Shown here: positions 1 to 64,000 of the stretch, in pieces | Numbering within the stretch: position 1 is the first letter of the stretch | Layout: each line of letters opens with the position of its first letter | Assembly (NCBI GenBank): GCA_024742495.1 | Contig: JANSYJ010000009.1 | Location: 1-64,000, forward strand | Length of the DNA: 64,000 nucleotides | Direction: 5' to 3' | From: Bacteroidota bacterium | Lineage (GTDB): Bacteria > Bacteroidota > Bacteroidia > Flavobacteriales > Schleiferiaceae | Notes under the pieces: model-generated | Seen by the model: the letters and a program-made list of their open reading frames with translations, nothing else | Told to the model about the DNA's origin: nothing | Databases searched by the model: none | Made by a program: the position numbers and the translations under genes

Positions 1-51
1 AGCGACACCATAACCACCTTGGCAAGCTAAGTCCTGTAGACTTCGAAAAAA

Positions 52-79
52 ATCTTTCTGGGATGCATCCCAGAAAGAT
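52..79. terminator. 28-bp perfect palindrome, possible terminator
   Basis: A perfect palindrome (ATCTTTCTGGGATG and its complement) can form a 12-bp stem with a 4-nt loop. On the minus strand it is followed by seven T residues (complement of the A-run at 46-52), so it resembles an intrinsic terminator for leftward transcription. On the plus strand no T-run follows. No leftward gene ends here within the window, so it may instead be a dispersed repeat. Confidence 0.4.
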
Positions 80-143
80 CATGACTATCTTTAACAATGA
101 AATACTAATCTAAAACGGTCAACCTTAATCAGGGATGCGCATG

Positions 144-691
144 GATCTCGTTAAGTCCAAAGTTTGTAGTGCTGTCCCAAATCAAGTCTCTCAGCGAGCA
201 AAGCGAGCGATCTCAGGTCTCAGAGTGAGCAACGCGAACGGTCTCAGGTCTTTGAAAGATGTGAGATTTGAGACGCAAGACTGGATCTCGTTAAGTCCAA
301 AGTATGTAGTGCTGTCCCAAATCAAGTCTCTCAGCGAGCAAAGCGAGCGGTCTAGGTTCTAACAGCGACCGAAGGAAGCGATCTAGGTTCTTTTAGAGAT
401 GTGAGATTTGAGACGTGAGATTTGAGACTCGATCTCGTTAAGTCCAAAGTATGTAGTGCTGTCCCAAATCAAGTCTCTCAGCGAGCAAAGCGAGCGATCT
501 CAGGTCTCAGAGTAAGCAACGCGAACGGTCTCAGATCTTTGAAAGATGTGAGAATTGAGACGCAAGACTGGATCTCGTTAATTCCAAAGGACGTAGTGCT
601 GTCCCAAATCAAGTCTCTCAGCGAGCAAAGCGAGCGGTCTCAGGTCTCAAAGCGCAGCGGTCTCAAATCTAGGAGCGATCAAAGTGATCGC
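144..691. repeat. Tandem 140-147 bp repeat array with higher-order 287-bp period
   Basis: Four monomers begin with GATCTCGTTAA at 144, 284, 431 and 571 (spacing 140, 147, 140). Each carries GTGCTGTCCCAAATCAAG and GCGAGCAAAGCGAGCG. Monomers 1 and 3 share one second half and monomer 2 has another, so a two-monomer unit of 287 bp has itself been duplicated; monomer 4 is cut short. The array ends with a hairpin, GCGATCA-AAG-TGATCGC, at 675-691. The ORFs listed at 135-362 and 422-697 are translations of these repeats, not genes. No Cas genes are present and the monomers are too long for CRISPR. Confidence 0.9.
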
Positions 692-725
692 CCCTAATCC
701 TTATCTTCGCTTTAAAGATCATAAT

Positions 726-1256
726 ATGCCCATAGCCAAAGCCTTCAACCTTCCTAAATGGATTGAAGAAAACCGAGATTTATTAAAACCCCCGGTAGGG
801 AATAAAAACCTTTATCCGGCGGGAGAAGATTATGTAGTAATGATAGTTGGTGGTCCGAATGCCCGCAAGGATTACCATTATAATGAAACGGAAGAGCTGT
901 TTTACCAGCTTGAAGGGAACATAACCGTTCGCATTCAAGATGAAGGGAAACCGGTGGACATTAATCTTGGACCAGGGGACATGTTTTTGCTACCTCCTAA
1001 GGTGCCCCACTCCCCCATGCGCAGCGAGGGTTCTGTTGGCTTAGTGGTAGAACGGGTGCGAGAAGCGGATCATAAAGATGGATTGATGTGGTTCTGCGAT
1101 AATTGCAATACCAAATTGCATGAAACCTACTTTAAATTGGATAATATCGAAAAGGATTTTTTACCGCGATTTAAGGAATACTATCACTCCCAAGACTTGC
1201 GTACCTGCAAGAGCTGCGGAACCGAAATGCCTACCGACGAACGCTTTACCGACTAA
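726..1256 (+). CDS. nbaC: 3-hydroxyanthranilate 3,4-dioxygenase
   Basis: A 176-residue cytosolic cupin dioxygenase that opens the ring of 3-hydroxyanthranilate to 2-amino-3-carboxymuconate semialdehyde, which leads to quinolinate/NAD or to tryptophan breakdown. The Fe(II) ligands are visible as His51, Glu57 (motif HYNETEE) and His95 (PPKVPHSP). Arg47, Arg99 and Glu110 sit at the expected substrate positions. The C-terminus has the bacterial rubredoxin-like site, CDNC (124-127) and CKSC (161-164). The ORF track starts at 684, inside the repeat hairpin; the ATG at 726 gives the normal family N-terminus and length. The next gene starts one base after its stop, so the two are probably co-transcribed. 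Other kynurenine-pathway genes are not in the window. Confidence 0.95.
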   Translation: MPIAKAFNLPKWIEENRDLLKPPVGNKNLYPAGEDYVVMIVGGPNARKDYHYNETEELFYQLEGNITVRIQDEGKPVDINLGPGDMFLLPPKVPHSPMRSEGSVGLVVERVREADHKDGLMWFCDNCNTKLHETYFKLDNIEKDFLPRFKEYYHSQDLRTCKSCGTEMPTDERFTD

Positions 1257-1257
1257 G

Positions 1258-1635
1258 ATGAACGAGACTAAAGACCTTATTGAAATACAGGACTTCCTGC
1301 ATACTATTCTGCGAGAAGCTTGTCCACCCTTACAAATTCGTAAAGAAGGGGAAGCGGGAATTGAGGCCGCCGGAACCAAGGAGGTAATGCAGGGCAAGCA
1401 AAAAGTAGATGGACATTATTTTGCCTCCACGGTAAAAAAGCCCAAAGACATTCGTTTTTACTTTTTCGCCATTTATACCGACCCCGAGCTCTTTAGCCTT
1501 AGCGAAGGTTTGAAAAAGATGTTGAAGGGCAAATCCTGCTTTCATATAAAAATGCTCAATGACGACATCAAAGAAGAGCTAAGAAACATGGTTTCTATAG
1601 CGGTAAAGCGTTTTAGGGAAAAAGACTTAATCTAA
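1258..1635 (+). CDS. DUF1801-like small protein
   Basis: A 125-residue soluble protein. The central strand pattern (RFYFFAIYTDPELF, then KKMLKGKSCFHIK) resembles DUF1801/YdhG-type proteins, whose fold is known but whose role is not. The ATG at 1258 follows the dioxygenase stop by one base; the longer ORF in the track (from 1120) only reads back through the dioxygenase in another frame. Co-transcription with the dioxygenase is likely, but nothing in the sequence ties it to kynurenine metabolism. The family assignment is by recognition and moderate. Confidence 0.75.
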   Translation: MNETKDLIEIQDFLHTILREACPPLQIRKEGEAGIEAAGTKEVMQGKQKVDGHYFASTVKKPKDIRFYFFAIYTDPELFSLSEGLKKMLKGKSCFHIKMLNDDIKEELRNMVSIAVKRFREKDLI

Positions 1636-1656
1636 GTTTAAAATCATATTTGTTTC

Positions 1657-1664
1657 TATATTTG
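1657..1664 (+). promoter_or_regulatory. Bacteroidetes -7 box upstream of tRNA-Leu
   Basis: TATATTTG matches the TAnnTTTG -7 element of the Bacteroidetes primary sigma factor and lies 29 bp before the tRNA 5' end. A good -33 TTG is not evident at the usual spacing, so the call rests on the -7 box and its position. Confidence 0.45.
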
Positions 1665-1693
1665 CCGCCCGTTAAAAGCAAATGCTTCTAGCA

Positions 1694-1778
1694 GCCCAGG
1701 TGGCGGAATTGGTAGACGCGCTGGTCTCAAACACCTGTGCCTTCGGGCGTACCGGTTCGACTCCGGTCCTGGGCACCA
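1694..1778 (+). tRNA. tRNA-Leu (anticodon CAA), CCA encoded
   Basis: The cloverleaf folds by eye. The acceptor stem GCCCAGG/CCTGGGC is perfect, the D-arm is GCGGAATTGGTAGACGC, the T-arm is ACCGG-TTCGACT-CCGGT, and the long class II variable arm (TGCC-TTCG-GGCG) is typical of Leu. The anticodon loop CTCAAAC gives CAA, which reads UUG. The discriminator is A1775 and CCA (1776-1778) is encoded. The anticodon stem CTGGT/ACCTG has a T-T mismatch at 28:42. A T-rich terminator follows at once. Confidence 0.95.
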
Positions 1779-1781
1779 CAG

Positions 1782-1809
1782 CTCTCTCCTTTTGGAGGGA
1801 GTTTTTTTT
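1782..1809 (+). terminator. Intrinsic terminator of tRNA-Leu
   Basis: Stem CTCTCTCC/GGAGGGAG (eight pairs, one of them G-U), loop TTTT, followed by eight T residues. It starts four bases after the tRNA CCA. Confidence 0.9.
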
Positions 1810-1861
1810 GCCTAATACTATCCTCTTGTACTTCCCGCAGCTATTTTGGGATTGGTTTCAA

Positions 1862-2059
1862 TCAGGCTTGAAAGATCCCATCAGTATTCATGTTTACGCC
1901 ATGGACGGAAAGCAAGTGCTAGAATTTGAACATGAAGATTTCACAAGCAATGTGGCCCTTTTTAATACTTCATCGCTTTTGCCTGGGGTTTATCAGCTTA
2001 GTATTACTACAAAGTTTGGCGAAGCCTTGCATCAGCAAAAACTCAGTATCCTAAAATGA
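1862..2059 (+). pseudogene. Orphan T9SS C-terminal sorting tail (headless remnant)
   Basis: About 65 residues match the core of a type A T9SS sorting domain: ISIHVYAMDGKQV, then LLPGVYQLSI and a final QQKLSILK. The cargo body and the usual YPNP motif at the start of the domain are missing. The open frame continues upstream only through the terminator and the tRNA, which cannot be translated sense, so no sensible start exists. The piece is probably the 3' end of a lost cell-surface gene that kept its own terminator (2072-2103). A near-identical situation occurs at 48541-48764. Confidence 0.75.
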
Positions 2060-2071
2060 TCTAATTTTAAA

Positions 2072-2103
2072 GGGCAAGTCTGACAAAGCTTGCCCTCGCT
2101 TTT
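2072..2103 (+). terminator. Terminator behind the orphan sorting tail
   Basis: Stem GGGCAAG/CTTGCCC with a 10-nt loop, followed by TCGC and four T residues. It sits 12 bp after the stop codon of the remnant. Confidence 0.7.
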
Positions 2104-2166
2104 AAAGCTATGCTTAGAACAATTACGGTCTTAAAAACTGAGCTAAGCTCATAATTCAGCCAAATC

Positions 2167-3204
2167 ATGACGTTAACTCGAAAAAAAATTATCGCAATCA
2201 CCTTAATTAGCACCGGTATTATGTCAGGCTTTGTATTTATTCCTTGGCTATTAGTCAAATTGTTTTTCACACCCATCCCCGCTACCGTTCCAGAGCAAAT
2301 GGAACAAATTCTCGACTATGATATAGAAGGAGTAGTTGTTCATATCGATAAAAAGGGCGAGCCAGCTAAAAGCTATGCCGTCGGACTTGCTAACCGCGAC
2401 TTAGGCCTTGAAGCGCAGCCTGATGATCTCTTTAAAATTGCCAGCATTAGCAAACTTTATATCGCAGCTGCCGCGGCAAAACTAGTAGCCGCAGAGCGCC
2501 TTTCCTTGGAAGACACCTTGGCTCAGCTGCTGCCATTTACCCGCGGCAAGATTGCCAATGCCGATGAGATAAACCTAAGGATGTTGATTCAACACCGCAG
2601 TGGAATCTATAATTATGTGGTACATCCAGATTATCCCTGGGAAGATCTTTTCGATACCAATCTGGAGGCCATTGAATTGATTTATGGCCTAGAGGCCGAT
2701 TTTGAGCCCGATGCTGATTATGCTTATTCCAACACTAACTATCTTCTTTTAGGTGCCATAATGGACAGTGTTCTGGGCTATTCGCATCATCGCTATATCG
2801 ACAGTGCAATTTTACAGCCTCTAGGACTGCAGCACAGCTATCACCTACTTTCCGAGGTTGATAGTTCTCAACTTATGAGTGGCTACCATGAGGGCTACTC
2901 GGGCGATTTAAAAATGACCCATCACATTCACCCCGGTGGTTCTATGATTGCCAGCGCTCAAGATGTAGCAATCTTTCTGCGAGCCTTAAATGATGGCCGT
3001 CTCTTTAGCGAGGAAGAACAAAAGGCCTACGTTTACGAATATGAACATACTGGTTACCTACCGGGCTACATCAGCATGGCTAATTATGATAAAGATTTAG
3101 ATGCGGTAGTTATCATTTTCATGAATACCAGCGGAAAGCTTCACTGGAGCTACCTGCGCTCGACCCGACGTAGAATCATGAAAATCTTAAAACGCGATCA
3201 GTAA
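2167..3204 (+). CDS. Serine hydrolase, beta-lactamase/class C PBP family
   Basis: 345 residues. One N-terminal membrane segment (about 8-33) would anchor the catalytic domain outside the inner membrane. The active-site signature is present: SxxK as SISK (Ser93, Lys96), YxN as YSN (187-189), and HPGG in place of the KTG triad. The family contains D-aminopeptidases, esterases and cell-wall modifying enzymes, so the substrate cannot be named. It stands alone between the orphan sorting tail and a 349-bp gene-free stretch. Confidence 0.9.
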   Translation: MTLTRKKIIAITLISTGIMSGFVFIPWLLVKLFFTPIPATVPEQMEQILDYDIEGVVVHIDKKGEPAKSYAVGLANRDLGLEAQPDDLFKIASISKLYIAAAAAKLVAAERLSLEDTLAQLLPFTRGKIANADEINLRMLIQHRSGIYNYVVHPDYPWEDLFDTNLEAIELIYGLEADFEPDADYAYSNTNYLLLGAIMDSVLGYSHHRYIDSAILQPLGLQHSYHLLSEVDSSQLMSGYHEGYSGDLKMTHHIHPGGSMIASAQDVAIFLRALNDGRLFSEEEQKAYVYEYEHTGYLPGYISMANYDKDLDAVVIIFMNTSGKLHWSYLRSTRRRIMKILKRDQ

Positions 3205-3553
3205 TTACAAGCATTCTGCTAAGGAAAAAATTGAAAAACCCGATTTTTAACTGAAATCCAAGAAAAGCTAAATTCGCTATCAACCCTGATTTATATATCT
3301 ATCACGACTCTCAGCATTTGTCTTGCTGTTTCTTCTAAATTACTAATCTACTAGCCTATCGGATAGCTAAATGGCTAAACCAGCATAGTCCGCTACCATA
3401 GCGATATGGATGCAGTGGCGATGCCGTTTGTAAATAGCAGTGGGCAAAAACTTTGGGCTTTAGCCCATTCGGCGGAATAAATTTCTGCGGGCAGAATAAG
3501 CTCTTGATATTAAAATCATGAACCGCTATTTTCGCCAAACCTGATCGACACCT
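3205..3553. other. Gene-free stretch
   Basis: No convincing coding region. The minus ORF at 3356-3538 has no domain-like pattern. A short hairpin GGGCT-TT-AGCCC lies near 3453. No clear promoter or terminator was seen. Confidence 0.5.
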
Positions 3554-5068
3554 ATGAAACGCATTTACTTAAGCTGCCTCTTTTTTTGCTTCTCCCTTAG
3601 TTTATTAGCTCAATTGCAGATCGTTGATCGTATAGAATTACCCTACGGCGAAAAGGAATACGATGAAATCTTTTTTGAGCCCATTGGTAAAGATGGCATT
3701 CTTCAGTTTGCCATGGCTTTTCATAAAAATGAAGATCTTCTAAAAGTTCGGGTCCAGCATTACGACACGAGCTTAAGTCTATTAGAGGAAAACCATTTCG
3801 CGGTGGACATCGAAAACTATAGGTACACAAGCCGGGAATTTATCAATGGTGAACTGCATTTAACCCTAATGGATGGCGACGAATATCTGCGTTACGTAGT
3901 TTATAATCCCCTTACCAAGGATACGATAACCTTTAATTACCAGGCTCCAAAAGAGAATGAGTTCCTAATAGGTCAATTCCATAATAACAAATTTTACATT
4001 GTCGAAAGAGTCGATGATCGAGTAGGCAGTATTAATATCAGCACTTACGATTTTACTACAAAGCAATGGTTTAGAAGACCCTTTAAGCCGCTAAATGTTG
4101 ACATCGATAAACTGGAGGTGGAAAGACTTTATTTTCCCGAAAGTAATTTTGGTCAGACCGAATCGCTCTTCATTAAAGTGTCCATAAAAATTAAACGAAA
4201 GTTCTACGTAAACCACCTCTATCAATTGCATGAAGATGGCATTTTAGATGAATACATCCTCAGCAATAAGGAGATGGAGCAAGTTCGGAACATCACCATA
4301 ATTGAAAGAGAAAACAGCCCCAATCTCGACATAATTGGCACTTATGGTGAAGAAGGCCTTCAATATGGAATTTTCTCTGGGGAAATTAACCGCAGGGGAT
4401 TCGAGCCAAAATCCCGCTATGGCTTTGGAGAGGGATTTGATAGCTTGGTAGTCGACACCACTGGGTTTTTCGGTTACTTTAACAAAAGGGCCAAACGCAA
4501 GGCTCGAAAAAAAGGGGAAGAGTTTAAACGCGCTATGTCAACCACTTCACATCCGGTGATACGCTTAAAAGATGGCGGTTTTCTCTGGGTCGCCGAAGTA
4601 TATCATGCAACCTATGTGCAAGTTCCCGTGTATTCGGCCAATGGGGTAAGCTACCGTAACCAATTTGATGGCTACCAAACTACTGCTGGCCTGGTGATGC
4701 GATTTAACGCCGAGGGACAGAAAATTTGGGATCGTAATTTCTTAGTCTACCCCTTAGTAAAACCCTTCCGAGTAAGGCGATTTTTAAACATCGATCTTCA
4801 GGAGGATCACATAAACTTCGTTTATCAATACGGTAGAGGCCTAAGTGAGCGAACCTATAGTTTTGAAGGCGAACTACTCCATGAATCAGACAAAATGCCC
4901 TTGGTTTTAAGCCCCGATGAAAAGGCACGCTATAGCAGCAGAGTAAACACTGAAAGTTGGTATGACCAATACCTCGTTACCTATGGGTATCAAAAAATAA
5001 AGAATAAGGAGAACCGAAAAAAATCTCGGAGAATTTACAGCATCAATAAGCTTATCATCGAAAAGTAA
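3554..5068 (+). CDS. Secreted protein of unknown function
   Basis: 504 residues. A signal peptide (LSCLFFCFSLSLLAQ) with a cut after Ala-Gln, as is usual in Bacteroidota, implies export. The rest is rich in short beta strands with repeated 'D.. FY/IV.. D' blocks reminiscent of beta-propeller or beta-sandwich proteins, but no named domain was recognised. A basic patch (KRAKRKARKKGEEFKR, about 315-330) is unusual for an exported protein. No sorting tail is present, so it is probably periplasmic or bound to the membrane. It is monocistronic. Confidence 0.75.
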   Translation: MKRIYLSCLFFCFSLSLLAQLQIVDRIELPYGEKEYDEIFFEPIGKDGILQFAMAFHKNEDLLKVRVQHYDTSLSLLEENHFAVDIENYRYTSREFINGELHLTLMDGDEYLRYVVYNPLTKDTITFNYQAPKENEFLIGQFHNNKFYIVERVDDRVGSINISTYDFTTKQWFRRPFKPLNVDIDKLEVERLYFPESNFGQTESLFIKVSIKIKRKFYVNHLYQLHEDGILDEYILSNKEMEQVRNITIIERENSPNLDIIGTYGEEGLQYGIFSGEINRRGFEPKSRYGFGEGFDSLVVDTTGFFGYFNKRAKRKARKKGEEFKRAMSTTSHPVIRLKDGGFLWVAEVYHATYVQVPVYSANGVSYRNQFDGYQTTAGLVMRFNAEGQKIWDRNFLVYPLVKPFRVRRFLNIDLQEDHINFVYQYGRGLSERTYSFEGELLHESDKMPLVLSPDEKARYSSRVNTESWYDQYLVTYGYQKIKNKENRKKSRRIYSINKLIIEK

Positions 5069-5362
5069 GCGCAGCTTAATTCCCATAGCTAAAGCCTCGC
5101 TTGCGCGGATATCATTACCGGGAAATCCCTTTTTTTATTAGCCTTAAGCCAAATCGATTTACGGGCGCCTCCAATTCACGGCCATGCCTTTTTTCACTTG
5201 CAGCATTTTACCTGAGGTAAACACTTCTAAGCGATAAGTGGTCCGCTAGCCTTTGGAAAATTTACCCCTATTCACTTTAAACCGGAACCGCGCAGCAGTC
5301 AGGATTCCAAGCTCATTCGTCTAAAGCCTAAACTCTCTATGGGTTTTAAGGTTGATAGCTTT
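5069..5362. other. Intergenic region with possible gene scrap
   Basis: A weak hairpin, GGG-AAAT-CCC followed by TTTTTTT near 5131-5144, could terminate the upstream gene. On the minus strand, 5159-5245 reads as 28 open codons with protein-like composition (TTYRLEVFTSGKMLQVKKG) but has no start and is cut by a stop upstream. It may be a remnant of a lost gene or chance. Confidence 0.3.
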
Positions 5363-6268
5363 ATGAGAACTCGGATTTCAATTTGCCTGATCCTACTGGG
5401 CTTCGTTTTTTACGGTAATGCGCAAGGCTGCAGCGATGCCGGTTTTTGCACCCTAGAAGGCTTAATGCCACAATTGCATAAGCCCGGTAAAAATTTGAAA
5501 AACCAAATTAAATTAGGAGGCTTTTATGGCTCTGCCGATAACAACATAAGTGTTTATGGCAATTATGTAGAATATGGCCATCGTTTAAATTCTAAACTAA
5601 GCTTTAATGCCAAGCTGAACGCTTTAGGGCAAAGTGGAAATGACATTACAGTTTTTGGCTTAGCGGATATATTTCTTACTGCAAACTATCAAACTAGCGA
5701 TAATCTAAAGCTAATACTTGGCGCTAAATTTCCATTGATGGCAGCCAATCGCAGTTTTGATGAGCTTCCGCTACCAATGGACTATCAGTCGAGTTTAGGT
5801 ACTAGCGATTTGATTTTTGGCCTATCCTACCAAATCAAGAAATTGCAAATTACCGCGGCCATACAGCAAGCCCTGACCCAAAATAGCAATCAATTTCTTT
5901 CCAGCAATTATCCGGAATCCTCGGAATTGGCAAGCATTCAATCAAGTCGGGATTTTCAAAGAGCGGGGGATATTTTGAGCCGCCTCTCCTATCCCCTGCA
6001 GCTGAAACCAAAATTAAAATTCACGCCGGGCTTACTGGCTATTTATCACCTTGCCAATGATCGTTACACCAATGCGCTAGATCAGGTGCTTGAAATTGAA
6101 AACTCCCAAGGTTTAACCCTTAATGCCAATTTATACCTCGACTATAAATTAAGCGCAATATCATGGCTACAGCTTAATGCAGGTTTCCCGTTTTTAGTAC
6201 GAGAAGCAAGACCGGATGGCTTAACGCGAAGCATGATTGCCAACCTTGAGTATCGGATAAGTTTTTAA
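5363..6268 (+). CDS. Putative outer-membrane beta-barrel protein
   Basis: 301 residues from the ATG at 5363, which places the signal peptide (ISICLILLGFVFYGNAQG) at the N-terminus; the ORF track start at 5339 adds eight unlikely residues. After cleavage comes a Cys pair (GCSDAGFC), then alternating amphipathic strands ending in EYRISF, with a C-terminal Phe typical of outer-membrane barrels. Similar proteins beginning 'CSDAG.C' occur in Bacteroidota without known role. It converges on the channel gene at 6386. Confidence 0.75.
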   Translation: MRTRISICLILLGFVFYGNAQGCSDAGFCTLEGLMPQLHKPGKNLKNQIKLGGFYGSADNNISVYGNYVEYGHRLNSKLSFNAKLNALGQSGNDITVFGLADIFLTANYQTSDNLKLILGAKFPLMAANRSFDELPLPMDYQSSLGTSDLIFGLSYQIKKLQITAAIQQALTQNSNQFLSSNYPESSELASIQSSRDFQRAGDILSRLSYPLQLKPKLKFTPGLLAIYHLANDRYTNALDQVLEIENSQGLTLNANLYLDYKLSAISWLQLNAGFPFLVREARPDGLTRSMIANLEYRISF

Positions 6269-6385
6269 GGCCCTTTAAACCTCTATAGGCTTTGTGCCCC
6301 TTTCACACTGGGAATTAACATGTACGCCTCTTCCAAAGGAATATCAATTGAAGGGCAGGGCCTCACTGCGGCATAGAAAAATTTA

Positions 6386-8521
6386 TTAGCCAATAATCTG
6401 GCTGATAAGGGTAACGCTGAAAATGGACATCATGAGCCAACCCAGAAGACCTTCGAGGATAAGAACGTAACGGGAGATTCCTTCGGTTGGAATATAGCCA
6501 AAACCCAGGGTGGTAAAGGCATTAACACTTAAGGCAAGGGCGTTTAAAAACTTGGCCGAAACGAACCACAGTAAATATAAGCTGAACCAGGTGCTGAGGG
6601 CAAAAGCCACCCAATATTGCCGGCCGGCCGGTAAGCTCAACCAGGTACCCGAAAGCATCTCGGTGCGCTCCAAAAAGGCCCGTCTTAGATTGGGTTTAAG
6701 ATTAAGGTATTTGAAATAAAGCTCGGTAAGCTTGAGGAAGAAGGGCGGTACCTTATTGGCACTGCGGTGATAAGCCTGCTCCAATTCTTTTTGGTCTTTA
6801 CTCTCCTTGTTGTACTTGCCAAATTCCTTTTCATAGTGAACACTCAAATCCTCTTTACTTCGGAAGTAGTTAAGAATGAGTCGCAAGCGACTGGCCAATT
6901 TTCCCTGCGTATTAATATCCCATTGGTTGTGAAAGAGCATGTAGAACAGGGCGAAAATGAAGATGATGCGCAGGGAATAGAGAATCGCCAGGATGGGATT
7001 GGTGCCATAAGCCGTAAACACCCGCATAAAGTTATTGACCTTCCAGTTGAAGTAGGTCTCTAATCTTGGGTTCGCCTTATAATCTAAACGATAACGACGC
7101 AAACGCAGGTCGCCTAAAAGGACTTCCAATTCATTGGCATCAGCTAGGTTTCCCTGAGTACGATACAAGTTACGGAGTTCGCTGTATACCTGTAAGAGTC
7201 GCTTATAGGCGTTTTCATCCAAAAGAGAAGACTTCCGATTTCCGCGATAGGCTAAGCTGTCAATCGGAGTACTTAACATCTTTTCCATAGAGCTACCTCC
7301 TACTATTACCCCTTTTAATTTCTCCCAATTAATAAATGATTGTATCCCATATGATATGGAATGAAAAAGAACAGGTTCCTCAAAAGTATTGTCCGCGATT
7401 GCCAAACGCGATCGGACATTTAATGCAGACAACTTAAGAGGAGCCTTAAATTCATTATCATCGATAATTAAGTAATCCGTATTCACAAACTGCACTCCTA
7501 CACCAAATTTCCGATTTAGATTCTCGAAGGTGTTATTATTGATGAAAAAGTCTCCTTTTAGATTAACTTCTTTGATTTGAAGTTGATCAGACACCAAGGA
7601 GCTTGAGGGCTTGAAATGGTTGGCACCGATCTCAATTTTAATGGTACTTATCTTGTTAACTGTGCATTGATTTTCGAAATGATTCAACTTTATCGCAAGC
7701 ATATCCGTTGGCCTTAAGCCACTGAAGTGAGCGTTTCCTTTGAAATTAGACTTAAGCACTTCAAAATTTCTGCTGATATTATTGGCAGGGTTAAAGTCCT
7801 CCAAAAAAGTTGAACTCCCTATTTTAATCGTCCCCTTGCTAAATCCGTAATCCAAGGCTTTGCTGAGATTACTTCTTGGAATAATTGAATTATTTTGAAT
7901 ATAAAATACCCATCCAAAGGAGCAGCTATCTATGAGCAAGGAAATGGCACTATTGTTATTGATAGAGGACCATTCGGCCTTGCCGAAATTGCCGTTCACA
8001 ACCCTTATTTGCGCCTCTACCCTATTATTATCTATACTTAACCATCCAGCCTTTACTCCACTCATGTGGATGGCATTAACTTGGCAGCGAGCTATAAGCA
8101 CCGACTCAGCTTCGACATTTACAATTTCTGGAATAGCTCCGCTACTCCCTTCAATCGCCAAGCCCTTTTGAAAATTGAATCCGCTGATATAGGTCTCAGG
8201 CATTTTCCAATGATTCAAATTCAACTCCGGACCAATAAATTGAATGTTTGATAAGCTAACCTTGATCGAAACAGGAATGAGAGTTGTATCCAAATTGGGT
8301 TTCAAAGCAAATTGATCGGTGGCCGGATTAAAGCGGACCGTCGCATTCTTAAGTACATATTCACCCTCCTTCGTATTTGCTATTTCTTGAAAAAGTTGCT
8401 TAAAACTCAAGTCCCTTTGGGCGGCCAAGGGCATGGAAAGGAGAAATGCGAGGCAAAGCAGCAAGTGGGGTTTTAGGGATTTAGGAGCAAATAGATTTTG
8501 GGGCTGGTACATAGAGCCCAA
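6386..8521 (-). CDS. Beta-helix domain fused to a K+-channel-like pore
   Basis: 711 residues. A signal-like segment (HLLLCLAFLLSMPLAAQ) leads into about 400 residues of repeating short strands with Asn ladders (SIDNNRV, SINNNSA, YIQNNS), which suggest a right-handed beta-helix. A membrane helix follows (IIFIFALFYMLFHNQW, about 510-530), then a charged cytosolic stretch. The C-terminus is a two-helix pore module: YWVAFALSTWFSLYLLWF, a pore loop with filter TTLGFG (about 670-675), and a last helix. T-x-G-F-G is the potassium selectivity filter pattern of the Ion_trans_2 family. The beta-helix would lie outside the membrane. Inferred role: ion channel gated by an extracytoplasmic sensor. A PAGRQ insertion just before the pore module is discussed in the findings. 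Confidence 0.8.
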   Translation of the reverse strand: MGSMYQPQNLFAPKSLKPHLLLCLAFLLSMPLAAQRDLSFKQLFQEIANTKEGEYVLKNATVRFNPATDQFALKPNLDTTLIPVSIKVSLSNIQFIGPELNLNHWKMPETYISGFNFQKGLAIEGSSGAIPEIVNVEAESVLIARCQVNAIHMSGVKAGWLSIDNNRVEAQIRVVNGNFGKAEWSSINNNSAISLLIDSCSFGWVFYIQNNSIIPRSNLSKALDYGFSKGTIKIGSSTFLEDFNPANNISRNFEVLKSNFKGNAHFSGLRPTDMLAIKLNHFENQCTVNKISTIKIEIGANHFKPSSSLVSDQLQIKEVNLKGDFFINNNTFENLNRKFGVGVQFVNTDYLIIDDNEFKAPLKLSALNVRSRLAIADNTFEEPVLFHSISYGIQSFINWEKLKGVIVGGSSMEKMLSTPIDSLAYRGNRKSSLLDENAYKRLLQVYSELRNLYRTQGNLADANELEVLLGDLRLRRYRLDYKANPRLETYFNWKVNNFMRVFTAYGTNPILAILYSLRIIFIFALFYMLFHNQWDINTQGKLASRLRLILNYFRSKEDLSVHYEKEFGKYNKESKDQKELEQAYHRSANKVPPFFLKLTELYFKYLNLKPNLRRAFLERTEMLSGTWLSLPAGRQYWVAFALSTWFSLYLLWFVSAKFLNALALSVNAFTTLGFGYIPTEGISRYVLILEGLLGWLMMSIFSVTLISQIIG

Positions 8522-8666
8522 TATAACTAATATTAAACGCCCTGAAAACGAGCAAGCTTAATCTTGTTAGCCTTAAAACTCTCCGCTCTAAGTTAGGAAA
8601 AGGCAGGCCTAGTGCTAGAAACACAAGCGCTAACCTTAAACCTTATGGCTGATCCAAAAACATGTA

Positions 8667-8990
8667 TTGCCATGGTTAAGCTTTACCTACGAGCACCCTA
8701 TTTCATCGCACCTAGGAACGGGAGCTGGCTTTGAACTTCTTGGAATATCCGCTGGTCCGAATTTTTACTTTCCGGCCACTAAACGCGGTCAAGTCAAATT
8801 TAAATCAGGTTTAATCCATTCTTTTACCCTCAACCCTTTTAATTCCGGAATCAAAACCTACATCCCATTAGGGATTCATTATCAATCCAAAAACAAGCTG
8901 GTCTCTAGTTTTGACGCTGGACCCCAATTTCTTTATGATTATAATGATGTATCTCCAATTTTCAACCAAAAAATCGGCAAAGCCTTTTAA
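8667..8990 (+). pseudogene. Truncated outer-membrane beta-barrel fragment
   Basis: 107 codons that look like the second half of a small outer-membrane barrel: GTGAGFELLGISAGPNFYF, then YIPLGIHYQSKN and DAGPQFLYDY. The only in-frame start is a TTG, there is no signal peptide, and the frame is closed upstream at 8637. The N-terminal strands are therefore missing. It is most likely a decayed gene, although a short intact protein cannot be excluded. Confidence 0.5.
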
Positions 8991-9031
8991 GCCGCTGAAC
9001 TGTGCTTGCTAAGCGCCAAAAAAAACTGCCA

Positions 9032-10756
9032 TCACCAATCCACCGGCGCCTCCAAGGTCATGGCCTCGCCGCTAATTGGATGCTTAAAACTGATGCGCTC
9101 CGCATGCAAGTACAATCGATCTGCCAGGCGCCCGTATAAATCGTCGCCAAGGATAGCCAATGCCAAGCCCTCGCCGTGGGCAGCATGCACTCTTAATTGA
9201 TGAGTGCGACCAGTAATCGGATAAAAGTAAACTTTGGTTTTACCCTCCTTTCTTTCCAATACTTCCCATTTAGTCACCGCGGCTTTACCATATTCGTAGC
9301 ATACCAATTGGCGAGGACGATCATTCAAATCTACCCTTAAGGGTAAGTTTATTAAGCCTTGATCCTCCTCCAGGATTCCATCTAATATGGCCACATAGCG
9401 CTTAGAAATGCTGCGCACCTTAAACTGATATTGCAAAGCTTTATGGGCCTTGCGTGTTTTCGCCAGGAGCATTATACCCGAGGTTGACATGTCTAAGCGA
9501 TGGACGATTAATGGTCCAGTGGCCTTTGGATACTTAGCTTGCATTCGCTTAAAAACCGAATCCTCCACCCGCTTTCCTGGTACCGATAAAAACTCATTGG
9601 GCTTGTTGATGGCCAGCATATCATCATCCTCATAGACCACCTCAATATCGAGGGGCGCTTCATGTTGTTCTAACATTGGATTAGGTGCCACCTTTAGGCC
9701 TTGGAGCATATGCCCTAATATGGGCTCACATTTTCCGCGACAGGCCGGATAATACTCCTTATGCTTGCGCACCTCCATTTTTGGAGGCACACCCCACCAA
9801 AATTCGGCCATGCAAATGGGCTCAAGCTTATGCTGATAGGCGTAGTGCAAAAGTTTCGGTGCGGCACAATCGCCAGCACCAGCGGGAGGGTTTTCGTTTA
9901 TGCTATGCTGAAAGATGGCGAATAAAGAACGTTTCTCATAATGGGCATTCAAAAACTGGAATTGCTTAAAAATCTGTTTTTGCAGGGCATTAGACTTGTT
10001 TTTACGCCCTTCTCTTAAGGCCTGTATTTCATCATCATAAAGCTTAAAGTCCCGCTGAACCTCAGCCAGCTCCTCGGCCAGAGCCAATTTCAACTTTTTT
10101 AAACCATAATTCCGATGGGTGCTTTCCTTAGACAATGCCAGCTCTAAATCCTGGAATTCCGAGGCCGAAAGCTGATTCACAGCGGCTTCTTTTTTTTGTC
10201 GCCTTTCCTTCCGCGCTTCGCGAATCGATGCTTTTTCGGCCGCCAAACGTTCCGCCGCCTGTTCCTCCTGTTGCTCCAGTTTCGCTTTCAAGCGCTTATA
10301 TTCTTCAGAAGCTTCTAAAAACTCCAAACGCTCATTCATCTGCGAAAGCTCCTTTTCGCCCTTTCTATAAAACTCGCCCTCCACCAAGGTGTCGAAAACC
10401 GGAGGCACAAAAGGAGGCAGTATGCTATTCCCAGCTAAGCGTCCCGAAAAAGCGGTGAGATAAGCCAGGCGACCTTGACTATCCTTTACCACCAAAACGC
10501 CAAACATTTTCCCTTGCGGAGATTCTTTGTTTTGGGGATCCAAGCCAAAGTTATGCTGCCAATCGTTTTGAATAAGTAAATAGTCCTGAAGCTCCTTAGC
10601 CGCCAATTCCGCCAAGCGATGCGGACGGTAATAGAAGGGGAAGTCAAAGGCCTTTGGCGCTTCAATTTCCGAAATATCGTGACGAAAAGGGATGAGGTGT
10701 TCTTTCAAGGGGGTAAAGATAGGATGGCGCGATTTGACAATTCTTAAAAAGCTCAA
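9032..10756 (-). CDS. RluA-family RNA pseudouridine synthase, long form
   Basis: 574 residues. The C-terminal half (about 370-574) is the pseudouridine synthase domain: HRLDMSTSG with the catalytic Asp, then GRTHQLRVH. The N-terminal half is an extension with a long charged coiled coil (about 130-270, EEQAAERLAAEKASIREARK) and a Cys-bearing block (GAGDCAAPKLL; YYPACRGKCEP) that precedes the catalytic domain. Such long forms of about 550 residues exist in Bacteroidota and gammaproteobacteria. The target base, in rRNA or tRNA, cannot be read from the sequence. It is transcribed alone. Confidence 0.93.
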   Translation of the reverse strand: MSFLRIVKSRHPIFTPLKEHLIPFRHDISEIEAPKAFDFPFYYRPHRLAELAAKELQDYLLIQNDWQHNFGLDPQNKESPQGKMFGVLVVKDSQGRLAYLTAFSGRLAGNSILPPFVPPVFDTLVEGEFYRKGEKELSQMNERLEFLEASEEYKRLKAKLEQQEEQAAERLAAEKASIREARKERRQKKEAAVNQLSASEFQDLELALSKESTHRNYGLKKLKLALAEELAEVQRDFKLYDDEIQALREGRKNKSNALQKQIFKQFQFLNAHYEKRSLFAIFQHSINENPPAGAGDCAAPKLLHYAYQHKLEPICMAEFWWGVPPKMEVRKHKEYYPACRGKCEPILGHMLQGLKVAPNPMLEQHEAPLDIEVVYEDDDMLAINKPNEFLSVPGKRVEDSVFKRMQAKYPKATGPLIVHRLDMSTSGIMLLAKTRKAHKALQYQFKVRSISKRYVAILDGILEEDQGLINLPLRVDLNDRPRQLVCYEYGKAAVTKWEVLERKEGKTKVYFYPITGRTHQLRVHAAHGEGLALAILGDDLYGRLADRLYLHAERISFKHPISGEAMTLEAPVDW

Positions 10757-10856
10757 ATTTGAACTTGAATAAAATATAGAGGCAAGGAATTATACGTATA
10801 ATTACCTGCCCTCATGAGCCCCTAAACCAATGACTAATAAGCCTGTTAATCTAGAA

Positions 10857-11339
10857 ATGAGAAAAATGAACCGCATACTTCCGCAATTCACATTCCTACT
10901 TTTATTAAGCTCCTGCGTGCTTGATTCGGAAAAAGAGCCTTCCCTTTGGACCCAAGAGCAAATCACTATTCAAAATACCCTCAAGACCGCTTATGCTGAG
11001 GGTTTGCAAAATGAAGGGGACAGCCTTAAAATTGATGCTCATTTTCATCCCCAATTTACCATGATTGCTCGCAAGCCATCCGACAGCTTGCGCTTTGTAA
11101 AACTCAAAGGCTGGCGTGCGGCGAAAATTAAGGCCCGAGCGGAAGGTAAACTTCCTTTAGAGGGAGGGCATAAAGTCTCCATAAAATTTCAGTCGATAGA
11201 CATTGCCCAAGACGTGGCAGTAGCCAAAGTAGATTACTATGAAGGGGAGCGATTGAGCTATATCGACTTTATCTCCCTCTATAAAATAAAGGGGGAGTGG
11301 AAAATAGTCTCCAAGGTTTTTACTAAGATTGAAGAATAG
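10857..11339 (+). CDS. NTF2-like lipoprotein (lumazine-binding-like)
   Basis: 160 residues from the ATG at 10857, which leaves a clean lipoprotein signal with lipobox LSSC. The mature part has the alpha+beta pattern of SnoaL/NTF2-like folds: an N-terminal helix (IQNTLKTAYAEGL), then DAHFHPQFTMIAR, AVAKVDYYEG and a final strand GEWKIVSKVF. Related Bacteroidota proteins are annotated as putative lumazine-binding, but no catalytic residues define an activity. It probably faces the periplasm. Confidence 0.75.
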   Translation: MRKMNRILPQFTFLLLLSSCVLDSEKEPSLWTQEQITIQNTLKTAYAEGLQNEGDSLKIDAHFHPQFTMIARKPSDSLRFVKLKGWRAAKIKARAEGKLPLEGGHKVSIKFQSIDIAQDVAVAKVDYYEGERLSYIDFISLYKIKGEWKIVSKVFTKIEE

Positions 11340-11379
11340 TCTCTGTTAAGAGCTAGCCAAAGGCAAATTTGAAATAAGC

Positions 11380-13245
11380 TTGAGAAAAACAGTCCCAACT
11401 TCAGCACTAAGCATTAAATACCCGCAACTAAAGCCTATATCCATTTTGCTGCTTTTCTGCCTAGCAGCAGCAATTTGCTCCGCGCAAGATTCCATCGCTT
11501 GGGCCATACAAGGTGAAACGGCCAATTTATCGACCATTCGAGAAATTGCAATTATGGATAATGGCGACGCGATATTTTTTGGTACCAGTCGTACATCCAT
11601 CAGTTATGGCCCTCGACATTTAAAAAGACTGAAAGCCAATCCGGCCGATCCTAATTCCCTCAAGAGCGCCTATATCGGGAGGATTAGTCCGGATAAGAAA
11701 ATACGCTGGTTAAAATCGATAGCGGAAGCTTCCTATGGCATTTATGCCCATGACTTGGAGCGGGATATTTTTGGAAATATCTACATCTCCGGTAGCTGCC
11801 AAGGCCTCATTCATTTTGCCAATGGCCAAGAGCAAAATCAAGACGAAATGGGCATCTTTATGGTAAAGCTCAATCAGGATGGTGACATCATTTGGGCCAA
11901 CACCTTTAGCGGTTTAAAATCTAAGGTACATGCTTACTATTTGCTACCGAGAGATGATGGTAAATGCTATATACTAGGCAATCACGGCCAAGGTAATTTT
12001 GGCAATTCTAAGCTTCCCCTGGGTGGCGATGGTCAATACTCCCAGTACTTGGGCTTAGTTAGCGATAGAGGCCAGCCCCTTTGGGCAACTTCTCTTGGGG
12101 GTGAAGGCGGCAAAATTAGCGCATCGGATATGTGCTATGATTCCCAGGGCCATGTGCTCATTTGTGGTAATTACCGCATCATGAACAGGCCCAATATCAT
12201 AATTCATGGAGCCGCTAATTCCGGGCAAAAAACCAAGGCCGATTCGGTGACAATCAGCCGCACCAATGGCTCGGTTCAAAGCTTTATTGGTCGCTATCAT
12301 AAAGATACCGGTGAACCTTTAGCTATTCATACTTATGGCGGCAGTCGAATGCATAATGCTACCGCCATTTCCAGCGACGAAGAAGGGAATGTTTATGTGG
12401 GTTTAAACTTATACGGAGAAGACCTAGCCTTTGGCTCTAAAGTTATTCCCGCTTATAAGGGCACCACCATGGCTTTGGCGAAATTGGATAAAAACTGGAA
12501 TTGCCAATGGTATAAATCCTTTGATACGCCGGGTTCCGATCATCTCCATGATATATCCTTAGATGGCAACAAGCTTTATGCGGCGGCTATGATTGCCAAA
12601 GGTAATTTGACGATGGACGAAGTGCAATTGCAAACCCGAGGTTTATGGAGTGGGGCCATTTTTCGTTTCGACCCAAACACAGGAAATTGTGAAAATGTAG
12701 AAAGCTGGGAGGTAGGGAATGCTGACTGTGTGGCCATGAAAGATGGAAAAGGTTATGCCGGTGGTTGGTTTCACTATACCATGAATTTGGCCGGTGAGGA
12801 ATTCACTACCACCACCGATGGTCAGTTTAATGCGATTTTAGTTCGCTTGGGACCACCAGAACAAGATCCAGCCCCCGATAGCCTAGTGGTCCTAGACAGT
12901 ATTCCAGAAATAGCAAGCGAAACCCAGCATGTTATTGAAGTTGAAAACAGCAGCATTACGGTTACCTTTTGGGATGATGAGGAAGTAGATGGCGATATCA
13001 TTTCGCTTAAACTTAATGGCCAATGGATTATCCGAAGCTACAGTTTAAGGGGCAGCCCCAAAACCCTTAGTCTAGAACTTGAAGCCAATCGAAGCAACTA
13101 CCTTGAAATGTTTGCCCTGGATGAAGGCAGCATCCCTCCGGTTACTTCTGCCATAATTATTCGCGATGGCAACCGCAATCATCAAGTTTCCTTGCGATCC
13201 AGTCCTTCTAGCAATGGACAAATTGAAATTCGATGGATACCTTAA
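11380..13245 (+). CDS. Secreted beta-propeller-like protein
   Basis: 621 residues. No in-frame ATG exists near the front; the TTG at 11380 gives a usable signal peptide (ISILLLFCLAAAICSAQ). The body repeats units such as 'DNGDAIFFGTS', 'DIFGNIYISGSC', 'DSQGHVLICGNY' and 'DEEGNVYVGLN', the signature of SBBP-type propellers. The last about 110 residues (VENSSITVTFWDDEEVDGD) form a separate domain with strands like those in other Bacteroidota surface proteins. No standard T9SS tail ends it. Function unknown. Confidence 0.75.
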   Translation: MRKTVPTSALSIKYPQLKPISILLLFCLAAAICSAQDSIAWAIQGETANLSTIREIAIMDNGDAIFFGTSRTSISYGPRHLKRLKANPADPNSLKSAYIGRISPDKKIRWLKSIAEASYGIYAHDLERDIFGNIYISGSCQGLIHFANGQEQNQDEMGIFMVKLNQDGDIIWANTFSGLKSKVHAYYLLPRDDGKCYILGNHGQGNFGNSKLPLGGDGQYSQYLGLVSDRGQPLWATSLGGEGGKISASDMCYDSQGHVLICGNYRIMNRPNIIIHGAANSGQKTKADSVTISRTNGSVQSFIGRYHKDTGEPLAIHTYGGSRMHNATAISSDEEGNVYVGLNLYGEDLAFGSKVIPAYKGTTMALAKLDKNWNCQWYKSFDTPGSDHLHDISLDGNKLYAAAMIAKGNLTMDEVQLQTRGLWSGAIFRFDPNTGNCENVESWEVGNADCVAMKDGKGYAGGWFHYTMNLAGEEFTTTTDGQFNAILVRLGPPEQDPAPDSLVVLDSIPEIASETQHVIEVENSSITVTFWDDEEVDGDIISLKLNGQWIIRSYSLRGSPKTLSLELEANRSNYLEMFALDEGSIPPVTSAIIIRDGNRNHQVSLRSSPSSNGQIEIRWIP

Positions 13246-13255
13246 ATACCAAAGT

Positions 13256-14668
13256 CTAGTTTAATCGCTTCCCCTTAAGGTCGATTTGAAAGCGCTCGCC
13301 ATCGGCAAAAACCCAAGCCTTGGCATCCTGAAAAGATTCTACCGCCGCATACTGGCAGGCTATTATCAGTTCGCCATCCGCGCCAGCGAAACCCCATAAA
13401 CCACCTTTACGTACCGGCCGAATCCCATCTGCATTAGCATCCCGAAACTCCTCATATTGGCAGGGTAAAACTATTCTCCCATTGGTATCTATCAATCCCC
13501 TTAGCTTTTTACCATCCTCCTTTTTTACCACTGGAGCTACGCCGGCTTTAAAATGACCAATGCCGTGGTAGGCGCAAGGAATAATAATTTTTCCCTTCAA
13601 ATTAACTTTGCCATAAAGCGCTCCCATTTGGATGCCACCATAACCATTACCAAAGGGTGCCGTTTTATCGTATTTAAAAGGAGTAATCACTTGATTTAAA
13701 GTGTCGATATGGCCCCATTTGCCATTCTTTTTTGCAATTGCTCGGCCTTGCGAAAAATCGCCCGCCCATTCGTATTCCGGTTCAATTATTACTTGGCCCT
13801 CACTGTTTATATAACCATGTAAGTCTCCTAAAATCATTTTCATTCGACCTTCTTTTAAGCGGCCCAGGCTGCCATAAATTGCCGGAATAAGGATTTCCCC
13901 TTCCATGGAAACATGACCATAAAGACCATTGGACTTTACCAGCAAACGATTTAAGCCCGATAAATTTGCTATTGACTCATATTGAAAATCTAAAAGACTT
14001 TGGCCCTCGAGGTCAATCATACCCCAAAGCCCCGCTTTCTTCACTAGGGCCCTTCCCATTTGAAATTCTTTGGCTTCCTCATATTCTGCCGGAATTATTT
14101 CCTCCCAATTTTTGTTGATGAAGCCATAATGCCCGTCTCGAAAAACCAAGGAACGACCATCCCTAAAGGAACTCACCATGGTATAACGTTCTGGAAGCAA
14201 GATCTCTCCCTGGTAATTATAAGCCGTATATAAATTCTTTTTACGCACCAATAATACCCCCGGAATCCGAGTGGAACGTTCGAAAAGACGATCCGCGTAA
14301 TCATAGCTTGCGGGCACTACTTCCCGACCCTCCTTATTAATGAAGCCATAAGTTCGATAGCTGCCATCGAATTTAGTGACCAGGGAAACGCCACCACTAA
14401 AGCCCTCTATTTCTTCATATTGAGGCCTACAAATTATTTGGCCAGTGGTATCAATTAGACCATAATCACCGGAATGGCGATAGGGCGCTAATCCCTCTCT
14501 AAAACTTTTAACCTGAAAGCTTTTAGAGGCGGGAACAAAGATTTTTCTTTCTGAATCATATTTACCAGAAATGAATTCTTGAGCCAAGCTCCTTTGGCCT
14601 AGTAGAAAAAGCAGTAGAAAGCTTGCGCTGAAAAGCAGCTTGGAGCCGTAAAATTTGTGGTAAATCAT
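13256..14668 (-). CDS. WG-repeat protein
   Basis: 470 residues, with a signal peptide (LLFSASFLLLFLLGQRSLAQ) followed by about ten WG/KWG repeats. Each reads roughly 'G.W G.ID..G..I.P..Y....F..G.A.V' (GLWGMIDLEGQSLLDFQYE; GKWGHIDTLNQVITPFKYD). WG repeats form beta structures that are usually taken to be binding surfaces; no enzyme residues are seen. Exported. A TACATTTG box lies 5 bp before the ATG on the coding strand, so if it is the -7 element the message would be almost leaderless. Confidence 0.9.
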   Translation of the reverse strand: MIYHKFYGSKLLFSASFLLLFLLGQRSLAQEFISGKYDSERKIFVPASKSFQVKSFREGLAPYRHSGDYGLIDTTGQIICRPQYEEIEGFSGGVSLVTKFDGSYRTYGFINKEGREVVPASYDYADRLFERSTRIPGVLLVRKKNLYTAYNYQGEILLPERYTMVSSFRDGRSLVFRDGHYGFINKNWEEIIPAEYEEAKEFQMGRALVKKAGLWGMIDLEGQSLLDFQYESIANLSGLNRLLVKSNGLYGHVSMEGEILIPAIYGSLGRLKEGRMKMILGDLHGYINSEGQVIIEPEYEWAGDFSQGRAIAKKNGKWGHIDTLNQVITPFKYDKTAPFGNGYGGIQMGALYGKVNLKGKIIIPCAYHGIGHFKAGVAPVVKKEDGKKLRGLIDTNGRIVLPCQYEEFRDANADGIRPVRKGGLWGFAGADGELIIACQYAAVESFQDAKAWVFADGERFQIDLKGKRLN

Positions 14669-14769
14669 ATTTCAAATGTATTAATTGACTAGCTGATTTT
14701 AAGCTTCGTTTATCCCAAGCTTAGTACTCCTCCCTATAAAAAGTTAATTTAGAGCATTGATTCTCTGCC

Positions 14770-15726
14770 ATGAAAAAATTTAGCCTTCTCTTCTTAATCC
14801 TACCATTTTTAAGTTCTGCCCAAAGCGCCTTTGGCGAAAATGCGATCTGGCATTACTCCTATTCCGAGTTTGGCTACAGTGGCTATAAGAAAGTGCAGCA
14901 TATTGGAGATACCACCATGTACAATATGACCTGGTTAAAGTTTAGTTTAGAGGGTGTATCGGAAATTAGAACCGGGCCTGGACCAAATGATATCCTGCAA
15001 GACAGCAATACCACTTGGCCTCCCATCTTTTTAGCCACCCGCAATGATTCGGTTTTTAGGATGACTTCATCGGGGCCTTATCTGCTGTATGATTTTAATG
15101 CTGATGTAGGTGATAGTTGGCAATTTAATTCCTTGGACAGCAGCATGGGCTGCACGGACTTACCCATAGCTAGCGTAATTGGAAAAGGTGTAGAAACTAT
15201 TGATGGGCAGCAATTGGCTTATTTGGATTTGGCCATGCCCATGGATAGCCTTTTAATTAATGGCCAGAATGTTTACCAGATTAGTTCTGCCAACTACCTC
15301 AGCAGTCGGGTTTACCGCCAATTGGGAAGCCTTAGCTATAACGCTTTATTCGATAGTTCGCCCAATTTATGCAATGGTGCCTCCTTTAAAGGACAGCAAT
15401 TAGCCAATCACAATTTACGCTGCTTTAGTAATGCTCAAGTGCAAATAAATCGCAGTGGAAATAGCTGCGATTATTGGTCGAAAATTGGCTTAAGTGAAAC
15501 GCCCAATCCAAAACTGCAAGTTTATCCCAATCCCACTACTGGCCCTATCAAGATAGAAAGCGATGTAGCCATAGGAAGGCTAGCGCTCCTTGATTTTTCT
15601 GGTAAAAGGCTAAAGAGCTTAGCACCGCAAAAAGAACTCTTCCTCGATATAAAGCCCGGTTTGTATTTCTTGGAAATTGAGTTTAAATCTGGGCAAGTAG
15701 CCACCCTAAAAGTGCGCAAGCTCTAG
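14770..15726 (+). CDS. Secreted protein with T9SS type A sorting domain
   Basis: 318 residues: a signal peptide (FSLLFLILPFLSSAQS), a body of about 215 residues without a recognised domain, and a complete sorting tail (LQVYPNPTTGPIKIES ... GLYFLEIEFKSGQVATLKVRKL). It is predicted to cross the outer membrane by the type IX system and be attached to the surface or released. The three Cys in the body (GCTD, LCNG, LRCF, SCDY region) may form disulfides. Confidence 0.88.
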   Translation: MKKFSLLFLILPFLSSAQSAFGENAIWHYSYSEFGYSGYKKVQHIGDTTMYNMTWLKFSLEGVSEIRTGPGPNDILQDSNTTWPPIFLATRNDSVFRMTSSGPYLLYDFNADVGDSWQFNSLDSSMGCTDLPIASVIGKGVETIDGQQLAYLDLAMPMDSLLINGQNVYQISSANYLSSRVYRQLGSLSYNALFDSSPNLCNGASFKGQQLANHNLRCFSNAQVQINRSGNSCDYWSKIGLSETPNPKLQVYPNPTTGPIKIESDVAIGRLALLDFSGKRLKSLAPQKELFLDIKPGLYFLEIEFKSGQVATLKVRKL

Positions 15727-15774
15727 GGCTTGGCATAGCTTTTAATCTTGCGGGAGCATTAATATAAACCACAA

Positions 15775-16392
15775 ATGAAGACATTACTAAGAGCATTCTC
15801 GGCAATTACTATACTGATAGTCGTTAGTTGTAAAAAGGAGGAAACAAACACCGAAGCCCCTATTGTAAATGATCATATATCAATGGAATATTCTCCATTC
15901 CTTCAAATTGGCATTCCAAATGACTCCACATTAGATGAAGACACGGTAATTACACACGGTTTTGATTTCAATAATGATGGCGACCTAGATATTGTTTTTG
16001 TGATTGACGAAAGGACAGACTACATTATTACACCTTCTCAGGATACCCATTATTTGCCTTTCAAAGAAATTGCTGTAATATCAAATAATCTTAGCAATGT
16101 CCATATTGGCAATTATTTCCTAGACACAACAGATGTAATTGACAGCACAACATTTGTCCCTCATTATACCCACAGGTTGCTAGCAAGGCTTGTTCCTGCC
16201 TTTTACCTAGGCTTCTCGGACAATCGCTCAGTTTATTTACCATTTAGAATTAAACAGAGCTCAAAATGGCACTATGGATGGATTAAATTTCATACTACTG
16301 GAGCAGAAGATTGGTTAGATCCAAGAACAGTAATATTTTTTGAAGCGTGGAAATACAGCCTCATTCCTGAGCAGGAAATAATGATAAACTAA
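15775..16392 (+). CDS. Lipoprotein with FG-GAP-like calcium motif
   Basis: 205 residues. Signal with lipobox VVSC followed by KKEE. The segment DFNNDGDLDIVFVI (about 61-74) matches a calcium-binding FG-GAP/dockerin-type loop. The remainder is beta-rich with the pattern 'YLPFRIKQSSKWHYGWIKF', seen in exported Bacteroidota proteins. Function unknown. Codon use is more AT-rich than in the neighbours on its left, and it may be an accessory gene. Confidence 0.7.
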   Translation: MKTLLRAFSAITILIVVSCKKEETNTEAPIVNDHISMEYSPFLQIGIPNDSTLDEDTVITHGFDFNNDGDLDIVFVIDERTDYIITPSQDTHYLPFKEIAVISNNLSNVHIGNYFLDTTDVIDSTTFVPHYTHRLLARLVPAFYLGFSDNRSVYLPFRIKQSSKWHYGWIKFHTTGAEDWLDPRTVIFFEAWKYSLIPEQEIMIN

Positions 16393-16452
16393 TGCCAACA
16401 AAAAATTAAAATCAAGCGGGGTTTGCGGCTTAATCATGTTTATCATTCTCAT

Positions 16453-17939
16453 TTAAATTTCGTCTCGGTTGACTGCGCTTCCCTTCGTCTGCCCGCTCGA
16501 AATTTTATTTAATTGGTAGCGGCAATACAGAATGTCATCTATTTTTTTGGGCTGACCTACTTTTTCTAATAGCCACTCTCGTTCTAGAATTTGATCGGGA
16601 AAACCGGAAAGCCAGCCATTAGCAATTAGAATGAAATGCTCATTTTGACTTGCATTTTCTATTAGGTCCATATTCCGCAAATCTCCCCTTTAAATGGAAT
16701 GGCACTTACTTTATCGGAAAGAGCATCTAGCAAATGGGTATTCCAATAGGAACCAATTATGGTAAAAGATTCAACTTGAGGATTTTCCACGAAAACATTG
16801 CTAATTAGGGCCTCAGCTTCCTCTACGCGAATGCGATTTACCGCGCCTGTTTCAAACTTGCTATTAAAACTTATAGATGCGAAAATGATAAGCACTGCTA
16901 GGCCTGTTCCTAGGCTGTATTTTACTATTGCTCCTTCCCACAAATCTTTTGTCCAAAAAATTAGGCCCAAAACCCCAAGGAAATAGGGCATGGTAAAATA
17001 ACGATGAGGCATCCCCATTAGGTGACTCCATGCCGAGGCATGAATTATAAGAATACTAAATATTGTGCTTAGTAAGAGAGTTTGAACCAAGGGGCTAGGT
17101 CTTCTCTTAAATTTAATAGCTCCAACTATGTTAAAGAGCAATAAGAGTATAATGAGCGCGGCAATGGCCGAATTCAACACTTTACTTCCATTAAAGTCTA
17201 ATACGAATTTCAGCTGTCCAAACTGATTGAATAGCGATTCCCCAAAGTCGCTAAAACTGGCTAGAAGTTCCTCGTATTTTTCGTCTTTTACCGACCTTCT
17301 TTTAAACTCCAAAAACAATTTAATCCCAAGCCCAAGGGAAAGGATCATTAAGTACCAATGCGACCTAAAGGCTTTGCTAATTGTTTTAACATTAATAATG
17401 CACAAGGCCAAGGCGGCAGCGACTGTGAGCTCCGAAGACCAAATCCCAAACATCAACAATAGAGGACTAAAGCCATACCTAATTGAATCCCTGATATTAT
17501 CGGAGAAGAACAACCAAAAAGCAAATAGAATAAAGAAAAACTGAGCCAAATAGGGATGACCCAGTGACAGCTGCATCCAAAAAGGATAAATGGGAAAAAG
17601 CAAAAGACTTAAAGCCACTAAAAACCAAAAGCCATCTTTTATTAATCGCCTAAGAAAGAACGCGATGGCGGCGATAATTATGAGCTGTACTATTCCTGCG
17701 GCATTAAATGCACTAAAACCCAATAAATAAATAAGGTGACCCACCAAGGGCAAAAAACTTCCCAATCTATTCTGACCCCAGTAATACCAGTCTTTACTGA
17801 AATTAAAGCTTTCGGTCATTAGAATATGAATGGCATGATCTGAGTTTAATTCTGGCCAAAACCACAAACTAAAGTTTACTATAAACAGATAGACCAGGCA
17901 TCCAGCCAGTACCGAATAAATTAGGGGTTTAAAGTTCAA
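16453..17939 (-). pseudogene. Polytopic membrane protein (GT-C-like), frameshifted near the 3' end
   Basis: The first frame (17939 to 16662) encodes about ten membrane helices with a loop motif 'ELNSDHAIHILM' after helix 1, as in lipid-linked sugar transferases of the GT-C type, but no family is certain. Reading stops just after PFKGEICGIWT. The next frame continues at once with RNMDLIENASQNEHFILIANGW and so on for about 70 residues to 16453. One base added or lost at the GGGG run (CCCC at 16685-16688 on the plus strand) would join the frames into about 494 residues. It is therefore either a fresh pseudogene, programmed slippage, or a sequencing error. Confidence 0.65.
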
Positions 17940-18042
17940 AATTCAGGCTTGCTAGTTTGGGCAAATATGAAAAATCCCGACAAATATCTCCCCGGAACTT
18001 TAAAGCATCATTTAAAAAAGTAGGCTTATCGACTAAAGAGAA

Positions 18043-19566
18043 TTAGGCCTTTAAATTCCGGATAATAGCTTCCACAAACTGATCGCTAGTAAATGGTTTT
18101 GGAATGACATCGCTAAAACCAATCGCATGAAAGCCACGAATGTCTTCTTTGGAACTATTGCCAGTTAAGGCCAAGATTGGCGTATGCGCGTTTGATTGCT
18201 CATAGGCCTCCTTCTGTTTTATCAGCGCATCGCCACTAAGATTGGGCATATTGATATCTAGTAAAACCAAATCGAAGGTCTCCTCTTGCATGGCTGTCAA
18301 GGCCTCAATTCCATCTTTTACCAAAGTAAAATTGGCCTTTTCTCGTTTTAAGATATGAGCTACAATTTCCCGATTCATGAAATTATCGTCGGCCGCTAAA
18401 ATGCGCTTGCCTTCAATCGATTCAATTTCCGCTGGCTCTTCAATTTGTTTTTCTGGCTGGCTTTGCGGTGCAATAGTGAAAGGAATCTCCAAGCTAAAAA
18501 CCGTTCCACGGCCTACTTCACTTTCTACTTTTATTTCGCCTTCCATCGCCGTAACCAAGCGCTTCACAATAGCCAGGCCCAAACCGGCACCTTTATGAAT
18601 GCGATTATCATCAAGGCTGTTTTGCTTGTATTCCTCAAAAACGTCCGCCGCCTGCTGCTTGGTCATTCCACGCCCGGTATCGCGCACTTCGAATTTTAAA
18701 ATAATCTGATTCGAATTTTGGGAAAGCACATCAATAGTGGTGCTTACCGATCCGCTAGGGGTAAATTTTATCGAATTATTGACCAGATTGGTTAGCACCT
18801 GGTACAGTCGCACATCATCCCCCAGGATAAAAGGAGGAATGGCATTGGAACAAGAAAAATCTAATTTGATATCGATATCACGGTGGCTGCTGCGGTAATT
18901 GTTCGCCATCTGATCCATAATGGTAGCCAGACTTATAGGCTCATTACTAAGCTCTAACTTCCCCGCTTCTACCCGTGATAGATCGAGAATATCCTCAACT
19001 ATTACTTTTAAATTTCGACCCGATACCGCGAGGTATTTAAGAAACTCCGCCACGCGATCGGATATCTCCTCTTTGGCAATAAGCTCGGTATAAGCCAAAA
19101 TTACGTTCAATGGGTTTCGCGCCTCATGGCTCATCATTGCTAGAAAGCGTGATTTTTGCTCATTGGCAATTTCCGCTTCCTTGCGCAGGCGCTCCAGCTC
19201 CTCGTTTTGCTTTTTTAGCTCCCGCTTTAGGAAAACCTGCTCATTGCGACTTTGGTTTACCTGTTCTAAGTACTTATAACCTTTAGTGCGGTTGTGGATT
19301 AAAACCAACAGGGAGTCCTTAGCTTGAAAAAGCTCCACATCAACATAGTAGTCCTCCTCATTAAGGAAAATTTGCATGCCCTCTAAAAGAATCGCTTCTC
19401 CCTCACTTAAAGAATCTAAGCTTCCCTCTAAAAAGGGGCAGAGTTTAAAAATCGTATCGCCTTTTTGAAAAGCATCCGCCAGAAAATTACCTGAAATGGT
19501 TTCTTGGATCTCGCCCGCTGGGCTTAGGTAAAATTCAATATAATATTGCTCAATTCTGCTGGCCAT
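18043..19566 (-). CDS. Hybrid histidine kinase / response regulator
   Basis: 507 soluble residues. An N-terminal PAS-like region (1-100) and a short coiled coil lead to HisKA with the phospho-accepting His147 (MMSHEARNPLN). The HATPase domain follows (NNSIKFTPSG; DTGRGM; GAGLGLAIVK), and then a C-terminal receiver with Asp437 (LVLLDINMP). There is no membrane segment, so it senses a cytosolic signal or a partner protein. It is the last gene of a four-gene operon, three bases after the GTPase stop, which suggests that it reads or feeds the GTPase state. The internal receiver implies a phosphorelay onward, but no DNA-binding regulator lies nearby. Confidence 0.93.
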   Translation of the reverse strand: MASRIEQYYIEFYLSPAGEIQETISGNFLADAFQKGDTIFKLCPFLEGSLDSLSEGEAILLEGMQIFLNEEDYYVDVELFQAKDSLLVLIHNRTKGYKYLEQVNQSRNEQVFLKRELKKQNEELERLRKEAEIANEQKSRFLAMMSHEARNPLNVILAYTELIAKEEISDRVAEFLKYLAVSGRNLKVIVEDILDLSRVEAGKLELSNEPISLATIMDQMANNYRSSHRDIDIKLDFSCSNAIPPFILGDDVRLYQVLTNLVNNSIKFTPSGSVSTTIDVLSQNSNQIILKFEVRDTGRGMTKQQAADVFEEYKQNSLDDNRIHKGAGLGLAIVKRLVTAMEGEIKVESEVGRGTVFSLEIPFTIAPQSQPEKQIEEPAEIESIEGKRILAADDNFMNREIVAHILKREKANFTLVKDGIEALTAMQEETFDLVLLDINMPNLSGDALIKQKEAYEQSNAHTPILALTGNSSKEDIRGFHAIGFSDVIPKPFTSDQFVEAIIRNLKA

Positions 19567-19569
19567 TCC

Positions 19570-20058
19570 CTACTTATTTAAGGATTGCATGGCCAAACTC
19601 ATAAAGGCGTCCTCCACATTATCGTCTTCCTTAGCACTGGTCACTAAATCGATATTTAGGGGAATGGCCTTAAGCACAGACTCGACCTCTTCGCTAGTTA
19701 GTAAATCCTTTTTATTACCCACTACCACAAAATGTTCTAAGCCCGAAAGCGCCTTTACATTCTCCAACTGCGCTTCTAAATTTCTATAGGTTTCTTCCTC
19801 ACTGAGGTCAAAGACATACATGGCCGCATGGGCCCCTAAAAAATAAGCCTTGGGAACCTTCTCATCATCCTTGGTACCGGCTACATCCCAAATCAAAAGC
19901 TTAATCTCCTGCTCCTGAACTTGAATTAATTTGGTGCTCACCCGCACCCCAATGGTGCTGATATAGTCTTCGGAAAACTCATTCGAAACAAATCTTCGAA
20001 TTAGGGAGGTTTTACCTACCCCAAAGTTTCCAACTAGTAATACTTTCTTAGCAATCAT
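19570..20058 (-). CDS. Ras/Rab-like small GTPase
   Basis: 162 residues, a minimal G domain. G1 is GNFGVGKTS (10-18), switch I carries Thr35 (STIG), G3 is WDVAG (57-61), G4 is NKKD (115-118) and G5 is TSAK (140-143). The G3 motif continues with Thr62 where Ras/Rab proteins have the catalytic Gln, so intrinsic hydrolysis may be low or use another residue. There is no lipidation motif. It sits between a roadblock-like protein and a hybrid kinase in one operon, comparable in logic to MglA with MglB, but the sequence is closer to Rab-type proteins than to MglA. Proposed role: molecular switch in signalling or polarity. Confidence 0.92.
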   Translation of the reverse strand: MIAKKVLLVGNFGVGKTSLIRRFVSNEFSEDYISTIGVRVSTKLIQVQEQEIKLLIWDVAGTKDDEKVPKAYFLGAHAAMYVFDLSEEETYRNLEAQLENVKALSGLEHFVVVGNKKDLLTSEEVESVLKAIPLNIDLVTSAKEDDNVEDAFMSLAMQSLNK

Positions 20059-20069
20059 CCCCCTCTAGA

Positions 20070-20885
20070 TCAATTGGCTTCTTCGATTAATAGCTCTTCA
20101 ATAAGCGCATTTAAACGCATTGGATCTTTCAAATACGTTCTATCCCTCAAAATCTTAGTGGCCAAAGTTCCAATATTTTCCGCTAATTCATCCTTAAACT
20201 CAGGAGAGATCACCCCCGAAGTTGCGGTGGCAACATATATGGTTTTAAAGTTCATGAGGGAAAGCTGGAAGGTTTCGAATTTTATATCCTCCAAATCCTG
20301 ACCTTCTTTAGCAAAGGCATCTTCAGCGAAAGCTTTAATGGCGGTTAACATCCCCGACACCATGTCTTTATCGGCAATATTACCTCTACTGAAATTTCCA
20401 ATTAATAAACCGGAATCCTTCTCAATTACAAATACCTCCTCAATTATCGGTTCAAAAACCTCCTTGAGTACATCTTCGGCATCGGTTCTTTTTCCTTTAA
20501 AGAAACGCTTAAGAATTTGCTTAGGCGAGAATTTATTGGTGATGGTGTCATTTATACTTTCGGTGAGCTTGGTAATCTCCGCGATTATAAATTTCTTCAC
20601 CAACTTACCCATGATTGGATAAAGGGCCTCAACCACTTCATCCTGGGATTCTTTAATTTGAGTTTTGATGGTTTTGGTAATCGTATCACCAAAATAAACC
20701 GGAAAGTTTGTACGTAAATCCTCAATTTTCGCATCAACAAGAGGGTCTACTTTCTGGCGAAATTTCTCCTGCTCGAGCACCTCATCTTGCAGCTGCTTCA
20801 GGTCTTCCCATTCTTCAGCTAAGAGCAGTTCTCGGAGCAGTTCAAATCGATCCTCCTTTTTCTTATCTCCGGTTGCTTCGGCCAT
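20070..20885 (-). CDS. Roadblock/longin-like GTPase partner
   Basis: 271 residues. The first half is helical and charged (coiled coil about 10-45; VEALYPIMGKLVKKFI). The second half has the pattern FFKGKRTDAEDVLKEVFEPI, then VFVIEKDSGLLI, then DKDMVSGMLTAIKAFAEDAF, which I know from proteins with roadblock-like domains, some fused to OmpA domains in cyanobacteria and proteobacteria. There is no OmpA domain here and no signal peptide, so it is cytosolic. Its start codon directly follows the stop of the coiled-coil gene, and the GTPase gene follows after 11 bases. Inferred role: regulator or scaffold of the GTPase. Confidence 0.75.
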   Translation of the reverse strand: MAEATGDKKKEDRFELLRELLLAEEWEDLKQLQDEVLEQEKFRQKVDPLVDAKIEDLRTNFPVYFGDTITKTIKTQIKESQDEVVEALYPIMGKLVKKFIIAEITKLTESINDTITNKFSPKQILKRFFKGKRTDAEDVLKEVFEPIIEEVFVIEKDSGLLIGNFSRGNIADKDMVSGMLTAIKAFAEDAFAKEGQDLEDIKFETFQLSLMNFKTIYVATATSGVISPEFKDELAENIGTLATKILRDRTYLKDPMRLNALIEELLIEEAN

Positions 20886-21239
20886 CTACGCTTGCAACTT
20901 CAGGGCTATTTGCTCTAATGCTTCACCAAGTTTTCTACGGTCGGCCTTTTCGTCGAAAAGCTCTTCAATACTTTTATTAAGCTCGGTGCTTAGATCTTGT
21001 ATCCTTTGATCCATAGCCCGCTCTAAATCAGCCATATTGCTTTCTAAAGTAGCTACCGCCTCTTCAAGCTTTCGCTGATTGTCTTCGTTTGATTCCTTAA
21101 TCTTGGCGTTTACCTCAGCAAATTCGCTGTTGTATTGAATGATATTCTCACCAAATATGAGATCTCTTACCGCCGCAATTCTGCTTTCAGGGTTTGGGCT
21201 TTCTGCAGATGCCTTTTTCTCTTCGTTCTTTTTCGACAT
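20886..21239 (-). CDS. Coiled-coil protein, first gene of the GTPase operon
   Basis: 117 residues. A disordered Lys/Glu-rich head is followed by a short conserved-looking helix (SRIAAVRDLIFGENIIQYN) and a long coiled coil (about 45-105: KIKESNEDNQRKLEEAVATLESNMADLERAMDQ). There is no signal peptide or membrane segment. Its TAG abuts the ATG of the roadblock-like gene. It probably multimerises and recruits the downstream proteins. Confidence 0.8.
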   Translation of the reverse strand: MSKKNEEKKASAESPNPESRIAAVRDLIFGENIIQYNSEFAEVNAKIKESNEDNQRKLEEAVATLESNMADLERAMDQRIQDLSTELNKSIEELFDEKADRRKLGEALEQIALKLQA

Positions 21240-21645
21240 GTGAATTAAACTGATATTAGATAGCTCCTCTATTAAAAGGAAGTATTTTTCAATTGGAATC
21301 CTTAATAAAAACTAGGCTCCATTCAGGCGGCTAAATTAGTCTATCCCCGCTAATTTTTAACATTAAGATTCAATTTACACTCTAATTTAAACGGTTTATT
21401 GAATTGTGAATCAAGGGAATTCCGAAAAATTCTTGAGAAATTTCGCAAATACCTTCGACTGATTTAGACCAGCATTCCTGACAACACTTAGGCGATAATT
21501 AAAATTCACAAATGCTGGCATCTTCATGCTTCGCTTTAAAATTAGCGGCCTAGCCTCACTGCTATTTGCTTAAAAAACTGATGCTGCAAAATTCACGTAT
21601 GTAAGGATGTAGAAGGGCTTTCGTCCTTAATACTGATTTCACAAT
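21240..21645. other. Divergent intergenic region
   Basis: 406 bp separating the signalling operon (leftward) from the DUF6695-like gene (rightward). It is AT-rich. It contains a loose inverted repeat, GATTCAATTT ... GAATTGTGAATC (about 21368-21413). It should hold both promoters, but no TAnnTTTG box at good spacing was found with confidence. Confidence 0.4.
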
Positions 21646-22362
21646 TTGGCACAGCAACTTCAAAATACCGGAATATTAATCAGCCTCGCTTGGACAGAGG
21701 CCTGGTCTCGCAACGCGGGATCTTGGTATGATCCGATACTGGAGCAGATCGGTTTTTCCCATAATGGAAGTTCGCCCGTGGGCCATGCCGCCCTATTATT
21801 GGTGGATAAAAAAAGCCTTAGAGTGGAGTACTTCGATTGCGGGCGCTATGGCCCCGAAAAGGACTTGGCCTACATTCGAAATGGGGAGGAATTCCCAGAA
21901 GTCAAAATTCAAAATCGGGCGCAGCTTGATGCTTCAAAACGGCTTGTCAACCTTGCTCTTCTTTTGGAAGAGTTGCAAAGCTTCCCTCATCTAAAGGCTC
22001 TTGGACCCCTGCGCTACGCCTCAAATAATATAAATTATCCAGCTTGTCGTGCCCAAATTCAAAAGGAAATTGAAGCCGGTCCAAAAGTTTATGGCCCCTT
22101 TTTGCCTCAAGCTACTAATTGCGCTCGCTTTGTAATGAATGCTCTTTTAGCCGGGCAGCAAAAAAGTGCTTGGGCCAAGTTGCAATACTTCCCCAGCCCT
22201 TCGCCGGGCAATTTGGTGCAACTAAACAGCACTGGAGCTTTATGTGAGCTGCTGGTCCTTAAAAGCCTGGAGTATCTAATGGTACCCGCTAGCCTAAAAG
22301 AAGGAATACCGCGAATAAAACTAAGACCCATGCTTAAATATATTGGCTTGGCAAATGAATAG
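21646..22362 (+). CDS. DUF6695-like protein
   Basis: 238 residues, start TTG at 21646 (no nearby in-frame ATG). It has the pattern I associate with DUF6695: LISLAWTEAWSRNAGSWYDP, VGHAALLLVD, EYFDCGRYGPEKDLAY and ATNCARFVMNALL. The conserved His (GHAA), Asp/Arg and Cys (NCARFV) resemble a papain-like or NlpC-like arrangement, which would suggest peptidase or amidase chemistry, but this is inference. Soluble, no signal peptide. Divergent from the GTPase operon. Confidence 0.7.
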   Translation: MAQQLQNTGILISLAWTEAWSRNAGSWYDPILEQIGFSHNGSSPVGHAALLLVDKKSLRVEYFDCGRYGPEKDLAYIRNGEEFPEVKIQNRAQLDASKRLVNLALLLEELQSFPHLKALGPLRYASNNINYPACRAQIQKEIEAGPKVYGPFLPQATNCARFVMNALLAGQQKSAWAKLQYFPSPSPGNLVQLNSTGALCELLVLKSLEYLMVPASLKEGIPRIKLRPMLKYIGLANE

Positions 22363-22431
22363 GCCTTTGTAGAAATTAATGCAATTTGCAGCTCCTGCCT
22401 TTAAATCCGCAGCATTAAAAATTCCTAGCCT

Positions 22432-23421
22432 TTGTTAAAAAGCAGCAGCAAGAATATAAAGTGGGCCATTTTGGGCTTGGGCAAAATTGCCAGCAAAATG
22501 GCTCAAGATTTACAGTTAAGTCATCGCTCGCAACTTTGGGCGGTGGCTTCAAGGAGCTCGGATAAAGCGCAAAACTTTGCCCAGCAATTCGGTGCGGCTA
22601 AATATTATTCCTCCTACAGCGAGCTCTGCACCGATCCCGATGTTGACATTGTTTACATTGCTACGCCGCATGCTTTTCATTACGAGCATAGCTTGCTTGC
22701 CTTGCGCAATGGAAAAGCAGTACTCTGCGAAAAGCCCATCGGTATGAATCGCAAGGAAGTTGAGGCGCTAATTGCAGAGGCAAAATCCCAAAATTGCTTT
22801 TTAATGGAAGGCCTTTGGACGCGCTTTATCCCTGGTTTTCAGGCAGCAGCAAACCTTATTGAAGAAGGATCAATAGGACGCATTCAAATAATTGAAGCCA
22901 ATTTTAGCTTTAAAGCTACTTACGATCCTAGCAGCCGGCTCTTTGATCCAAAATTAGGAGGGGGCGCTTTGCGCGATATCGGTATTTACCCCCTTTACCT
23001 TAGTCTGCATTTACTAGGTATAGCGCCAAAAATGAACTTAGAGGCAAAACTTGATGCTAATGGCATTGATCGTGCTTGCCGCCTGATATTAGACTATTCT
23101 TCCAATCAGTTGGCCGATCTAAATTGTTCTTTTTTAGAGACTCGTCCCGTAGAAGCTACAATTTATGGAAGCGAGGGAAAGTTACACTTAAAGCATCGTT
23201 TCCATCACTGTGAGCAATTTGTCCTTCACCAGAATGGACTAGCCAAAGAATACCAGCTCCCAATGCGCGGCTTCGGCTATTATCATGAAATTGAAGAAGT
23301 AGAAAATTGCCTGATGGCCGGACTTCTCCAAAGCGATAAACACAGTTGGAACGACAGTTTGCGCTTATCCAATGAAATTGATCGTGCTTTGCAGATCATG
23401 GACCAAATTGCTAAGCCCTAA
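22432..23421 (+). CDS. Gfo/Idh/MocA family oxidoreductase
   Basis: 329 residues, TTG start. The N-terminal Rossmann fold has ILGLGKIASKMAQ (GxGxxA) and the NAD(P)-binding strand WAVASRS. The EKPIG motif with the catalytic Lys (LCEKPIGMNRKE, about 98-109) and the C-terminal domain (GGGALRDIGIYPL) with Asp/His follow. The family oxidises or reduces sugar and inositol derivatives; the GGGxLxDxGxY pattern groups it with dihydrodiol dehydrogenase-like members. The substrate is unknown. The next gene starts 35 bases on. Confidence 0.92.
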   Translation: MLKSSSKNIKWAILGLGKIASKMAQDLQLSHRSQLWAVASRSSDKAQNFAQQFGAAKYYSSYSELCTDPDVDIVYIATPHAFHYEHSLLALRNGKAVLCEKPIGMNRKEVEALIAEAKSQNCFLMEGLWTRFIPGFQAAANLIEEGSIGRIQIIEANFSFKATYDPSSRLFDPKLGGGALRDIGIYPLYLSLHLLGIAPKMNLEAKLDANGIDRACRLILDYSSNQLADLNCSFLETRPVEATIYGSEGKLHLKHRFHHCEQFVLHQNGLAKEYQLPMRGFGYYHEIEEVENCLMAGLLQSDKHSWNDSLRLSNEIDRALQIMDQIAKP

Positions 23422-23455
23422 TTTGCTAATTTCCTCCCCTAATTGCTATTCCCTT

Positions 23456-24613
23456 ATGAGCGAAGCATCTGGCACAGAACCCAACAAAGCATCTAGCACA
23501 GAACCCAGCAATGCAGCGAGCAAAGCATCTGGCAAAGCAGCCAAAAACAAACAAAAAATTGTAGGTCTAAATGTAGCCCGCGCCTTTGCAATAATTGGGA
23601 TGATCATTGTGAATTTTAAAATTGTAATTGGCAGTGAAGGTCCTGGCTGGTTGCAAGCTGTTGCTGATGTTTTCTCAGGAAAAGCCGCCGCTACCTTTGT
23701 AGTTTTAGCGGGACTTGGTTTATCCTTAATGGCTAAGTCGGCCCAAGGTGATCCCCTTAAAAAACGCAAGGTGCAATGGAAGGTGTTTAAAAGAGCGCTT
23801 TTTCTTTTTGTGATTGGCCTTTCCTACTACTTCATTTGGCCGGCCGATATTTTGCACTACTATGGCCTTTACATGCTTTTAGGGCTAGCGCTTCTATTTC
23901 GCCCGCCTAGTTATAGCTTTAGAATCGCCTTGGTACTCATCATCCTTTTTCCAATTCTACTTTTCAATTTCAACTATGAAACGGGTTGGAATTTTGAGAG
24001 CCTCGAATACTTGGATTTTTGGACAGTAGAAGGTTTTTTCCGCAATCTCTTTTACAATGGATTTCATCCTTTCATTCCTTGGGCGGCCTTTTTGCTAATT
24101 GGCATTTGGCTGGGGCATAAAGATCTTTATGATGAAACTTTTATTATCGCCTTATTGCAAAGAGGTTTAGCCCTTTTTGTGACCATGCAGGTTTTATCAC
24201 CCTTTGCCATAAAACAGGCGATATTGGTTCTCGGCTTTAGCCCCGAAAGTGCCGAAATGGTTTTTGGCACCGCCTCCATGCCACCCAACTTTATGTATAT
24301 GCTTAATGGTATTGGCATTGCCTTTACGGTTATTAGCTTAAGCATATTATGGGCCTGGCGGAAAAAGGATTCCGCACTTATAAAAGCTTTGGATCGCACC
24401 GGGAGAATGGCCCTCACCTTTTATGTGCTGCACGTTTTAGTGGGCATGAGCATCCCGAGTTTAATTAGTGATATTGCTCTGGGCGAATTTTCAATCTACT
24501 TCACCCTTCCTTATGCCCTGGGCTTTGCAATTTTATGCATCCTACTGGCCAACTGGTATTTAGGGAAATGGAAGCAAGGTCCCTTAGAGTGGCTTTTAAG
24601 GAAAATTGCCTAA
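23456..24613 (+). CDS. DUF418/DUF1624-type polytopic membrane protein
   Basis: 385 residues from the ATG at 23456 (the track's 23372 start lies in the oxidoreductase). An Ala/Ser/Lys-rich cytosolic head made of short repeats precedes about ten membrane helices. NVARAFAIIGMIIVNF and FVVLAGLGLSLM match the start of the DUF1624/heparan acetyltransferase-like group, and GRMALTFYVLHVLVG ... GPLEWLLRKI matches DUF418. These families are thought to move acyl groups across the membrane. A YrdB-like gene follows after four bases. Confidence 0.85.
   Translation: MSEASGTEPNKASSTEPSNAASKASGKAAKNKQKIVGLNVARAFAIIGMIIVNFKIVIGSEGPGWLQAVADVFSGKAAATFVVLAGLGLSLMAKSAQGDPLKKRKVQWKVFKRALFLFVIGLSYYFIWPADILHYYGLYMLLGLALLFRPPSYSFRIALVLIILFPILLFNFNYETGWNFESLEYLDFWTVEGFFRNLFYNGFHPFIPWAAFLLIGIWLGHKDLYDETFIIALLQRGLALFVTMQVLSPFAIKQAILVLGFSPESAEMVFGTASMPPNFMYMLNGIGIAFTVISLSILWAWRKKDSALIKALDRTGRMALTFYVLHVLVGMSIPSLISDIALGEFSIYFTLPYALGFAILCILLANWYLGKWKQGPLEWLLRKIA
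23462..23542 (+). repeat. 24-bp in-frame tandem repeats
   Basis: Units begin with (G/A)AAGCATCT at 23462, 23486 and 23522, with a half unit at 23510. They encode ASGTEPNK / ASSTEPSN / AASK / ASGKAA, so length changes keep the frame of the membrane protein. Confidence 0.85.
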
Positions 24614-24617
24614 GCCT

Positions 24618-24980
24618 ATGAAGTCCATTAATTTAGGCCTTCGTTTTTTACTGGAGCTTTGTACCTGGGCGGCGCCTGCTTTTTGGGCTTGGTATAATTT
24701 AGAGGCTTGGCCAAAATACCTTCTCATTTTTCTTGGCCCACTCAGTTTTATGCTGGTCTGGGCTATTTTCAATGTACCCAATGATCCTAGTAGAGGTGGA
24801 AAAGCACCCATTATAGTAGCCGGGAAAATCCGTCTCGGCATAGAAATGCTACAGTTTTGTGCGGCCGCAGTGCTCTACTTTAATCTGGGCTATCATCATT
24901 TTACATTAGTGTTTGTATTGGCCCTTATCCTGCACCACATTTTGTTAAAAGATCGACTAATCTGGATTTGGAAGCAATAA
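24618..24980 (+). CDS. YrdB family (DUF2568) membrane protein
   Basis: 120 residues with four membrane helices. Hallmarks of the YrdB/DUF2568 family are NLGLRFLLELCTWAA, WAIFNVPNDPSRGG, and IRLGIEMLQFCAAAVLY. The function of the family is unknown. The ATG at 24618 was preferred over the upstream TTG because it gives the usual N-terminus. It is probably in one operon with the DUF418-like gene. Confidence 0.85.
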   Translation: MKSINLGLRFLLELCTWAAPAFWAWYNLEAWPKYLLIFLGPLSFMLVWAIFNVPNDPSRGGKAPIIVAGKIRLGIEMLQFCAAAVLYFNLGYHHFTLVFVLALILHHILLKDRLIWIWKQ

Positions 24981-25010
24981 TTTTAGAAATTCCCAAAAAA
25001 AGCTCATTCT

Positions 25011-25475
25011 ATGCGGCAATCCCTATTTCTCCTCTGCACCCTCCTTTTATTTGGCTCCTGTAAGCAGGATGGCCCCAAGCATTTTAATCCAGACCTACTG
25101 CTGCAAAATTGGCAATTGCAGCAAAGTTCGCTCATAAACGCAGAAGGGAAAGAACTAGAAAAGGTAGAGCACCTAATGAAACCCGAATGGAAGCAAGGAC
25201 TTCATTCCACCCTAAGTATCCAATTTAAAGAAGAAGGGAAGTTAGACTATAGCATTAGCAGTGAAGACTCCCTTCAAAACCAAGCTTATAAAGGATTTTG
25301 GCGCTGGGAACAAAATCAGCATGCCCTGCGCTATCATGCCCGAAAGGCGCTTTTCGATACTAATGCTAACAGTCTTCTCTGGCAGGTAAAAACCTTGGAT
25401 GAGGCCAAATTAATTCTTGCTCGGGGGCAGATGAATGGCGATAGTCTCTATCAAGAATTCAGGGCAATACCTTAA
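25011..25475 (+). CDS. Small lipoprotein, lipocalin-like
   Basis: 154 residues with a lipobox (LLLFGSC). The mature part follows the plan of lipocalin-like Bacteroidota lipoproteins: a leading 'LLLQNWQLQQSSLINAEGKEL', a central strand 'LSIQFKEEGKLDYSI', 'GFWRWEQNQHALRYH' and 'WQVKTLDEAKLIL'. It is probably anchored in the periplasm or outer membrane. No enzymatic motif. The following GyrI-like gene starts 13 bases on. Confidence 0.7.
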   Translation: MRQSLFLLCTLLLFGSCKQDGPKHFNPDLLLQNWQLQQSSLINAEGKELEKVEHLMKPEWKQGLHSTLSIQFKEEGKLDYSISSEDSLQNQAYKGFWRWEQNQHALRYHARKALFDTNANSLLWQVKTLDEAKLILARGQMNGDSLYQEFRAIP

Positions 25476-25488
25476 TTAAAATCATGGC

Positions 25489-26112
25489 ATGAAAAAAGAA
25501 TGGCGTAAAAGCGAAAAGCACTATTACTTACCCAAAGCAAAGCCGCAAATAGTTGAAGTACCGGCCTTTAATTTTTTTGTGATTGATGGTGAAGGAAATC
25601 CCAATTCAGAAGCTTTCGCTGAAGCGATTGGGGTATTGTATAGCCTTTCCTATGCCATTCGGATGAGTCCCAAAAAAGATCGGGCACCGGAAGGCTATTT
25701 CGAGTACACCGTTTATCCTTTGGAAGGAATTTGGGATTTAAACGAGAAAGGTCGAGCAGCATACGATGGTAGTTTTGATAAGGCTAATTTGGTCTATCGC
25801 ATTATGATTCGTCAGCCCGATTTTGTTGATGCTTCCTATGCTGCCGAAGTATTGGAATGGACTAAAAAGGAAAAGCCACATCCTCTTTTGGCAAAGGCTA
25901 AATTTGAAAAAATTGAGGATGGCCCCTCCTTACAAATGCTCCATAATGGTCCCTTCGATAATGAACCCGAAACCTTTAAAATAATGCAAGCTTACGCTGA
26001 TGCAGAAGGTCTAAAGCGCAAGAGCATGGTACACCGCGAAATTTATTTAAGTGATGCGCGCAAAACAGCTCAGGAAAAGTTAAAGACGGTACTCAGGTTT
26101 GGTTTAGACTAA
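25489..26112 (+). CDS. GyrI-like small-molecule binding protein
   Basis: 207 residues of the SHV/GyrI-like fold. Recognised from EVPAFNFFVIDGEGNPNSEAF, FEYTVYPLEGIW and the second repeat LQMLHNGPFDNEPETFKIM. No DNA-binding domain is attached, so it is a stand-alone binding or hydrolase member. Some of these hydrolyse lactones or bind drugs; which applies here is not visible. Soluble and cytosolic. Confidence 0.88.
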   Translation: MKKEWRKSEKHYYLPKAKPQIVEVPAFNFFVIDGEGNPNSEAFAEAIGVLYSLSYAIRMSPKKDRAPEGYFEYTVYPLEGIWDLNEKGRAAYDGSFDKANLVYRIMIRQPDFVDASYAAEVLEWTKKEKPHPLLAKAKFEKIEDGPSLQMLHNGPFDNEPETFKIMQAYADAEGLKRKSMVHREIYLSDARKTAQEKLKTVLRFGLD

Positions 26113-26152
26113 GCCAGGCTCTTTAAAAAAATTAAAATCTAAATCCATCATT

Positions 26153-27163
26153 TTGAAGAATTTACTCTACCTCCTACTCAGTGTGGGAATGCTTATTTCC
26201 TGCCAAGGGCAAACTAAAAATAAGTTCATCAATACCGGTGCTATGTTTTGGCACCTCAATCGAGTTATGCAAATTCCCCCTGAGGGAGACACCAATGTTA
26301 CCGCGGATTTAGGCATTAAAAATGCTTTTGATCAAGCTCAATACGAACATACCTTCCTGGAGTTTAAAGAAAATGACAGCGTGTACACGCATATTCTAAG
26401 TTCTCATCCTGCTTCCTCCGAGGTCCAAAATGGGGTGTGGATTTTAAAGGAGGCCGAGCAAAGCATGGCCTATTATAGAATTGCCCGCTATTACGAGCCT
26501 GAGAAACCGGCTAAAGATTGGCAGTATAAGTTTAAAAATGAAAAGACCTTTTACCTCTATAGAACGGATGAAAAAGGCAAGACCTATTTAAACGAATATC
26601 AATTAAAGGAAAAAGAAATTCCAGGCACGGAGCTTCTAAGCACTATTGCGGAAAAAGCGAGCCCCGGAGCGGAGCAGCGCGGCCTAGAGGCAGCTAAAAT
26701 TAGCCCTGAGGTTTATCAAGCCAAACGTTTGGAGTTTTTGCAAAAACATCCCGACTCTATGGACCTTCCCTATCGTTCCGCTACCGCGGTGGTCGGAATT
26801 GTTGTTGAGTACAGCAGAGAAGGAGAAACAATTAGTTTATACGCGGATAAGAATGGTTATTCGGAAGTGTATTACAGCACCGGCATAAAACACAGCGGCG
26901 GTAAAAATGTAGGGGTACTAAAAGATCTTGCTAAAAAGCTGGCCTCTAATTCAGGAAGATTATGGGAAAACATGTCGCCCCTAAAATCCACTGACGCACC
27001 CGCTGATGGCGATATCAGGTTCTATGTAATCCACAGTCAAAATGCCGGTGAAGTGTATATCAGTCAAAGTCGGGCTCGCACGGGCCACAGCGATTATCAA
27101 TTAATGCTCCACTTAAGCGAATCGCTGGTTAACAAGTATAATACCGCCTTAAGCAGCCTTTAA
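26153..27163 (+). CDS. Lipoprotein of unknown function
   Basis: 336 residues, TTG start. Signal with lipobox MLISC. The N-terminal half is lipocalin-like in strand pattern (EHTFLEFKENDSVYTHIL; GVWILKEAEQSMAYYRI). The C-terminal half (about 200-330) has ATAVVGIVVEYSREGETISLYADKNG and SGRLWENMSPLKSTDAPADGDIRFYVI, not recognised. Its last four bases overlap the convergent barrel gene. Confidence 0.65.
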   Translation: MKNLLYLLLSVGMLISCQGQTKNKFINTGAMFWHLNRVMQIPPEGDTNVTADLGIKNAFDQAQYEHTFLEFKENDSVYTHILSSHPASSEVQNGVWILKEAEQSMAYYRIARYYEPEKPAKDWQYKFKNEKTFYLYRTDEKGKTYLNEYQLKEKEIPGTELLSTIAEKASPGAEQRGLEAAKISPEVYQAKRLEFLQKHPDSMDLPYRSATAVVGIVVEYSREGETISLYADKNGYSEVYYSTGIKHSGGKNVGVLKDLAKKLASNSGRLWENMSPLKSTDAPADGDIRFYVIHSQNAGEVYISQSRARTGHSDYQLMLHLSESLVNKYNTALSSL

Positions 27164-27843
27164 TCGCCAGCCACCAGTCGGTACCTTATCCCGAGGTTAA
27201 GGGAGAAATTCTGATTAATGATCGGTGTTTCTCCAACGATAATTCCCGGGTTACCGGTATAGCTTAAAGTTCCTTCGCCAATAGGCAGCCCATATTGCAA
27301 GCGCAGGTATAAAGCGCCCGGTATATATGAGGCAAAGTTCGATTGGATGCGATAGCGAAAAGTGGTGGACAGCATTAGGCCTTCCTGTTCAAAAAACCAG
27401 CGGTCGATATTGCCTCCTAAACTAGGGCCGGGTGTAATTAATATGGGCACCTGTCTTTCATAAATTCCCAAAAGTGCTTGATAGCCAATTGAGGGAACAA
27501 TAGACCAGCTTTCGTTAATTGGAATGCGATAAGCGAAGGCCGCGGAATAATCTCCTATATACATATACTCTCCATCAGTTGGGATTTTAGCCGCTCTTTG
27601 AATGGAAATTATCGCCTCTAAATTGCCCTCATTTAAAATTACGCTAAAGCCACCCGAGGGACTCCATTCCCCTAAAGCCGATTGAAACTGAAGGCTTTCG
27701 CTGAGTTCTGATATTGGGCTGTATAATAGCCCTCCACCAATTTCAAGATTAATTTTAAAATCTAAATCAGAGGCATTTTGACCAAGAGCATTAAAGCCAA
27801 ACAAAAGGATTAGTAGTTTGAAAACGAGTTTTTTAACGTACAT
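27160..27843 (-). CDS. Putative outer-membrane beta-barrel protein
   Basis: 227 residues: a signal peptide (LVFKLLILLFGFNALGQ) and then alternating strands (INLEIGGGLLYSP, GGFSVILNEGNLEAIIS, FSLNLGIRYRLV) typical of small porin-like barrels. The unusual C-terminus VAGD follows the last strand. Role unknown. It ends tail to tail with the upstream lipoprotein gene. Confidence 0.7.
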   Translation of the reverse strand: MYVKKLVFKLLILLFGFNALGQNASDLDFKINLEIGGGLLYSPISELSESLQFQSALGEWSPSGGFSVILNEGNLEAIISIQRAAKIPTDGEYMYIGDYSAAFAYRIPINESWSIVPSIGYQALLGIYERQVPILITPGPSLGGNIDRWFFEQEGLMLSTTFRYRIQSNFASYIPGALYLRLQYGLPIGEGTLSYTGNPGIIVGETPIINQNFSLNLGIRYRLVAGD

Positions 27844-27904
27844 AATTCATGTTTTTTAGTCCATTAAAAACTAAAGGTAAAGTTCAATATTGTCCGGAGT
27901 TAGC

Positions 27905-28003
27905 CTATATCGCCACTTCATCTTCCACCGACTCCAAGGACTTCCCTTTGGTTTCGGGCATCATAAAATGCGTGAATAGTAATTGTAGGACTATAAAGCT
28001 GCT
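27905..28003 (-). pseudogene. 3'-end remnant of a sugar porter gene
   Basis: On the minus strand this reads FIVLQLLFTHFMMPETK, KGKSLESVEDEVAI and a stop. Positions 27911-27999 match 35946-36034, the 3' end of the intact sugar porter, at 86 of 89 bases. All three differences fall on third codon positions (two silent, one Met to Ile). Upstream the frame breaks, but a shifted frame (EKGIIFTIHFVLLAAL) still resembles the transporter's last helices. It is thus the tail of a diverged paralogue or allele, not a simple target duplication. Confidence 0.85.
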
Positions 28004-28203
28004 AAAAGAACAAAATGAATCGTGAATATAATTCCTTTTTCAAGGGCGAAGGCTTCACCGATATACACGAAATTGGGGAGTATTGAATTTCTGCCAGGCT
28101 TAAATTGGAAATTCTTTGTCTGTGACATTTTTCCGGTTCACCTACTTCATCAAAAGCCTAAGCCTCTACTAAGCTAACTTTCATTTCAACATGCTAAGCC
28201 TGC

Positions 28204-29088
28204 TCAGGGACTGCAATCCTCCTTTAGTTTCTGAGGGATTTCCGGTAAGGCTCCTCTTTGCGAGGCCACAAAAGCGCCTAATCTATTACCGGCTTCCAAG
28301 CATTCTTTAGGAGAGAGTCCTGCCAAAAAATTTATCGCAAACGCCGCGCTGAAAGCATCTCCTGCGCCAACTGTATCGCTTACTTTTATTGGAAGAGCGG
28401 GAACAAAGTAAGGAGTAGATTTATGGAAAACTGTGGCTCCTTCAGATCCAGCAGTTAAAATTAGCAGCTTTAAGTTATAGGTATCTGCAAGTGCACAACA
28501 GGCTTCTGCAACCCGCATATTGCGATGGTATAGAAGCTTGGTAATAATGGGTAATTCTTCATCATTGAGCTTTAGAATAGTCGCGCAGTTTAGGGAATCT
28601 TCAATAAGCTCACGATGATAAAATCCTTGGCGTAAATTACAATCGAAGAATAATTCTTTAAACCGTATTTCCTTGATAATTCTCTTCAGGCTATCACGAC
28701 TTACGCCATTTCTTTGTGCAAGGCTTCCGAAATAGAAGAGATCGAAATGATCATGCTGCATAGAAGCCAAGGCCTCTTTTTCGGAGATGTAATCATAGGC
28801 CATATCCGTTTCAATCGAGTATGCCGGTTGACCATTATGAAGACTTACGCTTACCTGACCGGTGGCTTTATCACTTCTCTCTTGAATTAGCTCAGTGCTC
28901 AACCCAAACTGTACAATTTGTTCGCGTGCCGAAGCAGCTAAATTATCTGCACCCAATGCAGACAGTATTTTAACATCCGCACCTAATCGCGAACAGTTTA
29001 CCGCAAAATTAAGGGGCGCTCCACCTAAATGAGCCTCTCCTTCGATAAGATCGAAAAGAACTTCGCCGTAACTGAGGATTTTAGTCAT
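28204..29088 (-). CDS. Fructokinase, PfkB family
   Basis: 294 residues. PfkB fold: an N-terminal substrate motif EAHLGGAPLNFAVNCSRLG (about 17-35), and the C-terminal signature DTVGAGDAFSAAF with the catalytic Asp and anion hole (about 244-256). Together with sucrose phosphorylase it would phosphorylate the fructose released from sucrose to fructose-6-phosphate. The start overlaps the carrier gene by eight bases. It is the last gene of the sucrose operon. Confidence 0.93.
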   Translation of the reverse strand: MTKILSYGEVLFDLIEGEAHLGGAPLNFAVNCSRLGADVKILSALGADNLAASAREQIVQFGLSTELIQERSDKATGQVSVSLHNGQPAYSIETDMAYDYISEKEALASMQHDHFDLFYFGSLAQRNGVSRDSLKRIIKEIRFKELFFDCNLRQGFYHRELIEDSLNCATILKLNDEELPIITKLLYHRNMRVAEACCALADTYNLKLLILTAGSEGATVFHKSTPYFVPALPIKVSDTVGAGDAFSAAFAINFLAGLSPKECLEAGNRLGAFVASQRGALPEIPQKLKEDCSP

Positions 29089-30463
29089 TATGACCTAGCT
29101 GTGGTTTTGGCAATTTAATAGCATAGCTAAATAAGCCGCCTATTATTAAAAACAAGCCTGCTAAACGTATAACATTAATTGGGTTCTCACCAAGTAGGCT
29201 GTACAAAAACGTCTGCATGGAGAAGATCTGAATCATCATTGGAATTACAATGAACATATTAAAGATACCCATGTAAATCCCCGTTTTATTGTCAGGCAAA
29301 CAGGAGGACAACATTTTATAAGGAAGGGCCATCATAGAAGCCCAAGCTAATCCCAATCCAAAGGATAATATATAGAGCTGACTAATAACCAACTCTGAAT
29401 CCATAAATGGAACAGGGAGAGTAAGTATTGCTTTGGAATCTGACAAATACGGCATTAGTAAAAGTCCAGCACCTCCGATGCTTAAACTTATGAAATGAGC
29501 GGTTCTAACCCCCAGTTTATTGGCAATTGGCACCAGTAGAAATGCCACCGAAAAGCAGACAATATTATATGCTCCATTAACACTTCCGGTTAGAACTTGA
29601 GCTTTTGCGAAGAAATCACTACTCGCATCTTGGGTGCCATAAAGGGATTCGGATAGGGCTAAAGTTATGTACTGCCAATAACAGAACATTGCAAACCAAG
29701 TAAACAGCTGTACCGGTGCCAGTTGCTTCATCGCAGTTGGCATTTCCTTAAATGCAAGCACAATTTCCTGCCAAGTTCTACTAATTATAGAGCCCTCCTT
29801 TTTTCGAAGTTCCATTTCTTTTAACTGCTCTGGACTTGGTGGCGATTCTTTAGTTGTAAAAACACTAATAAGTACCGAAACAATGGATGCCACTGCGCCT
29901 ATTCCAAAGGCCCAGTAGGTGAAAACAGGAATACCGTTGGCACTCTTATCACTTAGGCTTAAAAAGCCAAGGCCCACAAGGATAACCGGAGCAAAATTAG
30001 CTAAGGTGGTTCCTAAGCCGGTAAAAAAACTTTGCATTAAAAAACCCAATGAGTGCTGTTTTTTGGGCAAAATGTCAGTGATAAATGCTCGGTACGGCTC
30101 CATCGCGATATTGTTTGCCGCATCTAAAATCCAAAGCAAACCTGCCGCCATCCATACCGCACTGCTATAGGGCATTAACAAAAGGGCAAAACTTGCTATA
30201 ATCGCACCAGCTAAAAAATAGGGCTTTCGTCTTCCAAATCTTCTAGACCAGGTATTATCGCTTAAAGAACCGATAACGGGCTGCACCACCAGTCCGGTAA
30301 TTGGTCCCGCCAGCCAAAGCACAGCCAAATTTTCGGGATCTGCCCCTAAATAGCTGTAAATAGCACTCATATTGCTTTGCTGAAGACCGAAACTAAATTG
30401 GATTCCAAAGAAGCCAAAATTCATGTTCCATATCTGCCAAAAGCCAAATTTTCTGCCCTGCAT
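29081..30463 (-). CDS. MFS sugar carrier, SLC45/GPH sucrose-type
   Basis: 460 residues with twelve predicted helices. The N-terminus (FWQIWNMNFGFFGIQFSFGLQQ), the loop GSLSDNTWSRRFGRRKPY and the conserved acidic residues in helix 4 (DAANNIAMEPYRAF) are those of the SLC45/sucrose-H+ symporter group. Placed between fructokinase and sucrose phosphorylase, it very likely carries sucrose, though maltose-type disaccharides are used by relatives. Start 14 bases after the phosphorylase stop. Confidence 0.9.
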   Translation of the reverse strand: MQGRKFGFWQIWNMNFGFFGIQFSFGLQQSNMSAIYSYLGADPENLAVLWLAGPITGLVVQPVIGSLSDNTWSRRFGRRKPYFLAGAIIASFALLLMPYSSAVWMAAGLLWILDAANNIAMEPYRAFITDILPKKQHSLGFLMQSFFTGLGTTLANFAPVILVGLGFLSLSDKSANGIPVFTYWAFGIGAVASIVSVLISVFTTKESPPSPEQLKEMELRKKEGSIISRTWQEIVLAFKEMPTAMKQLAPVQLFTWFAMFCYWQYITLALSESLYGTQDASSDFFAKAQVLTGSVNGAYNIVCFSVAFLLVPIANKLGVRTAHFISLSIGGAGLLLMPYLSDSKAILTLPVPFMDSELVISQLYILSFGLGLAWASMMALPYKMLSSCLPDNKTGIYMGIFNMFIVIPMMIQIFSMQTFLYSLLGENPINVIRLAGLFLIIGGLFSYAIKLPKPQLGHND

Positions 30464-30477
30464 AGTTTTTCCTGCTA

Positions 30478-31935
30478 TTAAAGACTTAGTCTTTTTTCTG
30501 AACCTTTATTCCTTGTTACTATAGCCCATTCACTTTTGGCTAAATCAAAACTTAAAATGGCTTCATCTTCGCCATTCACCCAGGTCATTTCCAATTGGTG
30601 AGCACCTGTATTCTTGAAACTAAAAACTCCATTAAAAGCTGGGTTTTCGTTCCTGAAACGGATTAATTTATTGAACTTCCTTACCATGGAACTTTGAGCG
30701 TATTGCTCTACTTCATCCCATGCTACATAAGATCTATTAATGTCTCTCCCTACTTTATTCTCACTTAGAAGGGCCATATCATTTTCGAGCCCCAGCCAGC
30801 CCACATAATATACTTGTGGGATTCCGGGACAAAAGAATTGAATCGCTCGCGCCAGCAGGTATTTGTTTTCATCACGCGCTAAAGCATCATAGTAAGTGGA
30901 GTTAACCTGGTAGATGTCCAAATTAGAAGCCTGTTCTCCCGTGGCCTTGCGGCTGTTCCCTTTGGTGTTTTTGTGTATGCTTTCGATTAAAAAATCTATT
31001 TCACTATCTGAAAGCAAGCCCGGCAAATGATCGCTGGAGGCCAAATCCATAACACCAATACCATCATGGGTATCGAGCACTGTTACGCAGTTTTCTGGCC
31101 TTATCTCCAACCACTTAACAAAGGGCATGAGATCTCCTTTTTCTATGGAGTATAGTAAAAGTGGTGGTAGAGCAAAGTCATAAACACGATCGGTATGTTT
31201 TGCAATATCGATTTGTGTTTGATAATGGCTATGAATTTCGGTTAACACCTCTATGCCTTTCTGATGAGCCATAGCCACCACCTTGTCGATAAACTCAAAA
31301 GTTTCGGCTAGCATAAAACAGGATGTTCCCGCAATTTTAATGGCATAACCAACAGCGTCTAGTCTAATAGACTTAATACCGTTATCGGCGAAAACATTTA
31401 AAATAGACTCTAAATAACTAATTCCGAGTTTACTTTGAACGTCTATATCGATTTGGTCTTGGCTAAAGGTGGTCCAGAACTCTTTAGACTCGCCGCTCTT
31501 AAAATCATAGGTCGTGAAAGGTGGGCTTGGACGTGGTCTGAAAATCTTGGCCAGATCCTCAGCCTTAGCATTTTCACCAAACACCTTATCCTTGGTCACA
31601 AATAAATCAAAGTATTCTGACGATTCACCTTTTTGCAAAACATCTTGAAATTCCAATGAAGCATTGGAGATGTGATTCACAATGATGTCTGCCATAAGTT
31701 CATACTCAGAGGCCATTGATTTGATAGCCTGCCAGTCGCCAATTCGCTTGTCGACTACCCTATTATCTATAGGATCATAACCTGCATCAGCGCCATCAAT
31801 TGGGTAATAAAATGGCAAAAGGTGAATACCCGCAAAAAGTCCTGGGAAAGACTTTCTTAAACGAGAATAAAGAGTTGATACATCCCCTTTTCCTAGTCGA
31901 TCTGCATAGGTGACTAAATGAACCTTATTAACCAT
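30478..31935 (-). CDS. Sucrose phosphorylase (GH13_18)
   Basis: 485 residues. It splits sucrose with phosphate into alpha-glucose-1-phosphate and fructose in the cytosol. The N-terminus NKVHLVTYADRLG and the motifs PFYYPIDGADAGYDPIDN and FRPRPSPPFT are typical of GH13_18. The catalytic set is present: nucleophile Asp193 (IRLDAVGYA), acid/base Glu233 (LTEIHSHY), and the transition-state Asp in VLDTHDGIG (288/291). Positions are within one residue of those in the Bifidobacterium enzyme. Related GH13_18 members act on glucosylglycerate or sucrose-6-phosphate, but the fructokinase and the carrier favour sucrose. Confidence 0.92.
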   Translation of the reverse strand: MVNKVHLVTYADRLGKGDVSTLYSRLRKSFPGLFAGIHLLPFYYPIDGADAGYDPIDNRVVDKRIGDWQAIKSMASEYELMADIIVNHISNASLEFQDVLQKGESSEYFDLFVTKDKVFGENAKAEDLAKIFRPRPSPPFTTYDFKSGESKEFWTTFSQDQIDIDVQSKLGISYLESILNVFADNGIKSIRLDAVGYAIKIAGTSCFMLAETFEFIDKVVAMAHQKGIEVLTEIHSHYQTQIDIAKHTDRVYDFALPPLLLYSIEKGDLMPFVKWLEIRPENCVTVLDTHDGIGVMDLASSDHLPGLLSDSEIDFLIESIHKNTKGNSRKATGEQASNLDIYQVNSTYYDALARDENKYLLARAIQFFCPGIPQVYYVGWLGLENDMALLSENKVGRDINRSYVAWDEVEQYAQSSMVRKFNKLIRFRNENPAFNGVFSFKNTGAHQLEMTWVNGEDEAILSFDLAKSEWAIVTRNKGSEKRLSL

Positions 31936-31945
31936 TAGAAGAATA

Positions 31946-31977
31946 ATAAAAGCGGGCAGATCCTAGAACCTGCCCAC
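31946..31977 (-). terminator. Terminator/attenuator between receptor and phosphorylase
   Basis: On the minus strand a stem GTGGGCAG/CTGCCCGC (eight pairs, one G-U) is followed by TTTTATT. It lies between the TonB receptor stop and the sucrose phosphorylase start, so full termination would leave the downstream genes without a promoter. Partial readthrough is more likely. Confidence 0.7.
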
Positions 31978-31995
31978 TTCGGATTTAAACCAATA

Positions 31996-34671
31996 TTAAA
32001 ACTGATATCTCAAAGTACCTAGGATAGAGCTACCTGCAATAGACCTAGCACGAATGTAATTAGTTGCCCCTTCAACAATGCTTCCCTCTTCGGATTCAGT
32101 GATGCCGATAGCGTTAAAAAGGTTGTTGGCGTTTAGACCAATGCTCAAACCGTCGGAGATCTGAACCGATGCAAAAGCATTAGTAATAAGATATGCCGGC
32201 ATAACAAGTTGATTATCATCCTGAGCATAGCTCTGGCTTTGACCAATTAAACTTACACCAATAGCATGGCCTCCCTTGAAGGTATAGGAAGGGAGAAGAT
32301 TATAGCTTATTGCCGGCTGACGACGCGGTGCATTGCCAATATTAACCTGACCATCATTATCCACAATCTCGGCGTTCACGTACGTGGCAGCACCTCTCAG
32401 GCCAAAGCCTCCAAGCTGATAATTAAGCTCTAGCTCTAAACCCAATGATTGGTAGTCGTTGCTTAAAACTCGTTGAGTAGTTGCTTCTACACCCGCTTCC
32501 TCATTGGTACCTGCATAAAATGCGGTTAGGAAAAGACCACCATTTGTAAACTTCTGCTTGTAGCCAAGTTCGGCCTGAGCTAAAGCATTCTTAGGTGCAC
32601 CATTCTCCAAATAAGGACCTCCTTGATGCCAAGTTGCACGCTCACCATTACCCACATATCCTTGAGAATAACGAACAAAAACTGCTTTGTCATCAGCAAG
32701 TAAATAATTTAAACCGGCAGAATAGCTGGTGTAACCATAATTGTAATTAACCACTTTAGAATTGGCATTATCCACTCTAGAAACGCTTCGTTCTGTAGCT
32801 TCAATAGTACCGTTTCCGTTTACATCCATATCAGCAACTTGCTGGCTAGGCGTTACCAAACCCCAAACATTTGCTAGGTCGTAACGCACGCTTAAATCCA
32901 CATTCAATTTGCTGTTTACCTCGTATGCAACAGCAGCATAAGGCGCATTAACCTGGTAATTTGTATTGTACTTTCCAGTACAACAGTTTCCCCATAAAGG
33001 CACTCCATAAGCTAATAAACCATCATCTGTTATTTCAGCACCGTTAACACTTACATTCACTAAATCTGCATCTTGGCCAACTTCCATTAGGTATGAATTC
33101 CACAACCAAGACATTTCAATTTTCTGATAAGCGGTAAAATATCCTAGGTTAACGGTTAAGTTTCCAATTTCCTTGCTAAGAGATGTGTTACTCATAAAGT
33201 TATTGAAGTTTTCGAGTTCTACATCAAAAACATGGATGCGCTGCAATAAATCATTGGAATTATTGAAGGCATTTCCAGTAGAGTTATAATTTAGGTTATA
33301 AGGAAGAGCTGAACCGTTTGCCGCCGTATCGCCATTTGCGATAAGAATAGACTCTGCAATGGCAGATGAATTATTTACTTGAGCGGTGAAAGGGGCCACA
33401 AAGCGTCCTCCGTTAAAGGACATTCTGGAATTAGATTTAACCACCCAATCATTAGCTAAATCGAATTGCAACATTGCCCCAACAGAATTGCTGCGAGTAT
33501 GAATTCCATCTGTCATAGAAACATTTCTGAAATTCCCGTCTGGACCTAAACCAAAATTTTGTTGGAAAAATGGAGACTGTAATCCATTGTTTACAGCACT
33601 AAAACCGTCTACCGACTCCCAGGTTGGATCTGCATTTGTACCTGTAACTTTTATGGGCATAGGCATATATGCAGCGGTACGATCATTCAAAGATTTGAAA
33701 TAAACACGCGCGAAACCTTTGTCGAAATAACGGGTTAAATTGGCTTTAATCTGGCCACCATTATTCACTAAATGTCCAGCTCTGCGAGGACCTTCACCTT
33801 GTCTTACGAAACCACCAATGTGGAATGTTGTTTTATCATCGATGGGAGCTCCATATTCGAAGTCGGTTCTAAAAGAATTGTAATTAAGGCCAAATGATGT
33901 ACTCACGCTTCCACCTGCTACGGCGCCGGTTTTAGAAATAAAGTTGATAATACCTGCCGGGCCATTGCTGGTTAAGGTCGCGGCGCTACCACCTCTAATA
34001 GCCTCCACTCTTTGAATTGTTTGATCTGCACGGATGTATTGATCTTGAGTAGAAAAAGCTATATCTCCATAAAGCAACACCGGTAAACCGTCTTCTTGCA
34101 GCTGCAAATAGCGAGATCCTCCAGAAGAAATAGGCACACCACGAACAGAAATATTTGTGTTACCGTCCCCCGCTGAAGCTTCTGACTTAATACCGGGAAT
34201 GGTTCTGAAAATTTCCGCAGTGGTTCTTGGCGCACTTTGGTTAATTGTTTTGGGATCTAGTGTACTGATGGATACACTGGACTCCAATTTTGACTTTGGA
34301 TTTACCACACCAGTAACTACCACTTCATCAAGCCCCATGGCGTCTGGTGATAAAGAAAAGTTCAAGCTTAAGTTACCAGCACCAAGCTTAACCTCCTTAA
34401 CAATTGTTTTGTAACCGATAAATGAAACTTCCAGTTTCCGTGTACCTTCTAAACTCGTTTCTAAGCTGTACATGCCATCATAATCAGAACTTGTACCTTC
34501 TGCCGTACCTTGAATTAAAACAGCCACCCCTGGAAGAGCTTCGCCATTTTCATCAGTAATTTTACCCGAAATAAGAGATTGTGCACTTAAACCAGTGCCG
34601 CATAATGTAATGGCGAGTACAAAGAAAACCCATCGAAATAATGCCAAATTACCTTTTGAAAGTGTAACCAT
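31996..34671 (-). CDS. TonB-dependent outer-membrane receptor (sucrose module)
   Basis: 891 residues. Signal peptide (VFFVLAITLCGTGLSAQ), a CarboxypepD_reg-like domain (SGKITDENGEALPGVAVLIQG, about 32-110), a plug (DEVVVTG; FRTIPGIKSE; VEAIRGGSAA; GIINFISK), then the 22-strand barrel ending in LRYQF with a terminal Phe. It imports a large or scarce substrate with energy from TonB. The gene order points to sucrose or a sucrose-containing oligosaccharide. No SusD-like lipoprotein is present, unlike canonical SusCD pairs. First gene of the leftward operon. Confidence 0.92.
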   Translation of the reverse strand: MVTLSKGNLALFRWVFFVLAITLCGTGLSAQSLISGKITDENGEALPGVAVLIQGTAEGTSSDYDGMYSLETSLEGTRKLEVSFIGYKTIVKEVKLGAGNLSLNFSLSPDAMGLDEVVVTGVVNPKSKLESSVSISTLDPKTINQSAPRTTAEIFRTIPGIKSEASAGDGNTNISVRGVPISSGGSRYLQLQEDGLPVLLYGDIAFSTQDQYIRADQTIQRVEAIRGGSAATLTSNGPAGIINFISKTGAVAGGSVSTSFGLNYNSFRTDFEYGAPIDDKTTFHIGGFVRQGEGPRRAGHLVNNGGQIKANLTRYFDKGFARVYFKSLNDRTAAYMPMPIKVTGTNADPTWESVDGFSAVNNGLQSPFFQQNFGLGPDGNFRNVSMTDGIHTRSNSVGAMLQFDLANDWVVKSNSRMSFNGGRFVAPFTAQVNNSSAIAESILIANGDTAANGSALPYNLNYNSTGNAFNNSNDLLQRIHVFDVELENFNNFMSNTSLSKEIGNLTVNLGYFTAYQKIEMSWLWNSYLMEVGQDADLVNVSVNGAEITDDGLLAYGVPLWGNCCTGKYNTNYQVNAPYAAVAYEVNSKLNVDLSVRYDLANVWGLVTPSQQVADMDVNGNGTIEATERSVSRVDNANSKVVNYNYGYTSYSAGLNYLLADDKAVFVRYSQGYVGNGERATWHQGGPYLENGAPKNALAQAELGYKQKFTNGGLFLTAFYAGTNEEAGVEATTQRVLSNDYQSLGLELELNYQLGGFGLRGAATYVNAEIVDNDGQVNIGNAPRRQPAISYNLLPSYTFKGGHAIGVSLIGQSQSYAQDDNQLVMPAYLITNAFASVQISDGLSIGLNANNLFNAIGITESEEGSIVEGATNYIRARSIAGSSILGTLRYQF

Positions 34672-34783
34672 AACGTATCGTTTAAATTGATTGAAATATT
34701 AAGCTCCTTATCGCACCCCAAAACCATTAACCTAAAATTCAATAGGTTACTGATGATATTATCGATCTAGAGCATTGAAAAAC

Positions 34784-34813
34784 CAAATGTATCTTTTTCA
34801 GCAATTGTTCAAT
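34784..34813 (-). promoter_or_regulatory. Promoter of the sucrose operon
   Basis: On the minus strand TTG (34812-34810) is followed by 18 bases and TACATTTG (34791-34784), matching the Bacteroidetes TTG-N18/19-TAnnTTTG promoter. Transcription would start near 34777, giving a leader of about 105 nt before the receptor ATG. Confidence 0.7.
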
Positions 34814-34835
34814 ACACACTTTATTTCAGTACTTT

Positions 34836-34863
34836 CCGAAAACGTTAACGTTACCGTTTTCGG
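34836..34863. promoter_or_regulatory. Palindromic LacI-type operator
   Basis: Arms CCGAAAACG and CGTTTTCGG are perfect 9-bp inverted repeats around TTAACGTTAC. Inside lies a second perfect palindrome, AACGTTAACGTT (34841-34852). AACG/CGTT half-sites are usual for LacI-family regulators. It is 50 bp before lacI and about 22 bp upstream of the -33 box of the sucrose operon, so it can govern lacI itself and probably the divergent operon. Confidence 0.8.
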
Positions 34864-34913
34864 AAAAAAAATAGGTTGTATTTATAGTCGTTCTAAATAG
34901 TAATCATTGGAAA

Positions 34914-35945
34914 ATGAGTAAAAAAAAGAGGATTACGCAAAAGATGATAGCCCAGGAGCTAGGCCTAACGGTAACCACCGTATCGAAGGCCTTAAAGGAT
35001 TATCCTGACCTTAATGCTAACACTAAAAAAAAGATTCAAGACCTTGCACGTAAATGGCACTATATACCTGATTCTCATTCACTAGCCTTAAGAAATCAAC
35101 AAACCCAAACCATTGGGCTTATTGTACCGGAAATAGTTCACTTCTTCTTCTCGAATGTTATAAAAGGGATCCTTCATAGCGCAGAAGAAAAAGGCTATCA
35201 ACTTATCATTACCGTATCCAGAAATGATCGCAAGTTAGAGGAGCGGCAGCTGGAATTACTATATACCCAGCAAGTGGACGGGGTATTGATTTCGATATCC
35301 AACGAAACCATGGACTCCAATCACTTTCAATTACTTAAAAATCAAGGAGTACCTATTGTAATGTTCGATAAAGTACTTCAGGATTTTGAATGTAAAAAGG
35401 TATTAATTGATGACTTTAAAGGCGGAGAAATGGCCACCCAACACCTAATTGATCGCGGCTGCCAAAGGATTGCGCATATCCGCGGTCCTTTGGCCCCGAG
35501 TAATGCGATTGGTCGATATCAAGGTTATTTGCAGGCCTTAGCTAAAAACAACTTACCCATTAAGGAGGAGTTTGTTAAAGTGTGTTCGCAAGTAAATTAC
35601 GACGAAGGCTATTCTTTCGCGCAGGAGCTTCTGCAAATGCCCAATCCGCCCGATGGAATATTCGCCATTACCGACCAAGTTGGTGTAGGCGCCTTACGCG
35701 CCGCTCAAGATTTAGGGGTAAAAGTCCCCGAGGATCTAAAAATCATTGGTTTCAGTAATTCTCAAATTGGACAAGTTTCCAATCCACCGCTCAGCACCAT
35801 TCATCAACCGGGCTATGAAATTGGTAAAACTGCGGCGCGGCTTCTGATAGATGAAATTAGTTTGGCTGAAAATTCTCCACAAATGGACAACCTAACCGAG
35901 AACTATATCTTGTCCACAAAATTAATTTCCCGGGCTAGCACCTAG
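34914..35945 (+). CDS. LacI-family transcriptional regulator of the sucrose module
   Basis: 343 residues. The helix-turn-helix with hinge (ITQKMIAQELGLTVTTVSKALKDYPD, about 7-32; then WHYIPDSHSLALR) binds DNA. A periplasmic-binding-like domain follows (TIGLIVPEIVHFFFSNVIKGI; DGVLIS; AIGRYQGYLQAL; IIGFSNSQIGQVSNPPLSTI). It is divergent from the TonB receptor with a palindromic operator between them. The ligand is probably a sucrose-derived sugar. The last 24 bases overlap, tail to tail, the sugar porter gene. Confidence 0.93.
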   Translation: MSKKKRITQKMIAQELGLTVTTVSKALKDYPDLNANTKKKIQDLARKWHYIPDSHSLALRNQQTQTIGLIVPEIVHFFFSNVIKGILHSAEEKGYQLIITVSRNDRKLEERQLELLYTQQVDGVLISISNETMDSNHFQLLKNQGVPIVMFDKVLQDFECKKVLIDDFKGGEMATQHLIDRGCQRIAHIRGPLAPSNAIGRYQGYLQALAKNNLPIKEEFVKVCSQVNYDEGYSFAQELLQMPNPPDGIFAITDQVGVGALRAAQDLGVKVPEDLKIIGFSNSQIGQVSNPPLSTIHQPGYEIGKTAARLLIDEISLAENSPQMDNLTENYILSTKLISRAST

Positions 35946-37289
35946 CGCCACCTCATCTTCCACCGACTCCAAGGACTTCCCCTTGGTTTCGGGCATCATA
36001 AAATGCGTGAATAGTAATTGTAGGACCATAAAGCCGGCAAAAAAGGCAAAAATGATCCAGGCAGCGATGCTTTCAATGAGCACCTCCCCTACTAAAGTGA
36101 TTAGTGCGGCCAGCACCCAATGCACACTTACTCCAAAAGACTGCCCTTTGGCCCGCACCGCATTGGGGAATATTTCGGCGATAAATACCCAAATTACCGC
36201 CCCTTGCCCAATGGCATGACCAGCAATAAAAACCAAAATAAATACCAAGCTAAATGTTGGGGAGGCATCGCTGTAAAAGCCATAGGCAATCATACTTAAG
36301 CCGATGACATAGGCAAAGGAACCAATATACATAAGGGTTCTTCGGCCACTGCGATCAATTAGACTTAAACCAATCATGGTAAAAATGAGATTTACCGCGC
36401 CAATGGAAACGGAACTCAAAAGCGAGTCGCTGCTGGCAAAGCCCGATTTCTCTAAAATAACTGGGGCATAGTAAAGCACGAAATTAATACCCGAAAGCTG
36501 ATTAAAGAAAGCGATGAAAAAGGCCAAGGCTAAGGGCCTATAATACTTCTTTTGCCAAAGCACTTCCTTGGCGAGGCTGCTCGAATCGGAATGGCTGCGA
36601 ATATCAGCCAAAGTTGACTCCACCTGCGCTGTATCGCCCAACATCAGTTTTAGGATAGCTTTGGCTTCATCAATTCGTCCTTTTAAAACTAGCCAGCGCG
36701 GTGAATGGGGTACACCCAAAACTAAGAGTAGATATATAAATGCCGGAATGGCTTCTACTCCCAGCATATAGCGCCAATCGTTTGCACCGCCAAAACCCTG
36801 TAAAAGGTAATTGGAGATAAAGGCGAGTAAAATACCCAAGACTAAGTTAAACTGATAAAGGGCAACCAGTTTACCACGGTTTCGAGCCGATGAAATTTCT
36901 GAGAGGTAGGCCGGTGCAGCCACCGATGAGGCGCCAACTCCCAAGCCACCTATAAACCTGAAAAAGCTAAAGCTATAAGGATCTGGCGCTAAAGCCGAGC
37001 CTAAGGCCGAAGCAAAATAAAGCACCCCGATCCAAATTAAAGTTTTCTTTCGGCCCCATTTGTCGGTGGGAATGCCTCCAAATATTGCGCCTAAAACTGT
37101 TCCCCATAAGGCCATGCTCATGATAAAGAAACCGTGAAACCATGAGCTCGTTTCCCATATTTCCTTTATCGGCTCATTTGCTCCTGAAATAACAACGGTG
37201 TCAAAGCCAAATAAAAATCCGGCTAGCGCTACGCTTAGGGCCGCAAGTAGGGTGTATCGTTTATCCACACTAAAAGTATTAATCTGCAA
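35922..37289 (-). CDS. MFS sugar porter (XylE/GLUT type)
   Basis: 455 residues with twelve helices. The family signatures GGIPTDKWGRKK (loop 2-3), PAYLSEISSARNRGKLV, PHSPRWLVLKGR, the QLSGINFVLYYAP helix 7 and PETKGKSLE at the C-terminus are all present. It carries a monosaccharide, probably with protons; the exact sugar cannot be read. It lies 14 bases after the HAD gene, so it may be the last gene of the UbiA-membrane-HAD operon. Its 3' end is duplicated at 27911-27999. Confidence 0.93.
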   Translation of the reverse strand: MQINTFSVDKRYTLLAALSVALAGFLFGFDTVVISGANEPIKEIWETSSWFHGFFIMSMALWGTVLGAIFGGIPTDKWGRKKTLIWIGVLYFASALGSALAPDPYSFSFFRFIGGLGVGASSVAAPAYLSEISSARNRGKLVALYQFNLVLGILLAFISNYLLQGFGGANDWRYMLGVEAIPAFIYLLLVLGVPHSPRWLVLKGRIDEAKAILKLMLGDTAQVESTLADIRSHSDSSSLAKEVLWQKKYYRPLALAFFIAFFNQLSGINFVLYYAPVILEKSGFASSDSLLSSVSIGAVNLIFTMIGLSLIDRSGRRTLMYIGSFAYVIGLSMIAYGFYSDASPTFSLVFILVFIAGHAIGQGAVIWVFIAEIFPNAVRAKGQSFGVSVHWVLAALITLVGEVLIESIAAWIIFAFFAGFMVLQLLFTHFMMPETKGKSLESVEDEVALGASPGN

Positions 37290-37303
37290 AATGCTGCCCG
37301 AAG

Positions 37304-37930
37304 CTATTGAATTTTTCGCCAGTCTCCCCTGCGCAGCAAATAGCCTTTATCGGCCCACCTCAGCATTGGAAGGTCGCCCCGACTGTCGCCATAAGCGTGA
37401 ATTTCGGAATAAAGTGAACGGTCAAAAACGCGAATGTTTAAGCGACGTACCTTTTCGTCGCCATAGCAGTTTGGGCTTGCAAAACGACCGCTTAGCTTAC
37501 CGTCCACTTCCTCTAATTCAGTGGCCAGAAAATCAAATCCAAAATTACGTCCCGCGAAAGCGGAAATAATGGGCGCGAAATTGGCAGACACAATTAAAAA
37601 GTCGGCCTTTTCCTTCTGATAATTGCTAAATACATCAACTATGGCGGGATTGATTTCTGTGCCATGGTGATACCAAAAATCTTCCACCCGACTTCGGAAA
37701 TGGCTGCTCGACTCGCCTTTGAATAATGCCCTGAAAATCTTCTCCTTGGCCTTATCATTACTCATCAGCTTTAGCTTATGCCCTAAAAAATAGGGAATGG
37801 CGAATAACAAGCGAATTAAAAATTGATACTCCAGCAATCTAAAGATGATGAAGTCTCTAAAAATATCACCCTCGACCAAGGTGCCATCAAAATCGAGCAA
37901 TACCAATTTTGCTTTTTTACTCTCCGGCAT
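37304..37930 (-). CDS. HAD-superfamily phosphatase, subfamily IB
   Basis: 208 residues. The HAD motifs are present: DFDGT (13-17, nucleophile Asp13), SAN in motif II, GDEKVRR with the motif III Lys, and YGDSRGDLPML in motif IV. A helical cap separates motifs I and II. Similar to phosphoserine phosphatase-like IB proteins, but its neighbours, a UbiA phosphoribosyltransferase-like enzyme and a membrane protein that overlap it in an operon, suggest a lipid-linked or sugar phosphate substrate. It overlaps the upstream gene by 14 bases. Confidence 0.88.
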   Translation of the reverse strand: MPESKKAKLVLLDFDGTLVEGDIFRDFIIFRLLEYQFLIRLLFAIPYFLGHKLKLMSNDKAKEKIFRALFKGESSSHFRSRVEDFWYHHGTEINPAIVDVFSNYQKEKADFLIVSANFAPIISAFAGRNFGFDFLATELEEVDGKLSGRFASPNCYGDEKVRRLNIRVFDRSLYSEIHAYGDSRGDLPMLRWADKGYLLRRGDWRKIQ

Positions 37931-39083
37931 ATTTAGGCAATTGGAAATTGATGATCTGCTTAAGTTCTTGCCATAATGCCGGTTCGATTAGGGTATCGCC
38001 CAACCAATAGCCGAAAGGAGCCAAGGCGAAAATTAGCAAAGCCATGAAATACCAAGTATAACTGAAATTAAAAGCCAAAGCCCGAGCTATAAATTTTGGT
38101 AATAAAAACTTAAAACTGCTCAAGGCTTTATCGGCTCTATTCAAAAGGCCGCTCTGCGAAAGCAGGAGGTAAAAGAAAAATAGCAAGTAAAAATAACGCC
38201 CGTAGTCGATGGTGAGCAGGAAGAGCAAAATGTTGATTGCCACAAAATAGTAAATGCTTATTCCGGCCGCGCCAAAGCGTTTGAGAGTGAGGGTCACTAA
38301 AACGAAAAAGGCCAATAAGCCCGGAATGGCGTAGAGGCTTTGGACCTTGCCAAGAATTACAGAGGCATGCAACTTTAGGGTTGCCCCTAAACCTTTACCG
38401 GCAAAAGTGTAGAGGAAATGATCTTCTAATCCGCTAATGCCATATTGGGGCCAAAAGCTTTTCTCGGGTATTAAGTTAAGCTCGCTCTTTAAGAGTACAA
38501 CTGCACCAAAACTGGCTGTTATTAGCAGCAGATAGCTCATTGGCAAAGGGCGCTTCTCCTTCCAAACGCGCAAGGCTAAATCCCAAATAAATGGAAAGTA
38601 TAAAAGCAAGGAGAGCTCATGCACAAAAGCGGTGATGGCCAAGAATACATAAAAGAGGAAGTCAAATTTTCTTCGGAGAAAAAAGTAGATGGCAGGCAGC
38701 AGCAAAAACATTTCGCGATCCAAGCCTGGCATTAAAAAAAAGCCGCTTAGGAGAATTAAAATGACTTCCGAAATTTTGAAGGATTGCAGCAGCTTAGGGA
38801 AGATATAAGCGTACAGAAAAACGAAGAAAGCGAGTAGAAAAATGCTGTAGAGCAAAACCGCATCTAGTCCCCAAGATTGGATGAGAATAAGTTTCTCCCC
38901 GATTAAACCACGGCGTATCTGTCCGCCGCTAAAGCTGAAGAAGTTATCGGAGCGAAAGGCAAAGGGCAAATCATATCCCATCCATGGAGCCAATAAGGTG
39001 CGCGCTTGACGCCAGAGCACCAGACAAAAGACCAAGAAGTAAGTCCATTTTAAGGCTGGTGGATGTTCCGAAAATTTAAACAT
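37917..39083 (-). CDS. Polytopic membrane protein, possible EpsG/GT-C-like
   Basis: 388 residues from the Met at 39083 (an alternative start at 39098 adds five residues). About ten to eleven helices. Features that recall EpsG-like or GT-C glycan enzymes are FFLMPGLDREMFLLLPAIYFFLRRKF, AFVHELSLLLYFPF (helix with a central His-Glu) and DYGRYFYLLFFF. No family is certain. It overlaps the UbiA gene upstream and the HAD gene downstream, so the three are co-translated. It may use the lipid-linked sugar made by the UbiA enzyme. Confidence 0.7.
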   Translation of the reverse strand: MFKFSEHPPALKWTYFLVFCLVLWRQARTLLAPWMGYDLPFAFRSDNFFSFSGGQIRRGLIGEKLILIQSWGLDAVLLYSIFLLAFFVFLYAYIFPKLLQSFKISEVILILLSGFFLMPGLDREMFLLLPAIYFFLRRKFDFLFYVFLAITAFVHELSLLLYFPFIWDLALRVWKEKRPLPMSYLLLITASFGAVVLLKSELNLIPEKSFWPQYGISGLEDHFLYTFAGKGLGATLKLHASVILGKVQSLYAIPGLLAFFVLVTLTLKRFGAAGISIYYFVAINILLFLLTIDYGRYFYLLFFFYLLLSQSGLLNRADKALSSFKFLLPKFIARALAFNFSYTWYFMALLIFALAPFGYWLGDTLIEPALWQELKQIINFQLPKYAGE

Positions 39084-39936
39084 AGAGCAAGAAGGCAAAA
39101 GATCCGACCCAAGCTAAAACCACCAATTGTAAAAAGTGGTCTTTTAAAATAATCTTCACCGGATTGTAGTTGCGCTTGTGTACATAAAGCAATTGCAAGT
39201 AGCGCAATACCCCTAGTAAAACTGGGAAAACGGTAAAATAGGAATTGGCACCTAAGCGCTCCACACTTATCGGTTGGGTGATGTAAATGATATAGCAAAC
39301 TACTAGAACAGCGCTAAAGATGGATAGGGCAATTTTTAAGAAATCGGCATTATAACCATCAATGCTTTTTCGTGAAATAACGCCCTGCTCTGCGGCAACG
39401 GAAATATCATCCAATCGTTTGGCCATGGCCTGAAACATGGAAAGAAGAAAAACCATCATCATTAGCCACTTGGAAATGAGGATTCCGGTAACCGCATGGC
39501 CGGCTTCAATCCGCAGTATAAAACCCAAGCTTACTATGCTGATATCCAAGATGGCAATATGCTTTAATCGATAAGAATAGGCCAAGTTTAAAAGCAGGTA
39601 AGCCAAGAGTACATAAAACAAATCTACCCGGAAAAACCAGGCGGTGGCTAAGGAGAATAGGGCTAAAACCACCGCAATAGAGAGCGCTAGTTTAGCAGAA
39701 ATAGCGCCTGAAGCAATCGGTCGGTTTCTCTTGGTAGGATGCTTGCGATCTTCGGCTATATCTTGTAAATCATTGATGATGTAAATAGCGCTGGCCATAA
39801 GTGAAAATAGCAAGAATGCCATCGCACTGTTGGGGGCTACATCGTCGGTTAGAAGCATACCGGAAAAAAAGGCCGGCATAAAAATGTAAAAGTTCTTGAT
39901 GTAATTATTTACACGCAAGAGCTTGATATACTTCAT
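39076..39936 (-). CDS. UbiA-family prenyltransferase, DPPR-synthase-like
   Basis: 286 residues with about eight helices. The first Asp-rich motif NDLQDIAEDRKHPTKRNRPIASG (about 54-76) and LRVNNYIKNFYIFMPAFFSG at the N-terminus are close to decaprenyl-phosphate phosphoribosyltransferases (Rv3806c type), which attach 5-phosphoribose to polyprenyl phosphate. The second motif is KRLDDISVAAE (about 167-177). Ordinary quinone-type UbiA enzymes differ in these motifs. The adjacent HAD phosphatase could remove the 5-phosphate. The lipid and sugar specificity is inferred. Confidence 0.85.
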   Translation of the reverse strand: MKYIKLLRVNNYIKNFYIFMPAFFSGMLLTDDVAPNSAMAFLLFSLMASAIYIINDLQDIAEDRKHPTKRNRPIASGAISAKLALSIAVVLALFSLATAWFFRVDLFYVLLAYLLLNLAYSYRLKHIAILDISIVSLGFILRIEAGHAVTGILISKWLMMMVFLLSMFQAMAKRLDDISVAAEQGVISRKSIDGYNADFLKIALSIFSAVLVVCYIIYITQPISVERLGANSYFTVFPVLLGVLRYLQLLYVHKRNYNPVKIILKDHFLQLVVLAWVGSFAFLLYV

Positions 39937-40046
39937 TTTGTTTGGCTTTCAAGCGGAAAGATACAACGATTTACAGATAGATCTTCTCCCGGCTTTCAGC
40001 AGGATATCAACATTTAGCAAAGCCCGAATGGCATCGCCTAAAACCC

Positions 40047-40074
40047 AAAAAAAACCGCCTATTTCTAAGCGGTT
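40047..40074 (-). terminator. Terminator of the PadR/membrane operon
   Basis: On the minus strand AACCGC-N10-GCGGTT is followed by eight T residues. It is placed 22 bases after the stop of the membrane protein gene. Confidence 0.85.
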
Positions 40075-40095
40075 CAAAATGTGTTTTAAAAGCCT

Positions 40096-40713
40096 TTAAG
40101 CCTTGGCCTTTATGGAGTTTCGGTAGGAGCTCAGAAAAAAGAGGGGAAGAAAACCCAAGGTGAAAACAAATGCCCCCGTAATGAAAACAATGTCTGCACC
40201 CATTAGGTGTAAGGCTTTCATGGTGGTGCCAAGGCCCATCAAAATACCAGCACTCATACCTATAATAAGCTTCCAACGATCGATGGATTTGTGTACCATG
40301 CGGTACTTAAAACGGTCCATAGTCCAAAGTGGAATATATATTAAGAGGGTACTAAGAGTGCCCGTACCTAAGAGTACATTAGCTCCTGGCCAATGAAAAA
40401 GTTTAAAAATCACCCCACAGCAAAAGGCCATGGTACTTAGTAATCCAATCACAAAAATTAATCGCTTCATAAGAATCATACGCTTAAAGTTTAACAAATA
40501 AAAAGTTTCATCTTCTATGGAATTGAGTCCATCTGGTGCCAATAAATGCACCGCTCGCTCCAGTTGACTTTCAAAATCTTCATCCTCCTTACCATGCTCA
40601 AAGAGGTAGCAGTAAATATGGTCTATCAAATCTTCCGCTAGGCTTTCTATTTTAAAATCATGGGCTAAGACCCGAGCTTTAATAAGCTCTTCCTGTTGAT
40701 CGGTTAATTTCAT
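40096..40713 (-). CDS. Membrane partner of PadR (GldL-like helices)
   Basis: 205 residues. The N-terminal 80 residues are soluble and acidic (LIDHIYCYLFEHGKEDEDFESQLERAV), like HAAS-type regulatory segments encoded beside PadR genes. Four membrane helices follow; IFKLFHWPGANVLLGTG resembles the K-x-HWPG element of GldL-like proteins. It overlaps the PadR gene by four bases (ATGA). Probably a membrane sensor or stress protein whose level is set by PadR; its activity is unknown. Confidence 0.75.
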   Translation of the reverse strand: MKLTDQQEELIKARVLAHDFKIESLAEDLIDHIYCYLFEHGKEDEDFESQLERAVHLLAPDGLNSIEDETFYLLNFKRMILMKRLIFVIGLLSTMAFCCGVIFKLFHWPGANVLLGTGTLSTLLIYIPLWTMDRFKYRMVHKSIDRWKLIIGMSAGILMGLGTTMKALHLMGADIVFITGAFVFTLGFLPLFFLSSYRNSIKAKA

Positions 40714-41048
40714 ACGGCTACTAGTTTTAAAGAAAGAATATCATTTAAGGTGCCTATAAAGTCACGGATTTCCTGCAAGGAATCTTTTTGTCGAGTGCTG
40801 CCAGTAGCGGTTAGCCGATAATACTTACGCACTCTTTTCCCTACCGCTTCCTCCTTGAAATCCACTAATCCATCCTGCAACATTTTTTGCAAAGCTGGAT
40901 ATAGCGATCCGTCCTTGAGCACAATTTTCTCGGCAGAAAGCTCTTTCACCTTCTGCGAAATTTCATAACCATACATGGTTTCGTGCTCTGCCAAGAGCTT
41001 TAGAATAATCGCCTGTAAGGTTCCTTTTAAGAGTTCTTTTGAATACAT
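40710..41048 (-). CDS. PadR-family transcriptional regulator
   Basis: 112 residues from the ATG at 41048. Winged helix: LLKGTLQAIILKLLAEHETMYGYEISQKV, KDGSLYPALQKMLQDGLV and KYYRLTATG are standard for PadR. No ligand domain. It represses its own operon in known cases; an AT-rich inverted repeat lies just upstream. The downstream membrane protein is translationally coupled. Confidence 0.92.
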   Translation of the reverse strand: MYSKELLKGTLQAIILKLLAEHETMYGYEISQKVKELSAEKIVLKDGSLYPALQKMLQDGLVDFKEEAVGKRVRKYYRLTATGSTRQKDSLQEIRDFIGTLNDILSLKLVAV

Positions 41049-41057
41049 AGTGCAATA

Positions 41058-41093
41058 ATACATAAATTATCTATACATCATATATCTATGTAT
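41058..41093. promoter_or_regulatory. Candidate PadR operator
   Basis: Inverted repeat ATACATA (41058-41064) and TATGTAT (41087-41093), with a related TATACAT between them, directly upstream of the padR start. PadR sites are typically AT-rich with ATGT/ACAT halves. Assignment by position and pattern. Confidence 0.45.
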
Positions 41094-41099
41094 AAATTT

Positions 41100-41137
41100 A
41101 AAAAGAAAGGCGAAGTGATACTGGACCACTTCGCCTT
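41100..41137 (-). terminator. Terminator of the fasciclin gene
   Basis: Perfect 11-bp arms AAGGCGAAGTG/CACTTCGCCTT with a 9-nt loop, followed on the minus strand by TCTTTTT. It lies 23 bases after the fasciclin stop. Confidence 0.9.
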
Positions 41138-41160
41138 GCTACCAACCAAACAACAAAGTT

Positions 41161-41700
41161 TTAAGGCAGGAGTACGCGATCAATTACTTGGATCACTCCA
41201 TTCTTCTGATAAACATCGTAGGTGCTAATATTGGCAATGTCGCCACTAGCGTCGGCCACCACTATATTATGAGGACCGTTCATCATAAATGTTAGTTCCG
41301 CCCCTTGTACTGTTTTTAGAGTGGCCTTACCACCACCTTTTTTAATCGCCTTGGCTAAAGCCTTAAAATCGTAGTTACCGGCAATAACATGGTAAGTAAG
41401 AACTGCTTGCAGCTTGGCCTTAGCTTCGGGCTTCAACAAAGCCGGTACGGTTCCTTCGGGTAGGTTTTCAAAAGCATCATTTACAGGTGCAAAAACGGTG
41501 AATGGGCCTTCGCCCTGTAAGGTTTCCACTAAGCCTGCTGCTTTTACCGCCGCCACTAAGGTGGTATGATCGGGTGAGTTTACGGCATTGCTTACAATGT
41601 CTTTTTTCGGGAACATTGCTTCGCCACCTACCAATACGGTTTGTGCAGATAATCCTAAACTAAAGGTGAGTAATAAAGTGAGTAGAGTTAAATTTTTCAT
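41161..41700 (-). CDS. Secreted fasciclin (FAS1) domain protein
   Basis: 179 residues: a signal peptide (LTLLTLLLTFSLGLSAQ) and one FAS1 domain. Its H1 and H2 boxes are seen as GPFTVFAPVNDAFENLP and the terminal GVIQVIDRVLLP, with the YH pair in VLTYHVIAGNY. FAS1 domains mediate adhesion or bind carbohydrate and lipids. It is monocistronic, with its own terminator at 41100-41137. Confidence 0.93.
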   Translation of the reverse strand: MKNLTLLTLLLTFSLGLSAQTVLVGGEAMFPKKDIVSNAVNSPDHTTLVAAVKAAGLVETLQGEGPFTVFAPVNDAFENLPEGTVPALLKPEAKAKLQAVLTYHVIAGNYDFKALAKAIKKGGGKATLKTVQGAELTFMMNGPHNIVVADASGDIANISTYDVYQKNGVIQVIDRVLLP

Positions 41701-41815
41701 GATATTTATATTGATTTCTATTAGATACGCGCTTCTCCCTAGTTTGGATTTATTTTTTTCAGGATTCTTGTAATTTTAAGAGTCCAACTTCCACTAATAA
41801 GACAAAAGCTAGAGT

Positions 41816-42013
41816 ATGAAAAAGAGCGAAAGAAGCAGCTACGGCATTCTAATGACCCTAGGTATTCTGGGCAGTATTGCCTCAGTTTATAATGTGATCT
41901 TTAATGTGGAAACAGAATGGTACATGGCCTTGATGACTTTAATTTGCAGCTTATCTTTGATTTATGGAGCGCAGCAAGTTAAGAGCAAGTCCCCCAGTGA
42001 AAGCGATCATTAG
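41816..42013 (+). CDS. Small two-helix membrane protein
   Basis: 65 residues with two hydrophobic segments (GILMTLGILGSIASVYNVIF; WYMALMTLICSLSLIYGAQ) and charged ends. Not recognised. Its 3' end overlaps the likely GTG start of the esterase gene by 17 bases, so it heads the rightward run of overlapping genes to 48528. Confidence 0.65.
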   Translation: MKKSERSSYGILMTLGILGSIASVYNVIFNVETEWYMALMTLICSLSLIYGAQQVKSKSPSESDH

Positions 42014-43139
42014 CTGGCTTGGCATTGCGCTACTTTTTGGTCCTTCACTATTCTCCCAAAACATAGTGGTTTTAAAAGCTGGACCGGGACGTGAATTGCC
42101 CAAGGAGCTTTTTCTCGCGGGTGACTTTAATCAATGGAATCCTCGCGACAGCAATTATCTATTTAAAGATGGCCTCTTATCCATCAACTTAGCTGAAGTT
42201 TCTATAGAAGCCAAATTATACGGCGGCGATTGGTCCTTGGCGGAAGGCGATGCCTCTGGAAATCACCGACCCAATCGAAATATAGTTTTAAAAGATAGGG
42301 ACAGCATATTTTTATACTGGTATGCCTGGGAAAGGCAGGTAGATAATCCTCCCAGGGGCGTGCAGCTTTTAAGGGATAGCGCGGCCCTTAATTTTAATGG
42401 CAGCCAACGAAAAGTATGGATCTACCTTCCTCTAGGCTACGAAGAACAGTCTCAATCCTATCCGGTAATTTACTTCCACGATGGGCAAAATTTATTTGAC
42501 GGCCTTCAGGGCTCCGCGGTAAAATGGCGCTTGGCCAAAACCTTAGATAGTTTAAAGCTACCGCTAATTGCGGTTGGTATTGCCCATGGAAAGGAAGAAC
42601 GAATTAATGAACTTTCACCCTTTCCCAATCCGGAATATGGCGGAGGTGGAGGCCATGAATATATGCGCTTTATCGATAAGCAGCTTATTCCTTATATCGA
42701 CTCCAATTTCCGAACGATTCCCGGTCCGCGCCACCGTTATATTGGCGGAAGCTCCTTGGGTGGACTAATCTCTTCCTGGGCGCTACTAAACTATCACCAT
42801 CGTTTTGGAGGGGCCATTGTTTTCTCGCCCGCTTATTGGTTTAATGCCTCTATTTGTGATGCTATTCTAAGTGCCCATTCTACCTTACCGCCGCGCTATC
42901 TTTATCAAATGGCAGGAGATCAAGAAGGAAAATCCCCTGATACCGTGATTAAAAACATGCAAGACTGCGCCATTAAAATAAAAGCGCGCTATGGGCATTG
43001 GACCATCAGCACAAAAGTGCTTGCCGGAGGGGAACATAATGAAGAACTTTGGCAAAGCGAATTGGCAGAAGCACTAAATTGGCTGTTCCAACAGGAGCCT
43101 TTGAAATTATACCTTGATGAAGTCGGAAGAACAGAGTAA
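41997..43139 (+). CDS. Secreted esterase, PF00756 type, with CBM48-like domain
   Basis: 380 residues from the GTG at 41997, chosen because it starts a clean signal peptide (IISWLGIALLFGPSLFSQ); the track's ATG at 41964 adds 11 residues. Residues about 20-110 resemble an early-set/CBM48 module (ELFLAGDFNQWNPRDSN). The alpha/beta-hydrolase domain follows (VWIYLPLGYEEQ; VIYFHDGQNLFDG) with nucleophile Ser in GGSSLGG and His in GGEHNE. Relatives include enterochelin and feruloyl esterases; the substrate is unknown. It overlaps the deaminase gene by 23 bases. Confidence 0.85.
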   Translation: MKAIISWLGIALLFGPSLFSQNIVVLKAGPGRELPKELFLAGDFNQWNPRDSNYLFKDGLLSINLAEVSIEAKLYGGDWSLAEGDASGNHRPNRNIVLKDRDSIFLYWYAWERQVDNPPRGVQLLRDSAALNFNGSQRKVWIYLPLGYEEQSQSYPVIYFHDGQNLFDGLQGSAVKWRLAKTLDSLKLPLIAVGIAHGKEERINELSPFPNPEYGGGGGHEYMRFIDKQLIPYIDSNFRTIPGPRHRYIGGSSLGGLISSWALLNYHHRFGGAIVFSPAYWFNASICDAILSAHSTLPPRYLYQMAGDQEGKSPDTVIKNMQDCAIKIKARYGHWTISTKVLAGGEHNEELWQSELAEALNWLFQQEPLKLYLDEVGRTE

Positions 43140-43560
43140 ACAACGGAAATACGATATCGCCTATCTGAGGATGGCTAGCGAATGGGCTAAGCTTTCCTTT
43201 TGCGAACGCCGGCAAGTTGGTGCCTTAATTATTAAGGACCGCATGATTGTTTCCGATGGTTATAATGGCACTCCCAGCGGCTTTGAGAATTTCTGTGAAG
43301 ATGAAAATGGCTATACGAAATGGTATGTACTTCACGCCGAGGCCAATGCCATCCTTAAAATGGCCAGCTCCACAAATTCCAGTCAGGGAGCTACTTTATA
43401 CCTCACCCTATCTCCTTGCAAAGAATGCAGTAAATTAGTGCACCAATCTGGTATTAAACGATTAGTATACATTCAGCGTTACAAGGACGACAGTGGATTA
43501 AAATTTTTAGAAAAAGCCGGCATTGAGCTGGTACAGATTAGCAAGAACGAACTTGAATAA
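43117..43560 (+). CDS. dCMP deaminase-like zinc deaminase
   Basis: 147 residues. Zinc site: HAEANAI with the catalytic Glu and SPCKECSK with two Cys. The N-terminal SFCERRQVGALIIKDRMIVSDGYNGTPSG is typical of ComEB/dCMP deaminases, which make dUMP for thymidylate synthesis. It lies between an esterase and a CtpA-like protease, overlapping both, so the linkage looks like translational coupling and not pathway logic. Confidence 0.92.
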   Translation: MKSEEQSKQRKYDIAYLRMASEWAKLSFCERRQVGALIIKDRMIVSDGYNGTPSGFENFCEDENGYTKWYVLHAEANAILKMASSTNSSQGATLYLTLSPCKECSKLVHQSGIKRLVYIQRYKDDSGLKFLEKAGIELVQISKNELE

Positions 43561-45112
43561 GGGTAAGCAACTTTTTCCGATCCTCCTGGGACTAGCCGTA
43601 ATATTTGGGATATTCCTAGGTTTATTTTTTGATTTTCCCCACCAAACGGTGGCCCTCACCGAAAAAAGTGAGCGGGAGCAAAAGCTAAGGCAGATTATCG
43701 ATTATATCGACTACGAATACGTGGATCGGGTAAATACCGATAGCCTTTTAGATCAAACCATTTCTGAACTTTTACATCATTTAGATCCGCATTCAACCTA
43801 CATCCCCGAAGATCAGGTTAGTGCTAATGAAGAGGCCATTCGCGGCAGCTTTGTAGGCATCGGTATCGAGTTTAAACTTTATAAGGACAGTTTAGCGGTA
43901 GTTCAGGTGATGCCTGATGGACCTTCTGAAAGGGCAGGGATTAAGGCAGGAGATCGCATCCTTTTGGCCGACACCATCCAACTCTTTGGAGAAAAGCTAA
44001 ATAGCGACTTGGTGGTTAAAACCCTTAAAGGTCCGGATGGCAGCAGCGTGAATTTGAAGGTGTATCGACCATCCGAAAACTTAGAGCTGCAAGTACCTAT
44101 TCGCCGCGCAGAGGTAGACCTCAACTCGGTTAGCTCGGCCTTTTTAGTTAATGATAGCGTAGGCTTAATTAAGCTGAACAAATTTACCGCTCGCAGTAGT
44201 GAAGAGGTAGAACAAGCCTTGCGAAGCTTGCAAAATAATGGCGCTAAAAGCATCATCCTCGATCTGCGTGACAATCCCGGCGGATTACTTTCGGCAGCCG
44301 AGGAAATTAGTGATGAATTTCTTCCCAAGGGAAAGATGATTGTTTTTACGAAAAATCGTGATGGTCAAGTGGAAGAGATTTTTGCCAATCGCAGAGGCCT
44401 CTTCGAAAATGGAAAATTGGTGGTACTTATAAACCGCGGTTCTGCCTCGGCCAGTGAAATTGTTGCGGGAGCGCTTCAGGATCAGAAACGCGGAATTATA
44501 GTTGGCAAGCGCTCATTTGGCAAAGGATTGGTGCAAGAAGAAATTACCCTCAAGGACGGCTCTCGAATGCGGCTTACCACCCAAAGATATTACACCCCCA
44601 GCGGGCGTTCCATCCAACGCGATTACGACACCTATAATGAAAGCTTTTACTTTCATGGCAATACCGGTTCCTTAAATGATGACTCTACCGTTTTAATTCC
44701 AGATTCGGCAGAATTTAGTGGTAAGCGAAACCAAGGAGGAATTCTTCCAGATCGTGAGGTGGGCTATGATACTAGTGGTGCTACCCGCTTACTTTACCAC
44801 TTAGCCATGACGGTAAACCTCGACCAAAGCGCCTTCCGCTATGTGGATGAGAATAGAGCCGCGCTTAGTAATTGGAGCCTCGATAGCTTCGTGCAGTATT
44901 GGCGCGTCGATTCTGCGGTTTATACGCAGTTCTTTGGTGAGCCCATCGCCCAGCGTATCTCCGAGGCCGACTCGATTCAAGAAGAGGCTTTGGCCAATCG
45001 ACTAAAGGCCTTTATAGCCTATAACCTTTTTGGCAATGCCGCCTATCAAAGGGTTTATGCCCGAGATGATGCTTATGTATTGGAAGCCTTAAAGGCCATA
45101 AAAGAAGAATAA
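43553..45112 (+). CDS. S41 family C-terminal processing peptidase
   Basis: 519 residues from the TTG at 43553 (the track's 43523 TTG lies deeper in the deaminase gene). One N-terminal membrane anchor (LFPILLGLAVIFGIFLGLFF). A PDZ domain follows (SFVGIGIEFKLYKDSLAVVQVMPDGPSERAGIKAGDRIL), then the S41 domain with catalytic Ser in GSASASEI and Lys in GKRSFGKG. Acts in the periplasm in trimming or degradation of envelope proteins. Family relatives in Bacteroidota are called CtpA or Tsp. Confidence 0.93.
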   Translation: MNKGKQLFPILLGLAVIFGIFLGLFFDFPHQTVALTEKSEREQKLRQIIDYIDYEYVDRVNTDSLLDQTISELLHHLDPHSTYIPEDQVSANEEAIRGSFVGIGIEFKLYKDSLAVVQVMPDGPSERAGIKAGDRILLADTIQLFGEKLNSDLVVKTLKGPDGSSVNLKVYRPSENLELQVPIRRAEVDLNSVSSAFLVNDSVGLIKLNKFTARSSEEVEQALRSLQNNGAKSIILDLRDNPGGLLSAAEEISDEFLPKGKMIVFTKNRDGQVEEIFANRRGLFENGKLVVLINRGSASASEIVAGALQDQKRGIIVGKRSFGKGLVQEEITLKDGSRMRLTTQRYYTPSGRSIQRDYDTYNESFYFHGNTGSLNDDSTVLIPDSAEFSGKRNQGGILPDREVGYDTSGATRLLYHLAMTVNLDQSAFRYVDENRAALSNWSLDSFVQYWRVDSAVYTQFFGEPIAQRISEADSIQEEALANRLKAFIAYNLFGNAAYQRVYARDDAYVLEALKAIKEE

Positions 45113-46104
45113 TGGAATATAGAAGATTAGGGAAATCGGGACTCATGGTCTCGGAAATGAGTTTTGGATCCTGGATTACCTTCGGCACCCCGATTGGAAA
45201 AGATCTCGCTAAAGAGCTGATGGTGTATGCCTATGACCAAGGAGTGAATTTCTTCGATAATGCAGAAGTTTATGCCGATGGTAAAAGCGAGGTCCTGATG
45301 GGGGAAATCCTCCGTGATTTAAATTGGAGTCGCGACTCCTACTTGGTATCCAGTAAAGCCTATTTCGGAATTAGAGGATTAAAAGACTCCAAACCCACCC
45401 AAAAAGGCAATACCCGAAAACACCTCACCGAAGCTTGTCACCAAGCACTAAAACGCCTACAAGTAGATTACCTGGACCTATATTATTCGCATAGGCCCGA
45501 TAAAAACACCCCTATTTCGGAAACGGTTTGGACCATGCATAATCTGATCCAACAAGGGAAAATCTTGTACTGGGGCACCAGCGAATGGAGCGCCCAGGAG
45601 ATTATGGAAGCTCATATGGTGGCCCAGCAATACAATCTCATTCCCCCAACTATGGAACAACCGCAATACAATATGCTGGTGCGCGACAAGGTGGAAGTGG
45701 AATACAATCAGATTTATAAAACGGTTGGTTTAGGTACTACTATTTGGAGTCCTTTGGCCAGCGGAATTCTCACCGGTAAATACAATAATGGCGTACCCAA
45801 TGATGCTCGCCTAAATTTGGATGAGCTATCATGGCTCGCGGAGAAAAACCTGCAGGAAATTTATTTCGCCAAAGTGCGGGAATTAAGCAAATTGGCAGAA
45901 GAGCTCGGAATAAGCACTCCCGTTTTGGCCATCGCATGGGTATTGAAAAACGAAAATGTGAGCACCGCCATTTTAGGGGCATCTAAGGTTTATCAGTTGG
46001 AAGAAAACATGAAAGCCGGCGCGGCGAAAGCCTTGCTCAGCCCCGAAGTAATGGAGCGCATTGAAGGCATTTTGGGCAACCGTCCGGTACAGCCACCCTT
46101 TTAA
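45112..46104 (+). CDS. Aldo/keto reductase, Kv-beta-like
   Basis: 330 residues. AKR catalytic set: Asp and Tyr in FFDNAEVYADGKSE, Lys in LVSSKAYFG, His in YYSHRPDK. The pattern EQPQYNMLVRDKVEVEY and WSPLASGILTGKYN groups it with the voltage-gated potassium channel beta-subunit type, NADPH-dependent aldehyde reductases. The ATG overlaps the upstream stop (TAATG). Cytosolic; the natural substrate is unknown. No link to the beta-helix channel at 6386 is visible. Confidence 0.92.
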   Translation: MEYRRLGKSGLMVSEMSFGSWITFGTPIGKDLAKELMVYAYDQGVNFFDNAEVYADGKSEVLMGEILRDLNWSRDSYLVSSKAYFGIRGLKDSKPTQKGNTRKHLTEACHQALKRLQVDYLDLYYSHRPDKNTPISETVWTMHNLIQQGKILYWGTSEWSAQEIMEAHMVAQQYNLIPPTMEQPQYNMLVRDKVEVEYNQIYKTVGLGTTIWSPLASGILTGKYNNGVPNDARLNLDELSWLAEKNLQEIYFAKVRELSKLAEELGISTPVLAIAWVLKNENVSTAILGASKVYQLEENMKAGAAKALLSPEVMERIEGILGNRPVQPPF

Positions 46105-46107
46105 AAT

Positions 46108-48528
46108 ATGGCCGAGCTCTATCCACAAGCCCACGCGTGGTTTGAACAAAGTGGATGGGAAGCGGCGGCCTTTCAAGAAGCGGCTTGGCGCGCTTATGCA
46201 GAAGGCAAATGCGGTATTGTAAATGCACCCACGGGCAGCGGTAAAACCTATTCCCTATTAATTCCAAGTCTCTTGCGGTCCAATTCTAAAAAGGGATTGC
46301 AGTGCATTTGGATTACCCCCATTCGGGCTTTGGCCAAGGAAATTCGCCAATCTGCAGAAAGAGCTGCAGAAGGAATGGGATTAGATATTAGTGTGGGCGC
46401 CCGCACTGGCGACACCTCCTCCGCCGAACGTGCCAAGCAAAAGCGGCAAATGCCAAACTTGCTCATTACAACGCCCGAAAGCCTGCACCTGCTTTTGGCC
46501 AGTAAGCAAAATGACCGCCTTTTTAAAAATTTGCACAGCCTAATTGTTGACGAGTGGCATGAGCTCATGGGCTCCAAGCGCGCGGTTCAAATAGAATTGG
46601 CGCTTTCTAGGCTGCGCGGCATGAATCCTCAGCTGCAAACCTGGGGCATATCGGCCACCATTGGCAATATGGAAGAAGCGATGGATGTATTGCTAGGTCC
46701 CCAATTTCCAGAGGCTCAAAAAACTTTGATACGATCGGCCAGTCGAAAAAAAATTGAAGTGGAATCCATCCTCCCCGATTCGGTTGAAGTATTGCCCTGG
46801 GCCGGACATTTGGGGATAAAAATGCTGGAAAAGGTTATTCCAATTATTGAGCAATCGGAGTCCACCTTAATATTCACCAATACCCGCTCCCAATCCGAAA
46901 TTTGGTATCAGCGGATTTTAGATCAAGCGCCGCAGATGGCCGGTATTATGGCTATGCATCATGGGAGCATTAGCAAAGAATTACGCAATTGGGTAGAAGA
47001 TGCCCTTTATACCGGTCAGCTTAAGGCGGTAGTTTGCACCAGCAGCTTAGATTTGGGCGTTGATTTTCGCCCGGTAGATACCATTATTCAGGTTGGCTCA
47101 CCCAAGGGAGTTGCGCGATTTATGCAGCGCGCAGGCAGAAGCGGCCATCAGCCGGGAGCAACCAGTAAAATCTTTTTTGTTCCCACCCACACCCTAGAAT
47201 TAGTGGAAGCCGCCGCTTTACGCGAAGCCATTAAACAGGAAATGGTAGAAAACCGCATGCCCTATCTCCGCTCATTTGACGTGCTTGTTCAGTATTTGGT
47301 GAGTTTGGCCGTTGGCGATGGTTTTCACCCTGATGAAATCCTGGCTGAAGTGAGAGCTACTTTTTCCTATCAAGATCTACGAGATGATGAATGGCAGTGG
47401 TGCTTGGCTTTCATCCGCAATGGCGGGCAATCTTTAGAATCCTATGATGAATACCACAAGGTGGAAGTGGAGGAAGATGGATTATATAAAGTGAATCGCA
47501 GACGAACCGCAATGCGCCATCGAATGAGCATTGGGACCATTGTTGGCGATGGGGTCGTAATAATAAAGTTTGAGAGTGGCGGCTATTTGGGCACCATTGA
47601 GGAATACTTTGTTTCGCGTTTAAAACCGGGAGATGTTTTTTGGTTTGCCGGTAAAAACCTAGAGCTGGTTCGCTTTAAGGGGATGGATGCCCAAGTGAAG
47701 TTAAGTCGAAGGAAAAATGGACAAGTGCCCAGTTGGCAAGGCGGAAGAATGCCACTTTCTGCCCAAATGGGTCAAGTCCTTCGTCAAAAATTAGAGGAAG
47801 GACAGCAACAAACAACGCAGGATCCTGAGCTAAAGCTGATTAAACCCTTATGGGATTTTCAAGAAGAACGTTCCATTATTCCCAATCGGGCGCAGTTACT
47901 CATCGAACGTATTAAGAGCAAAGAAGGACATCATTTATTTGTGTATCCCTTCGAAGGCCGTGCCGTGCATGAAGGTCTTTCGGCATTGCTCGCCTACCGC
48001 CTGTCTTTAATGGAACCCATCAGCGCAAGCATTGCCATGAACGACTATGGTTTTGAATTGCTGAGTGATAAACCTTTGGCGATTGAAGAAGCTATAGACT
48101 CCGATATCTTTAGCACGGTTGATCTCCGCGAAGACATCATGCATTCTATAAATGCAATTGAGCTCGCAGGCAGGCGTTTTCGAGACATTGCCGTAATCTC
48201 GGGTTTGGTTTATCGGGGTTACCCTGGCGAACAGGTTAAAGAAAAACACCTTCAAAGTCATAGTTCCCTCATTTTTAAAGTGCTTAACGATTACGAGCCC
48301 GACAATTTATTGCTGCAGCAGGCCTATGAGGAAGCTTTGGAGTTTCAGTTGGAAGAAGGGCGAATGCGAATGGCTTTGGAGCGCATAGCGGAACAAGAAA
48401 TAGTGATTTGTGATTTGGATAAGCCATCACCCTTCTGCTTTCCGATTATGGTGGATCGCTTGCGGGAGCAAATGACCAATGAAAGTTTAGAAGACCGCGT
48501 GAAGAAAATGCAAGTGGATTGGGGCTAG
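46108..48528 (+). CDS. Ligase-associated DEXH-box DNA helicase (Lhr-like)
   Basis: 806 residues. SF2 motifs: Walker A APTGSGKTYS, motif Ia TPIRALAKE, motif II DEWHE, motif III SATIGN, motif VI QRAGRSGHQ. The Lhr-type winged-helix core follows (FDVLVQYLVSLAVGDGF), then the C-terminal domain seen in the short ligase-associated helicases. In many bacteria it sits with an ATP-dependent DNA ligase, an exonuclease and a phosphoesterase in a repair operon. None of these is in this window; it ends a run of unrelated overlapping genes. The last 57 bases recur at 50507-50563. Confidence 0.93.
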   Translation: MAELYPQAHAWFEQSGWEAAAFQEAAWRAYAEGKCGIVNAPTGSGKTYSLLIPSLLRSNSKKGLQCIWITPIRALAKEIRQSAERAAEGMGLDISVGARTGDTSSAERAKQKRQMPNLLITTPESLHLLLASKQNDRLFKNLHSLIVDEWHELMGSKRAVQIELALSRLRGMNPQLQTWGISATIGNMEEAMDVLLGPQFPEAQKTLIRSASRKKIEVESILPDSVEVLPWAGHLGIKMLEKVIPIIEQSESTLIFTNTRSQSEIWYQRILDQAPQMAGIMAMHHGSISKELRNWVEDALYTGQLKAVVCTSSLDLGVDFRPVDTIIQVGSPKGVARFMQRAGRSGHQPGATSKIFFVPTHTLELVEAAALREAIKQEMVENRMPYLRSFDVLVQYLVSLAVGDGFHPDEILAEVRATFSYQDLRDDEWQWCLAFIRNGGQSLESYDEYHKVEVEEDGLYKVNRRRTAMRHRMSIGTIVGDGVVIIKFESGGYLGTIEEYFVSRLKPGDVFWFAGKNLELVRFKGMDAQVKLSRRKNGQVPSWQGGRMPLSAQMGQVLRQKLEEGQQQTTQDPELKLIKPLWDFQEERSIIPNRAQLLIERIKSKEGHHLFVYPFEGRAVHEGLSALLAYRLSLMEPISASIAMNDYGFELLSDKPLAIEEAIDSDIFSTVDLREDIMHSINAIELAGRRFRDIAVISGLVYRGYPGEQVKEKHLQSHSSLIFKVLNDYEPDNLLLQQAYEEALEFQLEEGRMRMALERIAEQEIVICDLDKPSPFCFPIMVDRLREQMTNESLEDRVKKMQVDWG

Positions 48529-48540
48529 ACTTAAAATGAG

Positions 48541-48764
48541 GGAATCACGGATGGGAATCCAATAAAGAAGGCTTATGGGAAGAGCAAATTTCCATTAGAG
48601 TTATAAACGTGGCTGGGGCCATCGTATATGACCAGGTTATTCCTGATGCCTCGATAAATGCAGCCAAAATAAATGTTGAATCGTGGTTGCCCGGTACTTA
48701 CATTGTGGAGGTTATTAGTAAACAGACCACTATATTTAAACAGAAATTAAACGTGCAACCTTAA
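48541..48764 (+). pseudogene. Second orphan T9SS sorting tail (headless remnant)
   Basis: A frame open from 48540 encodes GNHGWESNKEGLWEEQ and then ISIRVINVAGAIVYDQV, WLPGTYIVEVI and KQKLNVQP, the core of a type A T9SS sorting domain. No start codon, signal or cargo body precedes it, and it begins 12 bases after the helicase stop. Its plan (ISI.V...G..V, LPG.Y, Q.KL, then a terminator) mirrors the remnant at 1862-2059. Confidence 0.75.
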
Positions 48765-48774
48765 AAATTTATCA

Positions 48775-48801
48775 GGGGGCGTTTAAACGCCCCCTCGTTT
48801 T
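48775..48801 (+). terminator. Terminator behind the second orphan sorting tail
   Basis: A 20-bp perfect palindrome GGGGGCGTTTAAACGCCCCC followed by TCGTTTT. It separates the remnant from the next T9SS gene and also serves the helicase operon. Confidence 0.9.
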
Positions 48802-48808
48802 AAAACTC

Positions 48809-50323
48809 GTGATGCGGTATTTAGTATTACTATTTTTGTTCTCCCTTTCTTTAAGTGCACAAAGGTTCAGCCTAACTGATTCAACTTTTGGAGGAGTGAA
48901 TAGACCGGCATTTTCATTTGTGGAAAATGGTTTTGTGGTTGCCGACGAGGATAGGGACTCCTTAGGACTTCTGCAGGTCGGGTTATTTGATACTTTGGGG
49001 AGTAAAATCTTTCATAAGTCCTTTGACTACTACGAGTCATCAGATTCTGTTTTACGAATAGCTTCTTGCTTTAAATGTCTTAAGTCAATTGGAAACGGCT
49101 TTTTATATGCCCAGGATGACTACATAAGGGCTGATTCTGGTTTTGTTCGATTCACACGTTTCAATGGCAACTTAGATACTGTGTACACGCGGAAACATTT
49201 AGAGTATCAAGGAGCTTTTCCACAAGTCAGGGACCTTAAGTTTGATACGGATTCAACTTTTGTGGTATCTGGGTTTCTTTTTAGGTTGACCAACTATAAT
49301 AAATATGATTTATGGGTTGCTAAATTTGATACGGCCTTTAATCCCATTTGGGAGCTTAGAATCCCGGATACAATTCCAAGCATGAATGGCGGTTATTATG
49401 GTGATGATCTAGTTATTGACCAGTACGGATCCTGCTTGGTTACTGGTAGAGCCAACCATTATGTTCCAACCCAATCTAATACCGATCATTCCTTTGCTGC
49501 GCGTATCGATCTCCAAACTGGAGCCTTAAAATGGTTTTACCCCTTCAACCAGGATTTAGGCAGTCAAAATATTGCGGCTTTAGATAATGGGAATGGTACT
49601 TATAGTTTTGCTCGCATGGAAGTCTTGTCTTTTATACCTGCCACCTATTACCCAGATCATACTCGTCTGCATTTCGGACAACTTGATACTTCTGGCCAAG
49701 TTATCGCTGATACAACAACAGGCCCTAAATTCCCGTATTTTAGATTCCAAAACCTAATAGCAACAAGTGATGGCAATTATTATGTAGCCGGTGATGTGCA
49801 AGTACGACCAGGTAAGTTTCCAATCACAGCTTACAAATTTACCCCACAAGGGGATAGTATTTGGATGCGCTCCTATTACCATTTGAATGACTCGGCTGAT
49901 CGTAATCACATTTGGGCTTTTAAGGAAGCGCCAGATTCTGGTTTTCTGCATATGGGTCAGTTAATTGATTTTGATAATGATATTGCTCCGGTTCGTGTAC
50001 AGCACTTTTACATTTTAAAAACCGATTCCTATGGCTGTTTGCAGGAGGGATGTCAAAACATAGGCTTACAGGAGTATTATAACTATTCTGGAGGGATTAG
50101 CGCATACCCGAATCCGAGTAAAGGTCTTGTTTCTATTAAGTCTCATCTCAAGGGCGAAATCCATTTCAAGCTTTGCAATGCCCAAGGGCGCATTGTTAGT
50201 AGCGGTAGGTTTCGAGATCAAACCAGCCTCGATTTTACAGCATTAAGTCCTGGCCTATACTACCTAAACACTTCCCGAGAAGGGGAAGGAATTGGGACAA
50301 AGAAAATAGTAATACAAGATTAA
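48809..50323 (+). CDS. Secreted propeller-like protein with T9SS type A sorting domain
   Basis: 504 residues. Signal peptide (YLVLLFLFSLSLSAQ), then repeats of 'D..G' strands (GFLYAQDDYIRADSGF; DQYGSCLVTGRA; TSDGNYYVAGDV) in the style of beta-propeller delta-60 proteins. A complete sorting tail follows (ISAYPNPSKGLVSIKS ... LSPGLYYLNTSREGEG ... KKIVIQD). Surface export by type IX secretion is expected. It is more AT-rich in codon use than the helicase and sits inside the block bounded by the helicase 3'-end repeat, so it is probably acquired. Confidence 0.88.
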   Translation: MMRYLVLLFLFSLSLSAQRFSLTDSTFGGVNRPAFSFVENGFVVADEDRDSLGLLQVGLFDTLGSKIFHKSFDYYESSDSVLRIASCFKCLKSIGNGFLYAQDDYIRADSGFVRFTRFNGNLDTVYTRKHLEYQGAFPQVRDLKFDTDSTFVVSGFLFRLTNYNKYDLWVAKFDTAFNPIWELRIPDTIPSMNGGYYGDDLVIDQYGSCLVTGRANHYVPTQSNTDHSFAARIDLQTGALKWFYPFNQDLGSQNIAALDNGNGTYSFARMEVLSFIPATYYPDHTRLHFGQLDTSGQVIADTTTGPKFPYFRFQNLIATSDGNYYVAGDVQVRPGKFPITAYKFTPQGDSIWMRSYYHLNDSADRNHIWAFKEAPDSGFLHMGQLIDFDNDIAPVRVQHFYILKTDSYGCLQEGCQNIGLQEYYNYSGGISAYPNPSKGLVSIKSHLKGEIHFKLCNAQGRIVSSGRFRDQTSLDFTALSPGLYYLNTSREGEGIGTKKIVIQD

Positions 50324-50387
50324 GTCTTCTGGCTATTTTTGTCTAGAAAGGAGGCACAACTACGAAGCTTGAAAGCTTGGCTTGTAC

Positions 50388-50422
50388 ATTAAGGCATAAT
50401 CGCTTTTTTATGCGGCCTTAAT
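50388..50422. terminator. Inverted repeat, possible terminator
   Basis: Perfect arms ATTAAGGC/GCCTTAAT with a T-rich 19-nt loop, 65 bases after the T9SS gene stop. No T-run follows the stem, so termination is uncertain. Confidence 0.35.
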
Positions 50423-50506
50423 TCAATGTAGTTCTCTACAATTAAAGTCCATCGAATGCTCCAAATCCCCTCTTTTCAGATAATTAAGTATGAATGAAGG
50501 CTTGGG

Positions 50507-50563
50507 ATGACAAATGAAAGTTTAGAAGATCGCGTGAAGAAAATGCAAGTGGATTGGGGCTAG
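50507..50563 (+). pseudogene. Copy of the helicase 3' end
   Basis: 57 bases from an ATG to TAG match 48472-48528 at 55 of 57 positions. Both differences are silent third-position changes (ACC/ACA, GAC/GAT). The 18-codon reading frame MTNESLEDRVKKMQVDWG is identical to the helicase C-terminus. Upstream similarity fades after a few bases (GGCTTGGG versus CGCTTGCGGG). It marks the far edge of the accessory block that follows the helicase. Confidence 0.9.
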
Positions 50564-50660
50564 CGTTAAGTGGAAATCGACTCCTAGGCCCATTCATCTC
50601 GATCATCAAATTTTTGAAGTTCCCGACAATTGACGCTACCTTTACGCAAATTGGCGCAAA

Positions 50661-51119
50661 ATGCTATTAGAGACTTCAGACTTCAAGAAGGAACATGAAA
50701 CGGTAGTTAAATGGCTGGGGATTAGCAAGGTGACACTTAGGCGCGCCAATCCTGCATTTAGCTATATCAGCATTATAAAAAATGGAATAAGAAGTAAATC
50801 TGTTAACTCCTTTATAAAGCATTCTGGCTTAAGCAAGAAACAAGTTTCGCGAATAATTCACATTTCAGAGAGAAGCTTACAGCGCTACCCACCGGATAAA
50901 ATAATTGACAGCCCCTCTTCGGAAAGGTTGATTGATCTCAGCCGACTTTTTTATCAAGGAATAAAGGTCTTTAATGAAAAAGAGAAGTTCATCACTTGGC
51001 TAAACCGTCCCAACAGAGCGCTTGACAATCAGTTGCCTTTAGAACTAGTAGAAACCAATATGGGGATCAATTTAGTTTTTGATGAATTATTGAAGATAGA
51101 ACACGGCGTCTTTTCATGA
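50661..51119 (+). CDS. Xre/MbcA/ParS-type antitoxin (DUF2384)
   Basis: 152 residues. An N-terminal helix-turn-helix-like region (FIKHSGLSKKQVSRIIHISERSLQRY, about 50-75) precedes the DUF2384 toxin-binding domain (LIDLSRLFYQGIKVFNEKEKFITWLNRPNRALDNQLPLELVETNMG). It overlaps the toxin gene by four bases (ATGA). In known pairs the antitoxin blocks the RES enzyme and represses the operon. Confidence 0.92.
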   Translation: MLLETSDFKKEHETVVKWLGISKVTLRRANPAFSYISIIKNGIRSKSVNSFIKHSGLSKKQVSRIIHISERSLQRYPPDKIIDSPSSERLIDLSRLFYQGIKVFNEKEKFITWLNRPNRALDNQLPLELVETNMGINLVFDELLKIEHGVFS

Positions 51120-51571
51120 TTGTTTACCGGATAGCTAAGGAAAAATGGCTTGGGGATTTGTCTGGCAAAGGAGCTAAATTGCCGGTAGGTAGATGGAATC
51201 CCAAAGGATACCCCTTACTTTATTGCGCATCAACATCTTCCCTAGCTATCTTGGAAAAATTGGTGAACATTGACTTTGATCTGTTACCAAGTGATTTGCA
51301 TATCGCCGAAATTGAAGTACCTCAGTCCAGCCTAAAATCCTTATCGCCCAGCGAGCTTCCTAAAAACTGGAATCGATATCCCAGTCCGGATACTTTTAAA
51401 AGAATCGGGCAAAAATGGATTGATGCAAATGTTAATCTACTTTTAGAAGTACCAAGTGCCGTGAATCCAAGGGAGTCGAATTACCTCATTAATACCCAAC
51501 ATGAGCTTATGAATCGCGTGAAAATAGTAGAGAGCTACCCGATATTTATAGATGAACGATTAAGAAGCTAG
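51116..51571 (+). CDS. RES-domain toxin
   Basis: 151 residues. RES proteins degrade or phosphorolyse NAD+. The conserved Arg, Glu and Ser that name the family are seen in YRIAKEKW / GGR-like GRWNPKGYPLLYCASTSSLAILE and in the C-terminal NPRESNYLIN. Length is normal. The paired antitoxin is directly upstream. The locus lies just beyond the helicase tail copy, an accessory region. Confidence 0.92.
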   Translation: MIVYRIAKEKWLGDLSGKGAKLPVGRWNPKGYPLLYCASTSSLAILEKLVNIDFDLLPSDLHIAEIEVPQSSLKSLSPSELPKNWNRYPSPDTFKRIGQKWIDANVNLLLEVPSAVNPRESNYLINTQHELMNRVKIVESYPIFIDERLRS

Positions 51572-51684
51572 AAAGGCCTTAGTCGGTATAGTTTTGGCGC
51601 ATAGAAAAAGCCAATTTCCATTCAAATAATAAATACTTGCAATGGCCTTCACCGGATTTCAATAAAATTCGAGAACTTTAATAC

Positions 51685-52932
51685 ATGAATACTACGCTTC
51701 CGCAGATCTGTGCAAACAGTAAGCAACAATTTGACCTTACCTCGGCCGCCGACCAAGAATATCTCTACCGCTTGGTGGAAAGTCTACAGGGCTTTGCCTT
51801 AAATGATATTGTGAAATTGGGCAACGATTCCCAATCTCCGCTTTCCTTTCGGATGGCCGCCAAAATTTTTGAATCGAAAAGCTATGTCCAATCTACTACT
51901 AAAAGTTTAAAGATTGGGGTGGTTTTCGCGATGTGGGGCGAGCAAAATCGGCTCTTAGCCCACAGTGAAGAAAATCCAAATGGGGAAGATCTTTTAAATG
52001 TAAAACTCAATCAATTGAACTGGCTTTTAGCCGATTCCAATATCAGTTGGAAACTTTATGCAGTGGATGATGGCTGCCCCCATGCTAGTGGCACTATTGC
52101 AGAAAGTATTCGCGAAAAATCGAAATTGGCCAAGCATGCTGAAATTCTCTTTTTAGAACAGCACCTACCATCGAAAAAAGCGCCCCTTAAAAATCTTGCT
52201 TCGGCTGATGATTCCCGCAAGGGAGGCGCTATACTGCTGGGTTGTGAAAAGGCTTTAGCGGATGGCGTGGATCTCGTAATCTACACCGATGCCGATAACT
52301 CTGTGCATCTTTCCCAAATTGGGCTATTGTTAGCGCCTCATTTGGAAGAAAATTACAATGTAGTCCTGGGAAATCGCAAAGATCCCAAGTCGGTTTTGGT
52401 GAAACAGGAAAATCGCTGGGGAATTGGAATTAAAGCCCTGCGACACATGCAAAGAATGATTGGGGTAAGCATTTTCTCTCGGGATATCCGCGATTCGCAA
52501 GCGGCCTTTAAACTTTATCATAAAAATATTCTCGCTGAGATTTTAGAAAATCCCTCCGTCTTCGACTTTTCATTTGACTCCGATTGGATTGCCTGTGTGA
52601 TTGCCAAGGAGGAAAAGTTTGCTAAGGTGCCTTTTGCCTTTATTGATTCTTTTGCCGAATCTGCCTCTATAGTGCAGGGGCCGATGACTACTTGGGAGAC
52701 TTTATTAAAAGGCTTGATTAGGGCCGTTCGCGCCCGTGAAATTCCCCATAATGAAGAAATGGCGGAAATAGTTATGCAGGAAATTAATAGTCACCATGAT
52801 TTAGATTTACTAATTAATGATTTACCGGAAGAACTGCTCGACGCTTCCGATAAAGATCTTGGTGACCCGGCGATCATGTCGCCACAGGCGATGGGGGCTT
52901 GGATTCGAAAAAAGAAAAGTGAAGGGGATTAA
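51685..52932 (+). CDS. GT2-like glycosyltransferase
   Basis: 415 residues, soluble. A nucleotide-sugar fold of GT-A type: IGVVFAMWGEQNRLLAH at the start of the domain (about 75), YAVDDGCPH, then the DxD motif YTDADNS (about 200-206) and LGNRKDPKS. No membrane segment. A 75-residue N-terminal helix region precedes the domain and a 70-residue acidic tail follows it. Similar stand-alone GT2 enzymes act on polysaccharide or small glycosides; the acceptor is unknown. It stands alone, downstream of the toxin-antitoxin pair. Confidence 0.8.
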   Translation: MNTTLPQICANSKQQFDLTSAADQEYLYRLVESLQGFALNDIVKLGNDSQSPLSFRMAAKIFESKSYVQSTTKSLKIGVVFAMWGEQNRLLAHSEENPNGEDLLNVKLNQLNWLLADSNISWKLYAVDDGCPHASGTIAESIREKSKLAKHAEILFLEQHLPSKKAPLKNLASADDSRKGGAILLGCEKALADGVDLVIYTDADNSVHLSQIGLLLAPHLEENYNVVLGNRKDPKSVLVKQENRWGIGIKALRHMQRMIGVSIFSRDIRDSQAAFKLYHKNILAEILENPSVFDFSFDSDWIACVIAKEEKFAKVPFAFIDSFAESASIVQGPMTTWETLLKGLIRAVRAREIPHNEEMAEIVMQEINSHHDLDLLINDLPEELLDASDKDLGDPAIMSPQAMGAWIRKKKSEGD

Positions 52933-53122
52933 GCTTGCTGGGAAATATTTCATTCTATTTAATGGATTAATGAATAAACCTAAGCGGCTATTCGGAATAA
53001 GCTAAATCCATATTTCCTCTCTTTATGATTCGGCCAACTCAATTTCAATTTGACCCATTCACTTTGGATAGCAATTCCAAAACCGCAAATAATCCTGTGA
53101 AAATTTTTAATCATTTAGGCCT

Positions 53123-53806
53123 ATGAAAGTCGCATTTATCATTGGTGGTATTATTTGGCTATTAACGTTATACCTTGGCTTAGTCCTGGCGGAAAAGAAA
53201 GGAGTATCACGCCAATGGATGTGGTTTGGTTTGCATCCTTTTTCTGCTTGGATAGGTTATTTAATCATTAGTAAAAAAGACCCTACTGTAGCTTGCTCAA
53301 AATGCTATGGTAGGGTAGATCCAAAGGCGGAAGTTTGTAAGTATTGTCGCTCCGATCTAAAAGTTCCAGCTGACTTTCAAGCTCCTAATAGCAGCCTCCA
53401 CTTTAAGCTTTCTGTGCTTTTAGGCCCGGGCATTTTAGTTGCGGGTTTAATCGTCTCCTCATTTTTTGAAAAGGAGCCTGTCATGCGTAATTATGTTATT
53501 GCTTATTGGCTTTATGAAAGCCCTTTGGAAATGCTGAATTCAGATTCTTTAATCACGACTCATCTCGGAGAAAGCATAAAATCTCAATATCAATTTAATT
53601 CTTCTCAAAGTGGAGAGGAGCTGATTCTAACTTTTAAAGTGATCGGAGACGAGGGGAATGGCTGGGTAAAAGCCTTCATGCATAATGAAGAAAACATTTG
53701 GATAAGCGATTCTCTGCGATTTATCAAAGCAAACTCCACCGATACCATTTGGCTAAGGGAAGTTTTGGAAATCGAGAACTTTTTAAATGATTCCACTCGA
53801 TATTAG
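53123..53806 (+). CDS. Zinc-ribbon / Coa1-like membrane protein, copy 1
   Basis: 227 residues. One membrane helix (FIIGGIIWLLTLYLGLVLA), a motif QWMWFGLHPFSAWIGYLI, a zinc ribbon with Cys58/Cys61 and Cys72/Cys75, a second helix (LLGPGILVAGLIVSSFF), then a C-terminal domain with LGESIKSQYQFNSSQSGEELILTFKVIGDEGNGWVKAF ... WISDSLRF. This last pattern (LG..I, G.G.V.A, W.L..L) is that of Coa1/Tim21-type cytochrome oxidase assembly domains. A diverged paralogue follows after 76 bases, then a convergent SCO gene. Confidence 0.75.
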   Translation: MKVAFIIGGIIWLLTLYLGLVLAEKKGVSRQWMWFGLHPFSAWIGYLIISKKDPTVACSKCYGRVDPKAEVCKYCRSDLKVPADFQAPNSSLHFKLSVLLGPGILVAGLIVSSFFEKEPVMRNYVIAYWLYESPLEMLNSDSLITTHLGESIKSQYQFNSSQSGEELILTFKVIGDEGNGWVKAFMHNEENIWISDSLRFIKANSTDTIWLREVLEIENFLNDSTRY

Positions 53807-53882
53807 CGGCCATACCTTCACCCTGATTTTGGATGGACACCATGGCTAGCTTTATATTAGCCCTAACAATAATCTGTTTCCA

Positions 53883-54527
53883 ATGACTTGGTCCCTAATC
53901 AGCATTCTTACATTTCTCATTGCATGGTTTGCTCCATTAATTTTGGGTTTAAACTTGGCCAAGCGGAAAAGAGTTAATCGCAATTGGATGTGGTTTTCTG
54001 TGCACCCCATGCTCTCATGGGTAGGGTATTTAATTGTGGCCCGTAAGCAACTTAAAGTAAATTGTCCTGAGTGCTATTCCGAAATTCACCCTCAAGCTAG
54101 GCTCTGCCCCTATTGTAGTTCGAAGCTTCCCGAGAACAGCTACCCTTCCGACTCGCCCAAAGACGGCTTACACACTACTTTGGCCTTGTTAACCGGACCA
54201 TTGGCATTAACGCTATTTATCACTTCTTTCTTTATCAATATTGCCGACTCAATAAAAGATACTTGGGCCTACGGCGAGGCCTGGAACCGAATTGAAAATT
54301 CGCAAGAGGCTCAAGGTTTTTTAGGAGGTGAAATGGAGGCAAGTAGTTTTGTTAATGGCTCATTTCAGAGTAATCGTACTAGTATAAACTTTGAAGTGGA
54401 AGGAGCTAAAGGCTCGGGCAAAGTCATTATTGGCGCACATAGAGAACTGAAAACCTGGTCTATGGACACGCTATGGATCTTAGACAATACCTCGGGTGAC
54501 ACGCTCGATCTTAGCGATAAAAAGTAA
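53883..54527 (+). CDS. Zinc-ribbon / Coa1-like membrane protein, copy 2
   Basis: 214 residues with the same plan as the gene before it: helix (LISILTFLIAWFAPLILGL), NWMWFSVHPMLSWVGYLIV, zinc ribbon Cys61/Cys64 and Cys75/Cys78, second helix, and a Coa1/Tim21-like end (LGGEMEASSFVNGSFQSNRTSINFEVEGAKGSGKVIIGAHRELKTWSMDTLWI). The shared WMWF..HP..SW.GYLI block is longer-conserved than the C-terminal domain, so it may be the functional core. It ends five bases from the convergent SCO gene. Confidence 0.75.
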   Translation: MTWSLISILTFLIAWFAPLILGLNLAKRKRVNRNWMWFSVHPMLSWVGYLIVARKQLKVNCPECYSEIHPQARLCPYCSSKLPENSYPSDSPKDGLHTTLALLTGPLALTLFITSFFINIADSIKDTWAYGEAWNRIENSQEAQGFLGGEMEASSFVNGSFQSNRTSINFEVEGAKGSGKVIIGAHRELKTWSMDTLWILDNTSGDTLDLSDKK

Positions 54528-54532
54528 GAATA

Positions 54533-55216
54533 CTATTTAGGCTCGTACTCCGCCTTTAAAATTTGATAGTCACTAATTAAGCGGTCCACATCGGCTTCGC
54601 TGGTTCCGTCGTAATAGCCTCGAATTCGCTTTAGCTTATCCACTAAAACAAAATTCTCGGTATGGATAAAATCCGCTTCATCACCATTTCCGCCCTGATC
54701 GAAAATTGCAAAATAAGAGCGACGTGCTAAATTGTAAATCTGTGGTTTATCGCCCGTTAAGATATGCCACTTGCCAGGGATGGCCTCATGCAAATCAGCG
54801 TAAGCTTTAAGCACCGGAACCGAATCCATTTCTGGTGTTACCGAATGCGATAAGATTAAAAAATCTTCCTCATCCTTCATTACTTCTTGAAGGCGCCTTT
54901 TTTGGACTGCCATATCTTTACAGATATCCGGGCAAACGGTAAAAAAGAAATCGGCCACGTAAATTTTCGACTGTACCGTTTCGGTATTTACGCTATCGCC
55001 AAATTGATTTATTAGGCCAAACGGCAATACCTTATGGTCTATTCCAACCTCTCTAAGGTCCTCTTCCACTAAGCGACGATCGAGTTCGGAAGGATTGTAA
55101 ATAGGCAGGCGCTCTTTTGGCTTTAAAATGTAATAGCTCCCAGTTATTCCCACCACAAAAACCAAAACCAAAATTCCAATCCGCATGTAATCGGTGGAGG
55201 TCAAATTTATTTTCAT
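54533..55216 (-). CDS. SCO1/SenC-family copper chaperone
   Basis: 227 residues. N-terminal anchor (IGILVLVFVVGITGSYYIL), thioredoxin fold with VADFFFTVCPDICK (Cys95, Cys99) and the distal His185 (ADFIHTENF). The CxxxC pair plus His bind copper for the CuA site of cytochrome c oxidase. The motif ends in CK instead of the usual CP, a small variation. It is convergent with the two Coa1-like genes. Confidence 0.92.
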   Translation of the reverse strand: MKINLTSTDYMRIGILVLVFVVGITGSYYILKPKERLPIYNPSELDRRLVEEDLREVGIDHKVLPFGLINQFGDSVNTETVQSKIYVADFFFTVCPDICKDMAVQKRRLQEVMKDEEDFLILSHSVTPEMDSVPVLKAYADLHEAIPGKWHILTGDKPQIYNLARRSYFAIFDQGGNGDEADFIHTENFVLVDKLKRIRGYYDGTSEADVDRLISDYQILKAEYEPK

Positions 55217-55291
55217 AGTGCAAAAATAAAAGGGGATTCGGTGCGAGCGGTGACTAATGTCCTAACTTCGCGAGAAATTGTACAAAAGGAA

Positions 55292-55765
55292 ATGAAAAAG
55301 TTTGCTTGGGCCTTAATGGCTCTTACTCTAATTTGGGCTTGCTCCAATTCAACCGCCGAAAACACGGAAGATTCAGAAGCCACCAGTAGCACTAGCACCG
55401 CCGATTTAAGAGCAGAAGTAATGGCGCTGCACGATAAGGTTATGCCTGAAATGACGCCAATGAGCAAGCTTCAGGGACAGTTAATGACCGCATCAGTAGG
55501 ACGAGAAGATAGCATAGAAATTATGACTACTGCCACCGATTTAAAATATGCCAAGGAAGCCATGATGGTATGGATGCGTGACTTTAGCAATAACTTCAAT
55601 GAAGAATGGAGTGAGGAGGAAAAGGCCGTTTTCTTTAAAGAAGAAAAAGTGAAGATGGAACGCATTGACGCTAAAACCCAGGAGGCTTTGGCCGCCGGCA
55701 GAACCTTAATGGAATCTTTAAGCGCCGAAATGACCACCACCACAGACTCTGTAAGCGCGGAGTAA
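55292..55765 (+). CDS. Small lipoprotein of unknown function
   Basis: 157 residues from the ATG at 55292, which starts a lipoprotein signal with lipobox IWAC. A Ser/Thr/Glu-rich linker leads to a helical region (RAEVMALHDKVMPEMTPMSKL; AKEAMMVWMRDFSNNF; AVFFKEEKVKMERIDAKTQEAL). Such helical lipoproteins in Bacteroidota are sometimes named 'viral A-type inclusion protein', which says nothing on function. Divergent from SCO and followed by a strong terminator. Confidence 0.75.
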   Translation: MKKFAWALMALTLIWACSNSTAENTEDSEATSSTSTADLRAEVMALHDKVMPEMTPMSKLQGQLMTASVGREDSIEIMTTATDLKYAKEAMMVWMRDFSNNFNEEWSEEEKAVFFKEEKVKMERIDAKTQEALAAGRTLMESLSAEMTTTTDSVSAE

Positions 55766-55790
55766 TTAGCTCAAAAATACTTTATTAGGG

Positions 55791-55823
55791 AAAGGTGTTT
55801 CAAGATTTGGAACACCTTTTTTT
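55791..55823 (+). terminator. Terminator of the lipoprotein gene
   Basis: Perfect arms AAAGGTGTT/AACACCTTT, 11-nt loop, run of seven T residues. It lies between this gene and the convergent end of the suf operon and may serve both. Confidence 0.9.
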
Positions 55824-55849
55824 ATGAGTAGGATCTAGTACACAATGAA

Positions 55850-56359
55850 CTAGACGCCCTTATTCTTATAAATGGGAACCGTGGAACAGGCTTCGCCAAA
55901 TAGCAAGGATTTCACCCTTGGCTTTAAGTGCATGGCGATACTTAAATAGCTTTGAGGCGGAATTGGTAAATCGCCACAACCTTTTATTATCACCCTTTTG
56001 GCTTTATACTGATCCCAATCTATCGCCGCCAGGGATTCTTCCATTAGCAGCATTTCGAGTTGCTCCGGCGATCCATAAAGCACCCGTTTGGCTAAATCTT
56101 CTACATAGGTTCCTATTAACATATAGGCCCATTGGGGAATAATGGCATCTTCGGAGCAATAAACCGCAAGGCAGGCTTCTTTGTATTGCAACCAATCATG
56201 CTCTTTTAAATGCGCACGAAATTCCTTTTCACGCAAGATAATTCCTTCATATAGCCAAGGGGCAATATCAAGGCTCATACGCTTAGCCCGAGGATAATAG
56301 TCTTCAAGGCTCAGGGTAATTAAGCCGCTTTCAGCAACTTTGTTACGAATTTCATCCAT
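55850..56359 (-). CDS. DUF2480 family protein
   Basis: 169 residues, soluble. The DUF2480 pattern is clear: ITLSLEDYYP, FDIAPWLYEGIILREKEFR-like DIAPWLYEG, AVYCSEDAIIPQWAYMLI and RVIIKGCGDLPIPP. The function is unknown, but it is commonly found at the end of suf operons in Bacteroidota. Here its ATG overlaps the sufT stop by one base. The Cys in GCGD and CSED could bind metal. Confidence 0.9.
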   Translation of the reverse strand: MDEIRNKVAESGLITLSLEDYYPRAKRMSLDIAPWLYEGIILREKEFRAHLKEHDWLQYKEACLAVYCSEDAIIPQWAYMLIGTYVEDLAKRVLYGSPEQLEMLLMEESLAAIDWDQYKAKRVIIKGCGDLPIPPQSYLSIAMHLKPRVKSLLFGEACSTVPIYKNKGV

Positions 56360-56685
56360 TAGAGAAAACCTAATTCCAACATTGCCTCCTCACTCATCAT
56401 GTCTTTGGTCCAAGTGGGCTCAAAAGTAATTTCAACCTCAACTTCATTTACTTCGTCGAGGGTCCCTACTTTCTGCTTCACTTCCTCCGGCATACTTTCC
56501 GCCACCGGGCAATTGGGTGAAGTTAAGGTCATGAGTATTTTAACATCACCCTCTGAGCTTACCTGAACATCATAAATAAGTCCAAGCTCGTATATATTAA
56601 CCGGTATCTCAGGGTCGAAAATAGAGCGAAGCATATCCACAATGTCATCGCCTACCTTTTGCATTTCCGCATCGTTCATTGCCAT
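56359..56685 (-). CDS. sufT: SUF-associated MIP18/DUF59 protein
   Basis: 108 residues. Core DPEIPVNIYELGLIYDV with the helix-turn typical of DUF59, then TLTSPNCPVAESMPEEV with the conserved Cys. These proteins help mature [4Fe-4S] proteins. An alternative Met start at 56679 is equally good. Placed after sufE in the suf operon. Confidence 0.93.
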   Translation of the reverse strand: MAMNDAEMQKVGDDIVDMLRSIFDPEIPVNIYELGLIYDVQVSSEGDVKILMTLTSPNCPVAESMPEEVKQKVGTLDEVNEVEVEITFEPTWTKDMMSEEAMLELGFL

Positions 56686-56697
56686 AGTGTATAGGGT

Positions 56698-57117
56698 TTA
56701 ATTCGCCTGTAAAGCCAAGGCATAAAATTTCATCTGCTTTACCATACTTAAAAGGCCATTGGCTCTGGTTGGACTCAAGTGCTCTTTTAATCCGATCTCA
56801 TCGAGGAAATACAAATTGGCACCAGAAATAGCTTCCGCGGGCTGCCCATCAAAAACGCGTATCAAGAGGGCTATAAGCCCTTTGGTTAAGATGGCATCTG
56901 AATCGGCCCTAAAGTGCACGGCCGCCTTTTCACCTTCGGCATGCAACCACACCCTACTCTGACAACCCTTAATGATATTCTCGTCTAGCTTATGCTCTTC
57001 CGCAATCAGGGGTAGTGATTTCCCTAAATCAATAAGGTATTCATAGCGTTGCATCCAATCGTCGAACATCTGGAATTCCGCAATAATTTCCTCTTGTATT
57101 TCCTTTAAATCAGGCAT
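56698..57117 (-). CDS. sufE: SufE sulfur-transfer protein
   Basis: 139 residues. It takes the persulfide from the SufS cysteine and passes it to SufB. The acceptor Cys is Cys51 in IKGCQSRVWL, and the family pattern FDDWMQRYEYLIDLGKSLP is intact. The start overlaps the methyltransferase gene by eight bases. Confidence 0.95.
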   Translation of the reverse strand: MPDLKEIQEEIIAEFQMFDDWMQRYEYLIDLGKSLPLIAEEHKLDENIIKGCQSRVWLHAEGEKAAVHFRADSDAILTKGLIALLIRVFDGQPAEAISGANLYFLDEIGLKEHLSPTRANGLLSMVKQMKFYALALQAN

Positions 57118-58036
57118 TCTTAAGCTTATTTACAAGGTGAACATGGCTTATAGCAAGTTCTTTAGGCTCGCGGCTGGCAAAGGGTTCCGCGAGCTTCATT
57201 GATTTCAGAAGTTCCGGCTCCCCAGGTCGGGCCTCCGATTTGATTATCTCTAAACCACATTGCTGATAGAGCTCTTGGTAATCCGCTAATCGCAATCGAT
57301 TTTGGGGCTGAACGCTATTATCTATGCGCTGCCAAGCACTATCGCTATAGATTAAAAAATTGTAGATGTTTATGCTGGAATCAAGATGGGCAAAGTGATC
57401 CGACATGTCTATAAAGTGACTCATCAGGCCCTCTGGTTTCAATAAACGCTTAAACTCAATTAAGATCTCAGAAAGGATATTGGGATAGATGTGCTCGAAA
57501 ACATTATTGGAGTGGATAAGATCAAAGCTTGCTGAGGCCTCCTTTAAACTTCGGGCATCCCCTACTTGATAGTCGATATTTGTAGCGACCATTAGCGATT
57601 CTAAATTCAGTTTTTGCGGCTCCAATTTTAAAAATTGAGCCTTTCTACTTTCAACAAAATAAGGATCGAATTCTGCTAGTTTACCCTCCTTTAACCAAGA
57701 TTGAAATTTGGATACCGTTTCGCGGAAAGCCGCTTCATTTAAAAGCGGACTAAGATCTACGGTAAGAATGCGCTGCGCTCCAGCGAGGTACATGCAAAGG
57801 GGTACAACAGGATACCAACCGGTACCAATTTCCAGGCTATTAAACTCGCCTTTGGGATTTTCCGTTTTATAGAAACGAAGGTGGTCTTTGGCATGTTGAA
57901 GCTTATCCGAGAGGTAGTCGTCACTTAGTCGCACCCCTTTGGTGATGTACTTCTGAAACCAAAAGTTAATTTTATGACTGCCAGGCAGAAAAGAAATCAG
58001 CTTTTGGATTAAAGCCTTAAGAATCCACTTTTTCAT
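57110..58036 (-). CDS. SAM-dependent methyltransferase inside the suf operon
   Basis: 308 residues. Class I fold: SAM-binding FNSLEIGTGWYPVVPL (about 67-82), acidic strand end ILTVDLS (about 95), DARSL and DLIHSNNVFEHI (motif for methyltransferase type 11). The N-terminal 60 residues (LIQKLISFLPGSHKINFWFQKYITKG) match those methyltransferases found in polysaccharide clusters. It starts one base after sufS and overlaps sufE, so it is co-translated with SUF genes; no functional link is known. Confidence 0.85.
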   Translation of the reverse strand: MKKWILKALIQKLISFLPGSHKINFWFQKYITKGVRLSDDYLSDKLQHAKDHLRFYKTENPKGEFNSLEIGTGWYPVVPLCMYLAGAQRILTVDLSPLLNEAAFRETVSKFQSWLKEGKLAEFDPYFVESRKAQFLKLEPQKLNLESLMVATNIDYQVGDARSLKEASASFDLIHSNNVFEHIYPNILSEILIEFKRLLKPEGLMSHFIDMSDHFAHLDSSINIYNFLIYSDSAWQRIDNSVQPQNRLRLADYQELYQQCGLEIIKSEARPGEPELLKSMKLAEPFASREPKELAISHVHLVNKLKNA

Positions 58037-58037
58037 T

Positions 58038-59279
58038 TTAGGCCAGCATATTATGTGCCCTATCTAAAGCATCAATCATTTGATCAATTTCAGATTTGGT
58101 ATTGTAAAATGCAAAGCTAGCGCGAATAGTTCCATTAATACCATAATGCTGCATAATAGGCTGAGCACAATGATGTCCGGTGCGTACAGCAACTCCCAGT
58201 TTGTCCAAGATAACACCCACATCATAGGGATGGATATCGCCTAAAAGGAAGGAAATAACCGAGGCCTTATTTTCGGCCTCGCCAATTATGCGCAGATCTG
58301 GAAATTGGCTTTTTAAACGCTGAGTTCCGTAGTGAAGCAGCTCATTTTCATAAGCGCCAATGGCATCCAAACCAATTTGGTTTACATAGTCTATGGCCTT
58401 TGCCAAAACAATTCCACCGGCAATATTTGGGGTACCCGCTTCAAATTTATGAGGCAATCCGGCATAAGTAGTTTTCTCGAAGCTTACCTCGGCAATCATC
58501 TCACCTCCACCTTGATAAGGAGGCATCATTTCCAAAAGCTTTTCCTTTCCGTATAAAACGCCAACACCAGTTGGACCAAATAATTTATGACCGCTAAAGG
58601 TGTAAAAGTCAGCATCTAAATCCTGAACATCCACGGCCATGTGAGGGACGCTCTGTGCCCCATCAATTAAAACCCAGGCACCATATTCATGTGCTTTCTG
58701 AATCATCTCCTTTATCGGGTTTATGGTACCCATGGCATTGGAAATGTGGTTTACCGCTAGCAATTTAGTTTTGGCGCTTAGGAGCTTTTCAAATTCTGCT
58801 TGAATTAATTCTCCGCGCTCATTAATTGGAATCACCTTTAGTACCGCGCCACTTCGCTCGCAAAGCATTTGCCAAGGAACAATATTGCTGTGATGCTCCA
58901 ATTGAGAAACTAGAATCTCATCGCCACTTTTAATTAAGCCTTGCCCTAGAGAAGAAGCCACCAGGTTAATACCATCGGTTGTCCCTTTGGTATAAATTAT
59001 CTCATGGCTTTTTTCGGCATTCAGGTGCTTGCGAATTGTTTCCCGGGCCGCCTCGTAGGCATCGGTCGCCTGCTGGCTGAGGAAATGCACCCCTCGGTGA
59101 ATATTACTGTTTATTTGATTGTAATAATCCGAAATCGCGTCGATTACAACTTTAGGCTTCTGGGAGCTCGCCGCATTATCAAAATAAACAAGGGGCTTGC
59201 CGTACACTTCTTGGTGAAGTATGGGAAAGTCTTGTCTTACTTTTGATATAGGAAATGCTTGCACGCTCTCTTTAATCAT
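58038..59279 (-). CDS. sufS: SufS cysteine desulfurase
   Basis: 413 residues, PLP enzyme of class V fold (type II desulfurase). PLP Lys in SGHKLFGPTG, catalytic Cys in RTGHHCAQP, start DFPILHQEVYGKPLVYFDNAASSQKP. It supplies sulfur for cluster assembly with SufE. Ten bases after sufD. Confidence 0.96.
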   Translation of the reverse strand: MIKESVQAFPISKVRQDFPILHQEVYGKPLVYFDNAASSQKPKVVIDAISDYYNQINSNIHRGVHFLSQQATDAYEAARETIRKHLNAEKSHEIIYTKGTTDGINLVASSLGQGLIKSGDEILVSQLEHHSNIVPWQMLCERSGAVLKVIPINERGELIQAEFEKLLSAKTKLLAVNHISNAMGTINPIKEMIQKAHEYGAWVLIDGAQSVPHMAVDVQDLDADFYTFSGHKLFGPTGVGVLYGKEKLLEMMPPYQGGGEMIAEVSFEKTTYAGLPHKFEAGTPNIAGGIVLAKAIDYVNQIGLDAIGAYENELLHYGTQRLKSQFPDLRIIGEAENKASVISFLLGDIHPYDVGVILDKLGVAVRTGHHCAQPIMQHYGINGTIRASFAFYNTKSEIDQMIDALDRAHNMLA

Positions 59280-59288
59280 GTTAATCGC

Positions 59289-60608
59289 TTAAAGTTCAAA
59301 ATCTAGATTAACGTTCAATTTCTTAGCAATAAGGCGATTCAGCTTCTTTCTTAAAACTGGAATTTTCACATTGCGCAAACCATCATTGGCAAAAGCATAA
59401 AGCAAAAGGGCCTTAGCTTCCTTCTCTGGGATTCCTCTTGTTTTTAAATAAAAAAGAGCGTCCTCGTCTAATTGTCCAATGGTACAGCCATGTGAACATT
59501 GCACATCATCGGCATAGATTTCAAGCTGAGGCTTGGTATCAATAGAAGACTTATCGGTAAGAAGGATATTATTGTTTTGCTGAAAGGCATTGGTTTTTTG
59601 GGCATGTGGATGCACCATCACTTTGCCATTAAAAACCCCGTGTGAATTTTCATCGTAAATGCCCTTATACATTTCGTCAGAATAGCAATTCGGTACTTTG
59701 TGATCCACTAAGGTGTGATGATCTACCGTTTGCTTTCCGTCAATAACGGTGATGCCATCAAGGTGACTTTCCGTATGCTCTCCTTCTAAAAAGAAATTGA
59801 GGTTATTGCGGGTAAACTTACCACCGAAGGAGTAAGTCCCCAGGGTAACATTACTCTTGCTGTATTGTCGTACCGAAGTGCTGTCAATTAAAGATGCATT
59901 AGGGGCATCATTCTGAATTTTATAATAATTGACGCGGGAATCTTTTAGGGCAAAAATTTCCGTTGCGGTATTGGTTAAAACCTCTTGGCTACTTAAGCTC
60001 TGATGGCGTTCTAATATCGTAACCTCAGCATTTTCTTCTACCACCACCAAATTGCGTGGTTGAGTCATGGTTTCTACCCCATGGTCGGTAGTAATAAAAA
60101 TTACCTCCACAGGTTTGTCTACCGTTTTACCGCGCTTAACGCGGATAAAGGCGCCCTCTTTAGCAAAGGCGGTATTTACCGATGCCAGTGCTTCATCTTC
60201 TGGTAGGGCTTTATTGAAATACTTTTCGCCTACATCCTTGTACTTCGTTAGCATATTGCTAAAAGTGCAGATGTCAAAGTCGCTATGCGTAGTTTCACTT
60301 AACCAAGAGCTGTAATAGCCATCAATAAAAACCAGTTTATAGGTATCTACATCATTTAAGAAGTAGCGTTTTATAGCGCTAAAGTCTACCGTTTGCTCAT
60401 CGTTTACAAACACGCGGTAATCGTGCTTTAAAATGGGCTTTAGGTTGGTGTACTTCCACTCCTCATGTCTTTTTGTGGGAAAGCCCATTTTAATGAAGCG
60501 TTGAAAAGCCTCCCTACGCCTCGCGTGCATGGGGCTGTCCGCGGCACCATTGATCTCATTTTCAAAAACTAGAAATGAGGATTCAAGTTTGTCTTTTAAT
60601 GCTTCCAT
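59289..60608 (-). CDS. sufD: SufD scaffold component
   Basis: 439 residues. The beta-helical core and C-terminal HGCTIGQLDEDALFYLKTRGI with its conserved His are typical. It forms SufBC2D with the neighbouring SufB and SufC and is needed for iron entry. Normal length, good start 11 bases after sufC. Confidence 0.95.
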   Translation of the reverse strand: MEALKDKLESSFLVFENEINGAADSPMHARRREAFQRFIKMGFPTKRHEEWKYTNLKPILKHDYRVFVNDEQTVDFSAIKRYFLNDVDTYKLVFIDGYYSSWLSETTHSDFDICTFSNMLTKYKDVGEKYFNKALPEDEALASVNTAFAKEGAFIRVKRGKTVDKPVEVIFITTDHGVETMTQPRNLVVVEENAEVTILERHQSLSSQEVLTNTATEIFALKDSRVNYYKIQNDAPNASLIDSTSVRQYSKSNVTLGTYSFGGKFTRNNLNFFLEGEHTESHLDGITVIDGKQTVDHHTLVDHKVPNCYSDEMYKGIYDENSHGVFNGKVMVHPHAQKTNAFQQNNNILLTDKSSIDTKPQLEIYADDVQCSHGCTIGQLDEDALFYLKTRGIPEKEAKALLLYAFANDGLRNVKIPVLRKKLNRLIAKKLNVNLDFEL

Positions 60609-60619
60609 CCGATAATGAA

Positions 60620-61372
60620 TTAAGCCTCAACACCTTCTTTCAACCAATCGTAACCCCGGCTTTCCAATTCATGGGCTAGATTCTTGTCGCCGCTTTTTAC
60701 AATTTTACCTTGATGTAAAACATGTACAAAATCGGGTACGATATAGTCCAGTAATCGTTGGTAGTGGGTAATTACGATAATGGCATTATCCTTACTCTTT
60801 AGCTTATTTACGCCATTGGCTACAATGCGCAGGGCATCGATATCCAAACCAGAATCGGTTTCATCCAGGATGGCCAATTTTGGCTCCAACATGGCCATTT
60901 GGAAAATCTCGTTGCGTTTTTTCTCCCCCCCCGAGAAACCTTGATTAAGGCTACGGCTTAAAAAGGCACTATCAATTTCCAATAGGCCCATTTTCTCCCG
61001 CATCTTCTTAAGCATAATATTGGCGGGCATCGCTTCTTCTCCCCGGGCCTTTCTACTTTCGTTGATGGCAGTTTTGATGAAATTCGTTACCGTTACCCCT
61101 GGAATTTCCACTGGGTATTGGAAGGATAAGAAAATGCCTTTATGTGCTCTTTCATCAGCATCCAGATCTAAAAGATCCTCGCCTTGAAAATCAATATTTC
61201 CAGCCGTAACTTCATAGTCTTCACGGCCCGCAATAACTGAGGATAAGGTACTCTTACCGGAACCATTTGGGCCCATTATCGCGTGAACTTCACCGGGTTT
61301 CACCTCGAGGTCAATACCCTTTAGTATTTCTTTGCCTTCAATTGCTGCTTGAAGGTTGTTGATCTTTAACAT
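60620..61372 (-). CDS. sufC: SufC ATPase
   Basis: 250 residues, ABC-type ATPase. Walker A GPNGSGKSTL, signature SGGEKKRNEI, Walker B AILDETDSGLD, H-loop VITHYQRLL. Soluble; drives SufBCD rearrangement. 18 bases after sufB. Confidence 0.97.
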   Translation of the reverse strand: MLKINNLQAAIEGKEILKGIDLEVKPGEVHAIMGPNGSGKSTLSSVIAGREDYEVTAGNIDFQGEDLLDLDADERAHKGIFLSFQYPVEIPGVTVTNFIKTAINESRKARGEEAMPANIMLKKMREKMGLLEIDSAFLSRSLNQGFSGGEKKRNEIFQMAMLEPKLAILDETDSGLDIDALRIVANGVNKLKSKDNAIIVITHYQRLLDYIVPDFVHVLHQGKIVKSGDKNLAHELESRGYDWLKEGVEA

Positions 61373-61390
61373 GATGTTGATTATTGAGAT

Positions 61391-62833
61391 TTATCCTACT
61401 GAACCTTCCAAACTAATAGCTAAGAGCTTTTGCGCTTCCACGGCAAATTCCATGGGTAGTTGGTTTAGTACGTCTTTACAGTATCCATTTACAATTAAGG
61501 CGATGGCCTCTTCCTCTCCGATTCCCCGCTGATTACAGTAAAAAATCTGATCTTCTCCAATTTTAGAGGTGGTCGCTTCATGCTCCACTTTGGCCGATTT
61601 ATTTTGGGTCTCGATGTAAGGGAAAGTATGCGAACCACAGCTGCTTCCCATTAGGAGGGAATCGCACTGCGAGAAATTTCGGGCATCTTGGGCACGAGGA
61701 CCAATTTTCACCAATCCACGGTAACTGCCATTCGACTTCCCAGCGCAAATACCTTTGGAAATAATGGTGCTCTTGGTGTTTTTTCCAAGGTGAATCATTT
61801 TGGTACCCGTATCTGCTTGCTGGTAATTATTAGTTACCGCCACACTGTAAAACTCACCAATGGAGTTTTCCCCTTTGAGGATGCATGATGGGTATTTCCA
61901 GGTTACCGCTGAACCGGTTTCCACTTGGGTCCAAGAAATTTTAGCATTACGCTCGCAAATCCCTCTTTTGGTAACGAAGTTGTAAACGCCTCCCTTTCCT
62001 TCCTTATTTCCAGGATACCAATTCTGAACGGTGGAATATTTAATTTCCGCATCATCCAAAGCCACTAACTCCACCACTGCCGCATGCAGTTGGTTTTCGT
62101 CACGCGTGGGAGCGGTACATCCTTCCAAGTAACTTACATAACTCCCTTCATCGGCAATTACTAAAGTGCGCTCGAACTGGCCAGTACCGGCCTCATTAAT
62201 TCGGAAATAAGTACTGAGTTCCATAGGACAGCGCACCCCTTTTGGGATATAGCAAAAAGACCCATCTGTGAAAACAGCAGAGTTTAAAGCGGCGTAGAAA
62301 TTATCTGATTTAGGCACCACCGTACCGAGGTATTTCTTTACCAATTCGGGATGCTCTTGAATAGCGTCCGACATGGAACAGAAAATTATTCCGAGTTCGC
62401 CGAGTTTGTCTTTAAAGGTTGTTGCCACTGAAACGGAATCAACAACCACATCCATGGCCACGCCACTTAATCGCTTTTGCTCATCTAAGGAAATCCCTAA
62501 TTTCTCGAAGGTTTTCAATAGTTCGGGATCCACCTCATCCAAGCTTTCGAGCTCTTTCTTTTTCTTGGGAGCCGAATAATAGGAAATGGCTTGCAAATCG
62601 GGTTCGGGATAGCTGACATTAGGCCATTTGGGCTCAGTCATCTTTAAAAACTTACGATAGGCATCCAAGCGCCATTCGGTCATCCATTCCGGCTCATTCT
62701 TTTTGGCAGAAATCAATCGAATAACATCCTCGTTTAAACCTGGAGGAACTTTATCTGCTTCGATATCGGTATAAAAGCCGTATTTGTATTCCGAGGCCGT
62801 AACCTCTTCTAAGTAGCTTTCTTCGGTTTTCAT
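61391..62833 (-). CDS. sufB: SufB scaffold component
   Basis: 480 residues from the ATG at 62833; the ORF track's 62869 start runs into the sufA end. Typical SufB blocks: [68 protein letters not shown]. The Cys in QCDSL and SSCGSH are those involved in sulfur transfer and cluster building. It starts 11 bases after sufA. Confidence 0.96.
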
Positions 62834-62844
62834 TTTTTTATCGC

Positions 62845-63174
62845 TTAAACTGCAAAGCTTTCGCCACAACCACAGGTGCGCGAAGCGTTGGGATTATTAA
62901 AAGAGAAGCCTTTGCCATTTAAACCACCGCTAAAATCTAAGGTGGTACCAATGAGGTATAAAAAGCTCTTCTTATCCACTACAATCTTTACACCTTGATC
63001 CTCGAAAAGTTTATCGGTTTCCTTCATTTCGCCATCGAAATCGAGCATATAGGAAAGGCCACTACAACCTCCACTGCTTACCCCCACGCGAACGTAGGTC
63101 TCCTCCAGCTTGCTCCCACTTTCCGCCATCAGGTTGCTCAAGCGCTGCTTTGCTGCGTCTGATACTTTAATCAT
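62845..63174 (-). CDS. sufA: A-type iron-sulfur carrier (SufA/ErpA)
   Basis: 109 residues. Three cluster-binding Cys: [10 protein letters not shown] and RTCGCGESF. First gene of the suf operon, with a -7 box about 30 bp upstream. SufA, IscA and ErpA cannot be told apart by eye; the operon favours SufA. Confidence 0.94.
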
Positions 63175-63204
63175 GAGCTATTTAGATTTAGTATAAATTA
63201 ATTG

Positions 63205-63212
63205 CAAAGGTA
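63205..63212 (-). promoter_or_regulatory. -7 box of the suf operon
   Basis: On the minus strand TACCTTTG matches TAnnTTTG, 31 bp before the sufA ATG. No clear TTG at the -33 spacing. No IscR-like site was recognised. Confidence 0.5.
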
Positions 63213-63270
63213 CATATAAGAGTTTGCTTAAAGAATATGTTCATGCCCCTGATACAAAATATTGATGATG

Positions 63271-63300
63271 CTTGATAGGCCGGAACTATGTGTAATTTTG
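63271..63300 (+). promoter_or_regulatory. Promoter of thiL, close to its start codon
   Basis: CTTG (63271-63274), 18 bases, then TAATTTTG (63293-63300), a good Bacteroidetes promoter. The -7 box ends four bases before the thiL ATG at 63305, so the message would be leaderless from that ATG or start from the second in-frame ATG at 63311. Confidence 0.6.
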
Positions 63301-63304
63301 CCGC

Positions 63305-64000
63305 ATGGCAATGGAAGAAAAAATTTCAAATCTGGGAGAGCTTGGTGAATTTGGGTTGATTAAACATTTAACCCGTGATTTTCCGCTTAGTCAAGCTTCA
63401 AGCATAAAGGGGATTGGCGACGATGCAGCTGTCTTAGAATTTCTGAGTGGACGCACCGTTGTAAGCAGCGATATGCTGGTAGAAGGTATTCACTTCGACT
63501 TAAGCTATGCCCCACCACAGCATTTAGGCTATAAGGCGGTAGCGGTAAATCTGTCGGATATCTACGCGATGAATGCGCGTCCCACTCAAATCACGGTAAA
63601 TATTGCGGTAAGTAATCGCTTTGGTATAGAATATCTCGATAAGATTTATGAAGGTATTCGTCATGCCTGCGAAGTTTACGAAGTGGATTTAGTTGGTGGC
63701 GACACCACATCATCTTATTCCGGTTTAATCCTTAGCATTACGGCCATTGGAGAAGTGGATGAAACTAAAATTACCGAACGCTCTGGCGCCAAGGATAATG
63801 ATCTGCTGGTAGTTAGTGGCGACCTAGGTGGCGCCTATATTGGCTTGCAGGTTTTAGAGCGGGAAAAGTCTGTTTTCCAAGCCAATCCCGATGAGCAACC
63901 CGATTTAAGCGCTTACCAATATCCCATTCAGCGACAGCTAAAACCAGAAGCGCGGAAGGATATTCCCGAGCTTTTAGAAAAGTTAGGTGTGCTCCCCAGC
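63305..64000 (+). CDS. thiL: Thiamine-monophosphate kinase (partial, runs off the window)
   Basis: 232 codons are visible and the frame is open to the window end, which is why it is absent from the ORF track. ThiL phosphorylates thiamine monophosphate to thiamine diphosphate. Motifs: FGLIKHLT at the N-terminus, GIGDDAAV, SSDMLVEGIHFDL, AVAVNLSDIYAMNARP and GGDTTSS for metal and ATP binding. An alternative start is the ATG at 63311. Divergent from the suf operon. Confidence 0.95.
   Translation, partial: MAMEEKISNLGELGEFGLIKHLTRDFPLSQASSIKGIGDDAAVLEFLSGRTVVSSDMLVEGIHFDLSYAPPQHLGYKAVAVNLSDIYAMNARPTQITVNIAVSNRFGIEYLDKIYEGIRHACEVYEVDLVGGDTTSSYSGLILSITAIGEVDETKITERSGAKDNDLLVVSGDLGGAYIGLQVLEREKSVFQANPDEQPDLSAYQYPIQRQLKPEARKDIPELLEKLGVLPS

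Follow-up and report, generated by a model that had tools for sequence, protein, structure and literature searches.

Organization of the gene

Does a single protein of a Schleiferiaceae bacterium join a secreted beta-helix to the pore of a K+ channel, and on which face of the membrane would each part lie? The window, i.e., the whole stretch of 64,000 nucleotides that was analysed (contig JANSYJ010000009.1, positions 1 to 64,000), carries an intact open reading frame on the minus strand at 6386–8521. The ATG at 8512 (708 aa, MYQPQNLF...PLAAQ) is the likelier start and was preferred over the TTG at 8521. The parts of the encoded protein are arranged as follows, with the basis of each assignment in brackets.

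6386–8512, minus strand: whole gene, signal peptide, beta-helix and channel module, 708 aa (open reading frame; homologues)
8417–8512, minus strand: signal peptide, residues 1–32, ...FLLSMPLAAQ (hydropathy; same start in nearly all complete relatives)
7349–8362, minus strand: predicted extracytoplasmic beta-helix, residues 51–388, with coils of ~22 residues in the second half (profiles, AlphaFold, motif period)
7013–7234, minus strand: conserved helical linker, residues 427–500, family motif GDxxSANxxYxExKDxET (alignments A1 and A2; model)
6932–6997, minus strand: TM1, residues 506–527, after a YGTxP motif, predicted to run from outside to inside (alignments, hydropathy, model)
6608–6925, minus strand: basic helical insert, residues 530–635, predicted cytosolic (hydropathy and charge, model)
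6545–6607, minus strand: TM2, the M1 helix of the pore, residues 636–656, predicted to run from inside to outside (hydropathy, model, NaK profile alignment)
6497–6544, minus strand: pore helix and selectivity-filter motif, residues 657–672 (Pfam, alignments, profile)
6392–6478, minus strand: M2 inner helix, residues 679–707 (alignment, hydropathy, model)

The N-terminus is a signal-peptide-like stretch, KPHLLLCLAFLLSMPLAAQ, and the chain terminates one residue past M2, a cytosolic C-terminal domain being absent from both the alignment and the model. The mean hydropathy over 81 relatives has four peaks, corresponding to the signal peptide (around residue 22), TM1 (around 518), TM2/M1 (around 647) and M2 (around 694), and the TTLGFG motif occupies residues 667–672, at 6497–6514. 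The membrane helices and filter motif pointed out in the earlier note are hence present, and the exported-type N-terminus that it described is near universal in relatives. The full-length AlphaFold model of the window protein has a mean pLDDT of 76.9. The order of signal peptide, beta-helix, linker, TM helix, basic loop of ~105 aa and M1-P-M2 is no chance pattern.

The pore module

Two alignments of relatives were compared. The 14 members of A1 form an unbiased alignment, not selected by the filter or M2 motif. The 81 rows of A2 come from loci preselected by the filter motif or the M2-start motif, so that conservation inside these motifs is biased in A2. The Ion_trans_2 model (PF07885) is matched by all 14 A1 members, with a best E of 6.5e-9. 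The window protein alone reaches 17.7 bits by hmmscan, below the cut-off of 22.5, as its sole plausible match, and the window locus scores 23.2 bits, above the cut-off, in the genome scan with the family. The filter reads [TSV][TS]LG[FY]G in every A1 member, with the LG[FY]G core in 14/14, and TTLGFG of the window protein fits the K+-channel pattern T-[VLI]-G-[YF]-G. Outside the filter, S662, N664, F666, Y682, G688, G691 and W692 are invariant in both A1 and A2, and R681 is invariant in A2; such residues argue for a working pore.

A pore-only profile (A4, last 95 residues) retrieved 42 PDB sequences, all of them cation channels, with NaK first (E 0.0079); M1, the pore helix, the filter and most of M2 are aligned nearly without gaps. 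Together with the Ion_trans_2 matches, this alignment supports the claim of a K+-type P-loop. The C-terminal module of the window protein alone, searched against the PDB, gave chance matches to dethiobiotin synthetase only. Structure prediction, the check proposed for the pore loop, lends weaker support. In the full-length model, 54–59 residues fit Kir6 and CNGC pores at 2.7–3.0 Å, with a non-significant Foldseek probability of about 0.5, which is weakly in favor. The isolated-pore AlphaFold monomer is uninformative or, if anything, slightly against it, forming one continuous helix across M1 and the pore helix with the re-entrant loop not resolved, and Foldseek found no significant match for this model. 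Taken together, the window family may be expected, with good though not full confidence, to function as a channel, and its selectivity is likely for K+.

A degenerate pore, in which the channel module would merely anchor or oligomerise a periplasmic beta-helix scaffold without conducting ions, appears unlikely. The filter is TLGFG and not TVGYG, and no cytosolic C-terminus is present, both of which would suit such a scaffold. However, conservation within the protein is highest in the LG[FY]G core, in the pore-helix Ser, Asn and Phe that flank it and in the M2 glycines, and GFG filters are functional in known K+ channels, namely hERG and the second pores of K2P channels.

Predicted membrane topology

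Signal peptides were found in 77 of the 87 complete members with naive starts, compared with 136 of 371 neighbouring open reading frames, and most of the remaining 10 are start-choice or contig-edge cases. In the hydropathy of the 81 relatives, three TM helices come after the signal peptide, so that TM1 would run inwards and M1 outwards, the P-loop would lie outside, and M2 would return inwards. The signal peptide and the one extra TM helix thus provide the parity for a normally oriented K+ pore with a periplasmic beta-helix, and the topology predicted from sequence agrees with the extracytoplasmic placement that had been put forward for this domain. Per ~15 residues, K+R number 3.2 and 4.1 on those flanks of TM1 and M1 that are predicted to lie inside, and 2.1, 0 and 1.9 on the outer flanks. 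The insert at residues 530–635 has a mean charge content of 18.7 K+R versus 12.9 D+E, and such a basic segment between TM1 and M1 fits the positive-inside rule; since the residues ahead of TM1 are mildly basic too, the charge argument is a moderate one.

A GluR0-like inverted layout, with a periplasmic beta-helix and a pore loop entering from the cytosol, seems quite improbable. Its precedent is GluR0, which pairs an extracytoplasmic ligand-binding domain with a K+ pore whose inversion was established by PhoA fusions (PMC13099474; PMC2950845). However, in GluR0 the signal peptide is followed by one TM helix and then at once by the pore, whereas the filter here has two TM helices before it and the third behind it, which, given the signal peptide, would make it face the periplasm; the basic loop between TM1 and M1 also speaks against inversion.

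The probable beta-helix domain

In the window protein, an [NDS]xF motif is spaced by 21–23 residues at positions 234, 255, 277, 298 and 321, with further copies at 353 and 375, a period with P of about 0.002 against shuffles. The full-length AlphaFold model places mostly short strands in residues 51–388, with very low confidence at 155–186 and 266–314. Among the A1 relatives, Pentapeptide_3 is matched by 3/14 and Pentapeptide_4 by 2/14; the window protein itself has no match to the pentapeptide Pfam models. Searched against the PDB, the family profile matches HalA, an McbG-like protein, MfpA and the SV2C luminal domain. Full-length Foldseek gave no match that reached E ≤ 0.001; its weak matches are to channel pores and to beta-helix proteins, among them polygalacturonase, pectate lyases and AlgG, which are right-handed beta-helices. 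On the strength of the motif period, the modelled strands, the pentapeptide matches of relatives, the family-profile matches and the weak Foldseek list, residues 51–388 likely fold as a beta-helix, with the least confidence for the stretches 155–186 and 266–314. The earlier note had allotted about 400 residues to this domain; the fold is upheld, and the extent was slightly generous, since ~340 residues are followed by a helical linker of ~75.

The resemblance to HalA brings in a phage-defence channel, in which a cytosolic pentapeptide domain would bind a nucleic-acid signal and keep a toxic pore shut, a reading to which we attach little probability. The family profile does match HalA (9nyi, E 3.9e-6), and the HalA model gives weak scores for some members. 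However, the 9nyi match is generic and confined to the repeat region, and the HalA model gives sub-cut-off matches in 159 of 297 phylum genomes and never one above the cut-off. In addition, PADLOC gives no match, no nucleotidyltransferase was spotted when the conserved clusters of neighbouring genes in relatives were inspected by eye, and the near-universal signal peptide speaks against a cytosolic repeat domain.

Membership of HalA itself was considered and rejected. NF051894 reaches at best 24.7 bits in a relative, against a cut-off of 250, through a match generic to pentapeptide repeats, and does not match the window protein. A Pfam scan of the window neighbours gave no HalB nucleotidyltransferase.

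Family and distribution

The search for the same fusion in other genomes that had been proposed was run, and the fusion is conserved across Bacteroidota and in Ignavibacteria/Chlorobi. Judged from sequence, this is a real, conserved and unnamed family of bacterial membrane proteins, mainly of Bacteroidota. With the last 294 residues as the query, matches occur in 2/88 genomes of its own family and 15/395 of its own class, and the family profile finds 8/297 genomes of the phylum at E ≤ 1e-10, the own genome being counted each time. The scan of the genome collection with the family alignment confirmed 160 places, of which the best 80 were retained as 78 loci; among these best 80, the titles are Bacteroidota, save one of Ignavibacteria (L105) and one of Chlorobi (L107). 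Relatives in which the parts follow in the same order, across about 520–650 residues, come from 10 or more genera of the class, from other Bacteroidota and from Ignavibacteria/Chlorobi; in a few loci (L013, L016 and L024) the insert before the pore helix is shorter. The single window protein had no match in the close-relative scan of genome contigs, nor in the PDB and NCBIfam searches.

The spread is patchy, and six other genomes of the genus are without the channel gene. Among three same-genus genomes compared, the flank beside the RluA-type pseudouridine synthase gene differs, which points to an accessory channel gene, and the comparison showed no clean empty site for it.

Two side observations concern relatives and the neighbouring gene. 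The closest relative (L002/L005, G028:C47:6709–7487), from the same family, is split across two frames near a contig end, by a frameshift or an assembly error. The RluA-type synthase at 9032–10756 of the window has an N-terminal extension of ~370 residues, and the extended protein is conserved in the three same-genus genomes at 62–70% identity.

Operons and DUF6090

Channel-family reading frames stand in tandem, two to four together, in 14 of 77 loci, often with a gap of 1 bp, and some of them are broken or clipped by the contig end. Six loci (L038, L045, L048, L054, L061 and L070) contain three or four paralogous channel genes in tandem, several with 1-bp gaps. Such paralogue arrays suggest heteromers.

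DUF6090 (PF19578) genes lie near the channel in 20 loci, one of which is a duplicate record, and all 68 of them share the channel strand. In seven independent loci, DUF6090 is within a few bases of a channel gene. The same-strand operons formed by tandem paralogues and DUF6090 genes often have gaps of 1–6 bp. Channel operons with co-directional DUF6090 within a few bases were seen in L035, L048, L061, L063, L076 and L077. Of the eight genomes checked, five have 8–12 DUF6090 matches genome-wide, which makes chance proximity unlikely there; the other three have 32–86, so proximity in those genomes is less meaningful. DUF6090 proteins contain one TM helix near residue 20–45, from which the C-terminal part would be periplasmic. 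Beside the window's own gene there is no DUF6090 neighbour, and the two matches in its genome include at least one on another contig. The gene arrangement makes DUF6090 a possible partner of the channel in relatives with operons. No publication on DUF6090 was found in the literature searched, which leaves out most subscription papers.

Proposed mechanism

The protein would be an inner-membrane cation channel, probably tetrameric and K+-selective. The signal peptide would export the chain and place the beta-helix in the periplasm, TM1 would cross inwards, and the basic domain of ~105 residues would lie in the cytosol. Subsequently, TM2 (M1), the TTLGFG P-loop and M2 would make up a pore of normal orientation. 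The beta-helix in the periplasm, tied to TM1 by the conserved helical linker, would most likely sense or bind an envelope component and gate the pore. Where relatives have operons, the likely partners would be the DUF6090 proteins, with one TM helix and a large part predicted periplasmic. The basis of this proposal is the order of parts, the conservation, the pore homology, the signal peptide and the operons of relatives, and we infer the topology, the tetramer, the K+ selectivity, the gating, the ligand and the DUF6090 partnership. As a whole, a periplasmic beta-helix sensor gating an upright cation pore is the reading that we hold to be probable.

A cation channel of the same architecture and other selectivity, e.g., NaK-like for Na+/K+, is very improbable: the nearest PDB pores by profile are indeed NaK and its variants, but the filter of NaK is TVGDG, unlike the GFG/GYG found here, and NaK mutants that select K+ have G(Y/F)G, as the window family does.

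More tentatively, and with slightly less confidence than an even chance would carry, the beta-helix channels may constitute a class, so far without a name, of Bacteroidota K+ channels gated by a ligand or by the envelope. In such a class the secreted beta-helix would read a periplasmic cue and open the upright pore, tandem paralogues may form heteromers, and DUF6090 proteins may serve as periplasmic partners. Such a class could have originated when a pentapeptide domain was exported and one TM helix was added, placing the sensor outside and keeping the pore upright. If so, this would provide the first candidate function for DUF6090.

Comparison with known systems

For HalA of the Hailong system, an ion-channel role is described, with poly-dA from HalB as the blocker (PMC13275509). 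Like the window family, HalA (PDB 9nyi) has a beta-helix of the pentapeptide type and an ion channel in a single chain, and the profile match lies in the repeat region. However, HalA is a chain of 371 residues with a cytosolic ligand domain, its channel part has no match, and the HalB partner of Hailong was not seen with the window family. HalA reportedly (Tan et al. in 2025) binds DNA made in the cytosol, hence the cytosolic location of its ligand domain.

The pores of NaK/NaK2K and KirBac share the profile alignment with the window family through M1, the pore helix, the filter and most of M2, but these channels are without the extracytoplasmic beta-helix and without the preceding TM helix and cytosolic insert. 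The SV2C luminal domain (weak profile match, E 0.029) is a beta-helix of the pentapeptide type on the membrane side that faces away from the cytosol, although SV2C is a eukaryotic transporter-like protein and no channel. Prokaryotic K+ channels gated through RCK or cyclic-nucleotide domains share the Ion_trans_2 pore; their regulatory domain is cytosolic and C-terminal, whereas the window protein stops right after M2. The own genome encodes such an RCK K+ channel (L130, G000:C21) as well as a voltage-gated-type channel (Ion_trans; L129, G000:C2).

The statement that known prokaryotic K+ channels carry RCK or cyclic-nucleotide domains in the cytosol does not hold in general, GluR0 being an extracytoplasmic counterexample. 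A GluR0-type channel is encoded in the same genome (L128, G000:C22:537554–537808 region), with a signal peptide, SBP_bac_3, Lig_chan, Ion_trans_2 and a TVGYG pore; no SBP_bac_3 or Lig_chan halves of this type were matched by Pfam in the window protein or the 14 members of A1. The novelty claimed for the arrangement is accordingly narrowed: extracytoplasmic sensing is known from GluR0 and a pentapeptide domain with a channel from HalA, and the part that would stand is the secreted beta-helix with a predicted upright pore. In the literature searched, with subscription papers mostly outside it, no paper was found on a secreted beta-helix joined via an extra TM helix to a non-inverted pore.

GluR0 and the window protein both combine in one chain a signal peptide, an extracytoplasmic sensing domain (predicted here) and a K+-type pore. 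In GluR0, the sensor is a solute-binding domain split around the inverted pore, whereas the window protein has an N-terminal beta-helix, an extra TM helix, a cytosolic insert and a predicted upright pore. Few bacterial channels sense the outside, GluR0 being the textbook case; if the proposal is true, the protein described here would represent a second architecture, with an upright pore and found across several orders of Bacteroidota, and a tractable model for the extracellular gating of K+ channels.
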